In this document: positions 1 through 64,000 of the stretch, in pieces
Layout: every line of letters begins with the position of its first letter
Position numbering within the stretch: position 1 is the first letter of the stretch
Source of the DNA: an uncultured SAR86 cluster bacterium
GTDB taxonomy: Bacteria; Pseudomonadota; Gammaproteobacteria; Magnimaribacterales; Magnimaribacteraceae
Length of the DNA: 64,000 nt
Assembly: GCA_902517565.1 (NCBI GenBank)
Contig: CABYCU010000002.1
Location: forward strand, 115,428-179,427
Reading direction: 5' to 3'
Notes under the pieces: model-generated
What the model was told of the DNA's origin: nothing
Database searches by the model: none
The model's input: only the letters and a program-made list of their open reading frames with translations
Translations under genes and position numbers: made by a program

Positions 1-705
1 GTTACCTCTAATATCAAAAGTATGATTGTCATTTTCCCATCTTAAAGCTAGGGTATAGTTTTCATCTTCGTAACTATCAAGGTCCTCGCCAGCTCCCAGA
101 TCTTTAATTACACCATCTCTGCTTCTGTTAACAACAATAAGTCTTGCACTGAGATTGTCAGTTAGACCGCCATTAATATATCCATATCCCTCTGCCATAC
201 CATAGCTACCAACCAGAGTCCTTACCTCAGCTGAAAAATCTTGTGAAGGTTTTGTGGTAATAAAGTTAACAGCTCCACCGATACTATTTCTTCCATATAG
301 AGTTCCTTGAGGTCCTCTAAGGATTTCTATCCTTTCAACATCGTACAGTCCGTTATCTGTAGAAGCGATTCCAAAATCCACGGAATAAGCACCATCAACA
401 TAAGTACCTACACCCGGATCTCCACCTAATGCTCTAAACATACGTCCAATACCTCTAATAGAAATATCGTATGGTTGAATAGTTGTTGCAGGTATATAAT
501 TTTGCAAGTCTTCCTGATTTCTTAAATTAAGAGATTCAATTAATGTGGAATCAAAAGCCGTTATTGATATCGCTGTATCTTGAATAGAAGATGCTTGCCT
601 TTCAGCAGTAACTATTACCTCTTCAATCCCCCCTGTATCTTCATCAGCTGAAAAAACAAGAAGTGGTGATAAGGCAAAAGAAATAAGAAAAATTAATTTT
701 TTCAT
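1..705 (-). CDS. TonB-dependent receptor, N-terminal part (3' end runs off the left window edge)
   Basis: Absent from the ORF track because it is partial. Minus-strand translation from ATG at 705 gives MKKLIFLISFALSPLLVFSADEDTGGIEEVIVTAERQ...DISIRGIGRMFRALGGDPGVGTYVDG...RGPQGTLYGRNSIGGAVNFIT, i.e. signal peptide, TonB box and plug domain. SD GGGGAGG upstream. Confidence 0.93.
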   Translation of the reverse strand, partial: MKKLIFLISFALSPLLVFSADEDTGGIEEVIVTAERQASSIQDTAISITAFDSTLIESLNLRNQEDLQNYIPATTIQPYDISIRGIGRMFRALGGDPGVGTYVDGAYSVDFGIASTDNGLYDVERIEILRGPQGTLYGRNSIGGAVNFITTKPSQDFSAEVRTLVGSYGMAEGYGYINGGLTDNLSARLIVVNRSRDGVIKDLGAGEDLDSYEDENYTLALRWENDNHTFDIRGN

Positions 706-717
706 GAAACCTCCCCA

Positions 718-736
718 AAAGTTTCGTCTAAACTTT
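718..736. promoter_or_regulatory. Perfect inverted repeat upstream of a TonB receptor start (candidate operator or 5' UTR hairpin)
   Basis: AAAGTTT-CGTCT-AAACTTT, 12 nt upstream of the receptor ATG. Confidence 0.35.
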
Positions 737-840
737 GCTTCCCTGATTAGTTTAGATTGTATTTTTTATCCCTAAACAGTCCTTTGTGAAGATATATAGG
801 TAATAAAGTACCTATATTCTTTGAATGTATCAAGATATAT

Positions 841-1560
841 CTAGGAGAAATAAAAAGCTATGCTAAAAGCAAATAGATTATTAATAGCATGAATAATAAT
901 GGGGAGTCCTAAGGATTTATAAGCTATCCTGAGGTATCCCAAGAAAAGACCGAAAAAGAATAACACAACCAAAATCTTAATTTCATATTGGAAGTGAATG
1001 ATCGTCCAAAAAAAACTGGTTAAGCCTACCGATCCCCATGGACCTAATTTAGTTCGACTCAATTGAGAATATAAAAAACCTCTAAAAATGAATTCTTCAG
1101 CAATAGGTGCGATGATTATTACGGATATAAGGCTTAGTAAAATAGGATCAGATAACATAAATTCTATAAAGCCTTGAGGAATCTCAATATCTAAAAGAAG
1201 CATGTATATTTCTTCAAAGGCTATAAAAATAGCTAAGATAAATATACTTAAATACAAATCTCTAGGATTAAAATCTAATGCACCAATATCGGAGTAAGGT
1301 ATGTTCCTTATTTTCATTCTCCATAAAATAAAAAATACCAAAGTTGTCATGGAGAGAATGGAAATTAAATTATCGGCTATAGGATGCATGCTTACCGACC
1401 CAAGGTATGACATATCTACAGTGACTGGGTTTAGGTAAACCCAATCTCCTAAAGAATCAATTAATAAAGCAAAAGGTAATGGGAAAAGATTGAGTGATAA
1501 TAAAATGAATAATAAGGCCCACCATCCACTGAAATATCTTGTCTCATTTTTTTCACTCAT
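841..1560 (-). CDS. CPBP family intramembrane metalloprotease (CAAX/Abi type)
   Basis: Multi-TM protein with the EExxxR motif (APIAEEFIFRGFLYSQL) and a downstream HxxxN (IIHAINN). Confidence 0.88.
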   Translation of the reverse strand: MSEKNETRYFSGWWALLFILLSLNLFPLPFALLIDSLGDWVYLNPVTVDMSYLGSVSMHPIADNLISILSMTTLVFFILWRMKIRNIPYSDIGALDFNPRDLYLSIFILAIFIAFEEIYMLLLDIEIPQGFIEFMLSDPILLSLISVIIIAPIAEEFIFRGFLYSQLSRTKLGPWGSVGLTSFFWTIIHFQYEIKILVVLFFFGLFLGYLRIAYKSLGLPIIIHAINNLFAFSIAFYFS

Positions 1561-1620
1561 TTAAAAAATTATTAATTTAAATTTTTAAGAGATAGGTAAT
1601 ATGAAACGAAGTATTAGAGG

Positions 1621-2016
1621 TTATTTGGTATCAAGGTAAGCTATGCATTTTATTTCAATTTTTAGATCTGGTGAAACTAGTGCAGTTGTTCCAACTAAGG
1701 TTTGACTGACTTCTGGCTTGCAACCGTAAATTGATTCCCTTTCAGAAAAAAGCTCAGCAACATTATCCATAACGTCGTCAACGTCTGTTACAAACCAAGT
1801 TTCGTCAATTATGTTCTCCATATTTGCATCAAAATGATCCAGTATGCGTTGGATATTCTTATAACAACTTATCATTTGGTCTTTTATACCGTCTGGAACA
1901 TTACCATTTTCATCGGTTGCTATTTGTCCGGCAAGTGTTAAGACATTGCCCGCCAAGACACCTTGAGAAAAAAAGTCTGCATACGGTCCTTCTCTTAATA
2001 ATTTTTTTGTAACCAT
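1621..2016 (-). CDS. RidA / YjgF-YER057c-UK114 family protein
   Basis: Family-like LREGPYADFFSQGVLAGNVLTLAGQIATDENG...; length about 130 aa. Confidence 0.85.
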   Translation of the reverse strand: MVTKKLLREGPYADFFSQGVLAGNVLTLAGQIATDENGNVPDGIKDQMISCYKNIQRILDHFDANMENIIDETWFVTDVDDVMDNVAELFSERESIYGCKPEVSQTLVGTTALVSPDLKIEIKCIAYLDTK

Positions 2017-2087
2017 AGTCTTAAATAATTTGTTTATTTGATTAAACTATAAACTAATTTAATCTATCTTCTAAATTAAATAACAAA

Positions 2088-2858
2088 TTGACCATCATTA
2101 AACCAAAACCAACCGCCCTGATAACTGGATTTTCTTCAGGGATAGGTTTGGCTTATGCTAAATACTTAGCGTCAAAAGATTGGGATCTGCATTTAGTATC
2201 GCATGATGAATCTAGAGCAGAAATAGGGCTTAAAGCACTCAATTACTCAAATACAAATGTGTATCTCTATGATTTATCAAAACCTGAGTCCATAAAAGAA
2301 TTAAGTAAAAGTATCCCTACACCTAATTTAATTGTCGCTAATGCCGGAATTACAAAATACGGAGAAGCTGGTACTTTATCTTCAAATGAGAAATTAGACC
2401 TTTTTTATCTTTTGTGTAACGGCGTAATAGATCTCATTGAATCTTATTTGCCAGAAATGAAAAAACAAAATAGCGCCAGAATTGTCATAATTTCCAGTAT
2501 CGGGGCAATTACACCTATGCCTAAATCCTCTATCTATGCAGCTGCAAAATCTGCTGTCCACTCTTATGGTGAGTCCCTATCAAAGGAACTGAAAGATAGA
2601 AATATTTCGGTCACAGTCAGTCTTCCCGGTTACGTAAGAACTAAAGCTCATAAAAGAGCAGGATTGGATCATCTTATTAAGAAAGTTCCTAGCTGGATGT
2701 GGATTGAAGCTGATCAAGTAGTAAAAGAAACCGAAAAAGCCTCTTTAAAGGGTAAATCAAATATTATTCCTGGATTAGTCTACAAGCTTGTGCGACCTTT
2801 CTTACAGATGGCGTTGGCAAATAGTCTGTGGAATAGGATAACTAGAAGAAGAACTTAA
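2088..2858 (+). CDS. SDR family oxidoreductase (TTG start)
   Basis: TGxxxGIG (TGFSSGIG), NAG, and YxxxK (YAAAK) motifs. Confidence 0.9.
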   Translation: MTIIKPKPTALITGFSSGIGLAYAKYLASKDWDLHLVSHDESRAEIGLKALNYSNTNVYLYDLSKPESIKELSKSIPTPNLIVANAGITKYGEAGTLSSNEKLDLFYLLCNGVIDLIESYLPEMKKQNSARIVIISSIGAITPMPKSSIYAAAKSAVHSYGESLSKELKDRNISVTVSLPGYVRTKAHKRAGLDHLIKKVPSWMWIEADQVVKETEKASLKGKSNIIPGLVYKLVRPFLQMALANSLWNRITRRRT

Positions 2859-3826
2859 AGTTTTGATCTTAAAAAATCTTTGATATCGCTTGCCAAATTC
2901 AATGGAGCTTCATACATGGGCAAGTGACCAATGTCTGGATAAATCTTCATGTCAACATCCTTAATATTTTCTTGAAAAATAAATGAAGACTGAAAGGGTA
3001 TTATATTGTCCTCTCTTCCGTGTATCACGAGAGTAGGTACCTGGATGGACTTTAAAATCTCAGGGTCATTAAAGTAACTGCGTCTATTCTTAAACATGGA
3101 AAGGATTGCTTTCCTAGAACCTGAAAGCAAAACCAAATCATGAAAATGCATAGCTAATTCAGTTGTAGCAAGACTTTCGTCAAATACGGAACTTCTGAGT
3201 CCTTGAGTAGCAAAAAATTTAGGAGTGTAATAAGAAAGTACAAAATTTGTTAAGTCAGAACGCATTAATTTCCATACCCAAGGGGTTTGTCTACTTTGAG
3301 CTTCTATGTTTTTTCTTTCTTCTTTTCTTAAGATGCTACTTGAGGCAAGAAGTATCAGAGAATTAATTTTTTCTGGGTATGACAATGTATACCGCCAAGC
3401 TACGCCGCCGCCCATAGAATTTCCTGCTATTGAGAAATTAGTAATATTTAAATGGTCAACCACTTCATTTACGGTATCCATAAAGCTTTCATTAGAATAA
3501 TTTTTTGAAGGAATGGCGCCTGTTAAGCCAAAACCCGGAAGATCTAAACTTACAATTCTGAATTCACCACTTAATAAAGGCGTTAATCTCTCAAAATTGA
3601 ATAAGGATCCATTAAAACCATGTAAGAAAACAATGACAGGTAGGTCTAAATTACCTTCATCTCTGTAATGTATTATTTTTCCATCAGACATTTTCAAAAA
3701 ACGTGAGGGTTCTGATGCATACTTCTGCTCTAGCTCAGTTCTTGAAATATCAAAAAATATACCACTATAGATAAATATGCCTATGCCAATAGCTGTTATA
3801 AGAAAGATTGCGTTAACTCTTTTCAT
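2855..3826 (-). CDS. Alpha/beta hydrolase with N-terminal membrane anchor
   Basis: HGFNGS oxyanion region, GNSMGG nucleophile elbow, C-terminal DIGHLP histidine. Confidence 0.9.
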   Translation of the reverse strand: MKRVNAIFLITAIGIGIFIYSGIFFDISRTELEQKYASEPSRFLKMSDGKIIHYRDEGNLDLPVIVFLHGFNGSLFNFERLTPLLSGEFRIVSLDLPGFGLTGAIPSKNYSNESFMDTVNEVVDHLNITNFSIAGNSMGGGVAWRYTLSYPEKINSLILLASSSILRKEERKNIEAQSRQTPWVWKLMRSDLTNFVLSYYTPKFFATQGLRSSVFDESLATTELAMHFHDLVLLSGSRKAILSMFKNRRSYFNDPEILKSIQVPTLVIHGREDNIIPFQSSFIFQENIKDVDMKIYPDIGHLPMYEAPLNLASDIKDFLRSKL

Positions 3827-3908
3827 TAAATTCTTTTATCTAAAACCCCGTTGTATTTATATCACCCATATAAATATATACGAAATTATTTAAAGGTATA
3901 ATTAATCT

Positions 3909-4763
3909 ATGGATTTAAAGAAACTTCTAATTTGCACATTGTTTATATCTATAAACCTATTTTCTAATGAGCATGTAAAAGAAGATATCTTAAAAATATT
4001 GGTTTATAACACTCATGGACTGCCTGAGATATTTATCGATGATGATCCCAAGATGCGTTTTCCAATAATTGGTCGTAAAACAGGCCAATATGATATTTCA
4101 CTTATTCAAGAAGACTATGCACATCATGAAGAGTTTTCATCTAGTTTCGTAAAAGAAAGTAAGTTCTTTCGAGGGCCAATGGGGGGGACATTGCTATGCC
4201 CCTTCTGCACAGGCTCTGGATTAACATCTATTTTTAATCTGCCTCAGGAATGGAAGATAGAAGTAGTTAATGAGGCCTATCAGACTTGCTCTGGTTGGCT
4301 CAGAGGAGCCAATGATTGTTTTGCATATAAAGGCTTCCAAATAATAAAAATTACAACTTCAAAAAACAAAAGTTTTTTTATAGTTAATACACACATGGAT
4401 GCAGGCAGGAGAGATTCTGATAGAGCATCTAGAAAGATACAATTAGAGCATATAGTTTCAATGATTAATAAAAAAAGGATAAACGGTGCTTTGATCGTTG
4501 CAGGAGATCTAAATCTTAACTCTAAGGATCCTGAGGATATGAAGCTTTTAGAAAAGTTTAAAAATGATCTTGGTCTTAACGACGCCTTTAAAGGATACGA
4601 AATAGATGAAAAATGGTCTATCTTGGACTATATTCTCTTCAGGCAAGGTAAAGAAATTAACCTTTCGATAGTAACTGCTGGGGAAGACGAATCATTTGTC
4701 ACTGCAGAAGGCCCTCTTAGTGATCACCCTGCTCTTTTTTTAGAATTATTAATCAAGGAATAA
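3909..4763 (+). CDS. Secreted endonuclease/exonuclease/phosphatase (EEP) family protein
   Basis: Signal peptide, VNTHMD, AGDLNLN, LSDHPALF motifs. Confidence 0.85.
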   Translation: MDLKKLLICTLFISINLFSNEHVKEDILKILVYNTHGLPEIFIDDDPKMRFPIIGRKTGQYDISLIQEDYAHHEEFSSSFVKESKFFRGPMGGTLLCPFCTGSGLTSIFNLPQEWKIEVVNEAYQTCSGWLRGANDCFAYKGFQIIKITTSKNKSFFIVNTHMDAGRRDSDRASRKIQLEHIVSMINKKRINGALIVAGDLNLNSKDPEDMKLLEKFKNDLGLNDAFKGYEIDEKWSILDYILFRQGKEINLSIVTAGEDESFVTAEGPLSDHPALFLELLIKE

Positions 4764-4767
4764 AAAA

Positions 4768-5199
4768 ATGACAAATAATATGGATTTAAACTACAAGGAA
4801 GCAGAATCATTAATAGCGAAAATGTGGGAATCATTTGAAAAAGGAGATCTTGATCAGTTCTCTCAAACAATGTCTCAAGAAAATGATATGGTTTCGTTTG
4901 GTACTGATGCATCTGAGAGATGGGATGGTTGGAAGAATTTAGAAGAGTCTGTGCGTTTACAATTTGAGTCGTTTAAAGTGGTTAGTGTTAAGAGAAAAGA
5001 TAAAACACTTAAAATAAGTAATACCAATAGAACAGCTTGGTTTTCTGAGATTGTTGACTGGGAAATGGCCGGGGAAGATGGAAATGATATTATTGAAGGT
5101 ATTAGATACACAGGTGTAATGGAAAAAATTGCTGAAAACTGGAAAATAGTCCAATTTCACTGTTCGGTAGGTGTTGAGGGTCAGGTTCTAGAATATTAA
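4768..5199 (+). CDS. NTF2-like / SnoaL-type protein
   Basis: Length about 143 aa; SnoaL3-like architecture (WESFEKGDLDQF...WKIVQFHCSVG). Follows the EEP gene after 4 nt. Confidence 0.6.
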   Translation: MTNNMDLNYKEAESLIAKMWESFEKGDLDQFSQTMSQENDMVSFGTDASERWDGWKNLEESVRLQFESFKVVSVKRKDKTLKISNTNRTAWFSEIVDWEMAGEDGNDIIEGIRYTGVMEKIAENWKIVQFHCSVGVEGQVLEY

Positions 5200-5223
5200 C
5201 GGTGGCATAAGAGAGTTAATTTC

Positions 5224-5421
5224 TTAGCTTTCGGTTTCCTCTCTTGCTTTTTTTGCATCAAAAGCCGCCTGGTCCCTTTTCCATTCCTCAAGATACCATC
5301 CGTCATTACCAATTTTATTTAGATATGAATAAAAAATGCGGCCAGTTTGATCAACAAAACCTTGTTCGAAAGGCTGACCAGTAATTTGATTTATTCTTTT
5401 ATGCTCTTCCTTTAACTCCAC
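5224..5421 (-). CDS. Small conserved-looking protein (65 aa) downstream of mntR
   Basis: ORF 9 nt downstream of mntR on the same strand; weak resemblance to short RINxxTGxPFxxG...GxxF... proteins. No firm family. Confidence 0.5.
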   Translation of the reverse strand: MELKEEHKRINQITGQPFEQGFVDQTGRIFYSYLNKIGNDGWYLEEWKRDQAAFDAKKAREETES

Positions 5422-5430
5422 AGTAATTGA

Positions 5431-5856
5431 CTATTTAAGGAACCTTTTCATCGCATCTAATGTCTTTGAACTTACATGATGCTCTATACCTTCACTATCT
5501 ATCTCAGCATTAGCCTTATCAACGCCTAACTTGATCAAGAAATCTAAGACAATTTCATGTCGCTTTTTACTTTTTTTTGCGAGTTTATATCCTTTCTCAG
5601 TGAGCTCGATAGGTTTGTAGGATTGTGTGAGCAAAAGATCTTGATCGTTCAATCTTTTAACAGTGCGCGAGACGGTTACATGGCTAACATTAAAGAAGCG
5701 CGCCAAATCTAGTACTCTGCACTCTCCTGTTTCATCAATTAGGTCCATGACAGCTTCGACATAATCTTCTGCAGTCTCACTAGCATGACGAGTTCGGGTT
5801 TGGGAAAAAGGGACTGAACGCGCCTTGATCTTCTCTTTTGCCTTTTTCTTTTTCAT
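5431..5856 (-). CDS. mntR: DtxR/MntR-family manganese-responsive transcriptional regulator
   Basis: wHTH (GECRVLDLARFFNVSHVTVSRTVKRLNDQDLL) plus DtxR-type metal/dimer region (KRHEIVLDFLIKLGVDKANAEIDSEGIEHHVS). Confidence 0.88.
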   Translation of the reverse strand: MKKKKAKEKIKARSVPFSQTRTRHASETAEDYVEAVMDLIDETGECRVLDLARFFNVSHVTVSRTVKRLNDQDLLLTQSYKPIELTEKGYKLAKKSKKRHEIVLDFLIKLGVDKANAEIDSEGIEHHVSSKTLDAMKRFLK

Positions 5857-5876
5857 AACAAATTTAAATTATACTC

Positions 5877-5905
5877 TTGACATCATCCGTAGCCATTGCT
5901 ACATT
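5877..5905 (+). promoter_or_regulatory. Putative sigma70 promoter of the MntX-like gene
   Basis: TTGACA (5877-5882), 17-nt spacer, TACATT (5900-5905). Predicted +1 near 5912, the GTG start codon. Confidence 0.65.
5889..5902. promoter_or_regulatory. Putative MntR operator (dyad GTAGC-CATT-GCTAC) in the mntR / MntX-like intergenic region
   Basis: GTAGCCATTGCTAC; core TAGCCATTGCTA resembles the E. coli mntH MntR box (AAACATAGC-N4-GCTATGTTT). Confidence 0.75.
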
Positions 5906-5911
5906 TGTCCC

Positions 5912-6382
5912 GTGAAAGATTACCTAAAATACGATGATATAAAGGTTTTTAAGTACGAGAATCTTTATCTAGCGATTATTTACACGATTGGTCATATTCT
6001 AATTGCAATGACTTGCAATAGGATAATTACTGGTGCCTCCCTAGATATGGCAGCTGCAGATGCTTTTGTCGAACCGATAATCAATGGCTTCTGGTTTTAT
6101 TTTCTTCTGGTTTACTTGAAAAAGATATTCGTCAAGAAAATTGAGTCAAATGACCTAACATTCGTAAATCCGAATCAAATAGGTTTTTTGTTAGCTTTTA
6201 TCTATACAGTTGGTCATATTCTAATTGCTATGACATGTAATAGATTACTTACAGGTGCACCTCTGAATCTTGCAGCTATAGACGCTTTCGTTGAGCCAAT
6301 AATTAATGGTTTCTGGTTTTTTCTGCTATTTGAGATTGTAAATAAATTTAAAGCAAAGAAAGCACTCGGCACCGCAGCATAA
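5912..6382 (+). CDS. Internally duplicated DUF2061-like small membrane protein, candidate MntX-type Mn2+ transporter
   Basis: Two near-identical repeats (YTIGHILIAMTCNRIITGASLDMAAADAFVEPIINGFWF / YTVGHILIAMTCNRLLTGAPLNLAAIDAFVEPIINGFWF). GTG start at 5912 preferred over the ORF-track start at 5825, which overlaps mntR. Confidence 0.7.
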   Translation: MKDYLKYDDIKVFKYENLYLAIIYTIGHILIAMTCNRIITGASLDMAAADAFVEPIINGFWFYFLLVYLKKIFVKKIESNDLTFVNPNQIGFLLAFIYTVGHILIAMTCNRLLTGAPLNLAAIDAFVEPIINGFWFFLLFEIVNKFKAKKALGTAA

Positions 6383-6465
6383 ACCTATGAAGTTCATAGA
6401 ACTTCTTTAGATAAATTATTCCCACCTTCTCGGCTAAGGTCAAAATCATAGGGTATAGTTATCCT

Positions 6466-8736
6466 ATGGAAAAAAATAATACCTTACCTATTTACGCAAT
6501 TATTTTCAGTGTATTCCTATTTTTTTTACAACACTTGAGTCAGCTACCTCCAGAAGCAAAAGGGCTCGAATCACCTCCAGAAGTATTTTCTGCAGAACGT
6601 GCCTATGAGACTTTAAGATATCTTTTAAAAGAAAATAAGCCTCATCCTGTGGGCTCTGATTTAAATAAATTAGTTAAAGAGAGACTTATCGAAGAGTTAG
6701 ATAAGCTAGAAATAAAGCATAAAGTTCAAAAAACATGGGCATGCGCTTCCAGATACGCTGCATGCGCTGAAGTTGAAAACTTAATAGGCATCATTCCTGG
6801 TAAAACTAATGCTCCTTATCTCGCTCTAATGGCTCACTATGACTCAGTGCCAATGGCACCCGGAGCGGGTGATGATGGAGCCGGTGTGGTTGCAATTCTT
6901 GAAGCAGCAAGAGTTTTAAAGCTTGAAGCACCTTATGATTATCCAATAATGCTACTTTTAACAGATGCTGAGGAGAATGGCTTAATAGGTGCAGAAGCTT
7001 TCTTCGGTCAGCATCCGTTAGCTAAAGAAGTGGGTGTGGTGCTAAATATAGAAGGAAGTGGAACTGCGGGAGGAAGCATGGTATTTCGGACTTCTGAAAA
7101 TAACGAACTTCTTATAAAAAGCTTATCGCATGAACATGATCATGCATATGGCTTTTCTTTAGCAAATGAAATCTTCAAAAGAATGCCTAATGATACAGAT
7201 TTTAGTGTGGCCATGAGAGCTAATATTCCAGGGATGGACTTTGCTTTTGTCGGTGAAAGAAATCATTACCATACTCCAAATGATAGTTTAGAGAATTTAG
7301 ATATAAGAACTATTCAGCACCATGGAGAAAATATATTAAGTGCTTCTCGAGATCTTCTTTCAAAGGACTGGAATAGCATGGGTGACAAATATGTTTATTT
7401 AGGCGGGACGTATGGACTTTGGTCTCAATGGAAATCAAGTAATAGTTTAATTGCCTTAATACTCTCAACTTTAGTTTTTATTGCAGCATTTATTCGCTCC
7501 AAAATAAAATTAAGTAGACTAACTCTGGGATTTGTTCTTTCACCTATTACATTATTTACAACTATTTTTTCTGGTCTCTTAAGCTTCTACCTTTTATCTA
7601 TCTTTTCAGGAAATGTAATAAGCTGGCCCGGTATAGATTGGCCCTATCGACTGCTTCTTATTGGATCAACATCTCTAGGACTATTAGTAGGCTGTGCTCT
7701 TAGTAGAAAATTTCTACAAGAATTAGAGATGATTTATGGAGCCTGGTTTTTTTGGATATTACTAACTTTAGTTATGACTCTATTTTTACCCGATGCTGCC
7801 AACTTATTTATATTGCCTTTAGTTTTCGGAAGTTTAATTTTACTAATTTCCAATTATGTAAAAGAGCAATACAAATTAACTTTCTTACTTTTAACTTTAG
7901 TTGTAGCTTTACCAAGCACATTAGGTCTAATATTTTCTTTGGAACAAAGTCAGGGTTATAAGCTTGTCTTGGCAGTTTTACCCTTTGCGGGACTGTATGC
8001 AATATTGATTTCACCATTCTTGTTTTCAATAAATATAAAACCTACCCTTTCAATTGTTGGCTTGATAACTTTATTCTCTCTTACTTCTGGAAGTACACTA
8101 AATCTTTATACAGAAATGAGGCCACAACACGTAAATATTCATTTTTATGAGAATTTGGATGACAAAGACTCTTTTATCCACTTATCAGGAAATTATAAAA
8201 ATATGGCAGCCTCTGATCCCGAACCTCTTATTGAACCTTTGACTTCTTACGTCGAAATGACAAATAGTAAGGCCATTGCTTCTTATGCTTCTGATTATCA
8301 ATTTAGATATTGGGCAGATAGTATTTCTAGTGAATGGATAGAGCCTTCGATTGTAGTTAAAGAAAAAATTAAAGACTCTCACTCAATTGCAGTGCGGTTA
8401 AAAAGCAATAGAAATGCAAGCAGGATCGCACTTTTACTTCCTGAAGCATCAAAATTAAAGTCTTTTAATATTGGATCTCAAACTATAAGCGTATCACCTT
8501 CAACTAGGGGTGCTTACAAAGGTTACTACTTAATTTATCTTAATGGAATGTATGATAAGAAAGTAGATTTGATACTAAATTTTGAAGATTATACAAACGA
8601 GATTGAAGGTTACCTTTTGGATATCAGCACAAAATTGCCTGGACATCTAAATGAATTATATAAAGCACGCTCTGGAATATTTTCTCCTGTACACAGAGGA
8701 GATCAGGCAATCCTAGTCAAGGCTATAAAGATCTAG
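6466..8736 (+). CDS. M28 family metallopeptidase with C-terminal multi-TM region (ERMP1/Fxna-like)
   Basis: AHYDSVP, GAGDDGAGVV, DAEENGLIGAEAF, NHYHTPNDS zinc-ligand motifs, followed by several TM helices. Confidence 0.88.
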   Translation: MEKNNTLPIYAIIFSVFLFFLQHLSQLPPEAKGLESPPEVFSAERAYETLRYLLKENKPHPVGSDLNKLVKERLIEELDKLEIKHKVQKTWACASRYAACAEVENLIGIIPGKTNAPYLALMAHYDSVPMAPGAGDDGAGVVAILEAARVLKLEAPYDYPIMLLLTDAEENGLIGAEAFFGQHPLAKEVGVVLNIEGSGTAGGSMVFRTSENNELLIKSLSHEHDHAYGFSLANEIFKRMPNDTDFSVAMRANIPGMDFAFVGERNHYHTPNDSLENLDIRTIQHHGENILSASRDLLSKDWNSMGDKYVYLGGTYGLWSQWKSSNSLIALILSTLVFIAAFIRSKIKLSRLTLGFVLSPITLFTTIFSGLLSFYLLSIFSGNVISWPGIDWPYRLLLIGSTSLGLLVGCALSRKFLQELEMIYGAWFFWILLTLVMTLFLPDAANLFILPLVFGSLILLISNYVKEQYKLTFLLLTLVVALPSTLGLIFSLEQSQGYKLVLAVLPFAGLYAILISPFLFSINIKPTLSIVGLITLFSLTSGSTLNLYTEMRPQHVNIHFYENLDDKDSFIHLSGNYKNMAASDPEPLIEPLTSYVEMTNSKAIASYASDYQFRYWADSISSEWIEPSIVVKEKIKDSHSIAVRLKSNRNASRIALLLPEASKLKSFNIGSQTISVSPSTRGAYKGYYLIYLNGMYDKKVDLILNFEDYTNEIEGYLLDISTKLPGHLNELYKARSGIFSPVHRGDQAILVKAIKI

Positions 8737-8742
8737 AATTAA

Positions 8743-8818
8743 TGGTGGAGCTAGGCGGGATCGAACCGCCGACCTCAACACTGCCAGTGTTGCGCTCTCC
8801 CAGCTGAGCTATAGCCCC
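8743..8818 (-). tRNA. tRNA-Ala (anticodon GGC)
   Basis: GGGGCTATAGCTCAGCTGGGAGAGCGCAACACTGGCAGTGTTGAGGTCGGCGGTTCGATCCCGCCTAGCTCCACCA. Cloverleaf folds, encoded CCA, G3-U70 alanine identity pair present. Confidence 0.96.
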
Positions 8819-8899
8819 GTATCGATGATTGAACTATTATACTTACCAATACTTAATCAGAAAGGTTTAAAAAACAACAAAAGCATATAAAAATTCAAG

Positions 8900-9856
8900 T
8901 TGAATACTCAATTGATAAAAGCACCACTATGTGAAACAGATAAACTTTCTTGTTCTGGAGGAGAGGCTTATTTTTTTCCAATCAATGAGAAAGATTATGT
9001 AAGAGTAGCTTTCTGGAATTTGGAAAGCACTAAAGGAACCATCATCCTGCAATCCGGTAGAACAGAATTTATAGAAAAATACTATGAAGTGGTTTCTGAA
9101 TTTATTCAGAGAGGTTATGCAGTTGCTATGATGGACTGGAGAGGCCAAGGTCTTTCTTCTAGAATTTCAGCTAATAAAAGAATCGGTCACATAGATAAAT
9201 TTGGTACTTATGATAATGATTTAGTCAAAGTCATGAATGAGTATTTCATTTTAAAATGTCCCAAGCCCTACATAGGATTTGGGCATTCAATGGGGGGATG
9301 TCTTCTAACATCATATTTCATTTCATCTAATAATTTGCTGGATAAATGTATTCTTTGTGCTCCTATGCTTTCCATAAGAGCCAATGCCCTTTCGAGAAGG
9401 ATTGTAAGAACCTTAGGTTTGCTAGAAATTTTTGGCTTAGGTACCTTTTCAATGAGAAAGCCGACTTGGGATCATATAAATGATGTTTGGTTTGAAGAAC
9501 CTTTTGAAGAGAATGCGCTAACTACTGATGTAAATAGATTCAACAGAACCTATGAATTACTTTCAAATTTTCCCGAATTAGGCATTAGAGGTATGACAGT
9601 TGGTTGGTTAAAACATGCACTTAAGAGAACTGATGAATTTAAAAGCTTAGATTGGGGTGTTGCAATAAAAAAACCTCTACTATTACTGGATGCAACGAAT
9701 GATAAATTAGTAAACAGTAAATCTAATGTAGATCTTTTAGGTCAATCTGAAATGGTCACAATTGCCTCGTTCGATGCTGAACATGAAATAATGATGGAAA
9801 ATAATGAGATACGCAGTCAAGCCTGGGAGGCTATAGATCTTTTTCTTGATCGTTAA
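8900..9856 (+). CDS. Alpha/beta hydrolase (S33 / PldB-like lysophospholipase)
   Basis: MDWRGQGLSSR, GFGHSMGG, DAEHEIMME motifs; TTG start. Confidence 0.85.
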   Translation: MNTQLIKAPLCETDKLSCSGGEAYFFPINEKDYVRVAFWNLESTKGTIILQSGRTEFIEKYYEVVSEFIQRGYAVAMMDWRGQGLSSRISANKRIGHIDKFGTYDNDLVKVMNEYFILKCPKPYIGFGHSMGGCLLTSYFISSNNLLDKCILCAPMLSIRANALSRRIVRTLGLLEIFGLGTFSMRKPTWDHINDVWFEEPFEENALTTDVNRFNRTYELLSNFPELGIRGMTVGWLKHALKRTDEFKSLDWGVAIKKPLLLLDATNDKLVNSKSNVDLLGQSEMVTIASFDAEHEIMMENNEIRSQAWEAIDLFLDR

Positions 9857-11168
9857 GAAACAGTAAAAAACTATCTAATCTTTTAATTGTCTCCTCTCTT
9901 CCAAGTATCTCACAAACTAAATCTATTGAAGGTGAATTTGTAGAAGCTGTTAAGGCCAGCCTCAGAGGAAGACCGATTTTTCCGAAACCCACTTCAAGAT
10001 CCGAAGCAATCCTATCGATCACTTCTTTTATTGCAGATTGATTCCAACTATCCTTATCTACTAAAGAGCTTTTTAGTTTATTCAAATAACCGCTAGTTGC
10101 GTCTGAGCAATGTTTTTTTATTAACTTCTGATCATAAATTTCAGGTTCATTAAAAAAATAATCTGTTTGAGTAGAAAAATCATTCAAAGTTTCACATCTA
10201 TCCCTTACGGCATTAATGACCATCTTTGAGTATTCACTTTTATCAATATGGTTAAGATTAATCTTTTGGATCAACTCTTCAGTATTCATTTGATCTAAAT
10301 AGTGCTTGTTAAACCAAAGTAATTTATCCATAGAGAAAGTGGCTGGAGACTTATTCATTACTCCATCTTGAAAGCTTGCAGTCATTTCTTTGTCAGAAAA
10401 TATTTCCGTATCGCCTTTAGCCCACCCGAGTCTCAATAAATAATTTTTCAATGCTTCCGGTAAAATGCCTAACGCTTCATACTCTTGCACCCCCAGAGCA
10501 CCATGCCTTTTGGATAATCTTTTTCCGTCTTCTCCTAAAATCATCGGGACATGACCATATTGAGGGATTATTTGATTAAGAGCTTTAAATACATTGATCT
10601 GTTTGAACGTATTATTAATATGATCATCCCCTCGTATAACGTGAGAAATCTCAGAATCAATATCATCAACAACCACACAAAAATTATATGTAGCTGAACC
10701 ATCACTTCTTTCGATTATAAAATCATCAAGTTGATCATTGGAAACTTCAATTTTACCCTTCACTAAATCTTCGAAAGCTGTCGAGCCAGTTTCGGGCATT
10801 TTGAAGCGAATAACTGTATCTTCATCTTTTGAGAGTTTTAGGTCTCTATACTCTTTATCCTTTTCAGGATCTTCTCCCTTACACACGTAGGCTGTATTAT
10901 TGGCAAGAAGAGACTCTACTACCTCTCTATATCTCGTGGCATTATTAGATTGATAAACGATTTCGGCATCAAATTCAACGCCAAGCCATTTAAAGCTATT
11001 AATGATCTCTTGTGTATATTCTGCCTTGGACCTCTCTTTATCGGTATCTTCAATTCGCAGCAAACAGTCCCCTTTTAAAGATTTAGCAAATAACCAAGCA
11101 AACAGAGCTGTCCTTGCTCCACCAATGTGTAGATAGCCGGTAGGACTTGGTGCAAATCTTGTTTTCAT
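9831..11168 (-). CDS. gltX: Glutamyl-tRNA synthetase
   Basis: RFAPSPTGYLHIGGARTALF (HIGH) and KRLSKRHGA (KMSKS) signatures. Confidence 0.97.
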   Translation of the reverse strand: MKTRFAPSPTGYLHIGGARTALFAWLFAKSLKGDCLLRIEDTDKERSKAEYTQEIINSFKWLGVEFDAEIVYQSNNATRYREVVESLLANNTAYVCKGEDPEKDKEYRDLKLSKDEDTVIRFKMPETGSTAFEDLVKGKIEVSNDQLDDFIIERSDGSATYNFCVVVDDIDSEISHVIRGDDHINNTFKQINVFKALNQIIPQYGHVPMILGEDGKRLSKRHGALGVQEYEALGILPEALKNYLLRLGWAKGDTEIFSDKEMTASFQDGVMNKSPATFSMDKLLWFNKHYLDQMNTEELIQKINLNHIDKSEYSKMVINAVRDRCETLNDFSTQTDYFFNEPEIYDQKLIKKHCSDATSGYLNKLKSSLVDKDSWNQSAIKEVIDRIASDLEVGFGKIGLPLRLALTASTNSPSIDLVCEILGREETIKRLDSFLLFLNDQEKDL

Positions 11169-11172
11169 CTAG

Positions 11173-11889
11173 TTAAGATTCTTTCAAAAGCCAAACTGGT
11201 GTAACACCAGTCTCGTCTTCCATTCGTTGAAGGTATTCCAAATGAGATTGATCCTCTTCTTCAGAAACACTTGCAATAGTGAGATTTAAATTTATATTTT
11301 CGGAAGAAGTGCTTTGAGTAATTTGATCTCCATTGTCTTTGCTATTTGTAAAGTCTAAGTTACTTTGCCCCCCAGTCATGGCTAGATAAACATCCCCTAG
11401 AATTTTTGAATCCAATAAAGCGCCATGGAGTTCTCTATCATAACCACCTACTTCGTATCTATTTACAAGAGCATCAAGACTATTTCTTTGACCAGGATGC
11501 TTCTCACGGGCTATTTGTAAAGTATCTATTATGACAGAAACGTGTTTATCAACAGGATCAAATTTTTTTGAAAGCAACTTAATCTCATGATTTAAAAACC
11601 CTATATCAAATTCAGCATTATGGATAAGTAACTCTGCGTCTTTTACGAATTCGATAAAGTCATTATAAATTTCTGCAAATTTTGGTTTATCCGATAGAAA
11701 TTCAGTAGTTAGACCATGCACTTCTAATGCTCCAGGATCGCTATCTCTTTCAGGGTTTACATAGACATGAAATTCGTTCCCGGTATATTTTCTATTTATA
11801 ATTTCAACACATCCTATTTCTATAATTCTGTGTCCAGACTTACGATCAAGTCCTGTTGTTTCAGTATCAAGGATAATCTGTCTAATCAT
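11173..11889 (-). CDS. dnaQ: DNA polymerase III epsilon subunit (3'-5' exonuclease)
   Basis: ILDTETTGLD, IHNAEFDIGFLN, HGALLDSKILGDVYLAM exonuclease motifs. Confidence 0.96.
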   Translation of the reverse strand: MIRQIILDTETTGLDRKSGHRIIEIGCVEIINRKYTGNEFHVYVNPERDSDPGALEVHGLTTEFLSDKPKFAEIYNDFIEFVKDAELLIHNAEFDIGFLNHEIKLLSKKFDPVDKHVSVIIDTLQIAREKHPGQRNSLDALVNRYEVGGYDRELHGALLDSKILGDVYLAMTGGQSNLDFTNSKDNGDQITQSTSSENINLNLTIASVSEEEDQSHLEYLQRMEDETGVTPVWLLKES

Positions 11890-12323
11890 TAAAGTTCGTC
11901 AATTCCTTTATTAGCAAGCATGTCAGCCATCTCATTTTCTCTATGTCCGCTGTGACCTTTTACCCAATTCCACGCAACATTATGAAAATTATTAAGCTCA
12001 TCAAGTCTTACCCAAAGATCTTTGTTTTTTACAGGTTTTTTGGAGGCTGTTTTCCAGCCATTCTTCTTCCATCCATCAATCCAGTTTTCTATTCCATCCT
12101 TTACGTAATTAGAATCGGTAGTTAAATGAATATCAGTACTTTCCTTAAAGTATTCTAAAGCTTTAATTGCAGCTGTCATTTCCATCTTATTATTTGTCGT
12201 ATCTCTTTCTCCTCCCCAAAGAGAGAATTCTTGTTCTTTATCAATAATTAAAGCACCCCAACCACCCGGTCCTGGATTGCCTCTACAAGCTCCATCGGTA
12301 AAAATTATAATGGATTCGGTCAT
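11889..12323 (-). CDS. rnhA: Ribonuclease HI
   Basis: [45 protein letters not shown]. Confidence 0.97.
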
Positions 12324-12382
12324 ACAGAAATTGTATTACACTTGGACTAACTATTCTCACTTTCTAAGTGTAAAATTCACCT

Positions 12383-13150
12383 ATGTTTGAAATTATTCCG
12401 GTGCGTGCTTTCTCAGATAATTACATCTGGACTCTAATAAAAGATGACGAAGTGACTGTAGTAGATCCAGGTGATTCTGGACCTGTAAAAGAATTTTTGA
12501 AGGATAAAGCATTAAACTTAAAAAATATTCTTATTACACACCATCACTTTGATCATACGGGTGGTATAGAAGATCTTTCTAGAAATTTTAACTGCACTGT
12601 TTATGGCCCTAAAGGTGATCACATAAATGGAATTGATAAGACTTTAGTTGAAGGTGACCGGTTTGAAATCTCAAATGTTACTTTCAATGTTCTTGCTACT
12701 CCTGGTCATACTTTGGATCATTTATCTTTTTTTACTAATAATAGTCAACCTCTACTTTTTTCAGGAGATACACTTTTTTTTGGTGGATGCGGAAGATTGT
12801 TTGAAGGGACACCAGAACAGATGTTTCAATCTTTATCAAAACTTTCTATGCTTTCAAAAGAAACACAGGTATTTTGCGGTCATGAATATACTGAATCTAA
12901 TTTAAATTTTGCAGCCGAAGTAGAGCCTCTAAATCAAGAACTTAACAACCAATTGAATGAAGTAAGAAATTTAAGGAAAGAAGATCAAATTACCCTACCT
13001 TCATCTATAGCAATGGAGCTTAGCGTCAATCCATTTATGAGGTGTGAAGAAAATGATGTAATCATGGCGGCACAAGAATATTCTAAAAGAGAAGTTAGCC
13101 AACCTGATGAAGTTTTAGAAGTGATTCGTAACTGGAAAGACAACTTTTAA
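12383..13150 (+). CDS. gloB: Hydroxyacylglutathione hydrolase (glyoxalase II)
   Basis: THHHFDHTGG, GHTLDHLSF, SGDTLFFGGCGRLFEG, CGHEYTESN; C-terminal domain complete. Confidence 0.96.
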   Translation: MFEIIPVRAFSDNYIWTLIKDDEVTVVDPGDSGPVKEFLKDKALNLKNILITHHHFDHTGGIEDLSRNFNCTVYGPKGDHINGIDKTLVEGDRFEISNVTFNVLATPGHTLDHLSFFTNNSQPLLFSGDTLFFGGCGRLFEGTPEQMFQSLSKLSMLSKETQVFCGHEYTESNLNFAAEVEPLNQELNNQLNEVRNLRKEDQITLPSSIAMELSVNPFMRCEENDVIMAAQEYSKREVSQPDEVLEVIRNWKDNF

Positions 13151-13151
13151 A

Positions 13152-14630
13152 ATGTATAAAATATATATCTTTATATTCTTATTCCTCTTCAATGGCTGTT
13201 CGGCAATAACCAGCAAAGAGATTCTGAGTATTGATTCTCAGTCCATAACCGCAGAAGAACCTGAAGAAATTGAATCTAACTTTGTAGAGGTTCCTTTCGA
13301 TATATGGGAAAGAATTAGAGTGGAATTAACATTAACTATCCCTGAAGATCAAATAGCAGCAACTTCCTTATACAGGGAGAGGTTATATAAAAATCAATCA
13401 GCTGTTAATAGGATTAGTAAATCAGGACAAAGATATCTTCACCATACACTCTCAAGGGCTGAGGCTTTGGGGTTACCAGTAGAACTAGCACTATTACCTT
13501 TTGTGGAAAGTGAGTTCGATCCTTATGCAAAATCAGTAGATGGGGCAACTGGTATATGGCAGTTTATGCCAGCTACTGGAAAAGAATGGGGACTAAAAAC
13601 TAACTGGTGGTATGACGGAAAAAAAGATGTTTTAGCATCGACAGAAGCAGCACTACAATTTTTAACTTATTTGAATAAAAAATTTGATGGAGATTGGCTT
13701 TTAGCCATGGCAGCTTATAACACAGGTCCTACAAGAGTTAATCGAGCTATTAGGAAAAATAAAAGACAAGATAAACCTACTAGATTCTGGGATCTTGATT
13801 TACCAAAAGAAACAACAGCTTATGTACCTAAATTATTGGTTTTGTGCGAATTAATAAAAGATCCAAATTCTTTTGGTGTTAATTTACCTTCAATAGCTAA
13901 TAGACCATATTTCCAAAGAGTTAAAATACCCGGACAATTAGATCTAATGCAAGCTGCAGATCTTGCAGGATTAAAACCTGAAACAATATATGAACTCAAT
14001 CCAGGTTTTAATCAATGGGCAACTGACCCAAGCGGTCCTCATTATCTTCTACTACCTATAGGAGTATCTGATCGATTTATAACTCAATTAGAATCACTTG
14101 ACCAAAAGGACTTGGTTAGATGGGATAGATATAAAATAAGACGTGGAGACAATCTATATAGAATCGCTTCGAGATATAAAATTGAAGTAGCTGTTCTCAA
14201 AGAAATTAATGGTATGGATTCCGACCTCATTATTGCAGGTAAAGAGATTATGGTGCCAAGAGGTGCGGCCTGGGCAAATAATCAAGAACCTAGAGAAAGG
14301 GTCTACAAAGTTCTTAAAGGAGACACTTTGTGGAATATATCTAAAAAATTCAAAGTATCAATTGAAGACGTAGTACTCTGGAATGAACTGAATATAGCAA
14401 CACCTCTACAAATTGATCAAGAAGTTAAGATTTTTTCCCGATATGAAAGGATACGACAAGATGTTCCTTCAAGAGAATTACGAACTATGCTCTATCCAGT
14501 TAAATCAGGCGACACAATAAGCAGGATAGCCTCTAAATTTGATATAAGTTCAGCTCAAATTCAAGAGTGGAATGAAATAGAAGATGTTTCTAAAATCTTC
14601 CCCGGACAAGTCCTTAAACTATTTCTTTAA
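13152..14630 (+). CDS. mltD: Membrane-bound lytic murein transglycosylase with LysM repeats
   Basis: Lipoprotein signal (FNGCS), SLT domain (PFVESEFDPYAKSVDGATGIWQFMP), three C-terminal LysM modules. Confidence 0.93.
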   Translation: MYKIYIFIFLFLFNGCSAITSKEILSIDSQSITAEEPEEIESNFVEVPFDIWERIRVELTLTIPEDQIAATSLYRERLYKNQSAVNRISKSGQRYLHHTLSRAEALGLPVELALLPFVESEFDPYAKSVDGATGIWQFMPATGKEWGLKTNWWYDGKKDVLASTEAALQFLTYLNKKFDGDWLLAMAAYNTGPTRVNRAIRKNKRQDKPTRFWDLDLPKETTAYVPKLLVLCELIKDPNSFGVNLPSIANRPYFQRVKIPGQLDLMQAADLAGLKPETIYELNPGFNQWATDPSGPHYLLLPIGVSDRFITQLESLDQKDLVRWDRYKIRRGDNLYRIASRYKIEVAVLKEINGMDSDLIIAGKEIMVPRGAAWANNQEPRERVYKVLKGDTLWNISKKFKVSIEDVVLWNELNIATPLQIDQEVKIFSRYERIRQDVPSRELRTMLYPVKSGDTISRIASKFDISSAQIQEWNEIEDVSKIFPGQVLKLFL

Positions 14631-15475
14631 GAGTCAGAAGTTCTAGGATCTAACGCATCTCTTAAGCCGTCCCCTATAAAATTAAGAGAAAAGAGTGTTA
14701 GAGAAAACGCTAAAGAAGGGAAAATTAATAGCCACCAGTACTCTTCCATAGAAACAGCACCATCTCTTATCAACAGTCCCCAAGAACTTAGGGGAGCTTG
14801 GACGCCCAAACCTAAGAAACTTAAAAACGCTTCAAGCAACATGATCTGCGGAACTGTCAAAGTAGCGTAAACAATGACTGGTCCTATTGTATTAGGAATA
14901 AGATGTTTATAAATAATACCTAGTTTACTGACACCCATAGCCTCAGCAGCAAGAATGAATTCCTGTTTGCTTAATGACATAACCTGGCTCCTGACGATCC
15001 TTGCCATCGTGAGCCATTCAACCGCTCCTATAGCCATGAATAATAGAATTAAATTTCTACCAAATATCACCATCAAGAGTATGACAAATATAATGAAAGG
15101 GATTCCGTAAAGAATATCTACGATTCTCATCATTATTGTATCTGTTTTTCCTCCGGAAAAGCCAGCAACTGTTCCCCAAGTTACCCCAATGGTAAGAGCA
15201 ACTATAGTTGCAAGGAAACCTACCATAAGAGACACCCTACTTCCGTACATCATTCGGGTAAGAAGATCTCTTCCTAGTGTGTCTGTCCCTAGCCAGTGAT
15301 CGAAAGAAGGTGGAGAAGGTCCTAATTCTAGGTTTTGATAGGCGTAATCATAAGGGGCTATTAAAGGAGTAATTAAGGCTAGGAAGATAATGAAAAGAAT
15401 ATATAAAGAGCCAACAAAGGAAAGTTTATTTGATACGAGTCTATCAAGTGCATCCTTCCAGGAATTATTATTCAT
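14627..15475 (-). CDS. oppC: Oligopeptide/dipeptide ABC transporter permease (OppC type)
   Basis: HWLGTDTLGRDLLTRMMYGSR, EAFLSFLGLGVQAPLSSWG. Confidence 0.92.
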   Translation of the reverse strand: MNNNSWKDALDRLVSNKLSFVGSLYILFIIFLALITPLIAPYDYAYQNLELGPSPPSFDHWLGTDTLGRDLLTRMMYGSRVSLMVGFLATIVALTIGVTWGTVAGFSGGKTDTIMMRIVDILYGIPFIIFVILLMVIFGRNLILLFMAIGAVEWLTMARIVRSQVMSLSKQEFILAAEAMGVSKLGIIYKHLIPNTIGPVIVYATLTVPQIMLLEAFLSFLGLGVQAPLSSWGLLIRDGAVSMEEYWWLLIFPSLAFSLTLFSLNFIGDGLRDALDPRTSDS

Positions 15476-15476
15476 A

Positions 15477-16394
15477 TTAATCTCTCAATCTAGGATTTAA
15501 TGCCGCAGCAACTAAATCAGAAATTAAATTAAAGAAAATAATTAAAAATGAGAAAAAGATGGAAGAGCCAAGTATCATTGTGTAATCACGGTTAAAGGCA
15601 GCTTCTACATAAAATCTACCTAATCCAGGAATTCCGAAAATAGTTTCAACAACAAATGATCCTGCTAATAAACCTGCCATAGCTGGGCCTAAAAAAGCAA
15701 TAACGGGTGTGAGGCCTCCTCTTAATGCGTGGACTATAACTACTCTTGTTTCAGAAAGGCCTTTTGCTCGAGCTGTTCTAATGAAATCTTGATTTAGAAT
15801 TTCCAACATCCCACCCCTTGTTAACCTAGCGCAGTAGGCAGCGTATGCGGTTCCTAATGTTAAAGTTGGCAAAAGCTTGTCACCAGGCATGTAACCCCAT
15901 CCTGAAACTGGAACCCATTCAAGCCAGATTCCAAAAATAAGAATTAAAGAAGGCCCTAGTATGATGGATGGAATACATATACCGATCATCGCTGTAGACA
16001 TGGGGATATAGTCTAAAGGTGTATTAGGCTTCAAAGCCCCCAAGATTCCTGCTAATAAGCCTACTGCAAGAGCAAATAATATTGAATATAAAGCCAGTTC
16101 AAAAGTAACAGGCAAACCTATAGAAATTAATTCAGTAACTGACCTTCCGGGATATCTAAAAGAAGGGCCAAAATCACCAACTAAAATTCCTGAAAGATAG
16201 TCGAAGTATTGAACTGATAAAGGCTGGTCTAAGTTATATTTCTCATTAAGCTTTATTAAAACTTCAGGAGATACTGCCCTCTCCTCATCGAAGGGCCCTC
16301 CAGGAGCTGAGTGGACCATTAAAAAAGTGAGGGTTATTACTGTTAAAAGAACTGGAATAGCTATTCCAATTCGTCTCAAGATAAGACTAAACAT
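15477..16394 (-). CDS. oppB: Oligopeptide/dipeptide ABC transporter permease (OppB type)
   Basis: RRIGIAIPVLLTVITLTFLMVHSAPGGPF, FIRTARAKGLSE, ETIFGIPGLGRF. Confidence 0.92.
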   Translation of the reverse strand: MFSLILRRIGIAIPVLLTVITLTFLMVHSAPGGPFDEERAVSPEVLIKLNEKYNLDQPLSVQYFDYLSGILVGDFGPSFRYPGRSVTELISIGLPVTFELALYSILFALAVGLLAGILGALKPNTPLDYIPMSTAMIGICIPSIILGPSLILIFGIWLEWVPVSGWGYMPGDKLLPTLTLGTAYAAYCARLTRGGMLEILNQDFIRTARAKGLSETRVVIVHALRGGLTPVIAFLGPAMAGLLAGSFVVETIFGIPGLGRFYVEAAFNRDYTMILGSSIFFSFLIIFFNLISDLVAAALNPRLRD

Positions 16395-16405
16395 ATTGAA
16401 ATTAT

Positions 16406-18004
16406 CTATTCTATTGTTATGTATTGGTAGGCGTGTGAATCAAGTAAATTAGGCTCCCAACCTTTTACAGATTCGTGCTTCATATAAATTCTTGTATAAG
16501 TATATATCGGTATTATAGGCAACTCATCGATGAGGATCTTTTCGGCTTCATATAGGTGCTGATATCTTTCCTTCTGAGTTGTAGACTGTGCTGCCTTTTC
16601 TAGTAATCCATCATAAGTTTTATTAGACCAGCCAGTCTTGTTATTTCCTCTATCGGAAACCATCATGTCTAAAAATGTTTTAGGATCTTGATAATCTCCA
16701 ATCCAACCGGCTCTTGAAATTTCGAAGTCTCCAGTATTCTCTCTTGATAAATAAACTTTCCAATCAGTATTAGTCAAAACTATATTAACCCCTAGTGCTT
16801 CTTTCCACATTTGTTGCATTGCCTCTGCAATTTTTTGGTGCCCTTCGCTTGTGTTATAGAGCAGTTCAAAGGTGAGAGAATCACTTTCTGAATAACCAGC
16901 CTGTTTTAAAAGTTCCTTGGCTTTTGATGGATTATATTCAAGTCTTGTAGGGGGGAAATATCCATCGGGGTCAGGGGGAGTAAAAGAAAAAGCTGGAATC
17001 TGACCTCCTTTAGCTACTTTTTCTGTAATCAATTCACGGTCTATAGATAAAGATAGTGCCTTGCGTATTAATTTATTATTTAGAGGCTCCTTGTTTAGAT
17101 TAATTCTATAGTAATAGGTACCGTAATACGGACTTATGCTTATATTGTCAGGATATTGCTCTTTATATACTTCTATTTTTTCTGTGGGGATTGAACTAGT
17201 AATGTGTATCTGCCCTGCTCTAAACATAAAATCTTCTCTAGATACATTATCAATTGGCAAAAAGTGTATCTCATTGAGTTGTACTCTTTCTGCATCCCAA
17301 TAATTAGGATTCTTCTTAACTATTATAACTTGGTTTAATTTCCATTCTTCAAGAGTAAATGGACCATTCCCAATAAAATTACCTGGCCTTGTCCACTGAT
17401 TACCCAATGTATCAATCTCTCCAAACTTTTCAATGGTAGGTCGATGAACGGGTCTAGTGGTGTAATGTGCCAAAAGTTCTACAAAATAAGGAGCTGGATT
17501 CTTTAGCTTAACTTGTAAAGTTTTTGCATCTAATGCCTTGACGCCAACCAGACTAAAATCAGTTATTTTCCCTTTATTAAAATCTTCAGCGTTTAGAACA
17601 TCGTAGAGCATATCAGGGTATTGAGAACCTAAAGAAGGCATTAACATTCGATTCCAAGCATAAACGAAGTCATCTGCAGTGACTGGATCTCCATTGGACC
17701 AAGAAGCTTCTCTTAAATTAAAAATATACTCTTTTCCATCATAAGATATATCCCAACTCTGAGCCATACCAGGAAGCGGATCTAAGCCTTCAGGGTGTCT
17801 AATGACCAGACCTTCAATTAAAGCCATCAAAATTTTACTTTCTGGTACTCCTGTAACGGTATGAGGATCTAAATCCTTCGGTTCAGTACCATTACCCAAA
17901 TAAAGAATCTTTGTTTGAGGAGAAAGATCTACAGGTGGAGTGTTATCTCCACACGAACTTATTAGCGATAATAATACTAATATCCCAAAGATTTTTAATT
18001 TCAT
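16406..18004 (-). CDS. oppA: Peptide ABC transporter substrate-binding lipoprotein (OppA type)
   Basis: Lipobox (LISSC), SBP family 5 features (ALSLSIDRELITEKV, AGWIGDYQDPKTFLDMM). Confidence 0.92.
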   Translation of the reverse strand: MKLKIFGILVLLSLISSCGDNTPPVDLSPQTKILYLGNGTEPKDLDPHTVTGVPESKILMALIEGLVIRHPEGLDPLPGMAQSWDISYDGKEYIFNLREASWSNGDPVTADDFVYAWNRMLMPSLGSQYPDMLYDVLNAEDFNKGKITDFSLVGVKALDAKTLQVKLKNPAPYFVELLAHYTTRPVHRPTIEKFGEIDTLGNQWTRPGNFIGNGPFTLEEWKLNQVIIVKKNPNYWDAERVQLNEIHFLPIDNVSREDFMFRAGQIHITSSIPTEKIEVYKEQYPDNISISPYYGTYYYRINLNKEPLNNKLIRKALSLSIDRELITEKVAKGGQIPAFSFTPPDPDGYFPPTRLEYNPSKAKELLKQAGYSESDSLTFELLYNTSEGHQKIAEAMQQMWKEALGVNIVLTNTDWKVYLSRENTGDFEISRAGWIGDYQDPKTFLDMMVSDRGNNKTGWSNKTYDGLLEKAAQSTTQKERYQHLYEAEKILIDELPIIPIYTYTRIYMKHESVKGWEPNLLDSHAYQYITIE

Positions 18005-18006
18005 GA

Positions 18007-20031
18007 TTAATTAAGATGTTCTTTAAAAAAATTGATCAATTCCATATTACTCTCGTACCTAACTGTTTCATCAGAATAGCCATGGCCCTCTTTAGCAATG
18101 AATAAAGTTTTATGATCAAAACCTAAACTATTAAGCTTTTTTGAAAATTTAACAGCATCTTCGTAAGGCGCTCTTATATCTTTTTCGCCATGGATCATAA
18201 AAAAAGGAACTTTTAGTTTCTCTGCATTGTACTGAGGTGACATCTCTTTATGACGATCTTCATCATCACCGAGACGGATTGCAAGCTGAGCCATCCCCCC
18301 TCTTGAGTCTTGTATATCACCAACATTAAATAGATTGACCAAGTCATATACCCCAACATCACTTACTGAACATTTAAAAAGGTCTGGTCTCATTATTGCG
18401 CTTTGGGTTGCGGCATAGCCGCCATAACTACCTCCGTACACACAGGAATTATATTTATCAATTATGCCTTCAGAATGGAGATAATCCATTCCATCAAAAA
18501 GATCATTTAAGACGCCATCCCAATTTGCTCTAATAAACCTCTCATATGCAAGTCCGTATCCGCCGGAACCTCTGAAATTTATTTGTAAAACATTGAAACC
18601 TTCAGATGCCAGCATTTGACTCCTGTGATCGAATCCCCATGAATCTCTAATACCCTCAGGCCCACCATGTGGATGAACTATTGTTGGTGAATCAGATGAT
18701 TCTCCTATTCTACTCCTTGTTATGTATCCATAAACAGTAGCGCCATCTCTAGTAGTAAATTCTATTGGATCCATAGTGGCTAAATTTTGATAATCAATGC
18801 TTCCCCAATACTTACCAAGGGGTGTAACTTGGTCTGTTTCTTCATCCAAAAGATAATAAATTCCTGGGTTGGTGTCGGATGAAACCATAAAAATGGATTT
18901 CTTTTCATCATCGCTAGTGCTGGTAGGTGTGATCATACTTCCAGAGAAAAGATTTTTTAAATACTTCAGTCTTTCCTTTTGTTTGCTCTCACCTTTAAAG
19001 AAGACTAGAGATGGAAAACCATCCATAAAAGTAGCTCCATAAACTCCGCTTTCTTCATCAACTAAGGCAGATCCAACATCTACGGTGTCATGACGATAAA
19101 TCAATTTTCTTTTTCCACTTAGTAAATCTGTTTTGAAGATACCTGATAAATCATTTCCGTCATTTTCAATAGTCACTAAACTTTTTGCTTCTGCATTGTA
19201 AGCAACTAATTCTAGTCGATCATCCCAAGAAGTAGATTTCCAAAAACTCCAGTCGGAGTTAGTAGATTTCTTAGACATACCTAATTTTGTTCCTGTTACC
19301 TCTAAACAATCAGTTGTTTGACCGGAGCAAGCTGAACCAACTAGATAATCAGCAAGATTATTCTTTTTGTATATGTATATTTCAAAATTAAATGTGTCAG
19401 GATCAACTCCTTGCACAGCCACTAGATTTCCACTGTCGTCAAAAAGATAAAATGGTTGTTTTACTGGAGGGCTTACAAATCTCTCCATTTTTCCATCGTA
19501 GACATTTAGCTTGTATAACTTATAAAATCCGTCAGAGGAAAAGAATTGAACGATTATATGCTCATCATCATCTTCTAGCATATCCATAACAAAAGCGGGT
19601 TGCTTTGGATCATCTTTTACAGTGTCGCTTGATCGCTTTGCTTGCCTGCCAGTCAGCATTATTGATTTCTTACCGTCTATATTGACAGCATAAAGCTCCC
19701 CAGTAGGAAAACGACTATTACGAGTTGAAAATTTCGTAACTTTGGAAAGAAGTATTCGTTCGTCAGAAAGCCACCAAAAGCCTCCGATTTCTCCCTTCTT
19801 AATAAATCTATGGTTATAGATTAGTTCTTTTGTATCTAAGTTTATAATTGAGAGTACAAGTTCATCATCCACCTTTCTATGAACACCAATCATCTCGCCA
19901 TTTGGTGATATTTGTATATCGTATATATCCGGTAATTTAGAAAAGTTTTGAATATTTTCATTACCGAATAAAAAGGAAATATTTAAGAATAGAATAGCTA
20001 CAAGTATTCTTCCTATTTTAGATATGTTCAT
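18007..20031 (-). CDS. S9 family peptidase (prolyl oligopeptidase family)
   Basis: C-terminal hydrolase domain with YGGSYGGYAA nucleophile, HPHGGPEG, HGEKDIRAP, EGHGYS. Confidence 0.93.
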   Translation of the reverse strand: MNISKIGRILVAILFLNISFLFGNENIQNFSKLPDIYDIQISPNGEMIGVHRKVDDELVLSIINLDTKELIYNHRFIKKGEIGGFWWLSDERILLSKVTKFSTRNSRFPTGELYAVNIDGKKSIMLTGRQAKRSSDTVKDDPKQPAFVMDMLEDDDEHIIVQFFSSDGFYKLYKLNVYDGKMERFVSPPVKQPFYLFDDSGNLVAVQGVDPDTFNFEIYIYKKNNLADYLVGSACSGQTTDCLEVTGTKLGMSKKSTNSDWSFWKSTSWDDRLELVAYNAEAKSLVTIENDGNDLSGIFKTDLLSGKRKLIYRHDTVDVGSALVDEESGVYGATFMDGFPSLVFFKGESKQKERLKYLKNLFSGSMITPTSTSDDEKKSIFMVSSDTNPGIYYLLDEETDQVTPLGKYWGSIDYQNLATMDPIEFTTRDGATVYGYITRSRIGESSDSPTIVHPHGGPEGIRDSWGFDHRSQMLASEGFNVLQINFRGSGGYGLAYERFIRANWDGVLNDLFDGMDYLHSEGIIDKYNSCVYGGSYGGYAATQSAIMRPDLFKCSVSDVGVYDLVNLFNVGDIQDSRGGMAQLAIRLGDDEDRHKEMSPQYNAEKLKVPFFMIHGEKDIRAPYEDAVKFSKKLNSLGFDHKTLFIAKEGHGYSDETVRYESNMELINFFKEHLN

Positions 20032-20507
20032 TTTTGTCTCCTAACTCTTAATTTTATTTTCTTTCCTGAAACCCGCAATGTGTAACCGCTCATGAAGCCT
20101 TCTTTAATCTCAACTTCATATCCGTCCCTCAATCTAATATCTCTAATTTTTTCAACGGACTGCCATATTTGGCCATTTTCTAAGATTATTATTAATTGTA
20201 AATTTAATCTTTGAGATACACTTTCTATTTTAGATACTATCTTAAGTTCCTCGACTTGCTCTTTTTGTCTAAGCTTTGTAGATAAACCGAAGTTCTTTTC
20301 TTCGTATTCTTGTACTGTAATCTCTTCTGATTTTTTCTCTTCGGCTATTATATCGTTATTGATAACTAGCACATTGTCTTTATTTAAAAAGAAACTGTCG
20401 TAACATTCCAATCTCTTATTGTCTTCTTCTATCTGAATACATTTTTCCATTTCTGCAAATGAGTATGTGCAAGTAAAAATCAGTGTGGTAATTAAAGAAT
20501 ACTTCAT
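20028..20507 (-). CDS. Small secreted protein of unknown function (contains RLECYD)
   Basis: Starting at MKYSL (20507) gives a clean signal peptide (MKYSLITTLIFTCTYSFA). The ORF-track start at 20543 lies inside the terminator hairpin. 4-nt ATGA overlap with the S9 peptidase. Confidence 0.65.
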   Translation of the reverse strand: MKYSLITTLIFTCTYSFAEMEKCIQIEEDNKRLECYDSFFLNKDNVLVINNDIIAEEKKSEEITVQEYEEKNFGLSTKLRQKEQVEELKIVSKIESVSQRLNLQLIIILENGQIWQSVEKIRDIRLRDGYEVEIKEGFMSGYTLRVSGKKIKLRVRRQK

Positions 20508-20523
20508 TTTTATAATTAGAAAT

Positions 20524-20552
20524 AAAAAGGGTTGCCTAAGCAACCCTTTTTT
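20524..20552 (-). terminator. Rho-independent terminator (bidirectional appearance) downstream of the TonB receptor
   Basis: aaaaagggttgcctaagcaacccttttt: near-perfect stem flanked by A/T tracts on both sides. Confidence 0.88.
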
Positions 20553-20567
20553 CTTTTAGATTTATAA

Positions 20568-23552
20568 CTACAGAGTGAGCTTAAATCCGACCTGGAAGTA
20601 CCTTCCGATTATATCGTAAGTATTCTGTGGTGTTTGGATCTGAGGATCAACAAAACCAAAGAAGTCTTTATAATAAGGAGGTTCCTTATCGAATAAGTTA
20701 CTCACTGCGAGAGTTAATTGAACACTATCAGAATACCTGTAACCAACATTCAAATATGTATAAGTTATATCAGGTATTGAATAGGCATCATAAATATCAT
20801 CAAGCTGAGCTTGAGTGTATGTTCCCTCTCCGTAAGCGCCACCTTCTCCACTGAAGTAGTCAACTACTCCATCTTGGACAGGTATTTCGCTTAAGTATCT
20901 TGTTGAAATTCCGACATTCCAATCTTCATTTCTCCATCTTACAGCAAGATTTACTCTATCTCTGTTGAAACAAGATTCACCGAAGTTGTAACAATCTCCA
21001 ACAACATCTTCACTTATACCCGTCGCGGTTACAGTAACGTTTTCTTCGAAGTGAGTTCCAATAAGATCAACTTCAATGCTTCCACCGATCATAGCAACAT
21101 CTTCAAAAGTCAGGTTGAATGAGAAGTCAGTTCCTTTGAATAGGTCGATTGCTGCACTGTTTAAGTTAGCTGTTCTGACAGAAGTAATATCACCACCATA
21201 AGAACGTTCAATTAATGCGCAAGATCCCTGATTACCATCTAGGTAACATCCATTAAGTGTTGCTGCAACACCAGAACCAACTACTGCATTAGCAATTTCC
21301 ATTTCAAATTTATCAACAGCCATTCTGAAATCAACAGCTTCTAAGAAAGAAATACTTGTAGGCTCCCAAACGATTCCATATGTTTGGTTTTTACCAGCTT
21401 CAGGGGTAAGGTTAGGATTACCAACTTCTAGCTCAAGAATCTGATTATTTTCAGTTGAGTAAGTGTTAGCATCAATACCTTCTGCAGCACATTGTGCAAA
21501 CGCAGTCTGTCTTTGAACACCTGTGTAAGTACCGAATTGATTTTGCTCACAAGGATCAACATAAGTAGGGAAATTGCCGCCACCACCGAAATAAAGATCA
21601 GAAATAGTAGGAGCTTTGTAGGAAGTTGAATCCGTAGCTCTAATCGTTAAGTCATTAATTGGTTTCCATTTAATGGCTAATCTATCTACACTCTCAGAAT
21701 CAAACTGACTGTAGGAAGTTGCTCTGTATGCGTAATCAACGTTTAGTTCTTGGAAGCCAGGTATATCAACTAACAAAGGAATAGATATCTCTGCGTAGAT
21801 ATCCCTACTGTCATAGGAACCTTTTGTAGAAAGTCTGGGATTACCAGACGATCCGCCAGCTTCAGTTAGTCCGTCAACCGTTTCATAACCCGCAAGATCA
21901 ACAATTTCGATACCACCGGCCATTAATATTTCGCCTGCTGGCAATTCATATAGAGGTATGTTTGTTAGGTTAAAAGCGTAACCATGATAAGTAGTTCCAT
22001 AGGTATTCTTTTCATTTTGTCTGATGTAATCAGCTGCACCTTCAGTGATACTGTTAGGTCCAAACATATTCAAAGGCACACAACCCAATTGGCGAGCTAT
22101 TTCGTCTTTACATCTATATTGTGTTCCATTTACATCAATTCCTGCTCCGGCTTCAACATCAAAGGCATTTTCAACAGCAAGCATATTGATGTAATTTCTT
22201 GTAACTTGTGCTTGATGGAAATTTTGATATGTGTAGTAAGCTTCCCAGTCTGCTCCAAGCAAATCCAAAGTACCCGTAGCACCGAATTCCATTCTGTAGG
22301 TATTTGCTTCTTGATTAAAGAGTCTAGGTCCTACATCTAACATTCTTTTTCTGTAAGATAGACCGGCATCAGGAGTCTCAGCTCTTATGCTTTCTGGCAT
22401 AAAAGGATTGTTTTTAGGGATCAAAGTTCCATAAGTAACTTGAGCTCCACGTCCCATAGGAACTGGGGCCATAACTAAATCAGATTCTCTTTTAGAGACA
22501 CCAATCTGATAATCAAGAACAACACCGCTGTCAGTTTCAAAGGTACCAGCAGCCCATGCTTGCCTGTTTTCTCTTTCACCGAGTAATTGCATCCACTCAC
22601 TGTAGTTGTACATACCTTGATTATTCTCAGGATCTCCCATTCTGTTTCCAGAATAAGTAGCAAATGAGAAAGATGATACATCACCTGTTGGTCCTACACC
22701 GTCGAATAACGTTTTTGAACCAGCATTAGTATAAAATCTTCCGGTAGGGATGAAAGTTGAAGCTCCACAAGATGCTTGATGTTGCATTTTATCGCCTGTG
22801 TCTCCATGTCCAGGAACGCCATAAGCTTGGAAGTAGAGCATGTAATCTGGCTCAACTCTTGGACAGAAAGAAAAATCTCTATCCCACATATCTAAACTGT
22901 CTTGCGTCTGTTGCGCTAAAGTAGCTACCATGCTCGATCTTTCACCGGCAGTACCGAAAGATAGTGAAATTAGGTCTTGTTTGGCATCTCCTTTATTAGA
23001 GGATCCTTCACTTATATAAGCTTCGAATCCTTCAAATTGTCTAAGTTTTATATTCAGTACACCTGAAATAGCATCTGAGCCATATACTGCAGAAGCTCCA
23101 TCTTTTAAAACCTCAACTGAATCAATGAGTGATAGTGGGAAGATCTGTAAATCCACAGCTCCGCCAGTACCGGTTCCAGAAGGAGCAACCCTTCTGCCAT
23201 TAATTAGTGTTAGAAGTCTTCCAGAACCAGCACCACGAAGGTTAAGCTCTGTAGTACCACTGTTACCGTTGTTGACTGAACGTTGGTTTGATGCAAGGTT
23301 AGCAGAAGGTAACTCTATTAGAAAGTCACCAATACTTGTTTTACCAGCATCTAGTACTTGTTGTGCAGTGAACACTTCCACAGGACCAGTCGAGTCATAA
23401 TTCGATGTTCTTTTAATCCTCGAACCTGTTACAACAACCTCTTCTACAGTATTAGCTGAATCTTCCTCTTCATCAGCCACAACAGTGTTGAAGCCAAATG
23501 AAAGGAGAGCAACCACTGCAAATGCGGTAGTAGATTTGAACAAATTTTTCAT
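20568..23552 (-). CDS. TonB-dependent receptor
   Basis: EEVVVTGSRIKRT TonB box, plug domain (LLTLINGRRVAPS, VEVLKDGASAVYGSDAISGVLN), C-terminal GRYFQVGFKLTL. SD GGGGGA. Confidence 0.95.
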   Translation of the reverse strand: MKNLFKSTTAFAVVALLSFGFNTVVADEEEDSANTVEEVVVTGSRIKRTSNYDSTGPVEVFTAQQVLDAGKTSIGDFLIELPSANLASNQRSVNNGNSGTTELNLRGAGSGRLLTLINGRRVAPSGTGTGGAVDLQIFPLSLIDSVEVLKDGASAVYGSDAISGVLNIKLRQFEGFEAYISEGSSNKGDAKQDLISLSFGTAGERSSMVATLAQQTQDSLDMWDRDFSFCPRVEPDYMLYFQAYGVPGHGDTGDKMQHQASCGASTFIPTGRFYTNAGSKTLFDGVGPTGDVSSFSFATYSGNRMGDPENNQGMYNYSEWMQLLGERENRQAWAAGTFETDSGVVLDYQIGVSKRESDLVMAPVPMGRGAQVTYGTLIPKNNPFMPESIRAETPDAGLSYRKRMLDVGPRLFNQEANTYRMEFGATGTLDLLGADWEAYYTYQNFHQAQVTRNYINMLAVENAFDVEAGAGIDVNGTQYRCKDEIARQLGCVPLNMFGPNSITEGAADYIRQNEKNTYGTTYHGYAFNLTNIPLYELPAGEILMAGGIEIVDLAGYETVDGLTEAGGSSGNPRLSTKGSYDSRDIYAEISIPLLVDIPGFQELNVDYAYRATSYSQFDSESVDRLAIKWKPINDLTIRATDSTSYKAPTISDLYFGGGGNFPTYVDPCEQNQFGTYTGVQRQTAFAQCAAEGIDANTYSTENNQILELEVGNPNLTPEAGKNQTYGIVWEPTSISFLEAVDFRMAVDKFEMEIANAVVGSGVAATLNGCYLDGNQGSCALIERSYGGDITSVRTANLNSAAIDLFKGTDFSFNLTFEDVAMIGGSIEVDLIGTHFEENVTVTATGISEDVVGDCYNFGESCFNRDRVNLAVRWRNEDWNVGISTRYLSEIPVQDGVVDYFSGEGGAYGEGTYTQAQLDDIYDAYSIPDITYTYLNVGYRYSDSVQLTLAVSNLFDKEPPYYKDFFGFVDPQIQTPQNTYDIIGRYFQVGFKLTL

Positions 23553-23721
23553 GTTTATCCCCCAAATATATAATTGTTAAGTCCAAAATGGACCTTTGTG
23601 ACGCTACATTAGTCAAATTCACCTGAATTTGCAACATTTTAGTGTAGTTTGGTTAACAATAAAAAGTCTAAAAAAAGCTAAATAAGATAGGTTTAATTGT
23701 AAAAAACATTAAAATATAAGT

Positions 23722-24519
23722 ATGAATTTATTAGAAAATAAGAACATTTTAATTGTAGGAGTTGCAAATAAGCATTCTATAGCTTCAGGAATAGCAGAAT
23801 CTATGTCTAAAAATGGTGCAAATATAGTTTTAACTTACCAAAATGATAGATTAAAAAGTAATGTCGAGAAAATAGGCAATGAAATAGGAGTAGAAACATT
23901 CATCCCTTGCGATGTTTCCAGTGACGAAGAAATAGAAAGCACTTTTAATCAGTTAGGTCGTAAATGGGATGGTCTAGACTGTGTTGTTCATGCTGTCGGT
24001 TTTGCTCCAAGAGAGGAACTTGATGGAGACTTTTTAGAAGCAACCACTAGAGAAGGCTTCGCAATAGCGCATGATGTTAGTAGCTATAGCTTTATTGCAC
24101 TAGCAAAAGCGGCAAAAGATATGATGAAAGGCCGACAAGGCTCTCTTCTGACTCTATCTTACCTGGGTTCAACAAAAACCTTACCTAACTATAATGTTAT
24201 GGGTTTAGCGAAAGCAAGTCTTGAAGCAAGTGTTCGTTATTTGGCTGTTTCTGCTGGAAAAGACGGACATAGAGTTAATGCAATATCAGCAGGTCCCATA
24301 AAGACATTGGCCGCATCAGGAGTAAAGAATTTTAGAAAGATGCTGTCTTACAATGCAGAAAGATCTCCTTCAGGTCGCAATGTCACAACCAAAGAAGTAG
24401 GAGACGCTGCAACATTTTTAAGTTCTGATATGGCTAGTGGAATTAATGGAGAAATTCTTTATGTTGATGGAGGTTTCAACATCACTGCAATGGGTTCCAT
24501 TGAGGAAGCAGAGAGTTAG
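23722..24519 (+). CDS. fabI: Enoyl-[acyl-carrier-protein] reductase (NADH)
   Basis: [63 protein letters not shown]. Confidence 0.97.
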
Positions 24520-26390
24520 TTATATCTTTCTATATTCAAATCGTTCTGCAAAGAAAGCTGTATTTCAGCTGTTTCAGAAACTGATTTTTGTTGGGTAAGA
24601 AACCCTGTTAAGCTCTTCATTTGTTCTGAATTAAGGTCACTTTGACCGGACTGTACTGAATCTAATCTATAGATTATAAAATCTCCATTAGATAGCCTTG
24701 CATTACTAAATGCCACGCCTGCCTCAGATCTGGGCAAAGAGAATATGTCATCGATAGCACTAGCAGGTAAAAGAGAGCTATCTCTCTTTAATCGTTTATA
24801 ACTTTCTATAATCTGAGTGTTTTCTATTGCCAAAGACTCTAGTGATTTACCATCATCTAAGCCTCTGATCTGATCTGAAATAAATGCAGAGGATATATTC
24901 GAGACAGTTTCATTAATGTAATCATTAGTTACATCTGCTAGAGATACTTCGAAACTTAATTGAGTTTGCGGTTTACTTTCCTTTACCTGCACAAGTATTG
25001 CATTCAGACCTTCAAATTCAAATAATTCAGGGTAATCGCCCTCTTCGCTTATATTAAACAGAAAGTCTTTTATATTAGCTTTATTGAGAGCTTCGGGAAC
25101 GTTGTTTTCTGAAAAGAAGTTAGATTCAATTTCAGAAAAAGGAATAAGTTCTGATATTTCTTGTAAATCAGTTGCTGAAAAACTCAATTCAGAAACTTGA
25201 TCAAGGAGTGAGAAATATTCTTCTTCAGCATATTCAGATGCCAGTTTTTCAATAATTAGTTCAGATCTTTCTTCAATAGAGGATGGAGAAGGTTTATCCT
25301 GGTCGTCCAGTTTAATTAAATGCACACTATTTAGTAGGCTAATAGGTTCGCTAACCTCTCCTATAGACATTTTTTCCAATGCCGATTCAAACTCGGGTGG
25401 TAATAAGGTACCGTCAGTAATACCTAGACTACCACCGATTTCTTTTGTTCCTTCATCTTCTGAAATTTCTATAACCAGGTCTTCAAAGTCTGTTCCAGAA
25501 TCAATTTTCTTTTTTGCATTAATTAAAGCAACAGTAGCTTCTTCAAGAGTTTTATCTTGATCAATATTTATCATGATATGGGATACAGATTTTCTAATAG
25601 TGTCATCAAAGTCAGAGAGGTAATCTTCGTAACTTGTTCTTATTGCTTCTTCAGAAACATTACCTTCATCAATCAAACTATCTCTATCAATTTGAATATA
25701 AGTGACTTTAACTTGCTGAGGATCAATATAAGAATTTGAATTTGAATTGTAATAATCACTTAAGTCCTCTTCTCTATATTCAAGAGAATTTCTGAAATCA
25801 CTCATAGGAAATTTAATGAAGGATATATCCCTCTCCTGTTCCGCTAAGTTTATTGAATTCTTTATCTCTAGGTCAGTAATGAAAGATGAGTTTAATAAAG
25901 ACAATCTCCAAATATTGCTTTTGAGATCTTCTCTAATTCTCTCAAGATAATCGCTCGGTATAAAACCATTACTTCTAGCAAAAGCGTCAAAGTTTGCTCT
26001 ACTAAAATTTCCATTTTCTAAGAATTGTTCTGTATCAGATAATTGTTGAAAAATATATTGGTCTGGTAAATCCATACCTCTTTGATCTAGATAATTGAGT
26101 ACGGAGAATTTACTAATGAGTGAATTAGTGGAAATTTCAACTAGCAACTCTTCATCTATGACTTCATCTGGGAACCTTTCGGCTATTAGAGATTGTTGGG
26201 TACTAAATTCAAAACTAAGATCAGAAGTGCTTATGTTCTTGGAGCCTACTTTAACCACAACATTAGAATTGGATTCAGAAAAGAATCCAGCCCAACCGAC
26301 TGAGCCGATGAATGTGATAATAATTGCAATTACAATTACTTTTGTAACATTGCCTGTAAGGCTATTTCTTATACTCTGTATACCTGACAT
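24516..26390 (-). CDS. ppiD: SurA-N / parvulin peptidyl-prolyl isomerase, periplasmic folding factor
   Basis: N-terminal TM anchor plus SurA_N region, parvulin core ([11 protein letters not shown]...[20 protein letters not shown]). Gene order next to hup-lon. Confidence 0.9.
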
Positions 26391-26413
26391 ATTATCAATC
26401 TATAACTAAAAAA

Positions 26414-26433
26414 AGCGCGCCTTTAGGCGCGCT
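26414..26433 (-). terminator. Rho-independent terminator after hup
   Basis: AGCGCGCC-TTTA-GGCGCGCT perfect hairpin followed, on the minus strand, by a T tract. Confidence 0.9.
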
Positions 26434-26452
26434 CTTTATAAACTTTTTTGGG

Positions 26453-26722
26453 TTATAAGCTTTCTTTAAGTGCCTTCCCTGCTTTAAATCCAACAGATTT
26501 AGATGCAGCGATTTGGATAGTTGCTCCCGTTTGAGGATTTCTTCCTTGTCTTGCTGCTCTATGTCTTACATTGAAAGTACCGAAACCTACTAGAGAAACA
26601 CTATCTCCACCAGCTAAGCTTCCAGCTATTGCATTTAAAGTTGCTTCGACCGCTCTTCCGGCTTCAGCTTTTGAACTGTCAGTTGCTGCTGCTACTGCGT
26701 CTGTTAATTGGGCTTTATTCAC
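26453..26722 (-). CDS. hupB: DNA-binding protein HU
   Basis: MNKAQLTDAVAAAT...VSLVGFGTFNVRHRAARQGRNPQTG. Confidence 0.97.
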   Translation of the reverse strand: MNKAQLTDAVAAATDSSKAEAGRAVEATLNAIAGSLAGGDSVSLVGFGTFNVRHRAARQGRNPQTGATIQIAASKSVGFKAGKALKESL

Positions 26723-26825
26723 ATTAATCTCCTAGAGTCTTGTTATGCCGACTTGTTCTTTGCAAAGTCAGTCATAACGATTAAAACCCTACGTTAGAGC
26801 CTTGTCAAGGGAGAATTTGCTTTTC

Positions 26826-29222
26826 TTAGTGCGCTTCTACAGAGCTTTTTTTCTGTCTAGATTTTTTGCTAGGTACTTTGTCATTTTCTTCATCTTTTTC
26901 CCATGGTATGGGTTGCCTAGTTAAAACTATATCTAAGACTTCATCTATCCATCTGACGGGTTTAATTTCTAGTTCTGCTTTGATGTTATCGGGTATTTCT
27001 TTTAGATCTCTAACATTACCTTCAGGTATTATTACAGTCTTTATTCCACCCCTTCTAGCAGCCAAAAGTTTTTCTTTTAATCCACCAATTTTAAGGACTT
27101 CTCCTCTCAGAGTAATTTCACCTGTCATGGCCACATCTGATCTAACAGGTATCTTCGATAACACAGATGTCATAGCCGTAGCCATAGCTGCTCCTGCACT
27201 TGGGCCATCTTTTGGCGTAGCGCCTTCTGGAACATGAATGTGGATATCTTGCTCTTCATAGAACTTAGGATCTATTCCTAAAGATTCTGATCTTGATCTA
27301 ACTACAGACAAAGCAGCCTGAATGGACTCTTGCATCACATCACCTAGGGAACCAGTCTTAATTATCTTGCCCTTACCTATAAAGCTTGATGCTTCTATTG
27401 TTAGAAGCTCTCCTCCTACTTGGGTCCAAGCAAGACCGGTAACTTGTCCAATTCTGTCTTCCTCTTCAGCTTCCCCGAATTCAAATTTTCTTACCCCACA
27501 ATAATCCTCCAAAAGAGCAGGCTTTATTGTTGTGTTTTTACTCTTGGTATTGTCTGCATTTTGTTTTACTACTTTTCTGCATATTTTTGCTATTTCTCTT
27601 TCTAAAGACCTCACACCAGCTTCTCTTGTAAAATATCTAATTAAGTCTTTGATAGTGGATTTAGATATAGAAAGCTCTTTTTCTTTTAATCCATTATTCT
27701 TCTTTTGTTTCTCTACAAGATATTTTTCTGCGATGTTTACCTTTTCATCTTCTGTATAGCCTGGAAGTGTAATAATTTCCATACGGTCCATTAAGGCTGA
27801 AGGGATATTTAAGCTATTAGCAGTGCATACGAACATAATGTCTGAGAGGTCATAGTCAACCTCCAAATAATGGTCATTAAATGTATGGTTTTGCTCTGGG
27901 TCCAGAACCTCTAAGAGAGCAGAAGCAGGATCTCCTCTGAAATCCATTCCCATTTTGTCTATTTCATCCAATAAGAAAAGAGGGTTCTTAACTCCAGTTT
28001 TAGAAAGTTTTTGAAGAATACGGCCTGGCATTGATCCAATATATGTTCTTCTATGACCTCTTATTTCAGCCTCATCTCTAACTCCTCCTAAAGACATTCT
28101 TACAAACTTTCTGTTTGTTGCTCTCGCAATAGATTCTCCTAAAGAAGTCTTTCCAACACCAGGAGGTCCAACTAAACAAAGAACAGGTCCTTTTAATTTC
28201 TTAACTCTTTTTTGTACTGCTAAGTACTCTAAAATCCTCTCTTTCACTTCTTCGAGACCAAAATGATCCTCATTTAAAACGTCACTGGCTTTATTTAGAT
28301 TAGATTGTATTTTGCTCTTTTTCTTCCAAGGAATATTGAGCATCCAGTCGATGTAACTTCTTACGACAGAAGCTTCAGCGGACATGGGTGACATCATTTT
28401 ATATTTCTGAAGCTCTCCCATAGCTTTTTCTTGAGCTTCTTTGGTCATGCCTGCTTCATTAATTTTTGCCTCTAGTTGCTCTGCCTCTTCGGCATCATCT
28501 ATCTCACCTAATTCCTTCTTTAAGGCTTTCATTTGTTCGTTTAAGTAATACTCTTTCTGGCTTTTTTCCATCTGACTTTTTACTCTTCCTCGAATCTTCT
28601 TTTCAACTTTGGAAAGATCTAGTTGTGAGTCAAGATGTTCAAGTATTCTATTGGCTCTATCTGAGAGATTAACCATCTCTAAGATTTCTTGTTTTTGGCT
28701 GATGTCTATAGAGAGATGGCCTACAAGTGTATCGGTGAGTCTAGATAGCGAATCAATAGCATTAACAGTATTTAAAACTTCCGGAGTTGCTTTTCTAGTT
28801 AACTTTACATATTCCTGAAATTGCTTTTTCAATGAAGGTAAAAAATGCTTCAAATTGTCAGACTCTGTCTCTTCTTCTAGTGTGTTAACTTTAACTGATA
28901 GAAAATCTTCAGAATCCTCGATCGATTCTATAGAAGCTCTTTTGTTGCCTTCCACCAATACCTTGAGTGTTCCATCTGGTAACTTAATAAGCTGTAAAAT
29001 AGTTGAAAGAGTTCCTATGGAGTATAAGTCACCTAACTTTGGATCATCTTGTTGCGCTGTCTTTTGAGCTACAAGCATAATTTGTTTGTCACCAGCCATT
29101 GCTGCTTGAAGGGCAGTTATGGATTTTTCTCTTCCTACAAAAAGTGGTGTGACGACTGAAGGGAAGATCACGACGTCTCTAAGTGGCAATAGTGGGATAT
29201 TCAAATTTTTTGTATCAGACAT
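26826..29222 (-). CDS. lon: ATP-dependent protease Lon
   Basis: GPPGVGKTSLG Walker A, LLDEIDKM, PKDGPSAG catalytic Ser, full N domain. Confidence 0.98.
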   Translation of the reverse strand: MSDTKNLNIPLLPLRDVVIFPSVVTPLFVGREKSITALQAAMAGDKQIMLVAQKTAQQDDPKLGDLYSIGTLSTILQLIKLPDGTLKVLVEGNKRASIESIEDSEDFLSVKVNTLEEETESDNLKHFLPSLKKQFQEYVKLTRKATPEVLNTVNAIDSLSRLTDTLVGHLSIDISQKQEILEMVNLSDRANRILEHLDSQLDLSKVEKKIRGRVKSQMEKSQKEYYLNEQMKALKKELGEIDDAEEAEQLEAKINEAGMTKEAQEKAMGELQKYKMMSPMSAEASVVRSYIDWMLNIPWKKKSKIQSNLNKASDVLNEDHFGLEEVKERILEYLAVQKRVKKLKGPVLCLVGPPGVGKTSLGESIARATNRKFVRMSLGGVRDEAEIRGHRRTYIGSMPGRILQKLSKTGVKNPLFLLDEIDKMGMDFRGDPASALLEVLDPEQNHTFNDHYLEVDYDLSDIMFVCTANSLNIPSALMDRMEIITLPGYTEDEKVNIAEKYLVEKQKKNNGLKEKELSISKSTIKDLIRYFTREAGVRSLEREIAKICRKVVKQNADNTKSKNTTIKPALLEDYCGVRKFEFGEAEEEDRIGQVTGLAWTQVGGELLTIEASSFIGKGKIIKTGSLGDVMQESIQAALSVVRSRSESLGIDPKFYEEQDIHIHVPEGATPKDGPSAGAAMATAMTSVLSKIPVRSDVAMTGEITLRGEVLKIGGLKEKLLAARRGGIKTVIIPEGNVRDLKEIPDNIKAELEIKPVRWIDEVLDIVLTRQPIPWEKDEENDKVPSKKSRQKKSSVEAH

Positions 29223-29272
29223 ATAGTTACCTCTATATCTAATATTGGGGTTTTATTCTAAAAATTCAAGTA

Positions 29273-30550
29273 TTAACCTGTTTTAGTTTTGGATGATTTC
29301 TCGTAAACCATCAATGGTTCGGACTCACCTTTAACAACTGAGCCATCTAAAACAACCTTCTGTAAAGATTCTTCGGAGGGCACTTTGTACATTGTTTCCA
29401 TCAAAATGCTTTCCAAGATTGACCTAAGACCTCTCGCACCTGTCTTTCTTTCAACTGCTTTTTTGGCTATTTCAGAAAGCGCATCTTTTCTAATATCTAG
29501 TTCCACCTCTTCCATTTCAAATAGCTTAGAAAATTGTTTGGTCAATGAATTTTTAGGTTCAGTTAAGATCTTAATAAGAGCTTCTTCGTCCAACTGCTCT
29601 AAAGTTGTAATGACAGGTAATCTACCAATGAATTCTGGGATCAAACCAAACTTTATTAGATCTTCTGGTCTGACTTGACTTATTAATTTGTCCGTCTCAT
29701 TCTCAGATTTAATTGACGTTACATTTGCACCAAAGCCTATGCCGGTTTCTTCGCATCTTTGTTGAATAACCGATTCAAGCCCAGAAAATGCGCCGCCGCA
29801 GATAAAAAGTATATTTGAAGTATCTACCTGTAAAAATTCTTGTTGTGGATGTTTTCTACCACCCTGTGGAGGAACTGAAGCGATAGTTCCTTCAATAAGC
29901 TTCAATAAAGCCTGTTGAACGCCCTCTCCTGAAACATCTCTAGTGATAGAAGGATTATCAGACTTACGAGCAATCTTATCTATTTCATCGATATAAACTA
30001 TACCGAGTTGTGCTTTTTCAATGTCGTAGTCACATTTCTGTAAAAGTTTTTGTATTATATTTTCTACATCCTCTCCTACATATCCAGCTTCAGTAAGAGT
30101 AGTGGCATCGGCTATTGTGAAAGGCACATCTAATAGTCGAGCTAAGGTTTGAGCTAATAAAGTTTTTCCGGAACCGGTAGGGCCTAGAAGTAATATATTA
30201 CTCTTAGTTAATTCAACGCCGTCCTCAGATTCGAGCTTTTTGCTACCCTTTAACCTTTTATAGTGATTATATACGGCTACAGAAAGGTTCTTTTTAGCCT
30301 CTTCTTGTCCTATTACATATTCGTCAAGAGTTTCTTTTATTTCTTTAGGTACAGGGAAGTGTTCTTCATCAACCTCTGTAGTTTCAGAAATTTCTTCTTT
30401 GATTATGTCATTACAAAGATCTATGCACTCATTACAAATATAGACAGAAGGTCCTGCTATTAACTTTCTAACTTCGTTCTGATTTTTTCCACAGAAAGAG
30501 CAATATAAAAGCTTATCATCTTCGTTACCTGTATTGTCTTTGTCTGACAT
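29273..30550 (-). CDS. clpX: Clp protease ATP-binding subunit ClpX
   Basis: Zn finger [51 protein letters not shown]. Confidence 0.98.
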
Positions 30551-30562
30551 TTAAACTCCTGT

Positions 30563-31183
30563 TTATTTTTTAGTTGAGCGACTATCTACAACTTCATCAA
30601 TTAAACCATACTTTTGTGCATCGGTAGGAGACATAAAATTATCTCTATCACTATCTTTCGCTACTTTGTCAACTTTTTGACCAGTATGGTGAGCTAAGAT
30701 TTCGTTTAGTCTTTTCTTAATAGAAAGGATTTCTTTGGTGTGAATCTCTATATCACTTGCTTGACCTTGGAAACCACCTAATACTTGATGAATCATAACC
30801 CTTGAGTTTGGAAGAGCTTGTCTTTTTCCTGACGCACCTCCTGAAAGCAATACTGCTCCCATGCTGGCGGCTTGTCCTATGCATAGGGTAGAAACATCAG
30901 GTTTAATAAACTGCATAGTATCGTAGATAGACAGGCCGGCGGTTACTGAACCACCTGGAGAATTTATATATAAATGAATATCTTTATCTGGGTTTTCTGC
31001 TTCAAGGTAAAGCAACTGTGCAACAATTAAGTTAGCCCCATAATCCTCAACTGGTCCAGTTAGAAAGATCACTCGCTCTTTTAAAAGCCTAGAGTAAATA
31101 TCATAAGCTCTTTCTCCTCTGGGAGTTTGCTCAACTACCATTGGCACTAACTGATTGAATGTTTGGGATACTTCTTTTGTCAT
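30563..31183 (-). CDS. clpP: ATP-dependent Clp protease proteolytic subunit
   Basis: [39 protein letters not shown]. Confidence 0.98.
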
Positions 31184-31224
31184 TATATTTTCCTAATATC
31201 TATGTGGGGACGTTAACTTGATTT

Positions 31225-32532
31225 TCAACCATATGTTCCTGAAACGCAATCTTCATATGATATCAACTCATCAGATGATTTAGCTTCGGCTCTTAAAGTA
31301 TCTACAACCTGCTCTTCTAATGAAATAGATTCTATGTTTTTTAGCTGCTCATCATCAGAATAAAAATAGTTAATCACCTGTTGAGGATCTTTATAATTCT
31401 TAGCTCTATCTTCGATAATCTCTTTTACCTTATCGCCATCGGGTTTAAGTTCATTGTCTTCGATAATCTTGTTCAACAAGATCCCAATTTTAACTCTCTT
31501 CATTGCCTCTTCTTTAAATGTTTCATCTGGAAATAGTCCCTCATCCATATCTTTTGGATCCATGCCCATTCTTCTTGCAGTATCCTGTTTCATGTTTGAA
31601 ATTTCTGAATTAACCATAGAAGAAGGAACTTCAAATTCATTAATTTCTAACAAAGAATCGAATAGGCTCTGCTTAATCTTACCGTTTAATATATTCACTA
31701 AATCCTCTTCGAGTTTAGTTCTAACCTCTGTCTTGAAAGAATCAATATCTTTAGCCTCTATTCCTGTACTCATAAAAAAATCTTCAGTCAGTTCAGGTAA
31801 TTGAGGAGAAAGGACTTCTGTAACTTCTGTATCAAATTGAACTGGTTTAGAAGCAAGCTCTTTTTTTCCATAATCTTCTGGAAAAGTAAGATCGAGTATT
31901 TTCTTGTCCCCTTTCTTTAATCCAATAAGGCCAGACTCAAAACCTTCTATCATTGATTTAGAACCTAGTTCCACTAAGAAATCATTAGCAGATCCACCTT
32001 CAAATTCTTCACCATCAATTGTACCTACAAAATTTATTTTGATTTGGTCACCATCTTTAGATATTTGATCAATCGGTTCCCATTTGCTCATCCTCTTTTG
32101 TAGATTATTTATTGTCTTATCTAAGTCTTCATCAGAGATATTGCAAAGAAAATTTGTAAAAGATAGTTTGCTAAGTTTTGCTACCGAAACTTCAGGATAG
32201 ATTTCAAAAGTTGCTTTAAATTTTGCATCTTTACCCTCGTCTATGGCTTCCGGCAGCAAGTTGGGTCTGCTGACAATCTTTAACTTCTTTTCCTCCGCTA
32301 ACTTTGAAAAAGATTTTGTGGCTAAGTCCCAAATTACATCCTGCCTTATTTCAGGACCATAAACACTAGTCACAACGTCCATGGGGGCCTTACCTTTTCT
32401 AAAACCTTTCAGCTTGGCATCTTTTTGTACGACTTTAAGTTTACTTAATACTTGAGATTCTATTTCTGCTTTAGGAACAACTATATCTAAACTTTGGTTA
32501 ATTTCAGTTTTTGATTTAAAGGAAAATTTCAT
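31225..32532 (-). CDS. tig: Trigger factor
   Basis: KGFRKGKAPMDVV ribosome-binding motif, FKBP domain, position upstream of clpP. Confidence 0.97.
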   Translation of the reverse strand: MKFSFKSKTEINQSLDIVVPKAEIESQVLSKLKVVQKDAKLKGFRKGKAPMDVVTSVYGPEIRQDVIWDLATKSFSKLAEEKKLKIVSRPNLLPEAIDEGKDAKFKATFEIYPEVSVAKLSKLSFTNFLCNISDEDLDKTINNLQKRMSKWEPIDQISKDGDQIKINFVGTIDGEEFEGGSANDFLVELGSKSMIEGFESGLIGLKKGDKKILDLTFPEDYGKKELASKPVQFDTEVTEVLSPQLPELTEDFFMSTGIEAKDIDSFKTEVRTKLEEDLVNILNGKIKQSLFDSLLEINEFEVPSSMVNSEISNMKQDTARRMGMDPKDMDEGLFPDETFKEEAMKRVKIGILLNKIIEDNELKPDGDKVKEIIEDRAKNYKDPQQVINYFYSDDEQLKNIESISLEEQVVDTLRAEAKSSDELISYEDCVSGTYG

Positions 32533-32545
32533 ATCTTATCCAGTT

Positions 32546-32622
32546 TGGGGTGGACGATGGGGCTCGAACCCACGACCACTGGAATCACAATCCAGGGCTC
32601 TACCAACTGAGCTACGCCCACC
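32546..32622 (-). tRNA. tRNA-His (anticodon GUG)
   Basis: GGTGGGCGTAGCTCAGTTGGTAGAGCCCTGGATTGTGATTCCAGTGGTCGTGGGTTCGAGCCCCATCGTCCACCCCA; extra G-1 opposite C73. Confidence 0.96.
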
Positions 32623-32668
32623 AAAAAATTAATATTTTAGCATCTTATAAAAATAGGAGATGATTATT

Positions 32669-32938
32669 TTAATAAATTCGAAATCCAGTTAGTGATTCAT
32701 CTACAGCAGCATCTTGTACCAAAACATCTTCTACATGAGAGTAAGATGGACCATCCCAACATAAAGATATAAATGCTGTGAGAGCGTCTTCGTCTCCTTG
32801 TACAAAAATTTCAATAGATCCATCTGAAGCTTTACGGCCCCAACCGACTAAATTGAGCTTCAAGCTTCGTTCTTTTGCCCAAGACCTAAACCCTGAACCC
32901 TGAACTTCACCGTAAATTGAAATGTGTGAACCGACCAT
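32669..32938 (-). CDS. Acylphosphatase
   Basis: IYGEVQGSGFRSWAKERSLKLNLVGWGRKASDGSIEIFVQG. Confidence 0.92.
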   Translation of the reverse strand: MVGSHISIYGEVQGSGFRSWAKERSLKLNLVGWGRKASDGSIEIFVQGDEDALTAFISLCWDGPSYSHVEDVLVQDAAVDESLTGFRIY

Positions 32939-33006
32939 CTAGAAATAATATAAAAACTTAAATTATTTTATCTCCCTAACTTTAAGGCTTCAACAGTTTT
33001 AGGTAA

Positions 33007-33840
33007 CTAGAACTGAGGGCCTGTATCTGGATCACTACTTGAATACAAAACCCAAGAGTTAAAAGTATCTGGCTCTTCTAAACAAGATCCTATTTTATCA
33101 AATTCTTCAAATACATCTTGAAAGTTATCATTAAAATTTTGATTCTGGACTTCCATAGTCTCTTGTGAAGTAGCCCACTCTCCCCATACAAGATTAGCCT
33201 GAACATCTGCATGTGAAGCATCTAGTGATCTTCTATCAAAATAAACTCCATAGTGGTAACCGGTGCCCTGAAGTTCTGAAGATTCAACCTTGGCAGTATG
33301 AAGAGGAAGAAAGTCTTCAAGCTCTTTTCTACCGGCGTCATTTTTATAAGAACACGTCCAATATTGGCTATAAAAATAGCCAGACTCATTAGCCTCACCA
33401 AAGAAAGTTGAAGAAATAGGCACTACAATGTCCCAAGCGTTGCGACCTTCTCCATTACAAGACATTACGTCTTGATATTTTTCAGACCATTTCGCAAAAG
33501 CTTCATCTTGACTAGAATCTTGCCATTCCTTATCGGCCGAATCTTTTGAAGACCATTCAAGCTCCCACCACATACTTGGACCAAAAGCATTCTGCTCTTC
33601 TATAGGATCGTAGAGATAAGATCCTCTTAGATCTGAAGATTTAGGGAGACTTCTCCATTCACTTATCATATTAGAAAGATTTGATTTACTGAATTCATTT
33701 CCTTTAGTGCAAGAGACAAATTCTACGTAAAAAGGTCCTTGGTCTTGCGCTTGAACAGAATCAGAATCCGTCCCAGAGGAGCATGATAAAAGTGATCCGA
33801 TGAGTAGAAAACAAAATAAGATTTGATAGATTTTTTTCAT
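33007..33840 (-). CDS. Lipoprotein of unknown function with an apparent internal domain duplication
   Basis: Lipobox LLSC; two similar halves each with a Cys and an acidic/aromatic FxDxFxxxxxxSC-like end. No recognised family. Confidence 0.7.
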   Translation of the reverse strand: MKKIYQILFCFLLIGSLLSCSSGTDSDSVQAQDQGPFYVEFVSCTKGNEFSKSNLSNMISEWRSLPKSSDLRGSYLYDPIEEQNAFGPSMWWELEWSSKDSADKEWQDSSQDEAFAKWSEKYQDVMSCNGEGRNAWDIVVPISSTFFGEANESGYFYSQYWTCSYKNDAGRKELEDFLPLHTAKVESSELQGTGYHYGVYFDRRSLDASHADVQANLVWGEWATSQETMEVQNQNFNDNFQDVFEEFDKIGSCLEEPDTFNSWVLYSSSDPDTGPQF

Positions 33841-33905
33841 AGGTTAATCCTTTATTAGTTCTGGCTATCTTAAACCAAAGAACCGTTTTATTCATTTTTT
33901 GATCA

Positions 33906-33983
33906 TGGCCTCCTCGGCAGGACTCGAACCTGCGACCCACTGCTTAGAAGGCAGTTGCTCTAATCCAACTGAGCTACGAGGAG
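33906..33983 (-). tRNA. tRNA-Arg (anticodon UCU)
   Basis: CTCCTCGTAGCTCAGTTGGATTAGAGCAACTGCCTTCTAAGCAGTGGGTCGCAGGTTCGAGTCCTGCCGAGGAGGCCA; loop CTTCTAA. Confidence 0.95.
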
Positions 33984-34027
33984 ACGGGCGAATTATATAG
34001 TAACAAGAAGAATTAAAATCTATTTTT

Positions 34028-35299
34028 TTATAAGGACCTTTTGGCAAGATAAGGCTCTATATTAATTTCAGATTTTATACCCTGTAATTCATCAGCCAGT
34101 AAATTTGCCGAACCCATAGCTAGGGTCCATCCCAAGTGTCCCTGTCCACAATTTACAAATAAACCATCTATCTTGGTTTTACCTATAAAAGGCAATCCAT
34201 CAGCGCTCATAGGTCGGAAACCATGCCAAATCCTTCCTTCATTTACATCGATTTGAGAAAAAAGATTAGGATAAACATTTTCTAACATATTATTTAAGTA
34301 GGTTATTCTTTTTGGATGGATCTGATCATCAAATCCAACAAACTCAGCGCTACCTGCGACCCTTATTCTATTGGCAAAAGGAGTTATCGCAGTATGAATA
34401 CTTTCATCGACAATTGCGTAATTAGGCTTGTTATTTAAACCCGCAGTCTCATAGGTTAACGAATAGCCTTTCACAGGTCTTACAGGGAGGTTGAGACTGA
34501 TATTCTTCAATAAATCTCTTGACCAGCTGCCAGCACAAACCACAACTCTGTTTGTTTGTAATATTGCCCTATCAGTAACTATGCAGTTAACCTTTCCTTT
34601 ATTAACTAAAATTTTATTTATCTTTGTATTGGTTAATATTCTACCGCCGTTATTACGAATTAAATCTTCCAGATTTTTACAAAACTTATAAGCATCTCCT
34701 ATCTCATCATCTGGGAAATGCATACCTCCAACCAATTGGTCTTCAATATCCTTGAGTTGAGGTTCCATTTTAACTAGTTGTTTTCTATTCAACAGCTTTG
34801 CATTTTTTGAATCCTTAAAGATTCTTTCTTGCAGAGAAACAGCTTTATCTAGATTTTTTTGACTTCTATAAAACTTTATCGTTCCTGTTGTTGATTCATC
34901 ATACGTAAGATTAAGGTTGTCTCTAAAATCCTTGGTTATATCTTTACTATATGACCCTAATTCATATAAATTTTTTGTTATAGAATCAAATTTTTTAGGA
35001 GTTGAATTCCATATAAATTTAAAACTCCAAAAAAACAGAGACGGTAATGCTTTTGCACTTAACGACATAGGCGAATCTTTTCTTCCAAAACCAGATAAGA
35101 TTTGAAAGATATCAGAAGAAGAATTCCAAGGCATCGATTGTGAAGGAGTGAGCATGCCAGCATTAGCAAAACTAGCAGAAGAGGCTACATCTGAATCTCT
35201 TTCAAGAATGAGTACATCTTCTCCTCTAGACATTAAAGTGTAAGCAGTCGCTAACCCTTGAAGTCCCCCGCCTATTATGACAATTTGATCTTTTTTCAC
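34028..35299 (-). CDS. dadA: D-amino acid dehydrogenase-like FAD-dependent oxidoreductase (GTG start)
   Basis: VIIGGGLQGLATAYTLMSRGEDVLILERDSDVASSASFANAGMLTPSQSMPW; GFRPMSADGLPFIG; NCGQGHLGWTLAMGSANLLADEL. Confidence 0.85.
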   Translation of the reverse strand: MKKDQIVIIGGGLQGLATAYTLMSRGEDVLILERDSDVASSASFANAGMLTPSQSMPWNSSSDIFQILSGFGRKDSPMSLSAKALPSLFFWSFKFIWNSTPKKFDSITKNLYELGSYSKDITKDFRDNLNLTYDESTTGTIKFYRSQKNLDKAVSLQERIFKDSKNAKLLNRKQLVKMEPQLKDIEDQLVGGMHFPDDEIGDAYKFCKNLEDLIRNNGGRILTNTKINKILVNKGKVNCIVTDRAILQTNRVVVCAGSWSRDLLKNISLNLPVRPVKGYSLTYETAGLNNKPNYAIVDESIHTAITPFANRIRVAGSAEFVGFDDQIHPKRITYLNNMLENVYPNLFSQIDVNEGRIWHGFRPMSADGLPFIGKTKIDGLFVNCGQGHLGWTLAMGSANLLADELQGIKSEINIEPYLAKRSL

Positions 35300-35305
35300 T
35301 TTAAG

Positions 35306-35382
35306 TGGTCGGGGCAGCAGGATTTGAACCTGCGACCACCTGCTCCCAAAGCAGGTGCGCTACCAGGCTGCGCTATGCCCCG
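35306..35382 (-). tRNA. tRNA-Pro (anticodon UGG)
   Basis: CGGGGCATAGCGCAGCCTGGTAGCGCACCTGCTTTGGGAGCAGGTGGTCGCAGGTTCAAATCCTGCTGCCCCGACCA. Confidence 0.96.
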
Positions 35383-35436
35383 AAAAAACTTGAATTATAC
35401 AGGTAAAAAAAGGTGTTGAAGAAATTTAAATAAAAA

Positions 35437-35461
35437 AAAGGCCCCTTAAAAGGAGCCTTTT
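35437..35461 (-). terminator. Rho-independent terminator downstream of the TonB receptor
   Basis: aaaggccccttaaaaggagccttt stem with one mismatch, flanked by A8 and T tracts. Confidence 0.8.
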
Positions 35462-35474
35462 TCTTTATTACTCT

Positions 35475-38255
35475 TTAGAAAGAATATTTGATTGCCATTG
35501 TTGTCACTCTTCCAAGTGGAGAATGCGCAAAAGCATCATATCCTTGCTCATGAGGAGCCATTGGAGGATCTTCATCAGCCACATTGACTATAGATAGAGA
35601 TAAATCCAACTCATCATTAAATGCGTAAGAATAGTGTAAATCCACCGTTACCATGTCATCAACTGATGAAGCATCATAACCTTGTGGTGATGCAGCCCAT
35701 AGTCCTGCATTAGCAAAACTTTCAGCGACATCATAGTCACTCACATACCTTACAAAAGCTCTCATGAAATGAGGTCCATTTAAGAGACTAGCCATAAAAT
35801 TCATCTTAAGTTCTGGCATAGATCTTAGTCTTATAGGACTTCCAGAAGCTCTTGTGTTGTATTTACCAGCTGCATCATATTTATCACAACCAGCAGATAA
35901 ACAACCACCTACATCATAAGTCATTAGATATACACCATTAACTCCAACTTGAGCTTGACCCATAGAAGTATCGAAGTCATATAAGGCCTGGAAATCTATT
36001 CCATCAGTCTCAATACCTTCACCGTTAATTGAATTAGTGGTGATATTAATCAAGTTACAGCTATCAGGTTTGGCCGCAGGTGGATTATAAGACGTTCCAT
36101 CCGCGCAATTATATATAGCTAAAGGACTTGTTGTAGAAACCTTACCAATTGGATCAACCATGTCTAAAGAGTAGTAATCAAGATTCACTCTCATTCCTTC
36201 AACAGGAGTCCATATTAAACCAATATTAATATTGTCTGAACTCTCAGGCTCTAAATTAGTAGGAATTGGAGTTTGAACTTCGTAGTACTCACCATAAACT
36301 CTTTCTAAAGACGTATCGATAGAGCTTGGCAATACAGGAGATCTAAACACCTCTTCATAAGAAGCTCTGAAAGCTAAAGTTTCTGAAGCTTTATAGAATG
36401 CAGATGCTTTAGGCACTACAATATCATCCGCCTCATAGTCTTCGTATCTAACACCAAAATCAATGTCTAGATTTTCAGAAATAGGTAATGAGACCTCACC
36501 AAAGAAAGCGAAGTTTTTACCTTCATTTTCTGAATCATATGTCATAGGTAAGAAGTGTAACTCTGGCTCGCAAGGCTTATTATCAGCACATCTTGCATCA
36601 CCATAGTTTTTGTTACTCACGTCATCTTGACGGTATTGCATACCCGCAGCAAATGCGACGGCATTACCATCGATTTCATAATCTAAGTCACCATTAACAA
36701 TGAAATCGAATACTAGTAATGATCTTGAAGTATTAGCTCCCATATCACCAGTAATATAATCAATTTCATCAGCGCTATTATGTAGAGCTGATCCTGGGGC
36801 AGCAGTTAAATGACTTCCGAATACGTTGTAGTAATAACATCCTTTAGAAGCATCTCCTGCATCAGCTGCATCTCTTGTACACTGAGTTCCACCTAAACCA
36901 TTAACGGCATTAACCCATCTTGAAGACATAATGTCGTAGTAACTGTATTTGTTATTCATAGTTGAATAAGTTACTGATGCATCAAATCCAGTATCTGTTC
37001 CAGGAAGTGTTCCCCTGGCTCCAACAGCCCAACGAGATGTGTCATTTTGGTTTTGGAATACAGCAGAAGGTCCTTCAATAGCCTTTGCTCTTCCCCACCA
37101 ATAAACTGAACCAGCACCTGCTTCTCTTGCATTGTATGCAGCTTGCATATCAGCAGATAGAGTTGGCAATGTATTAGCCTTAAAGTCTTGGTATCCAGGA
37201 GAAGCCGTAGGAACTACTGTGAAATAGCCAGCGTTCGTTGGAGGATAAGACGGAGATCCCATGTAATCTGCTCTTAATTGTGTATGCAACGCTTCTGCGT
37301 AAAGCTCAACATCGTCATTGATTTCCATTGTCATAGAAGCAAAAAACTTATGTCTTTCCTGAGGATCTATATAGTTTCCAAAAGGAACGTAGTTATATCC
37401 ACATTTACTGTAGCCATTAAAAGCAAACGGTATAGAAGCTGCTCCGCCAGCTACACCCTGTGCTGGAAGCACTGTTCCACATGCGGGATCAGCTAAAACA
37501 TTAGCAGCAGGTGTTGTTTGAAAAGTACCAGGATTACCAAAGCTAGATGGTCCTAAAGGCCATCCACCAGCCATATCTACAAACGGTTTCTCTGGTACTG
37601 ATAAAGGATTATGGTTTTGCCACTCAGCAGCAACTACTAAGTGTGCTCCGCCGTTGTTAAAGCCGGCAATAAATGCAGCTTCTTGAACACCGTCAGATCC
37701 ATCAATTTCTTGATGACTCGCAGTAGCTTCAAATCCTTCAAATTTTGATCGTGTTATGAAGTTAAAAACTCCACCCATAGCATCCGTTCCGTGAGATACC
37801 GCTCCACCATTTTTTAGAACTTCGATTCGTTCCATGGCGATCATTGGAAAGTTACCAACGTCTACAAACGCATTACCTTCTTTAGTAGTACCCGCACTGT
37901 TAACGATACGCTTACCATTAAAGAGAACAAGAGTTCTAGGTATACCTAAACTTCTTATATTGACATTTTTCAGACCAACAATAGTTCCACCACCATCACT
38001 AAATTGTTCTGATTGGTTTATTGTTCCTGAGATTGCAGGCATGTTCCTAAGAACTTCCCTCATATTTGGAGCACCTGCTGCTCCATATTCGCCTCTATCA
38101 AAGACGTCTACAGGAATATCTATTTCTTCACGGTCAGTTTTTATGTAACTACCAGTTACGACAACAGCCTCTACATCTTCATCATCAGAATACAGAAAAG
38201 AGTTGAAAGTAACTAAAGGTAATAACGCAAGAAAAGCGAGAATTTTTTTATTCAT
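35475..38255 (-). CDS. TonB-dependent receptor
   Basis: VEAVVVTGSYIKTDRE, GKRIVNSAG plug, C-terminal LGRVTTMAIKYSF; SD GGGGAA. Confidence 0.94.
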   Translation of the reverse strand: MNKKILAFLALLPLVTFNSFLYSDDEDVEAVVVTGSYIKTDREEIDIPVDVFDRGEYGAAGAPNMREVLRNMPAISGTINQSEQFSDGGGTIVGLKNVNIRSLGIPRTLVLFNGKRIVNSAGTTKEGNAFVDVGNFPMIAMERIEVLKNGGAVSHGTDAMGGVFNFITRSKFEGFEATASHQEIDGSDGVQEAAFIAGFNNGGAHLVVAAEWQNHNPLSVPEKPFVDMAGGWPLGPSSFGNPGTFQTTPAANVLADPACGTVLPAQGVAGGAASIPFAFNGYSKCGYNYVPFGNYIDPQERHKFFASMTMEINDDVELYAEALHTQLRADYMGSPSYPPTNAGYFTVVPTASPGYQDFKANTLPTLSADMQAAYNAREAGAGSVYWWGRAKAIEGPSAVFQNQNDTSRWAVGARGTLPGTDTGFDASVTYSTMNNKYSYYDIMSSRWVNAVNGLGGTQCTRDAADAGDASKGCYYYNVFGSHLTAAPGSALHNSADEIDYITGDMGANTSRSLLVFDFIVNGDLDYEIDGNAVAFAAGMQYRQDDVSNKNYGDARCADNKPCEPELHFLPMTYDSENEGKNFAFFGEVSLPISENLDIDFGVRYEDYEADDIVVPKASAFYKASETLAFRASYEEVFRSPVLPSSIDTSLERVYGEYYEVQTPIPTNLEPESSDNINIGLIWTPVEGMRVNLDYYSLDMVDPIGKVSTTSPLAIYNCADGTSYNPPAAKPDSCNLINITTNSINGEGIETDGIDFQALYDFDTSMGQAQVGVNGVYLMTYDVGGCLSAGCDKYDAAGKYNTRASGSPIRLRSMPELKMNFMASLLNGPHFMRAFVRYVSDYDVAESFANAGLWAASPQGYDASSVDDMVTVDLHYSYAFNDELDLSLSIVNVADEDPPMAPHEQGYDAFAHSPLGRVTTMAIKYSF

Positions 38256-38431
38256 TTATTTCCCCATTAAATTAAATTTATTTCAAAGTTTTAATAACTT
38301 TAAAAACCTCTAACTCAACACTCTAAACCATATTTCACTATATAGCACTAATTTTTAATTGTTTTTTATTCTTGAAAAAATCAGTAAATATATATATTTC
38401 AATTAGTTTTATGGCATGAGAAAATCTCCAA

Positions 38432-39268
38432 ATGGGAAAAATTCTAGATGGGAAGAAAGTAGCAGCCGAAACTGAAGATTTACTAAAAAATAGAGTAGAT
38501 TCTCTAAAGTCCACTAAAGGATATACTCCAACGTTAGCGACTATTTTAGTAGGGAATGATCCTGCATCAGCTACGTATGTCAAAATGAAAGGGAATGCCT
38601 GTGAAAGAGTTGGCATGAACTCTCTAAAAGTAGAATTATCTGAATCAACCACAACCAAAGAACTTTTAAATAAAATTTTTGAATTAAACAACAATCCTGA
38701 AATAAGTGGTATTCTGCTGCAGCATCCTGTTCCTCCTCAAATCAATGAAAGGGCTTGTTTTGACGCTATTGATGTTAGTAAAGATGTAGACGGTGTCACC
38801 TGTCTTGGATTTGGAAATATGGCAATGGGTGAAGAAGCCTTTGGATCGTGCACTCCCCAAGGGATTATTCGTCTATTGGACTACTATGAAATAAACTTAG
38901 AGGGAAAACATGCGGTAGTCATCGGAAGAAGTCCAATTTTAGGAAAGCCTATGGCTATGATGTTACTTAATAAAAATGCCACAGTTACTATTTGTCATTC
39001 GAGAACAATAGATTTAAAAGATCATGTTTTAAGAGCAGACATAGTCGTAGGTGCGGTTGGAATTCCAAAGTTTATAAAATCTGATTGGATTAAGAATGAC
39101 GCTATTGTTATTGATGCAGGGTATCATCCTGAAAAATGCGGCGATATAGATTTGGAAGGAGTAATTGACAGATGCCATGCTTATACACCAGTACCGGGTG
39201 GTGTGGGGCCAATGACTATTAATACTTTGATACTTCAAACCGTTGAGGCTTCTGAAAAATCTAAATAA
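38432..39268 (+). CDS. folD: Methylenetetrahydrofolate dehydrogenase / cyclohydrolase
   Basis: [49 protein letters not shown]. Confidence 0.97.
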
Positions 39269-39279
39269 GGATATTTAAT

Positions 39280-40830
39280 ATGAAAAAATTTGATGTTGTC
39301 ATAATAGGAAGTGGTTTTTCTGGTTTGACTTGTGGCCATTTCTTAAAAGAAGAAGGTATTGAAAACTTTTGCATTGTAGAAAAGAATAAATCTTTAGGTG
39401 GTGTATGGAGTCATGGAGGTGTTGGCTCTTATCCTGGAGCCGCTTGTGATGTTCAATCTTATACTTACCTACCTTTTTTGGACGAAACAGGGTTCATTCC
39501 TTCAAAAAGATATGTAAGCCAAACGGAAATAGCAGATTATGCAGAGCTATTGGCAGAGCACTTTGATATAAGAAAACACATAGAATTTCAGCAAAAGGTA
39601 ACAGCTTTAGAGTATGTTGATTTTGGAAACTGGAGAGTTGAAATCATAAATCTAGGTGATGATAAGACAACTGAAGTTTTTGCTAAACATGTGGTTTGCG
39701 CAAACGGTCCATTATCAAGTCCAAGGATGCCTGAATTTGGTGGAATGGAAAAATTCAAAGGTGAAAGTTTTCATACAGCAGAATGGGATAAGAATGCTGA
39801 TCTAAAAGGTAAAAAAGTAGGCATAATCGGAACTGGTGCATCTGCCGCACAAGTAATTACATCAATTGCTGACCAAGTAGAATCCTTGACAGTATTTCAA
39901 AGAACCGCAACTTGGGCTATAGAAAGAGAAGACCAGCCCACTCCACCAGATATAATCAATGCTTTCAAGGCAGGTGGATACAGTTCCAAACTTCGATATG
40001 TTGATTGGAAAGGTGAATTTCCGCCTGATCCAAACTTGCCATTTACTTTCGAGCAATTACACGACAAACAATGGAATTCTGCAGTTTGTGACCTTTTAAG
40101 CGAGAGAATAAAGAATGATGTTAATGATCCTGAATTAGCAAAATTGCTGACGCCTGATTATCCTTTCTTCTGTAAGAGAGTCCTTATAATTGATGACTAC
40201 TTCACTACTTTTAATAAAGAAAATGTTCATTTGGTAAATGATCCTGGAGGAGTAGTTGCTGTTAATGAAACTGGACTTGAGATGTCATCAGGAGATTTAC
40301 ATGATCTGGATGTCATCATTTATGCTACGGGCTTCGATGCAGGCCTTATTCCTTTTTCCGTTACAGGAAAAGACGGTATTACTTTATCAGAAAAATTTGG
40401 AGCCACTTCGGAGAACAACTATCAGATGGTCGAACCGAAAACATTATGGGGACTTCATGTTAATGATATGCCTAATTTTTATATGATGATTGGACCCCAG
40501 AGTCTCAATCCTGTTACGAATGTAACCTTGATATGTGAAGAACAGGGAAAATACATTGCACAGCTGATTTCATCAATGCATAAAAATAAAAAGGAAGAGG
40601 TTCAGCCCTCTCTAGAAGCAGTCAATGACTGGACAGACAGATGCAATGCATCTTCAAGTGGAAAGATTTGGCTTCAATGTAATAATTGGTACATGAAAGG
40701 CACCAAAGATGATGTGAATGCGGGAAGAGAAAAATCTAAAGTGATGTGGATGGATTCTCATGAGTCCTATCTTAAATTCTTATTAGGAGAAGAAGGCGGA
40801 ACTCAGGAAGAGTTATTACAATTTTCATAA
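39280..40830 (+). CDS. Flavin-containing monooxygenase, Baeyer-Villiger type
   Basis: GxGxxG (IGSGFSG), YPGAACDV, BVMO fingerprint FxGxxxHxxxW (FKGESFHTAEWD), second Rossmann IGTGASA. Confidence 0.87.
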   Translation: MKKFDVVIIGSGFSGLTCGHFLKEEGIENFCIVEKNKSLGGVWSHGGVGSYPGAACDVQSYTYLPFLDETGFIPSKRYVSQTEIADYAELLAEHFDIRKHIEFQQKVTALEYVDFGNWRVEIINLGDDKTTEVFAKHVVCANGPLSSPRMPEFGGMEKFKGESFHTAEWDKNADLKGKKVGIIGTGASAAQVITSIADQVESLTVFQRTATWAIEREDQPTPPDIINAFKAGGYSSKLRYVDWKGEFPPDPNLPFTFEQLHDKQWNSAVCDLLSERIKNDVNDPELAKLLTPDYPFFCKRVLIIDDYFTTFNKENVHLVNDPGGVVAVNETGLEMSSGDLHDLDVIIYATGFDAGLIPFSVTGKDGITLSEKFGATSENNYQMVEPKTLWGLHVNDMPNFYMMIGPQSLNPVTNVTLICEEQGKYIAQLISSMHKNKKEEVQPSLEAVNDWTDRCNASSSGKIWLQCNNWYMKGTKDDVNAGREKSKVMWMDSHESYLKFLLGEEGGTQEELLQFS

Positions 40831-40894
40831 ATTTAATTTTCTGAATTATTGTATCTCTGGTTTAATATGAGATAACTGTTTTAAGGAAATTTTA

Positions 40895-42349
40895 ATGATG
40901 AATTATGACGTTGTAATTGTAGGAGCTGGAATCTCTGGAATTGGGGCCGCTTTTAATCTCCAAAAATCTTGCCCAAAAAAATCTTTTGCTGTATTCGAGG
41001 GAAGAGAGAATATCGGAGGGACTTGGGACCTTTTTAAATATCCAGGTATAAGATCAGATTCTGATATGCACACTATGGGTTTCAGATTCAAGCCCTGGAC
41101 TGATCCTAAAACTATTGCTGATGGCCCTTCTATTCTTAAGTATTTAAATGAAGCTGCGGATGAAAATAATCTCAGAGAAAAAATACAATTTAAAACCAAA
41201 GTAAAAACGGCTCAATGGGACAGTTCATCAGCCACTTGGAAGCTCGGGGTAGAAAAAGGGAATGAAGAACGATTAGTAGATGTCACATGTAAAATTCTTT
41301 ATTTATGTGGCGGTTACTATAATTACGATGAAGGCTATCTTCCAGAATTTAAAGGTTATGATGAATTTGAAGGTCAATTAATACACCCTCAAAAATGGCC
41401 TGAAGACCTTAATTATGAGGATAAAAAGGTTGTTGTCATAGGAAGTGGAGCAACTGCTGTAACAATAGTGCCTGCTATGGCCGAAAAGGTATCAAAAATA
41501 ACTATGCTGCAGAGATCCCCTACTTATTACATGTCTGCACCAGACCAAAGGCCGTTTGATGGCACCATAAAGAAATATACTTCTGATAGAATTGGTTACT
41601 TTCTGATCAGATGGAAAAATATCCTGTTAGGAAGATTTTTTGTTTCTCAGATAAAAAAGAAGCCAGAAAAATACAGAGATATGCTTATCCAAGGAGTCAG
41701 GAGTCAACTAGGCGAAGGTTATGACATTGATAAACATTTCACACCTAAATACAAACCTTGGGATCAGCGGTTATGCTTTGTTCCAAATGGCGATATGTTT
41801 CAAGCCATAAGAAAGGGGAAAGCTGAAGTTGTAACAGATACGATTGATAAATTTACGAAGGACGGGATTCTTTTAGATTCGGGAAATAAAATAGAAGCGG
41901 ATATTATTGTTACTGCTACCGGACTTAATATGCAGCTTTTGAATGGCATAGATATAACTATCGATAATCAAAAACTAGATATTGCGGAACGGATTCAATA
42001 CAAAACTATGATGTTTAGTGATGTACCAAATTTAATAGCAACTTTTGGGTACACAACAGCCTCTTGGACATTAGGCGCTGATCTAACTAGCGAATATGCC
42101 TGTAAGCTGATCAATTTAATGGATGCTAAGGGTATGGATTATTTTTATCCTGAAGCTGGGCCTGATGTAAAAGGTGATGGAGACTTTATGGATCTAAACT
42201 CTGGCTACATTCAAAGAGTAGCAGATAAACTCCCAAAGCAAGGTTCAAGAGATCCCTGGATCAATACTCAAAATTATCTTAAGGACTTATTCCAAGTAAG
42301 ATTTAAAAGTATAGAAGATTCTGATCTAAAATTTAAAAAAGCAAGCTAG
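40895..42349 (+). CDS. Flavin-containing monooxygenase, Baeyer-Villiger type
   Basis: VGAGISGIGAAFNLQ, KYPGIRSDSDMHTMGF, BVMO fingerprint FEGQLIHPQKWPE, second Rossmann IGSGATAVT. Confidence 0.88.
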   Translation: MMNYDVVIVGAGISGIGAAFNLQKSCPKKSFAVFEGRENIGGTWDLFKYPGIRSDSDMHTMGFRFKPWTDPKTIADGPSILKYLNEAADENNLREKIQFKTKVKTAQWDSSSATWKLGVEKGNEERLVDVTCKILYLCGGYYNYDEGYLPEFKGYDEFEGQLIHPQKWPEDLNYEDKKVVVIGSGATAVTIVPAMAEKVSKITMLQRSPTYYMSAPDQRPFDGTIKKYTSDRIGYFLIRWKNILLGRFFVSQIKKKPEKYRDMLIQGVRSQLGEGYDIDKHFTPKYKPWDQRLCFVPNGDMFQAIRKGKAEVVTDTIDKFTKDGILLDSGNKIEADIIVTATGLNMQLLNGIDITIDNQKLDIAERIQYKTMMFSDVPNLIATFGYTTASWTLGADLTSEYACKLINLMDAKGMDYFYPEAGPDVKGDGDFMDLNSGYIQRVADKLPKQGSRDPWINTQNYLKDLFQVRFKSIEDSDLKFKKAS

Positions 42350-42351
42350 AG

Positions 42352-43017
42352 TTAGGTACTAATTAAGTCTTCGAAGTAATAGACCTTTTTACCTTGCTGT
42401 TTTCCAGAATAATCTTTTAGAGAAACAGCTAGATCTATAGCTTTTACGCTCTTGTATTTTTTTGCAGCGCCTTGTAGAAATGGATCAATAAGCCAAGGTT
42501 GTAGAAATTGTGCTATCGATTCTCCCACTCGTCTTTCTTCTCTAGCTCCAATAAGAAGGCCAGGTCTGAAGATAGATAAAGACTTAAAATCAAGTGCTGA
42601 AACCTTATCTTCAATTTCACCTTTGCATTTCAGATAGAAATTATTGGAACTAGAATCTGCCCCTATAGATGTAACTATAGAGATATTAGGTACTCCAGCC
42701 TGCGATGCAGCTTTAGCTAAAGAAAAACAATAATCCACATCAACTTTACGGAAATCATCTTGAGATCCTGCTTTCTTAATTGTAGTTCCAAGGCAAATAA
42801 AAGCGTCACTTATATCTAAGAATAAATCTTTAAAACTCTCCTCATTTTCAAAATCTATCTTCCTAAAAGTTAAAAGTTCATCTGTAGAAGATAACTCATA
42901 TCTGCTCAGAGCAGTTACTTGATCATTTGAGTTGACTAACTCTTTAGTTAAAAGATTTCCAATTAATCCTGTTGATCCGGCAACCAAGCAATTTCTTGGT
43001 GAAGTATTCACTTCCAA
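42352..43017 (-). CDS. NAD(P)H-binding oxidoreductase (atypical SDR, HTATIP2-like)
   Basis: VAGSTGLIGNLLTKELV, FICLGTTIKKAGSQDDFRKVDVDY, RPGLLIGAREERRVGE. Confidence 0.82.
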   Translation of the reverse strand: MEVNTSPRNCLVAGSTGLIGNLLTKELVNSNDQVTALSRYELSSTDELLTFRKIDFENEESFKDLFLDISDAFICLGTTIKKAGSQDDFRKVDVDYCFSLAKAASQAGVPNISIVTSIGADSSSNNFYLKCKGEIEDKVSALDFKSLSIFRPGLLIGAREERRVGESIAQFLQPWLIDPFLQGAAKKYKSVKAIDLAVSLKDYSGKQQGKKVYYFEDLIST

Positions 43018-44543
43018 TATTTATCCTTCAAGAGACGCTTGTATAATTTACCCGTTGGGTGCCTTGGTAATTCCTCTTCAAAATCAATGCTTCTTGGACT
43101 TTTTATGGAAGACATGTTCTCTTTACAATAGGCAATCAGCTCAGCTTCCAAAGCTGGACCTGCTTCATTTAAATCCGCAGGTTGAACAACAGCTTTAACC
43201 TCCTCTCCCATCTCTTCATTTGGCACACCAAAAACTGCAACATCTGCAACTTTTGGATGCATTACAAGCAAATCTTCAGTCTCTTTCGGATAAATATTTA
43301 CGCCTCCAGAAATGATCATAAAAGACTTCCTGTCTGTTAGATAAAGAAAACCATCATCATCTAGGTATCCTACATCCCCTAAAGAACTATAACCTTGGTC
43401 CGTCATAGCACTTTTAGTTTTTTCTTCATCATTATGGTATTCGAAGGTCGTAGCAGTCTCGCCACCAAAATAAACACCTCCAACTTCACCGATTGGTAAC
43501 TCTATTCCATCATCATCCAAAATATGTAAAGAGCCAAATAAGGGTCTTCCTACACTACCCTTATGATCAAGCCATTCTTGAGAGTTAATCATAGTAATGC
43601 CGTTGTATTCTGTACCGGCATAATACTCATGTAGTATTGGTCCCCACCAATCAATCATTTGTTCTTTTACCGCAACTGGACATGGTGCAGCTGCATGAAT
43701 TGCTACTTGATGACTAGATAAATCATATTGAGTTCTGATCGAAGGATCGACTTTCAAGAATCTAACAAACATAGTTGGTACCCATTGAGAGTGTGTTACT
43801 TGATATTTTTCAATTGACTCAAGTGCTGTCTCTTCATCAAATTTTTCTAGAATTATTGAAGTGCCGCCAGCAGCTAAAAAGCCGGTATTAAAATTTAAAG
43901 GTGCAGCGTGATAAAGAGGAGCTGGCGATAAATATATACTCTCTTCTCCGGCACCGTAAAGTAAAAGAACTCTTGCCAAGCCAGGATCCTCGTCTTCAAC
44001 TTCGTAAGGCAAAGGTGTTAAGGGTAATTCGCGTTTGACCCCTTTTGGCTTACCAGTAGTCCCTGAAGAATATAGCATTGAACCGCCTTGGCATTCGTCT
44101 TCAATTGATTCTTTAGGCATTTCTGCGATTGCACTCTCATAAGATTCATATCCATCTGTTGTACCTTCAAGCATAAACTTATGTACACCATCTAAGACTG
44201 GGTTTAGATCATTAGCTGTCTCTTCTAGAAATTTAGAAGTAATTAGAATTTTTGCATCACAGTCTTTGACTATGTATTCAACTTCTGAAGGTTGCAACCT
44301 CCAACTTATAGTTGTGTATCTCAAGCCACTTCTCCAGGCAGCAAAGACGATCGGGAAAAACAAAAAATGGTTTTCCAGCATGATTGCTATTGAGTCTCCA
44401 GGTTTAAGGCCTAAAGATCGAAATAGTTGTGCCCCTTGATTTGATAGCTCATTTAACTCTCCATGAGTTACTATTTTTTCGCTTCCTGCCATAATTATGG
44501 CTGGTTTTTCAGGAAATTTTTTTCCGTTGACTCCTGGATGCAT
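43008..44543 (-). CDS. AMP-dependent acyl-CoA synthetase
   Basis: YSSGTTGKPKGVKRE, EYYAGTEYNG, GYLDDDGFLYLTDRKSFMIISGGVNIYPKE, PRHPTGKLYKR. Confidence 0.93.
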   Translation of the reverse strand: MHPGVNGKKFPEKPAIIMAGSEKIVTHGELNELSNQGAQLFRSLGLKPGDSIAIMLENHFLFFPIVFAAWRSGLRYTTISWRLQPSEVEYIVKDCDAKILITSKFLEETANDLNPVLDGVHKFMLEGTTDGYESYESAIAEMPKESIEDECQGGSMLYSSGTTGKPKGVKRELPLTPLPYEVEDEDPGLARVLLLYGAGEESIYLSPAPLYHAAPLNFNTGFLAAGGTSIILEKFDEETALESIEKYQVTHSQWVPTMFVRFLKVDPSIRTQYDLSSHQVAIHAAAPCPVAVKEQMIDWWGPILHEYYAGTEYNGITMINSQEWLDHKGSVGRPLFGSLHILDDDGIELPIGEVGGVYFGGETATTFEYHNDEEKTKSAMTDQGYSSLGDVGYLDDDGFLYLTDRKSFMIISGGVNIYPKETEDLLVMHPKVADVAVFGVPNEEMGEEVKAVVQPADLNEAGPALEAELIAYCKENMSSIKSPRSIDFEEELPRHPTGKLYKRLLKDKYWK

Positions 44544-44628
44544 TGCTTCTCCCTTGTTATATACTTAAAAACTTTGTGAATATTGCCATACAATATAAGA
44601 ATCTGTAAGCGTAAAATAATTAATTAAT

Positions 44629-46368
44629 ATGAGTACACAATCTCTAGCATTAATAACTGGTTTTGGTGGAATAAATTCAGCAGGAAGAAGTTCTTCTTAC
44701 CTGTCTTATAAAAATATGGTATTCAATTCACTATCAAGCAAAGAGCAGCTTGAAGTACTGCAAGATTTAGCTGTTCTTCAAGGAAGAATTGAACCTATAG
44801 GTAGATCTTGGGAAACTAATTCTGGTGATTCTATTGATCTTAAAAAATATTTAACTGATAACGCCTCAAATATAAGATCTGATTCAATGGTAAGAGAATT
44901 AGACAGAGATTTATATGATAAAGATGGCATTATTCTTGACAAAATTGGTGCTAGTGCCGCAGGACAACTACCTAAAGGTTTTGATCCAGCAAGTTTATAT
45001 CCTGCAAGACAACATCCTAAAGCTCTACAAATGACTGTATTTGGAATGGGAGATGCGCTGGGTCAGCTTGGGATTGATTGGAAAAATATTCAAGAAAAAA
45101 TTGCTCCTGATGAAATGGCCGTTTTTAGTGGGGCCGCAATTGGTCAACTTGATAATTTTGGTTTTGGTGGCTTGATGCAATCAAGATTGAAGGGATCTAG
45201 ATCTAGCTCCAAAAATCTTGCATTGGGTTTAGTGGAGATGTCGGCAGATTTTATAAATGCCTATATTTTAGGTAGCGTTGGAAGAACCGGACATGTAGTT
45301 GGAGCTTGTGCAACTTTTTTATATAACTTACAAATGGGGAAAGAAGCTATTGAGTCTGGATCAGCAAGATTTGTAGTTGTGGGTGGTGCTGAAGCTCCGA
45401 TAACTCCAGAAATAGTTGATGGCTTTTATGCAATGAGTGCCTTATCGGATGACAAAAGGATGATGGAAATGCAAGCTCATCATAATGAAAACTTAAATGA
45501 AGGACCAAATCAAGAAAAGGCTTGTAGACCTTTTGGACAAAATGTTGGGATGGTATTAGGGGAGTCAGCGCAATTCATCATTCTCATGGATGATGCGTTA
45601 GCAATTGAATTAGGTGCTGAAATATATGGTTGTGTTTCGGCTGTTTCTTCTCATTCAGATGGATTTAAAAGTTCAATCAGTGGTCCGGGAGTTGGTAATT
45701 ATATAACCATGGCTAAATGTGTGGCGCAGGCAGAAAAAATAATTGGCTTAGGAAAATTAAGAAGTCGAACCTTCGTTCATGCTCATGGAACTGGAACCCC
45801 TGCTAATAGAACAACTGAATCCCATATTTTAAATGAGGTTGCCAAAACCTATGGAATCAAATCTCTCCCTGTAACTGGTATTAAATCTTATTTAGGGCAC
45901 AGTATGGCTCCTGCTTCAGGTGATCAGCTAACAGCCACATTGGGGACTTGGAACAAAGGAATAGTTCCGGGAATACACTCAACAGATTTAGTAGCAGGTG
46001 ATGTGCATCATGAAAATTTAAATATCCTTTTGGAGAATAAACACGAAGAAAAAGGATTTTTTAGCGCGGCATTTCTAAATGCAAAAGGGTTCGGGGGTAA
46101 TAATGCTTCGGCATTAATTCTCTCTCCAGAAGAATCGATGGCACTCGTGTTAAAAAAACACTCAACTGCAAAATTAAAAAAATACCAATCTGCTAATGAG
46201 GACGTTAAAGCTAATAGCTCTCAACATAACAAGCAATGTTTAAAAGGAAAATATAATATCATTTATAAATTCAACGAAAATGTTCTGCAGGGTGAAGAGG
46301 ATGTAAAACTAGAAAAGAATAAACTGACACTCAAAGGGTTTAAGCAATCAATAAATTTAAAAAAATAA
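44629..46368 (+). CDS. Beta-ketoacyl synthase, FabY-like atypical KAS
   Basis: GFGGINSAGRSS start, QLPKGFDPASLYPARQHPKALQM, GACATFLYNLQ (active-site Cys), VHAHGTGTPANRTTE, GHSMAPASGDQ; resembles Pseudomonas FabY as recalled. Confidence 0.8.
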   Translation: MSTQSLALITGFGGINSAGRSSSYLSYKNMVFNSLSSKEQLEVLQDLAVLQGRIEPIGRSWETNSGDSIDLKKYLTDNASNIRSDSMVRELDRDLYDKDGIILDKIGASAAGQLPKGFDPASLYPARQHPKALQMTVFGMGDALGQLGIDWKNIQEKIAPDEMAVFSGAAIGQLDNFGFGGLMQSRLKGSRSSSKNLALGLVEMSADFINAYILGSVGRTGHVVGACATFLYNLQMGKEAIESGSARFVVVGGAEAPITPEIVDGFYAMSALSDDKRMMEMQAHHNENLNEGPNQEKACRPFGQNVGMVLGESAQFIILMDDALAIELGAEIYGCVSAVSSHSDGFKSSISGPGVGNYITMAKCVAQAEKIIGLGKLRSRTFVHAHGTGTPANRTTESHILNEVAKTYGIKSLPVTGIKSYLGHSMAPASGDQLTATLGTWNKGIVPGIHSTDLVAGDVHHENLNILLENKHEEKGFFSAAFLNAKGFGGNNASALILSPEESMALVLKKHSTAKLKKYQSANEDVKANSSQHNKQCLKGKYNIIYKFNENVLQGEEDVKLEKNKLTLKGFKQSINLKK

Positions 46369-46380
46369 AGTGGTGAAAAA

Positions 46381-47580
46381 ATGGAAAGAAACTGGAAAGA
46401 AGTTAGATCAGAAGTAAAAAGATTTGTAGAAGAAGAAGTCTATCCGGCTGAGTCAATACTTCACAAAGGGGATGATGATTCTAAGTCTAAACTTTCAGAA
46501 CTTATGCAAAAGGCAAAAGATAATTCTCTATGGGCTTTAGGCCATCCTAAAGATATAGGAGGTGAAGGTATGCCTTTTATGGAATATGTTTACATCAATG
46601 AAGTAGTTGGAAGATCTTCTAGTGCTATGGTTGCATTAGGAACTCACTCACTTCAAGACTCTATTATGTTGAGAGAGTTTGCCCCAAAAAAATGGAGAGA
46701 TGAATATCTAGAACCCTTAGTGCAAGGAGAAATATTTCCAAGTTTCGCAATGACAGAACCAGATATATCTAGTTCAGACCCTACCCAGCTCCAGACTACA
46801 GCAACCCTTGACGGAGATGAATGGGTTATTAATGGAACAAAGTGGTTTACTACTGGAGCAGCAAGAGCAGCTTATACAACAGTGATGTGTCGAACTGAGT
46901 TAGACGTACCTAGTCACGGAGCCTTTAGTATGATTATTGTTCCAACTGATAATCCTGGTTATAAGATAGTAAGAGAAACTCCAGTTCTTGGAATCAACGG
47001 AGGTCATTATGAAGTTAATTATGACAATGTCCGTGTGCCAAAAGAAAATCTTTTAGGGCCTAGGGGACAAGGTTTTTTAATTGCACAGAGAAGACTGGGA
47101 CCTGGAAGAATCTTTCATTGCATGAGATGGCTTGGCCAGGCACAAAGAGCATTTGATTTAATGTGCGAAAGATTGCATTCAAGAGAAACTTTTGGAACAC
47201 CATTGGCTGACAAGCAGCTGCTTCAAAAATTTGTTTTTGATAGTGCGTGTGAAATACAAGCGAGTAGGCATCTTACATTAGATGCTGCTAAGAGAATTGA
47301 TCAAGGAGATGATGCCAGAATTGAAATAGGAATGATAAAAGTTGTCGGGGCTGAAATGGTCCACAATGTAATTGATAGAGCTATACAGGTACATGGCGCA
47401 AAAGGCCTTACTGACGACACACCTCTGAGTTTGATGTATAGACATGCCAGAGAAGCAAGAATATACGATGGTCCCGATGAAGTTCATGTTCAATCTGTTG
47501 CTAGAAGAATACTTAAGAATTATCAGAATAATGGTGCCGGTTGGGATTTCGGTGAAAGAGATGCAAGCTTAATAGACTAA
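46381..47580 (+). CDS. Acyl-CoA dehydrogenase (ACAD10/11- or LvaC-like)
   Basis: FAMTEPDISSSDPTQLQTTA, INGTKWFTTGAA, QVHGAKGLTDDTPLSLMYRHARE, YDGPDEVH. Confidence 0.88.
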   Translation: MERNWKEVRSEVKRFVEEEVYPAESILHKGDDDSKSKLSELMQKAKDNSLWALGHPKDIGGEGMPFMEYVYINEVVGRSSSAMVALGTHSLQDSIMLREFAPKKWRDEYLEPLVQGEIFPSFAMTEPDISSSDPTQLQTTATLDGDEWVINGTKWFTTGAARAAYTTVMCRTELDVPSHGAFSMIIVPTDNPGYKIVRETPVLGINGGHYEVNYDNVRVPKENLLGPRGQGFLIAQRRLGPGRIFHCMRWLGQAQRAFDLMCERLHSRETFGTPLADKQLLQKFVFDSACEIQASRHLTLDAAKRIDQGDDARIEIGMIKVVGAEMVHNVIDRAIQVHGAKGLTDDTPLSLMYRHAREARIYDGPDEVHVQSVARRILKNYQNNGAGWDFGERDASLID

Positions 47581-48564
47581 ATGACAGAAGATCTAGGAAA
47601 TATTCTAAAAGAAAAACTTGCAAATACATCTATAGAGGGAGAGATAGTGAATCTTGAACCTCTAACCGGGGGAGCCTCAAAGGAAATTTGGAAGTTTGAA
47701 GTTAATGCAAATGGTAAATCTGATAGATATATTCTGAGGCGAGGTTCAGGAGTTGAAGGACCTTTAGCAATTAAGACTTCCGACGAAGCTAAAATCCAAA
47801 AAACGGTAAGGAAACTTGGGGCACAAGTTCCAGAAATAATTGCCGTTTCTTCCTTAGATGAAGAACTAGGAGATGCTTACATCATGAAGTTTGTGGACGG
47901 TGAATCAATCGCAAGAAAAATTCTAAGAGATGAAGAATATAAAAACACATTGCCCAAGTTAGCTTTTGAATGTGGGCAATCCATAGCAAAAATTCATCAA
48001 GCAGATATAAATGAGTTCCCTTTCCTTCCATCTAAGACTGTATTCGAACAGATAAATGATTTATACCAAACCTATGTTTCATTTAATCAGCCATCTCCTG
48101 TATTTGAGTACACACATTTATGGTTAAAAAAACAGAATTTTGGTGAAATAAATGATGCTCTTGTTCATGGAGACTTTAGGCTAGGCAATATCATTGTAGA
48201 TAAAGATGGATTGAAATCAGTCATTGACTGGGAATTAGCACATATAGGTAACCCTCTTCAGGACCTAGGGTGGATTTGTGGGAACTCTTGGAGATTCGGA
48301 AATACGGATAAAGTAGTTGGTGGGTTTGGTGATTTAGCCGACCTCTTAAAGGGCTATAATTCTGTCAGTAATAGTCAAGTGGACGAAAACATGGTCAAAG
48401 CTTGGCAAGTATTTGGAACTTTTAGGTGGGGGGTAATATGCCTCATACAAGCATCTGCGCATTTAACGGGCTCTGTAAACTCAGTAGAAAAAGCAGCTAT
48501 AGGTAGAAGAGTATCTGAAACTGAAATTGATATAGTTGATTTGCTATTTTTGGGAGGAAAGTAA
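47581..48564 (+). CDS. APH-type phosphotransferase (ACAD10/11 kinase domain or LvaA-like)
   Basis: LTGGASKEIWKFEV, LRRG, ALVHGDFRLGNIIVDKDGLKSVIDWELAHIGNPLQDLGW. Confidence 0.9.
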   Translation: MTEDLGNILKEKLANTSIEGEIVNLEPLTGGASKEIWKFEVNANGKSDRYILRRGSGVEGPLAIKTSDEAKIQKTVRKLGAQVPEIIAVSSLDEELGDAYIMKFVDGESIARKILRDEEYKNTLPKLAFECGQSIAKIHQADINEFPFLPSKTVFEQINDLYQTYVSFNQPSPVFEYTHLWLKKQNFGEINDALVHGDFRLGNIIVDKDGLKSVIDWELAHIGNPLQDLGWICGNSWRFGNTDKVVGGFGDLADLLKGYNSVSNSQVDENMVKAWQVFGTFRWGVICLIQASAHLTGSVNSVEKAAIGRRVSETEIDIVDLLFLGGK

Positions 48565-48926
48565 TGATTTTTGATAGACCCTCGAGTATAGAGTTACTGA
48601 AGGCAGTTAATCACTTCCTAGATAACAAGATTAAAAGTGAAGTACCGGCCCATTTAGCTTTCAAATTGAGGATTGTCGAAAATGTTTTAAATATTGTCAT
48701 TCGAGAAATAGAACTTGGACAAGAATTATCTGAAGATGTGATAAAAGATCTAAAAGAATTGATTGAGCTTGATACGGCCAATATAGATGACCTTGCTTCT
48801 TTAATAAAAGAAGAAAAAATAAATATTGAAGACGAAAGTCTTAAGAACCTTCTGGTAAAACTATCTAAAAATAAAATAGCGGTAGATAACCCAAAATATT
48901 CTACTTTCAAGAAATTAGTCGAGTGA
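48564..48926 (+). CDS. DUF6285 protein (LvaB-like partner of the phosphotransferase)
   Basis: RPSSIELLKAVNHFL...LAFKLRIVENVLNIVIREIELG...KIAVDNPKYSTF; 1-nt TAATG overlap with the kinase gene. Confidence 0.82.
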   Translation: MIFDRPSSIELLKAVNHFLDNKIKSEVPAHLAFKLRIVENVLNIVIREIELGQELSEDVIKDLKELIELDTANIDDLASLIKEEKINIEDESLKNLLVKLSKNKIAVDNPKYSTFKKLVE

Positions 48927-49817
48927 TTTGAGAGGTTTTTTATCTCTAAAAATCATTAATGGAACCATGAAGTATCTCCAAGTACTATGATATTTTCTTG
49001 GAAACCATCTTTGTGACATATCGAGAAGTTTTGCATCCAAACCAATAAAAATTCTGCTTTTATTTTTCTTTACTCCATTCAATATTATTTCAGCAGCTTT
49101 ACTGGGATGCATTCCTCCTTCTCTAAAAAGATCACCCATTTCCTTTTGAGTTTTGGGAGCATTCCTTGTGAATATAGAATCTCTTGAACCCTCATCACGA
49201 TTAAAATCTTCTTCATTCATTCTGGCTGTAGCAGCAATATTTGTACCAATGTGACCCGGGTGAACGCAGTGTATCTGTAGATTAGGATTTGTTTCTCTCA
49301 TTTCAAGAGCAAGGCTTTCTGTAAAACCTCTCACTGCAAATTTAGTTGCGTGATAAACCGTTTGGCCAGGAACGGCCACCATACCAAATATCGAAGATGT
49401 ATTCACAATTGCGGCTTCAGTATTATTGATCATATGAGGTATGAAGGCTCTTGTACTATTTACCACTCCATTAAAATTAATACCCATAACCCAATCCCAA
49501 TTATCTTCATCCATATCTTTAAAATGGGAGCCTGTTGTAACACCGGCGTTGTTAAATACTAAGTCTACTTTTCCATGTTGATCTATAACCTTTTTAGGCA
49601 AGGCCTCTACTGACTCTTTATCTGAAACATCGAGGATTTGTGAAGAGACAGATACATTATATTTTCGTAACATCTCAACTGTTTCATTCAAGGTCTCTTC
49701 GTTAACGTCGCAAACACAAACATCTGCGCCATCCTTTGCTAGCAGTATTGCCAAGTACCTTCCCATGCCTGACCCAGCCCCAGTGATAACTGCAACTTTA
49801 TCTCTAAATGTTTTCAT
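48915..49817 (-). CDS. SDR family oxidoreductase
   Basis: TGAGSGMGRYLA, NNAGV, NTSSIFG, YHATKFAVRGF. Confidence 0.92.
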   Translation of the reverse strand: MKTFRDKVAVITGAGSGMGRYLAILLAKDGADVCVCDVNEETLNETVEMLRKYNVSVSSQILDVSDKESVEALPKKVIDQHGKVDLVFNNAGVTTGSHFKDMDEDNWDWVMGINFNGVVNSTRAFIPHMINNTEAAIVNTSSIFGMVAVPGQTVYHATKFAVRGFTESLALEMRETNPNLQIHCVHPGHIGTNIAATARMNEEDFNRDEGSRDSIFTRNAPKTQKEMGDLFREGGMHPSKAAEIILNGVKKNKSRIFIGLDAKLLDMSQRWFPRKYHSTWRYFMVPLMIFRDKKPLKSLD

Positions 49818-50752
49818 AATATGTTTTCTCCCCTTCTTTCACCATGGAAGCTTATATTATAGGCTTCTTCAGGATCATTCCTTACGTATTGATCTAGAGC
49901 TTTTGCGTCATCGCCAACAAGAATTCTCCATTTCTTTTGTTTTACAGCGTCGAGTATTATTTTGGATGCCTCAGCAGAAGATGTAGGTGCATTCTTCGCA
50001 AAAGCTTCCGCATTTTCTTTCATTGCCTCTCTTATTTGGTCAAGAGAAAAGTTATGAACTGGAAGACCCATTTTGATCATATTTTGCTTTGAAGTTTCAA
50101 TTTCTTCATCTGATCTTTCGATTTCTAGTATTTTTCCAGTATTGATAGCAATGGAAGTTCCAATATGCCCCGGCATAACAACTGAAACGCCAACATGAGG
50201 AGCGTTTACTCTAAAATCGTCTATTAAGGCCTCACTAAAACCCTTAACTGCAAACTTGGCTGCCGAATATGAAGTATGTGGAGTACCACCTAAACTGGCC
50301 CAAAATCCATTAATACTGCTGGTATTAATTATATGAGCCTCGTCACTTGCAATGATGTAAGGCATAAATGCTCTCGAACAATAATAAACACCATACCAGC
50401 ATACAGCGAAGCATCTTTCCCATTCTTCACGTGAGCTATGAATAAAACTCCCACCACCGCCAATGCCAGCATTGTTAAAAAGTAAATTTACGTGATCAGT
50501 TTGTTGTTGAGTCAGAACTTCGTCTCTAAATCTAATCACATCTTCTTCATTTGAGACATCACAAACATGTTTAGTAATTTTTACATCTGGAAATTGCTTA
50601 GTGACCATGTCGAAAGTCTCTTGCATATTTTCCTCAATAATATCGCACATAGATACGTGGCAACCATCATTTGCTAGCTGTAAAACTAGCTCTCGACCCA
50701 TGCCGGTTCCGCCTCCTGTTACGACAGCAATTTTATTTTTAAAATCTTCCAT
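49814..50752 (-). CDS. SDR family oxidoreductase (paralogue of the neighbouring SDR)
   Basis: TGGGTGMGRELV, NNAGIGG, NTSSINGF, YSAAKFAVKGFSEAL; ATGA overlap with the downstream SDR. Confidence 0.92.
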   Translation of the reverse strand: MEDFKNKIAVVTGGGTGMGRELVLQLANDGCHVSMCDIIEENMQETFDMVTKQFPDVKITKHVCDVSNEEDVIRFRDEVLTQQQTDHVNLLFNNAGIGGGGSFIHSSREEWERCFAVCWYGVYYCSRAFMPYIIASDEAHIINTSSINGFWASLGGTPHTSYSAAKFAVKGFSEALIDDFRVNAPHVGVSVVMPGHIGTSIAINTGKILEIERSDEEIETSKQNMIKMGLPVHNFSLDQIREAMKENAEAFAKNAPTSSAEASKIILDAVKQKKWRILVGDDAKALDQYVRNDPEEAYNISFHGERRGENIL

Positions 50753-50759
50753 GATTTTA

Positions 50760-51104
50760 TTACTTTTCTTCCTCCGTAGATTTCGGAAAATCGCTAAAAG
50801 GGAAAGGTTTATCTCCTGTTTGATAGTTTAAATAGTCTAGAATCTGAACCATATAATTTCTAAAACCAATTGATATCTTAGATACATTTTCACTTCGTTT
50901 ATCGGTAAATAAGACGAATAAAAACTGAAGAAATACAATAATCCAAAGAACAGTCATAGCAACATAATAGACAAACGAGAATGCAACCATGAATAAGAGC
51001 CTTAACCATTTTCCTTGCTTGAGAAAATTATCTTTCCACTCTTCGCTATCTATGAATTCTTCGTTTCCTACATCAATTATCTTTTCTTCTTCTGTATCTG
51101 CCAT
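50760..51104 (-). CDS. DUF4389-like membrane protein
   Basis: LRLLFMVAFSFVYYVAMTVLWIIVFLQFLFVLFTDKRSENV...YLNYQTGDKPFPFSDFP pattern. Confidence 0.75.
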   Translation of the reverse strand: MADTEEEKIIDVGNEEFIDSEEWKDNFLKQGKWLRLLFMVAFSFVYYVAMTVLWIIVFLQFLFVLFTDKRSENVSKISIGFRNYMVQILDYLNYQTGDKPFPFSDFPKSTEEEK

Positions 51105-51108
51105 TTTC

Positions 51109-52116
51109 TTAATTTATAAATTCAACATCTTTTAGTATGTCTTTACCCAAGACATTCTGAATTGACCCATCCAGATTACTACCTTTATAGATGATTTTGT
51201 AAAGAGAATCCACTATAGGCATCTCTACTTTATGTTCATCTGAAATATTTTTGACTACTTTCAAAGTTTTTAAGCCTTCAATTGTTTGTCCAATCTTCTC
51301 TTTAGCTTCATCAACAGATAACCCCATGCCAATGAATTTACCAAACTGATGATTTCTGCTCAAAGGAGAAGCACAAGTAGTTATTAGGTCACCAACTCCT
51401 GAAAGTCCTAAGAAAGTTTGGGGGTTTGCTCCTAAGTCAGTTGCTAAACGACCCATCTCTCCCAAACCTCTTGTCATAATCATACCAATAGTATTTTCTC
51501 CGGAGTCTAATCCATCGGCAATACCGCAAGCAATGGCATAAATATTCTTTAATGCTCCACCCATTTCAACTCCATATGGATCTTCGTTCTCATAAACTTT
51601 AAAAAAATCAGTAGAAAAATCTGCTATGACACAGTCTCTCAATGATTTATCTTTGCTAGCGATAACGGTTCCTGATAAATGATGAGAAGCTATTTCTTCT
51701 GCTAAATTGGGTCCACTTAAAACTCCGATAGGATTACCAGGATAATGTTCTTCTAATATTTTACTCATTAATTTGAACCCCTCTTTCTCTACTCCTTTGG
51801 TTGCAGTTATTAAATAAGAGCTTTCTCTTATAAATTTTGTAGAAAGCTGTGATACCTCTCTAAAAGCGTCACTTGGTACACAAAAAATGATAATATCAGA
51901 TTCAGATATGTCCTCCATAGAAGAAGTAGCGGTAACATTAGAGCCAAGATTTAAATAAGGTAAATATTTCTTGTTAATATTCTTTTGATTTATTTCTTCA
52001 GCAACTTTTTTATCGCGCATCCATAAATAAACCAGATTTCCATTTAGTGAAGCTAAATAAGCTAATACAGTCCCCCAGCTGCCTCCGCCAAGGACTGATA
52101 TCTTTTTTTTATTCAT
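51109..52116 (-). CDS. gpsA: Glycerol-3-phosphate dehydrogenase [NAD(P)+]
   Basis: LGGGSWGTVLAYLAS, SGPNLAEEIA, GGALKNIYAIACGIADGLDSGENT, GLSGVGDLITTCASPLSRNHQFG. Confidence 0.96.
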   Translation of the reverse strand: MNKKKISVLGGGSWGTVLAYLASLNGNLVYLWMRDKKVAEEINQKNINKKYLPYLNLGSNVTATSSMEDISESDIIIFCVPSDAFREVSQLSTKFIRESSYLITATKGVEKEGFKLMSKILEEHYPGNPIGVLSGPNLAEEIASHHLSGTVIASKDKSLRDCVIADFSTDFFKVYENEDPYGVEMGGALKNIYAIACGIADGLDSGENTIGMIMTRGLGEMGRLATDLGANPQTFLGLSGVGDLITTCASPLSRNHQFGKFIGMGLSVDEAKEKIGQTIEGLKTLKVVKNISDEHKVEMPIVDSLYKIIYKGSNLDGSIQNVLGKDILKDVEFIN

Positions 52117-52208
52117 TAATTTTTAACAATTAAAGGTAAGAAGTTACAATTCAAAAAGAATTCTAACAGTTTGTATTTGTTTTATGCTAAAACCGTTATG
52201 TAGTAGAC

Positions 52209-53606
52209 ATGGAAATTAGAAAATTAAAGTCAGCGAAAGATATAAAAAAATTCTTAGATTCCCGTAAGACAGAATACGTAAAAGTAGCTATCACTGATAT
52301 AGATGGTGTTCTGCGCGGAAAATACATGCATGTTGATAAGTTTATTAAATCTTCAGAAAAAGGTTTTGGGTTTTGTGACGTTATTTTTGGATGGGATAGT
52401 AATGATGAATTGTATGAATTAAGGAATGTATCCGAAGATGAGTTATTTACTGGATGGCATACAGGATTTCCAGATGTAAAAACCAGCATTGTCGTTGAAT
52501 CTGGAAGGCTTAATCCATTTGAGGAAAATATCCCATTTTTCTTAGCTGAATTATCTGATGAGGAAGTTTGTCCTCGTGGGATATTAAATAAGATTTTGGG
52601 TTTAATGGAAAATGAAGGCATAAAATCTAAATCTGCATTTGAATATGAATTCTTTCTTTTTGACGAAACACCTCACTCGGTGAGAGAAAAGAAATTTTCT
52701 AATCTCAAAAATTTTACCCCCGGTATGTACGGGTATTCAATTTTGAGAAATTCCGTACATTCTGATCTGTACAATAAACTCCTTAACCTTTGCGCTGAAA
52801 TGGATTTACCTTTAGAAGGTTTACACACAGAAACCGGGCCCGGTGTTATAGAAGCGGCCATAATGGTTGATCATTCAATCAATGCTGCAGATAAAGCTGT
52901 GTTGTTCAAAACTTTCTCAAAAGTTCTATTCCAAAAAAACGATCAGATGGCAAATTTTATGGCCAAGTGGTCTGATAAATATCCGGGACAATCAGGTCAT
53001 ATCCATGCTTCGCTTCAAGATCTAGACGGGCAATCTTTATTTAGCACCAAAGAAGAAGCATTGCCAAAAACTCTTCTTTATTTTGTAGGTGGCTTACAGA
53101 AATATATGAGGGAATTTGCAGTTATGATTGCTCCAACTGTTAACTCCTATAAACGACTCTGTCCTGGAGCATGGGCTCCAATAAATATGACTTGGGGAAT
53201 TGAAAATAGAACAACAGCTTTTAGAGTAATCCAAGGGGATTCTGCGAGTCAAAGAGTAGAAAATAGACTACCAGGTGCAGATTCAAACCCCTATCTTGCA
53301 TTGGCTGCTACTCTGGGTGCAGGGCTTTTAGGAATTAAAGAGGAGATTGAGCCTTCGGCCGAGACTGTAGGAGGCGCATACGAATTGAAATTAGAAAGAA
53401 AGTATCAAGTACCCTCCGACTTAGGAGAAGCTGCAAAGCTTTTTAAAAACTCTGATCCAGCTAAAGACCTTTTTGGAGAAAAATTTGTAAACCATTTTGC
53501 CAATTCTAGAATTTGGGAATTTGAAGAATATCAGAAAAGTAAGAGCTTAATTGAATCTTCTTCCATTTCTCTATGGGAGCTAGAAAGATACTTTGAAATA
53601 ATTTAA
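52209..53606 (+). CDS. Glutamine synthetase family protein (gamma-glutamyl-amine ligase / PuuA- or GlnIII-like)
   Basis: TDIDGVLRGKYM, EYEFFLFDE, GQSGHIHASL, CPGAWAPINMTWGIENRTTAFRV, ENRLPGADSNPYLALAA. Confidence 0.88.
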   Translation: MEIRKLKSAKDIKKFLDSRKTEYVKVAITDIDGVLRGKYMHVDKFIKSSEKGFGFCDVIFGWDSNDELYELRNVSEDELFTGWHTGFPDVKTSIVVESGRLNPFEENIPFFLAELSDEEVCPRGILNKILGLMENEGIKSKSAFEYEFFLFDETPHSVREKKFSNLKNFTPGMYGYSILRNSVHSDLYNKLLNLCAEMDLPLEGLHTETGPGVIEAAIMVDHSINAADKAVLFKTFSKVLFQKNDQMANFMAKWSDKYPGQSGHIHASLQDLDGQSLFSTKEEALPKTLLYFVGGLQKYMREFAVMIAPTVNSYKRLCPGAWAPINMTWGIENRTTAFRVIQGDSASQRVENRLPGADSNPYLALAATLGAGLLGIKEEIEPSAETVGGAYELKLERKYQVPSDLGEAAKLFKNSDPAKDLFGEKFVNHFANSRIWEFEEYQKSKSLIESSSISLWELERYFEII

Positions 53607-53608
53607 CT

Positions 53609-54709
53609 ATGAAAACAGGGATAGTATTTCACGAACTTTATTTGTGGCATCACACAGGCAATCATGCTGATTATGTACCTTATGGCTTTCCGGTTGAACC
53701 CTTTCATCATTCAGAAAGTCCTGATACGAAAAGAAGAATTAAAAACCTAATGGAGGTTTCTGGGCTTTATGACAGACTATTGCCTATAGTTCCTAGAAAG
53801 GCCACCAAAGAAGAAATACTATTCTTTCATACAGAAAATCATTACGAACATATTCGATCATTAAACGATTCGATAAGTGTAAATGCAGGTATCAGTGCTC
53901 CGACAGGTATAGGTAGTTTTGATATTGCCCTTCTTTCTACTGGAGGTGTTATAGAAGCCATCGATCGAGTAATTGATGGAGAAGTTGATAATGCCTATGC
54001 ACTTGTTAGGCCACCTGGACATCATGCAATGCCAAATAAAGCAATGGGATTTTGTCTATTTGGAAATGCAGCTATAGCTGGTAAATATGCTTTACAAAAA
54101 AAAGGTCTCAATAAGATAGCTTTTGTTGACTGGGATGTGCACCATGGAAATGGCACTCAAACAGCTTTCTATAAAGATTCAAATGCATTAACTATTTCAA
54201 TTCACCAAGATAGAAATTTTCCAACGAATTCGGGTTTCATTTCAGAGAATGGTGAAGGAAATGGTTCTGGTTACAACATCAACATACCACTGCCGCCCGG
54301 CTCTGGAGTTGGAGCATATGAGGCTGCGTTCGATAGAGTCGTTATACCTGCTCTGGAAGCTTATAAGCCAGATTTAATTATTGTTCCATCAGGTTTTGAC
54401 GGAGGTGCAGGAGATCCTATAGGTAGGCAGATGATGACTAGTGAAGGATTTAGATCTTTAACTAAAAAATTAATGCTATCAGCCGAAGAAATTTGTAATG
54501 GCAAAATTTTAATGACTCACGAAGGTGGATATAGCGCAGCTACAGTTCCTTTCTTGGCGCACGCAGTTATTGAAACACTAGCTCAAGAAGATATGGGTAT
54601 AAAAGATCCTTTCCAGAATATTATTGGCAATCTAGGGCAGCAAGAACTACAACCCCACCAAGATAAACTCATTTCAGAGGTGGAGAATTTATTAAAGAAT
54701 ATTAAATAA
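53609..54709 (+). CDS. Class II histone deacetylase-like / acetylpolyamine amidohydrolase family
   Basis: RPPGHHAMPNKAMGFCLFGNAA, VDWDVHHGNGTQ, PSGFDGGAGDPIGRQMMT, HEGGYSAATVPF. Confidence 0.92.
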   Translation: MKTGIVFHELYLWHHTGNHADYVPYGFPVEPFHHSESPDTKRRIKNLMEVSGLYDRLLPIVPRKATKEEILFFHTENHYEHIRSLNDSISVNAGISAPTGIGSFDIALLSTGGVIEAIDRVIDGEVDNAYALVRPPGHHAMPNKAMGFCLFGNAAIAGKYALQKKGLNKIAFVDWDVHHGNGTQTAFYKDSNALTISIHQDRNFPTNSGFISENGEGNGSGYNINIPLPPGSGVGAYEAAFDRVVIPALEAYKPDLIIVPSGFDGGAGDPIGRQMMTSEGFRSLTKKLMLSAEEICNGKILMTHEGGYSAATVPFLAHAVIETLAQEDMGIKDPFQNIIGNLGQQELQPHQDKLISEVENLLKNIK

Positions 54710-54711
54710 CT

Positions 54712-55470
54712 ATGAAAGATATCTTTGATCTAAGTGGAAAAACAGCAATTATAACCGGAGCTTCATCCGGACTAGGTAAACATTTCGCTAAAACACTCGC
54801 CTCTGCAGGAGCAAATTTAGTGATTTGCGCTAGGAGAGTTCAAAATTTAGAAAAATTAAAAAAAGAAATAAAGGGTGATGTGCTTGTTCTGCCTTTGGAT
54901 GTTACTTCAGAAGAAAGTGTTCTGAATTTCTTCTCGGAAGTAAAAAATTCAATTGGGTCACCCGACATATTAATAAATAATGCCGGAACTTCTGATCCAA
55001 AGAAATTTAAGGACCTAGACGAAGAGAGTTGGAATTACGTTTTAGAGACTAATTTAAATGGTGCTTATAGGGTAGCAAAGAATTTCACGGACGCGTTATT
55101 AGAAGATAAAAAATCTGGAAGCATTGTGAACATCGCTTCGATCCTTGGATTGAGAGTAGGACTTAATCTTACTAGTTATGCAACTGCCAAAGCTGGCTTA
55201 ATTCAACTTACTAAAAGTATGGCACTAGAATTGGCAAGATCAAATATTAGAGTAAATGCTATTGCACCTGGATATATCTTGACCGAAATCAACGATGACT
55301 TCTTTGCAACTGAAGAAGGCCAAAGTTATATAAAAAACATACCCATGAATAGACTGGGTCTTGAATCAGATCTTGATGGTATATTGCTGCTTCTGTCTAG
55401 TGATGCTTCTTCTTTCATGACCGGCTCCATAATTCCAGTGGATGGCGGCCATTTAATAAATCCTCTCTAA
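54712..55470 (+). CDS. SDR family oxidoreductase
   Basis: TGASSGLGKHFA, NNAGTSD, NIASILG, YATAKAGLIQLTKSMALELA, C-terminal GSIIPVDGGH. Confidence 0.94.
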   Translation: MKDIFDLSGKTAIITGASSGLGKHFAKTLASAGANLVICARRVQNLEKLKKEIKGDVLVLPLDVTSEESVLNFFSEVKNSIGSPDILINNAGTSDPKKFKDLDEESWNYVLETNLNGAYRVAKNFTDALLEDKKSGSIVNIASILGLRVGLNLTSYATAKAGLIQLTKSMALELARSNIRVNAIAPGYILTEINDDFFATEEGQSYIKNIPMNRLGLESDLDGILLLLSSDASSFMTGSIIPVDGGHLINPL

Positions 55471-55471
55471 T

Positions 55472-56896
55472 TTATTTAATAATTTTGATAATCCTTCCTA
55501 CAGATAAAGGTTTGTTTGGATAGTCTCCGTTAATAAGACGCAATTGATCTTCAGCATTCATATTTATACTGCTTTTCAAAGCTAGAGAGCTATAGGTATC
55601 CCCTTTCCTGACCTTATAGGAACTAATTCTTAGAGGTTTAGAATAGGCAATCTCATTTTCATTTAATTTTCTAAAAGAATTTATAATTTTTTTAAATTCC
55701 ATATCAAATATTGTGAAATCTGATCTTTCGTCTTTTAAATAACCGATAAATTGGTAAACCTGATTTTGTTTAAAAATTACAGCCATCCTTGTAGTCTTTC
55801 CCGATTGAAATGCCTTTACAGAATAGCCTTTGAAACCATTGATGTTTAGGTCATCTTCTTCTATGACGTTTTGAGCAAAACGTTTTAAGTATTCTTCTGG
55901 TGTTTCCCTGAAATTTAAATCTTCTAATGTCATTTGCAAAATTGCCTCTCCTAAAGGAGAGCTAAAGATCAAAGTATTTGGGGTATTTATGATTTCCCAA
56001 GAATTTGAAGATGACATGAATAAGTCTAAAGGGCCGTGATAGAACTTATTACCTCTTCTTATCCCGGATTCTTCAGAGTCTCCAAAGACCATACCGTCAA
56101 TCTTACTAAGATAATTGTCTTTTCTTTTTTTTGATCCTTGAGGATAGGAACTACTTACATTATTTATCACCTCTTGAAGTCTTTTATCGTTTGAGGGATG
56201 GCTTGCAAACACTCCGTGATAGCTTCTTGACTCCTGACCTCTTTGTTCTGCTATTTTTTTTGCGTACATCTCTTGATCCTTTAGAACAGACAACACTTCG
56301 TACATGCCTTGTGGGGAATAACCATCTTGAAAAATATATTGTGCTCCTAAATCATCTGCTTCAAGTTCCATATCTCGTCCATAGCCTGATAATAAAGCTC
56401 CAGAAGCTAAATTAGCTATATTGCCAGCTGTCCTGCCTGAATTAATTTCGACTGCAGCTGATAAAAGTCCTAACAGTTGAGATTGAGAATATTGTCTTAC
56501 GCTATGTCTTGCAGTTACATGTCCTATCTCATGACCCAAAACAGCAGCAAGCTCTTCTTCAGAAGAGAGGTAACTCATAAGACCTCTATTGATATATATG
56601 TAACCTCCCGGAAGAGCAAAGGCGTTTATATCTGGGCTATCAAGGACTGTAAATCTGTAAAGTAAATTAGGTCTATGACTTTTTAAAGCGAGGGACTCCC
56701 CTATAGATTGAACATACTCTTGAAGTTCTTCATCACTATAAATTGGGTACTGTTTTAGTATCTGAGCATTATACTCTCGACCCATTTGGACTTCTTGACT
56801 CTCACTAATCATTACGAAATCTTGCTTACCTGTAACAGGATTTACTGAACAGGCCGATAAGATAAGCAATATTAGGATAAGTAGATAAGTTCTCAT
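55472..56896 (-). CDS. M48 family metalloprotease lipoprotein with C-terminal LysM-like domain
   Basis: Start at MRTYLLILILLILSACS (56896) gives a lipobox and a 4-nt ATGA overlap with the patatin gene; HEIGHVTARH zinc motif; YKVRKGDTYSSLA LysM. Confidence 0.9.
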   Translation of the reverse strand: MRTYLLILILLILSACSVNPVTGKQDFVMISESQEVQMGREYNAQILKQYPIYSDEELQEYVQSIGESLALKSHRPNLLYRFTVLDSPDINAFALPGGYIYINRGLMSYLSSEEELAAVLGHEIGHVTARHSVRQYSQSQLLGLLSAAVEINSGRTAGNIANLASGALLSGYGRDMELEADDLGAQYIFQDGYSPQGMYEVLSVLKDQEMYAKKIAEQRGQESRSYHGVFASHPSNDKRLQEVINNVSSSYPQGSKKRKDNYLSKIDGMVFGDSEESGIRRGNKFYHGPLDLFMSSSNSWEIINTPNTLIFSSPLGEAILQMTLEDLNFRETPEEYLKRFAQNVIEEDDLNINGFKGYSVKAFQSGKTTRMAVIFKQNQVYQFIGYLKDERSDFTIFDMEFKKIINSFRKLNENEIAYSKPLRISSYKVRKGDTYSSLALKSSINMNAEDQLRLINGDYPNKPLSVGRIIKIIK

Positions 56897-57789
56897 TCTT
56901 GAAGAAGTTGGACAGTTTCTTTTCCAAATTGATCCCACCAATTTTCACCCATTTTAATTATTTTATTTAGGTTGAATTCGCTCCTATCATCTAGTCTTCT
57001 ATTTACACCATTCAAAGAGGAGTTAACTCTTAGATAGTTTTTACCAATTAGATCACCGGCTAGCTCATGATCTAGACTGCTCTCGACCATCAAACCAAAC
57101 AGATCATGCATCATCCAACCTATAATGCCCCAATTCTGAGAAGCTTCTCCTTTTAAAGGTCTTTTACTGAGACCTGTTCCGATGCTTAATACTCTTAGTT
57201 CTGATTTAGGAAATAATTTCTTTGCTTCTGCATAGCCATGCAAAACAGGATGATTAGCAACTATAGCTCCATCTATCAAATATCGATCTCCAACTTTAGC
57301 TGTAGGATAATAGATAGGTGCTGCACTAGTCGCATCCCCTACATCAATTAAAGAAAAGCTTTTATCTTGTTCAACATAAGACTTAAATAAAACTGGAGAT
57401 CTTGATTGAATGTCATAACTCAAAACTGCTACTGGTTTAACTGCGTCACCTAAGGTAGAGCTACCAAAATAATTTTTAAGAACTCTCCTTTTTCCATGGC
57501 TTGAGTACTTAGGTTTTGACTGCAATAAACCGAGTCTTCTGTCCCAAGATGAAGTTCGCATTATTCTTCGAAGATTTGGAGTTCCCCACATACCCTCTAA
57601 CTCTCTCGAAGAGGATTTCTTGACTGCTAAGGCCAAACAAGAAATTGCCCCTGCAGAGGTACCTACAAAGAAATCAAATTTTTCATGAACTTTTATATCA
57701 GTCTCCTTCTCCAATAGCTTTAAAAAAGTTATCGATGCAAGTGTTCTTACACCTCCTCCATCCATGGATAATATGTATTTTTTTTTCAT
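56893..57789 (-). CDS. Patatin-like phospholipase
   Basis: SMDGGGVRTLAS, GTSAGAIS nucleophile elbow, DGAIVANHP (Asp of the dyad). Confidence 0.93.
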   Translation of the reverse strand: MKKKYILSMDGGGVRTLASITFLKLLEKETDIKVHEKFDFFVGTSAGAISCLALAVKKSSSRELEGMWGTPNLRRIMRTSSWDRRLGLLQSKPKYSSHGKRRVLKNYFGSSTLGDAVKPVAVLSYDIQSRSPVLFKSYVEQDKSFSLIDVGDATSAAPIYYPTAKVGDRYLIDGAIVANHPVLHGYAEAKKLFPKSELRVLSIGTGLSKRPLKGEASQNWGIIGWMMHDLFGLMVESSLDHELAGDLIGKNYLRVNSSLNGVNRRLDDRSEFNLNKIIKMGENWWDQFGKETVQLLQE

Positions 57790-57882
57790 AATTTTATTTA
57801 ATTATTCTATACAACTTTTAGTGACTTTTGACTGAAGTTAATTAAAATTGAGTCTCCTTTCAGTCTAATTTTGGGAAAATTT

Positions 57883-60825
57883 ATGAAAAAAATAACTTTA
57901 ATGGTGTTACTTAGTCTCTTTAATTCACTATACATACTTGCTGCAGAGGAAATTGAAGAAGTTGTTGTAACAGGCTCCCAAATAAAGGGTGCAAAAATTA
58001 CCGGCGCCCTACCGGTTTCAATACTTTCTAATGAGCAACTAGAAGCTTTTGGAATTGATTCAGGAGATGAGCTATTAGACACAATTGCAGAAAATGGAAT
58101 GAATCAATTTAATGAACAAGAATGGAATGGTGGAGTTAATGCATCCAGAGGAGATGTAGGAGCATTTAATTTAAGATCAGTTGGAGTTGGTGATACTCTT
58201 GTTTTGTTAAATGGTAGAAGAGTTATTATGTCTCCCGGTTATCAGACAGAGGCTGTTGGTGGTAGTTTTGTCCCTGTTTCTACAGTTAATTCAAATACAA
58301 TACCTGTGTATGGAGTAGAGAGAACTGAAGTTCTCAAGGATGGAGCATCTGCAATATACGGTGCCGATGCAGTAGCGGGAGTTGTAAATACGGTATTACA
58401 AAACGATTTTGAAGGTTTAACCGTTAGACTGAAAAGTTCAGGTTATGAAACATTTGATGCACAAGATAATCAAGTAAACATTAAGTTTGGCACTAATTTC
58501 AATGAAGGTAGATCAAATATAGGAGTATTTGTCGATTTAACTGACAGGGATAATATCAAAGCTTCAGAGGATCCTCGATGGGCTAATTCAGACCTAAGGC
58601 ATAGACTTCCAAGCGACAACCCCTGGTATAGTAAATTTAGAAACTCTAGCGTGTATTCTGTATACGGCACATGGTTTCAAGGAAGTAATCAATTTATAAA
58701 TTATCCTATTAGTAATTCAAGGTGTGAAGCAAGTTCAGCTATCGACATAATCGATACAACCAATGGCTGTTTAGTCGATAGAAGCGGTTCTTCTGGAGTC
58801 AGGACGAATTTAAATGAATATCGAGATGTTCGAGCCGAATTAGATAGAGTTAATATGTTTGTTTTCCTAAACCACGAATTGAATAATGGAAATGAGGCCT
58901 TCTTTGAGTTGGGCTATTATGATTCAGAAACAAATAGAACTTTATATCCGGAAGCTACTTTGGGAGGATCTGCAGGATACAGTGCGACTCAACCAATGAT
59001 TATTCCTGTAACAAATTATTATGTACCTGATTCTTTAGAAGCAATAGGCACTCCTTTTGCCAAAAGATATCATAGATTTCCAAATACTCGACAAAATATC
59101 AATCAAAGAGATACTTATAGATTACTTGCAGGTATGCGAGGTAATTTAAATAATTGGGATTGGGAGGGTGCTATAACAATATCAGAAGCTAATGCTCATG
59201 ATATTACTTACGGAAGACATTCCATGACATTATTAGATCAAGCATTAGCTGATACAACTTCAGCAGCAATGAATCCTTTTTCAGGTGGAATAAATTCTAA
59301 TCATGAGAGAGCATTAATTACAGAAGGAGTTCATAGAAAGAATGAAACAACTTTAGATATGTTGGATTTCAAAATATCTAATCCAGATATTTTTGATCTA
59401 CCAGCCGGTCCAGTTGGTATGGTTATAGGATTCGAATACAGAGAAGAGAGTTTTACAGACGACCGTGATGACAGACTCGATGGAACTATCAAGTATACAA
59501 CCAATGGCCACACATCAAGTGGTTTAAGGAACAGTAATTTAGATGTCACCTTCCCATATGTATCTGATGTTGTTAATTCTAGCCCGACTCCAGATTCTTA
59601 TGGTGAAAGAGACGTAACATCTCTTTTTGCAGAATTTCAATTACCTCTAACCTCAAAAATCAATGCTCAATTAGCTGTACGACATGAAGACTTTTCAGAT
59701 GTTGGTACAACAACAGTAAGTAAATTTGCAGCTGGTTGGCAGATAACAAACTATGCTTTAATTAGAGGCTCCTTTTCTCAAACTTTTAGAGGACCTAACT
59801 TAATAACAGTGAATGAATCCCAAGTCGCAAGAAATAATGGAAGAACGGATTGGGTTGGTGCATATGTAAGTGGTGACGGAGATACAGATATTACTGAAGG
59901 AACTGGTGATGACGAAAATATTTTATTTGATGTCTACAAATCAACCCAAAGAATAGCTTCAGGTAGTGACAAACTAATTGCTGAAGAGGGTGATAACTGG
60001 AATCTAGGTATTGTGATAGAACCTATAGAGAACTTGATTGTAACTTATGACGAATGGTCGATTGAAAAAGAAAATACGATTGGCCTGTTCGGAGAGGAGA
60101 ATCATACTATTCTAGATTTATTATTGAGATTAAGGGCCGGAACCTCAGGTTGCAACTCAGGTAATCCTAATGTTGTAAGATTTGATCCTGATCCCACTAC
60201 AGCTTCTTATTTTGAAGCAAAAGGTTTATGTAATGTAGGACAAATTCAAAGGATTGAAGATGTATATGTCAATCTAGACACAAGGAAAATTGAAGGCAAA
60301 GATATTGGTTTATATTATGTGACTGAGACAGAGTACGGAGATATCAGTTTCAGATATAACCAATCAAAACTAAAAAAACTTGAACAAACTGCTGGCGGGT
60401 CTGCAGCTGAAATTATAGCCGCACAGGCAGCGGGTGAGCTTTCAGGAATACCTGCGGGTGCGATCACTGGCTTCTCAAGTCAACTTGGGTTGAATGGTAA
60501 CTATGATCGTAAATCTAATATGAGTGTTATTTGGACATATGAAGATTATTACTTAAGTTTATCTCAATTAAGAATAGGAGAATTCTTTGATACAAGACCT
60601 GGTTTAAAGGGAGGGGAATACTGGAAAATACCTTCTATGAAAACCGTTAATATTACAGCAGGCTATAATTTCAAATTAAACGGACTTAAATCAAGAGTAA
60701 GGTTAGGAATTAAAAACCTTGAAGATGAAAGAGCTCCACTTGCTGACAAAACTTATGGTTACTATTCTGATGCTCATAGAGATTATGGAAGAAACTATTA
60801 TGTAGATCTTAGAGTGAGCTTTTAA
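57883..60825 (+). CDS. TonB-dependent receptor
   Basis: ATG at 57883 (MKKITLMVLLSLFNSLYILA signal peptide) preferred over the TTG at 57871; EEVVVTGSQIKG, LLNGRRVIMSPG, VEVLKDGASAIYGADAVAGVVN-like plug. Confidence 0.95.
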   Translation: MKKITLMVLLSLFNSLYILAAEEIEEVVVTGSQIKGAKITGALPVSILSNEQLEAFGIDSGDELLDTIAENGMNQFNEQEWNGGVNASRGDVGAFNLRSVGVGDTLVLLNGRRVIMSPGYQTEAVGGSFVPVSTVNSNTIPVYGVERTEVLKDGASAIYGADAVAGVVNTVLQNDFEGLTVRLKSSGYETFDAQDNQVNIKFGTNFNEGRSNIGVFVDLTDRDNIKASEDPRWANSDLRHRLPSDNPWYSKFRNSSVYSVYGTWFQGSNQFINYPISNSRCEASSAIDIIDTTNGCLVDRSGSSGVRTNLNEYRDVRAELDRVNMFVFLNHELNNGNEAFFELGYYDSETNRTLYPEATLGGSAGYSATQPMIIPVTNYYVPDSLEAIGTPFAKRYHRFPNTRQNINQRDTYRLLAGMRGNLNNWDWEGAITISEANAHDITYGRHSMTLLDQALADTTSAAMNPFSGGINSNHERALITEGVHRKNETTLDMLDFKISNPDIFDLPAGPVGMVIGFEYREESFTDDRDDRLDGTIKYTTNGHTSSGLRNSNLDVTFPYVSDVVNSSPTPDSYGERDVTSLFAEFQLPLTSKINAQLAVRHEDFSDVGTTTVSKFAAGWQITNYALIRGSFSQTFRGPNLITVNESQVARNNGRTDWVGAYVSGDGDTDITEGTGDDENILFDVYKSTQRIASGSDKLIAEEGDNWNLGIVIEPIENLIVTYDEWSIEKENTIGLFGEENHTILDLLLRLRAGTSGCNSGNPNVVRFDPDPTTASYFEAKGLCNVGQIQRIEDVYVNLDTRKIEGKDIGLYYVTETEYGDISFRYNQSKLKKLEQTAGGSAAEIIAAQAAGELSGIPAGAITGFSSQLGLNGNYDRKSNMSVIWTYEDYYLSLSQLRIGEFFDTRPGLKGGEYWKIPSMKTVNITAGYNFKLNGLKSRVRLGIKNLEDERAPLADKTYGYYSDAHRDYGRNYYVDLRVSF

Positions 60826-60858
60826 TCGATTAGTTCAGTCGTTTTTTAGATAGACAAA

Positions 60859-62304
60859 TTGAATTATATTAAAGATAACTTTGGCTTTTTTCTTGGTGTA
60901 TTCCTCGCAATAGTAACTATAGCTTTACCTAGTCCTGGTGAACTCTCTGCCCAAGCACAAGCTACAGCGGCACTTTTCTTGCTTATGGGGACTTGGTGGG
61001 CAACCGAGGCAGTGCCAGTTGCAGTTACAGCACTTGTTCCTCTCGCTCTATTTCCTATCCTTGGAATTACAGATATACAAAATGCTGCTGACCCATATGC
61101 TAACAAAACTATATATCTTTTTTTTGGTGGTTTTCTAATTGCAACTGCAATACAAAAATGGGACTTACACAAAAGGATAGCCTTATTTGTTCTTGAAAAT
61201 GCAGGCTCCAATGGAGCTTCACTAATATTGGGATTCATGCTTACAGCGGCATTGATAAGCATGTGGGTGATGAATACTGCGACTACCATTATGTTGTTAC
61301 CTATTGGTCTAGCGGTTGTAACGGTCGTAAAAACTACAGTAAATAGCCTCTCCGAAACTGAAGTAGAGTCATTCCAATTAGCATTACTTTTGGGCATAGC
61401 TTATGGAGCCACTATCGGAGGCATGTCTACTCTTATAGGCACTGGACCAAACGGAATGTTGGCAGCATTTATGGCAGATAATTATGATTTGGATATTAGT
61501 TTCGTCGATTGGATGAAAGTGGGAGTGCCTTTAAGTGCTGTGATGCTTCCTTGTTGTTGGTTGATTCTTACAAAAATTATCTTCAAAGTTAATTTTGAAA
61601 CTTCTAGTGAAACAAAAGAGTTACTCTCCTCAATGAAAAGTGAGCTAGGAGAACTAAAAGGGCCAGAATTAAAGGTTTTAATAGTTTTTGTGCTAACGGC
61701 TTTAGCTTGGATGTTTAGAACTGTTTTAGATAACTTTTCTTTTCTTAGTGGATTGTCTGATGCCGGGATAGCAATGATTTCTTCACTAGTTCTTTTTCTC
61801 TTACCAAGTGGAAATAAGGAAAAGAAAAGCGCTCTTTTAGAATGGAAAGACGCTCAAGAGAACGTACCCTGGGGTCTTCTTGTTTTGTTTGGCGGCGGAT
61901 TAAGTCTAGCAAATGCCGTTCAATCTACTGGTCTTGCTGTTTGGATAGGCAATCTAATCCCTCAAGGAATTAGTCTAGCTTTAATTGTTATATTAGTTGT
62001 GGCTCTAATAATATTTTTAACGGAATTAACTTCGAATATGGCTACGACTGCCACTTTCTTACCGGTTGTTGCTGCCTTAGCAATTCAATCAAATTTTGAT
62101 CCTATACTCGTTACAGCTGCAGTTGCTTTAGCTGCAAGTTGTGCTTTTATGCTACCTGTAGCTACGCCACCAAATGCAATCGTATTTGGATCGGGTTTAA
62201 TAAGAGTTCCTCAAATGGCTAGGGCAGGATTTTTAGTGAATGTATTAGGAATTATCGTCGTATCTTTTGTGGCCGTCGTATCAGTGCCCTACTTTTTACT
62301 CTAA
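60859..62304 (+). CDS. SLC13/DASS family anion:sodium symporter (TTG start)
   Basis: GTWWATEAVPVAVTALVPLALFPILGI, IGTGPN, LTSNMATTATFLPV, MLPVATPPNAIVFGSG. Confidence 0.93.
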   Translation: MNYIKDNFGFFLGVFLAIVTIALPSPGELSAQAQATAALFLLMGTWWATEAVPVAVTALVPLALFPILGITDIQNAADPYANKTIYLFFGGFLIATAIQKWDLHKRIALFVLENAGSNGASLILGFMLTAALISMWVMNTATTIMLLPIGLAVVTVVKTTVNSLSETEVESFQLALLLGIAYGATIGGMSTLIGTGPNGMLAAFMADNYDLDISFVDWMKVGVPLSAVMLPCCWLILTKIIFKVNFETSSETKELLSSMKSELGELKGPELKVLIVFVLTALAWMFRTVLDNFSFLSGLSDAGIAMISSLVLFLLPSGNKEKKSALLEWKDAQENVPWGLLVLFGGGLSLANAVQSTGLAVWIGNLIPQGISLALIVILVVALIIFLTELTSNMATTATFLPVVAALAIQSNFDPILVTAAVALAASCAFMLPVATPPNAIVFGSGLIRVPQMARAGFLVNVLGIIVVSFVAVVSVPYFLL

Positions 62305-64000
62305 TTGCCTTTAGCGAGCGCTCCAGGTCTTCTTGTATCTGCTACTCCAAACATATTTTCTTGTTCAAGAAATATTGCCTGAACACTACCCATGGTTGTT
62401 GAAGTCTCAGGTTCATGACCTTTCTGCTTAAGGAGTTCAATCGTATCAGGACTAAAACCTGTTTCTAATTGAAGCTTACTTTCCAATCTTTGATTGATTC
62501 TTGGAGCTATTACTGCCTCTGTGAAGCTCATTTCATGATCAATCACATTACTAATTACTTGAGTAATAATATTTGGAATTCTTCCACCGCCAGGTGAGCC
62601 TAAAATCATCATCAATTCACCTGTTGGTTTAAAAACCAGAGTAGGTGTTTGAGTGCTTATCATTCTTTTTCCGGGTTCTAATTTATTTGCTTCACTGGTT
62701 CCATATTCAGCGTTTTCTTGGCCATAAAAGTGAGAAAAGTTCCTCATTTGATTATTCATAAGAAAACCGCCCTTTTCTATCGTCACTCCTGATCCAAACG
62801 AAGAACCTAAGGTATAAGTATTTGATACTGCATTTCCTTTAGAATCAATTATGGAGAAATGTGTTGTATCTGGACTCTCATCATATTTTGTTAAATTTCC
62901 TTCAAATATTTGACCATCTGGTGTGCGCGTGTCAAAAATAGTTGTAGATAGGTCTGAAGAATACTGTTTATTTAATAATGTTTTAACTGGTACATCAAAA
63001 TAGTCAGGGTCACCGTGATATTCAGCTCTGTCAGCATAGGCTCTTTGCATGGCTTCTGAGAGTATATGAATTGTTTCAGCTGAATTATGTCCTGACCTCT
63101 TGAGATCAAAATTTTCTATTATATTTAAAGTTTGCAGTAGGACCAGACCGCCACTAGCCGCTGGCGGCATAGAAACTATTCTATATCCTCTATAATCGGT
63201 TTCTATGGGTATCCTATATTTAGCTTCATAAGAGGCCATATCCTCTAGAGTTATGAGACCACCATTAGACAGAGATTCTTCAGAAATCCATCTGGCTATC
63301 TCGCCCTCATAAAATATTTCGCTTCCTTTTTTGCTAATCATGAATAATGTTTTGGCTAACTTAGGTTGTTTAAACTTACTTTTTACTTGTACAGGATCTT
63401 CATTAGAATCATAAAACTTATTTCTAGAAGATCGGTTAGCTAGCATGGATTCTTTTCCCCAATCCAAAACAAAATTTAGATCATAAGTTACTTCGAAACC
63501 ATCTCTGGCTAGTCTAATAGCTGGCTTTAAAAGATCAGATAGAGGAAGGCTTCCAAAATCTTCATGAGCTTTCAGAAGTCCAGCAACAGATCCTGGTACT
63601 GCATTTACGAGATGCCCAAACCTTACTACATTTTCTCCTTCAAGAAATAAATCACTAGTAGAGGATTTAGGTGCTGCAGAACGATAGTCTATAGAAGAAA
63701 CTTCATCTTTACTTTTGTTATAAATTAAAATGAATCCACCTCCTCCTAGATTTCCTGCCCTTGGCAAGGTCACTGCTAAAGCAAACCCTACAGCCACTGC
63801 AGCGTCAACTGCATTTCCACCATTTTTTAAAACTTCGTAGCCTACTTCTGTTGCATGTTTATTCTGGGAGACAACCATAAAATCGGAAGAAATTTCAGGA
63901 TGAATTCTGCTTTGATAATCTAGTGTTGTCTGTGTTCTTGCTTGAAGATATCCTTGAAAAAAAAGTATCGTTAGTAAAAGATAGAAAAAAAAATTCTTTT
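62301..64000 (-). CDS. ggt: Gamma-glutamyltransferase precursor (5' end beyond the right window edge)
   Basis: GGNAVDAAVAVGFALAVTLPRAGNLGGGGFI, catalytic Thr region PDTTHFSIIDSKGNAVSNTYTLGSSFGSG, GSPGGGRIP. The frame stays open upstream of the ORF-track ATG (63878) and encodes a signal-peptide-like RIFFFYLLLTILFFQGYLQA. Confidence 0.93.
   Translation of the reverse strand, partial: KNFFFYLLLTILFFQGYLQARTQTTLDYQSRIHPEISSDFMVVSQNKHATEVGYEVLKNGGNAVDAAVAVGFALAVTLPRAGNLGGGGFILIYNKSKDEVSSIDYRSAAPKSSTSDLFLEGENVVRFGHLVNAVPGSVAGLLKAHEDFGSLPLSDLLKPAIRLARDGFEVTYDLNFVLDWGKESMLANRSSRNKFYDSNEDPVQVKSKFKQPKLAKTLFMISKKGSEIFYEGEIARWISEESLSNGGLITLEDMASYEAKYRIPIETDYRGYRIVSMPPAASGGLVLLQTLNIIENFDLKRSGHNSAETIHILSEAMQRAYADRAEYHGDPDYFDVPVKTLLNKQYSSDLSTTIFDTRTPDGQIFEGNLTKYDESPDTTHFSIIDSKGNAVSNTYTLGSSFGSGVTIEKGGFLMNNQMRNFSHFYGQENAEYGTSEANKLEPGKRMISTQTPTLVFKPTGELMMILGSPGGGRIPNIITQVISNVIDHEMSFTEAVIAPRINQRLESKLQLETGFSPDTIELLKQKGHEPETSTTMGSVQAIFLEQENMFGVADTRRPGALAKGN

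Follow-up and report, generated by a model that had tools for sequence, protein, structure and literature searches.

A dyad in the promoter of an mntX-like gene is a probable MntR operator in SAR86 bacteria

SAR86 bacteria are among the most abundant bacteria of the surface ocean, have few regulators and are hard to culture. Could a short inverted repeat between a gene for a manganese-responsive regulator, mntR, and a divergent gene for a small membrane protein be the switch by which one controls the other? The locus lies in a 64-kb window (the whole stretch of 64,000 nucleotides analyzed) from an uncultured SAR86 bacterium, and its closest named counterparts belong to SAR86 genomes obtained from single cells and metagenomes. 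The mntR ATG (5856, minus strand) and the GTG at 5912 are separated by a 55-nt gap (5857-5911, read directly). The features are as follows.

5431-5856, minus strand: mntR, encoding a 141 amino acid E. coli-type Mn-responsive regulator of the DtxR family (NCBIfam NF008273, Pfam, PDB relative, metal ligands)
5868-5873, minus strand: -10 element of mntR, TATAAT (read directly; conserved in divergent loci with one dyad)
5877-5882, plus strand: -35 element of mntX, TTGACA (invariant across ten one-dyad loci)
5883-5899, plus strand: spacer of the mntX promoter, 17 nt (read directly)
5885-5902, plus strand: proposed MntR operator, ATCCGTAGC-CATT-GCTAC (symmetric part 5889-5902; dyad conservation and co-occurrence with mntR)
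5900-5905, plus strand: -10 element of mntX, TACATT (invariant in the ten loci; its TAC is common to the right arm of the dyad)
5912-6382, plus strand: mntX-like gene, 156 amino acids, GTG start at the predicted +1 (Pfam PF09834, repeats, predicted helices)

Direct reading bore out the positions of the gap, hexamer, spacer, dyad and reverse TATAAT given in a preliminary description of this DNA. That description placed the dyad within the spacer. Eleven of the dyad's 14 bases do lie there, at the downstream end of the spacer; the other three are the TAC that opens the -10 hexamer. As in an MntR box, the dyad thus overlaps the core promoter, and the core TAGC-N4-GCTA, at 5890-5901, is near the regulator gene. 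The mntX promoter ends 6 nt upstream of the GTG. The mntR promoter has ATGGCT at the -35 place and no good -35 element, and the dyad overlaps this -35 region. This type of switch is already known; the layout is unusually compact.

The dyad at 5889-5902 is not a product of chance. The exact form GTAGCN4GCTAC (here GTAGC-CATT-GCTAC) occurs once in the window versus 0.03 expected from dinucleotide shuffles, and the chance of finding it in a 55-nt gap is about 3e-5. The looser TAGCN4GCTA was rejected as evidence by itself because 0.62 occurrences are expected per window. It is present at 25 places in the 1.2-Mb assembly (of a genome 75% complete), where no further MntR targets were found, as every other occurrence checked is inside a reading frame. 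The perfect CCGTAGCN4GCTAC is found in the assembly only at this site.

The mntR product matches the NCBIfam MntR equivalog model (NF008273/PRK11050) with 161.8 bits, above the curated cut-off of 153, and contains the Pfam domains Fe_dep_repress and Fe_dep_repr_C. Its best PDB relative is E. coli MntR (2h09). Six metal ligands (D31, E34, H100, E122, E125 and H126) are shared with the E. coli and B. subtilis proteins and are invariant in ten sequences; their counterparts in the binuclear Mn site of B. subtilis MntR are D8, E11, H77, E99, E102 and H103.

The preliminary description had called for the dyad to be conserved in the orthologous gaps of related genomes, and it is. We searched 204 genomes of the SAR86 order and found mntR in 14, in all of which (14/14) the dyad adjoins it at the same position. 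The mntX-like gene accompanies both in 13 of the 14; in the remaining genome (L046) it was not found within the 2019-base stretch examined. Another 27 distinct mntX-like relatives, mostly 67-80% identical, have neither a neighboring mntR nor the dyad, and their promoters are of other kinds (TAGAAT/TAAAAT). No mntR was found in the 12 genomes searched among these dyad-less carriers. We did not count a locus with the dyad and no adjacent mntR (L057, from a bin labelled Opitutia, Verrucomicrobiota) because it is probably a mis-binned SAR86 contig; its mntX and operator are SAR86-like. As the dyad is kept wherever mntR exists and is missing where mntR is missing, it is very probably the switch of this sensor, although the pattern represents few independent changes (one to two on the tree). 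A tree of 41 proteins nests dyad-less L059 and L062, whose genomes contain no mntR, within the clade of dyad carriers (support 100/98). This position points to a probable joint loss of regulator and operator on at least one occasion.

In ten loci with one dyad, both hexamers and the dyad (14/14 columns) do not vary at all, in contrast to 43% identity over the six bases that follow the -10 and 42% over the 16 bases upstream. The strict conservation of this first dyad is partly promoter conservation. ATTATA, the reverse of the mntR TATAAT, is common to all divergent loci with one dyad. It is altered in L051 (ATTATT), in which mntR is downstream of mntX in tandem, and in L057 (ATTATC), which has no adjacent mntR. 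Five lineages (L056, L058, L060, L061 and L046) have a second CCGTAGC-N4-GCTAC exactly 25 bp downstream; two of these lineages have a decayed first dyad. The second dyads retain the same arms around N4 centers of TTAA, AAAG, TAAT, TTAT or AATT. Arms that are kept around a free center suggest operator-like behavior. Sites in cooperative MntR arrays are 19 bp apart (PMC11275975; E. coli mntS). With 25 bp between the two dyads, MntR is more likely to bind them independently than cooperatively.

The core is also present at some mntR genes outside SAR86. Of 15 MntR loci in other Gammaproteobacteria, five have TAGC-N4-GCTA upstream of mntR in sequence that is not part of a long frame (expectation for the 15 loci taken whole, 0.69), which ties the core independently to this regulator subfamily; in the other ten, no such dyad was found within the stretch examined. 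The E. coli operator quoted in the preliminary description is correct, the sequence upstream of mntH in MG1655 being AAACATAGCCTTTGCTATGTTT (L113). At both mntH and mntS of E. coli, which are under a regulator of the same subfamily, the TAGC-N4-GCTA core overlaps the promoter or lies close to it, and mntS, which adjoins mntR in E. coli, has two copies with 19-bp spacing (L113, L114), unlike the 25 bp of the SAR86 relatives. The arms are GTAGC/GCTAC with CC on the left in SAR86 and AAACATAGC in E. coli. GTAGC thus replaces the E. coli ATAGC, and instead of the outer bases AAACA...TGTTT SAR86 has ATCCG...CATTT, so that the half-sites match at 6/9 and 7/9 positions (counted by eye). From this comparison the SAR86 site would be a variant MntR box that is not identical to the E. 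coli box. Its target also differs, a DUF2061 gene rather than mntH or mntS, and the SAR86 mntX promoter is predicted to be leaderless, unlike E. coli MntR targets. In B. subtilis, MntR operators that overlap the promoter repress, and at mntA and mntH a single MntR dimer site on a sigma-70-type promoter acts as a molecular doorstop (PMC11275975). The SAR86 arrangement resembles these two operators in having a single dimer site over a promoter of this type, but the DNA sequence differs and the Firmicute regulator is about 38% identical to SAR86 MntR. Taken together, the presence of the dyad with mntR, its absence without mntR and the core upstream of mntR in other families favor the operator proposed in the preliminary description, and none of the computational tests able to contradict it did so; this comparative support comes from one order and a small sample of the class.

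The gene on the other side of the gap was described as coding for a duplicated membrane protein, and our analysis agrees. Its product matches DUF2061 (Pfam PF09834, E=6e-6) and contains two DUF2061 repeats with 71% identity to each other; four membrane helices are predicted (AlphaFold2, pLDDT 81). No relative was found in PDB sequence and fold searches, and there was no match in the NCBIfam models. A plasmid search gave no match. Single-domain DUF2061 proteins of about 70-100 amino acids are common in other Gammaproteobacteria; double-DUF2061 relatives were absent at E<=1e-8 from 367 sampled genomes of the gammaproteobacterial class outside SAR86. The protein is most likely a small metal importer. 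MntX of marine bacteria including SAR11 is reportedly a small inner-membrane Mn importer controlled by a Mn regulator (Green, Todd and Johnston 2013, ISME J). The likeness would be that of a small inner-membrane protein under a Mn regulator, and the name MntX-like is used here provisionally, with the Roseovarius and Vibrio proteins (ISM_02005 and VC1688) as references. The Roseovarius mntX gene is reportedly under Mur, not MntR, whereas mntR is beside the SAR86 gene.

The start of mntX at GTG 5912 was predicted to be leaderless, and two patterns in the sequences support this. All ten loci with one dyad keep 6 nt between the -10 and the start codon, though the six bases vary, and no Shine-Dalgarno sequence precedes the GTG. 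Across 384 kb of the genome, a -10-like hexamer is exactly 6 nt before the ATG in 18 of 186 first genes versus about 3 at neighboring distances, and only 1 of these 18 has a Shine-Dalgarno sequence. The loci with two dyads have a leader instead. About a tenth of first genes in the window and in contig C1 of its genome (G000) look leaderless by this 6-nt distance, and leaderless genes are apparently common in SAR86.

We consider it highly probable, on comparative grounds, that the dyad serves the neighboring MntR as an operator, through which Mn-MntR would repress mntX and probably also mntR. We infer the following course for MntR binding, for manganese as the signal, for repression, for the start site and for transport. 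When Mn is ample, a Mn-bound MntR dimer would occupy CCGTAGC-N4-GCTAC, covering the spacer and the first bases of the mntX -10. The geometry and the characterized MntR operators suggest that it would keep RNA polymerase off the mntX promoter, so repression of mntX is likely by analogy. When Mn is scarce, the repressor would leave, and transcription from the GTG itself would give a leaderless mRNA for the double-DUF2061 protein. At the mntR promoter the bound dimer would cover the -35 region, and mntR is therefore probably autoregulated.

The sign of the effect at mntR is less certain than that at mntX. MntR on the dyad might repress mntX and either activate mntR or leave it alone. This appears rather improbable, although the mntR promoter has no recognizable -35 element, a bound dimer would be at that position, and one MntR site overlaps the -35 in the activated mneP/mneS promoters of B. 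subtilis (PMC11275975). Activation there requires several cooperatively bound dimers with 19-bp spacing (PMC11275975), whereas SAR86 loci have a single site or a pair 25 bp apart, and steric repression is simpler. If the regulator is MntR, its cargo could still serve something other than Mn uptake, such as nickel or iron supply, or efflux. We think this unlikely but keep it in view: genes for Ni-SOD, KatG and a TonB receptor are near mntX in relatives, single-DUF2061 genes belong to the listed iron/Fur-responsive genes of Caulobacter (PMC3751524) and feature in a table from a Shewanella study of Fur/SsoR iron regulation (PMC12442407), and a Vibrio protein named MntX is up 12-fold with Mn (PMC13274385). 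Against it are the Mn-type ligand set in MntR and the location of the operator within the promoter, which fits repression at plentiful metal, as expected of an importer.

Other alternatives dispense with the repressor. The overlap with the -10 hexamer and the conservation of the entire promoter block would also suit a strong conserved sigma-70 promoter that is symmetric by accident. We regard this as very improbable because the spacer is as strictly conserved as the hexamers, the extra dyads downstream of the -10 retain their arms, mntR-less relatives use promoters without the dyad, and the same core occurs at other mntR genes. An RNA hairpin, as an attenuator or part of a riboswitch, is predicted with a 5-bp stem but is hardly credible: the folding is not unusual (z -1.18), there is no Rfam match, and the arms are invariant rather than covarying. 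The dyad would also be transcribed from neither promoter because it is upstream of both predicted starts.

With the dyad as MntR operator, the site is a concrete candidate for a one-operator Mn regulon in SAR86 and would tie the membrane domain DUF2061 to Mn control. Tentatively, and with slightly less than even confidence, we suggest that double-DUF2061 proteins are a SAR86 family of Mn importers and that mntR, operator and mntX form a self-contained cassette gained and lost as a unit. If so, the same importer would be expressed from a plain promoter in lineages that have no mntR, which would make Mn control optional in these streamlined ocean bacteria. SAR86 lineages offer natural comparisons of the same mntX gene with and without its regulator.

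The mntR-mntX pair in the window (5431-6382) is 89-90% identical to the pair in G117, a SAR86 genome from a different family. Most genomes of the same genus are without this mntX, and neighboring genes differ between lineages. This distribution may reflect either horizontal movement or mis-binning.

Many SAR86 genomes have mntX after a gene for a TonB-dependent receptor (L051, L059, L062, L064, L069, L071, L075 and L086), a possible outer-membrane partner for metal uptake. In most of these loci katG follows mntX; in L064 it was not seen within the stretch examined. A nickel superoxide dismutase gene is near mntR/mntX in several lineages (L051:4262-4720, L054, L055 and L068). In L075 (SAR86A) and G098:C2 mntX is present twice, the copies lying about 3 kb from each other on either side of a duplicated katG start. 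Single-DUF2061 genes are also present on three freshwater-metagenome contigs titled Rickettsia typhi (L099, L103 and L105), an organism name that is probably wrong.
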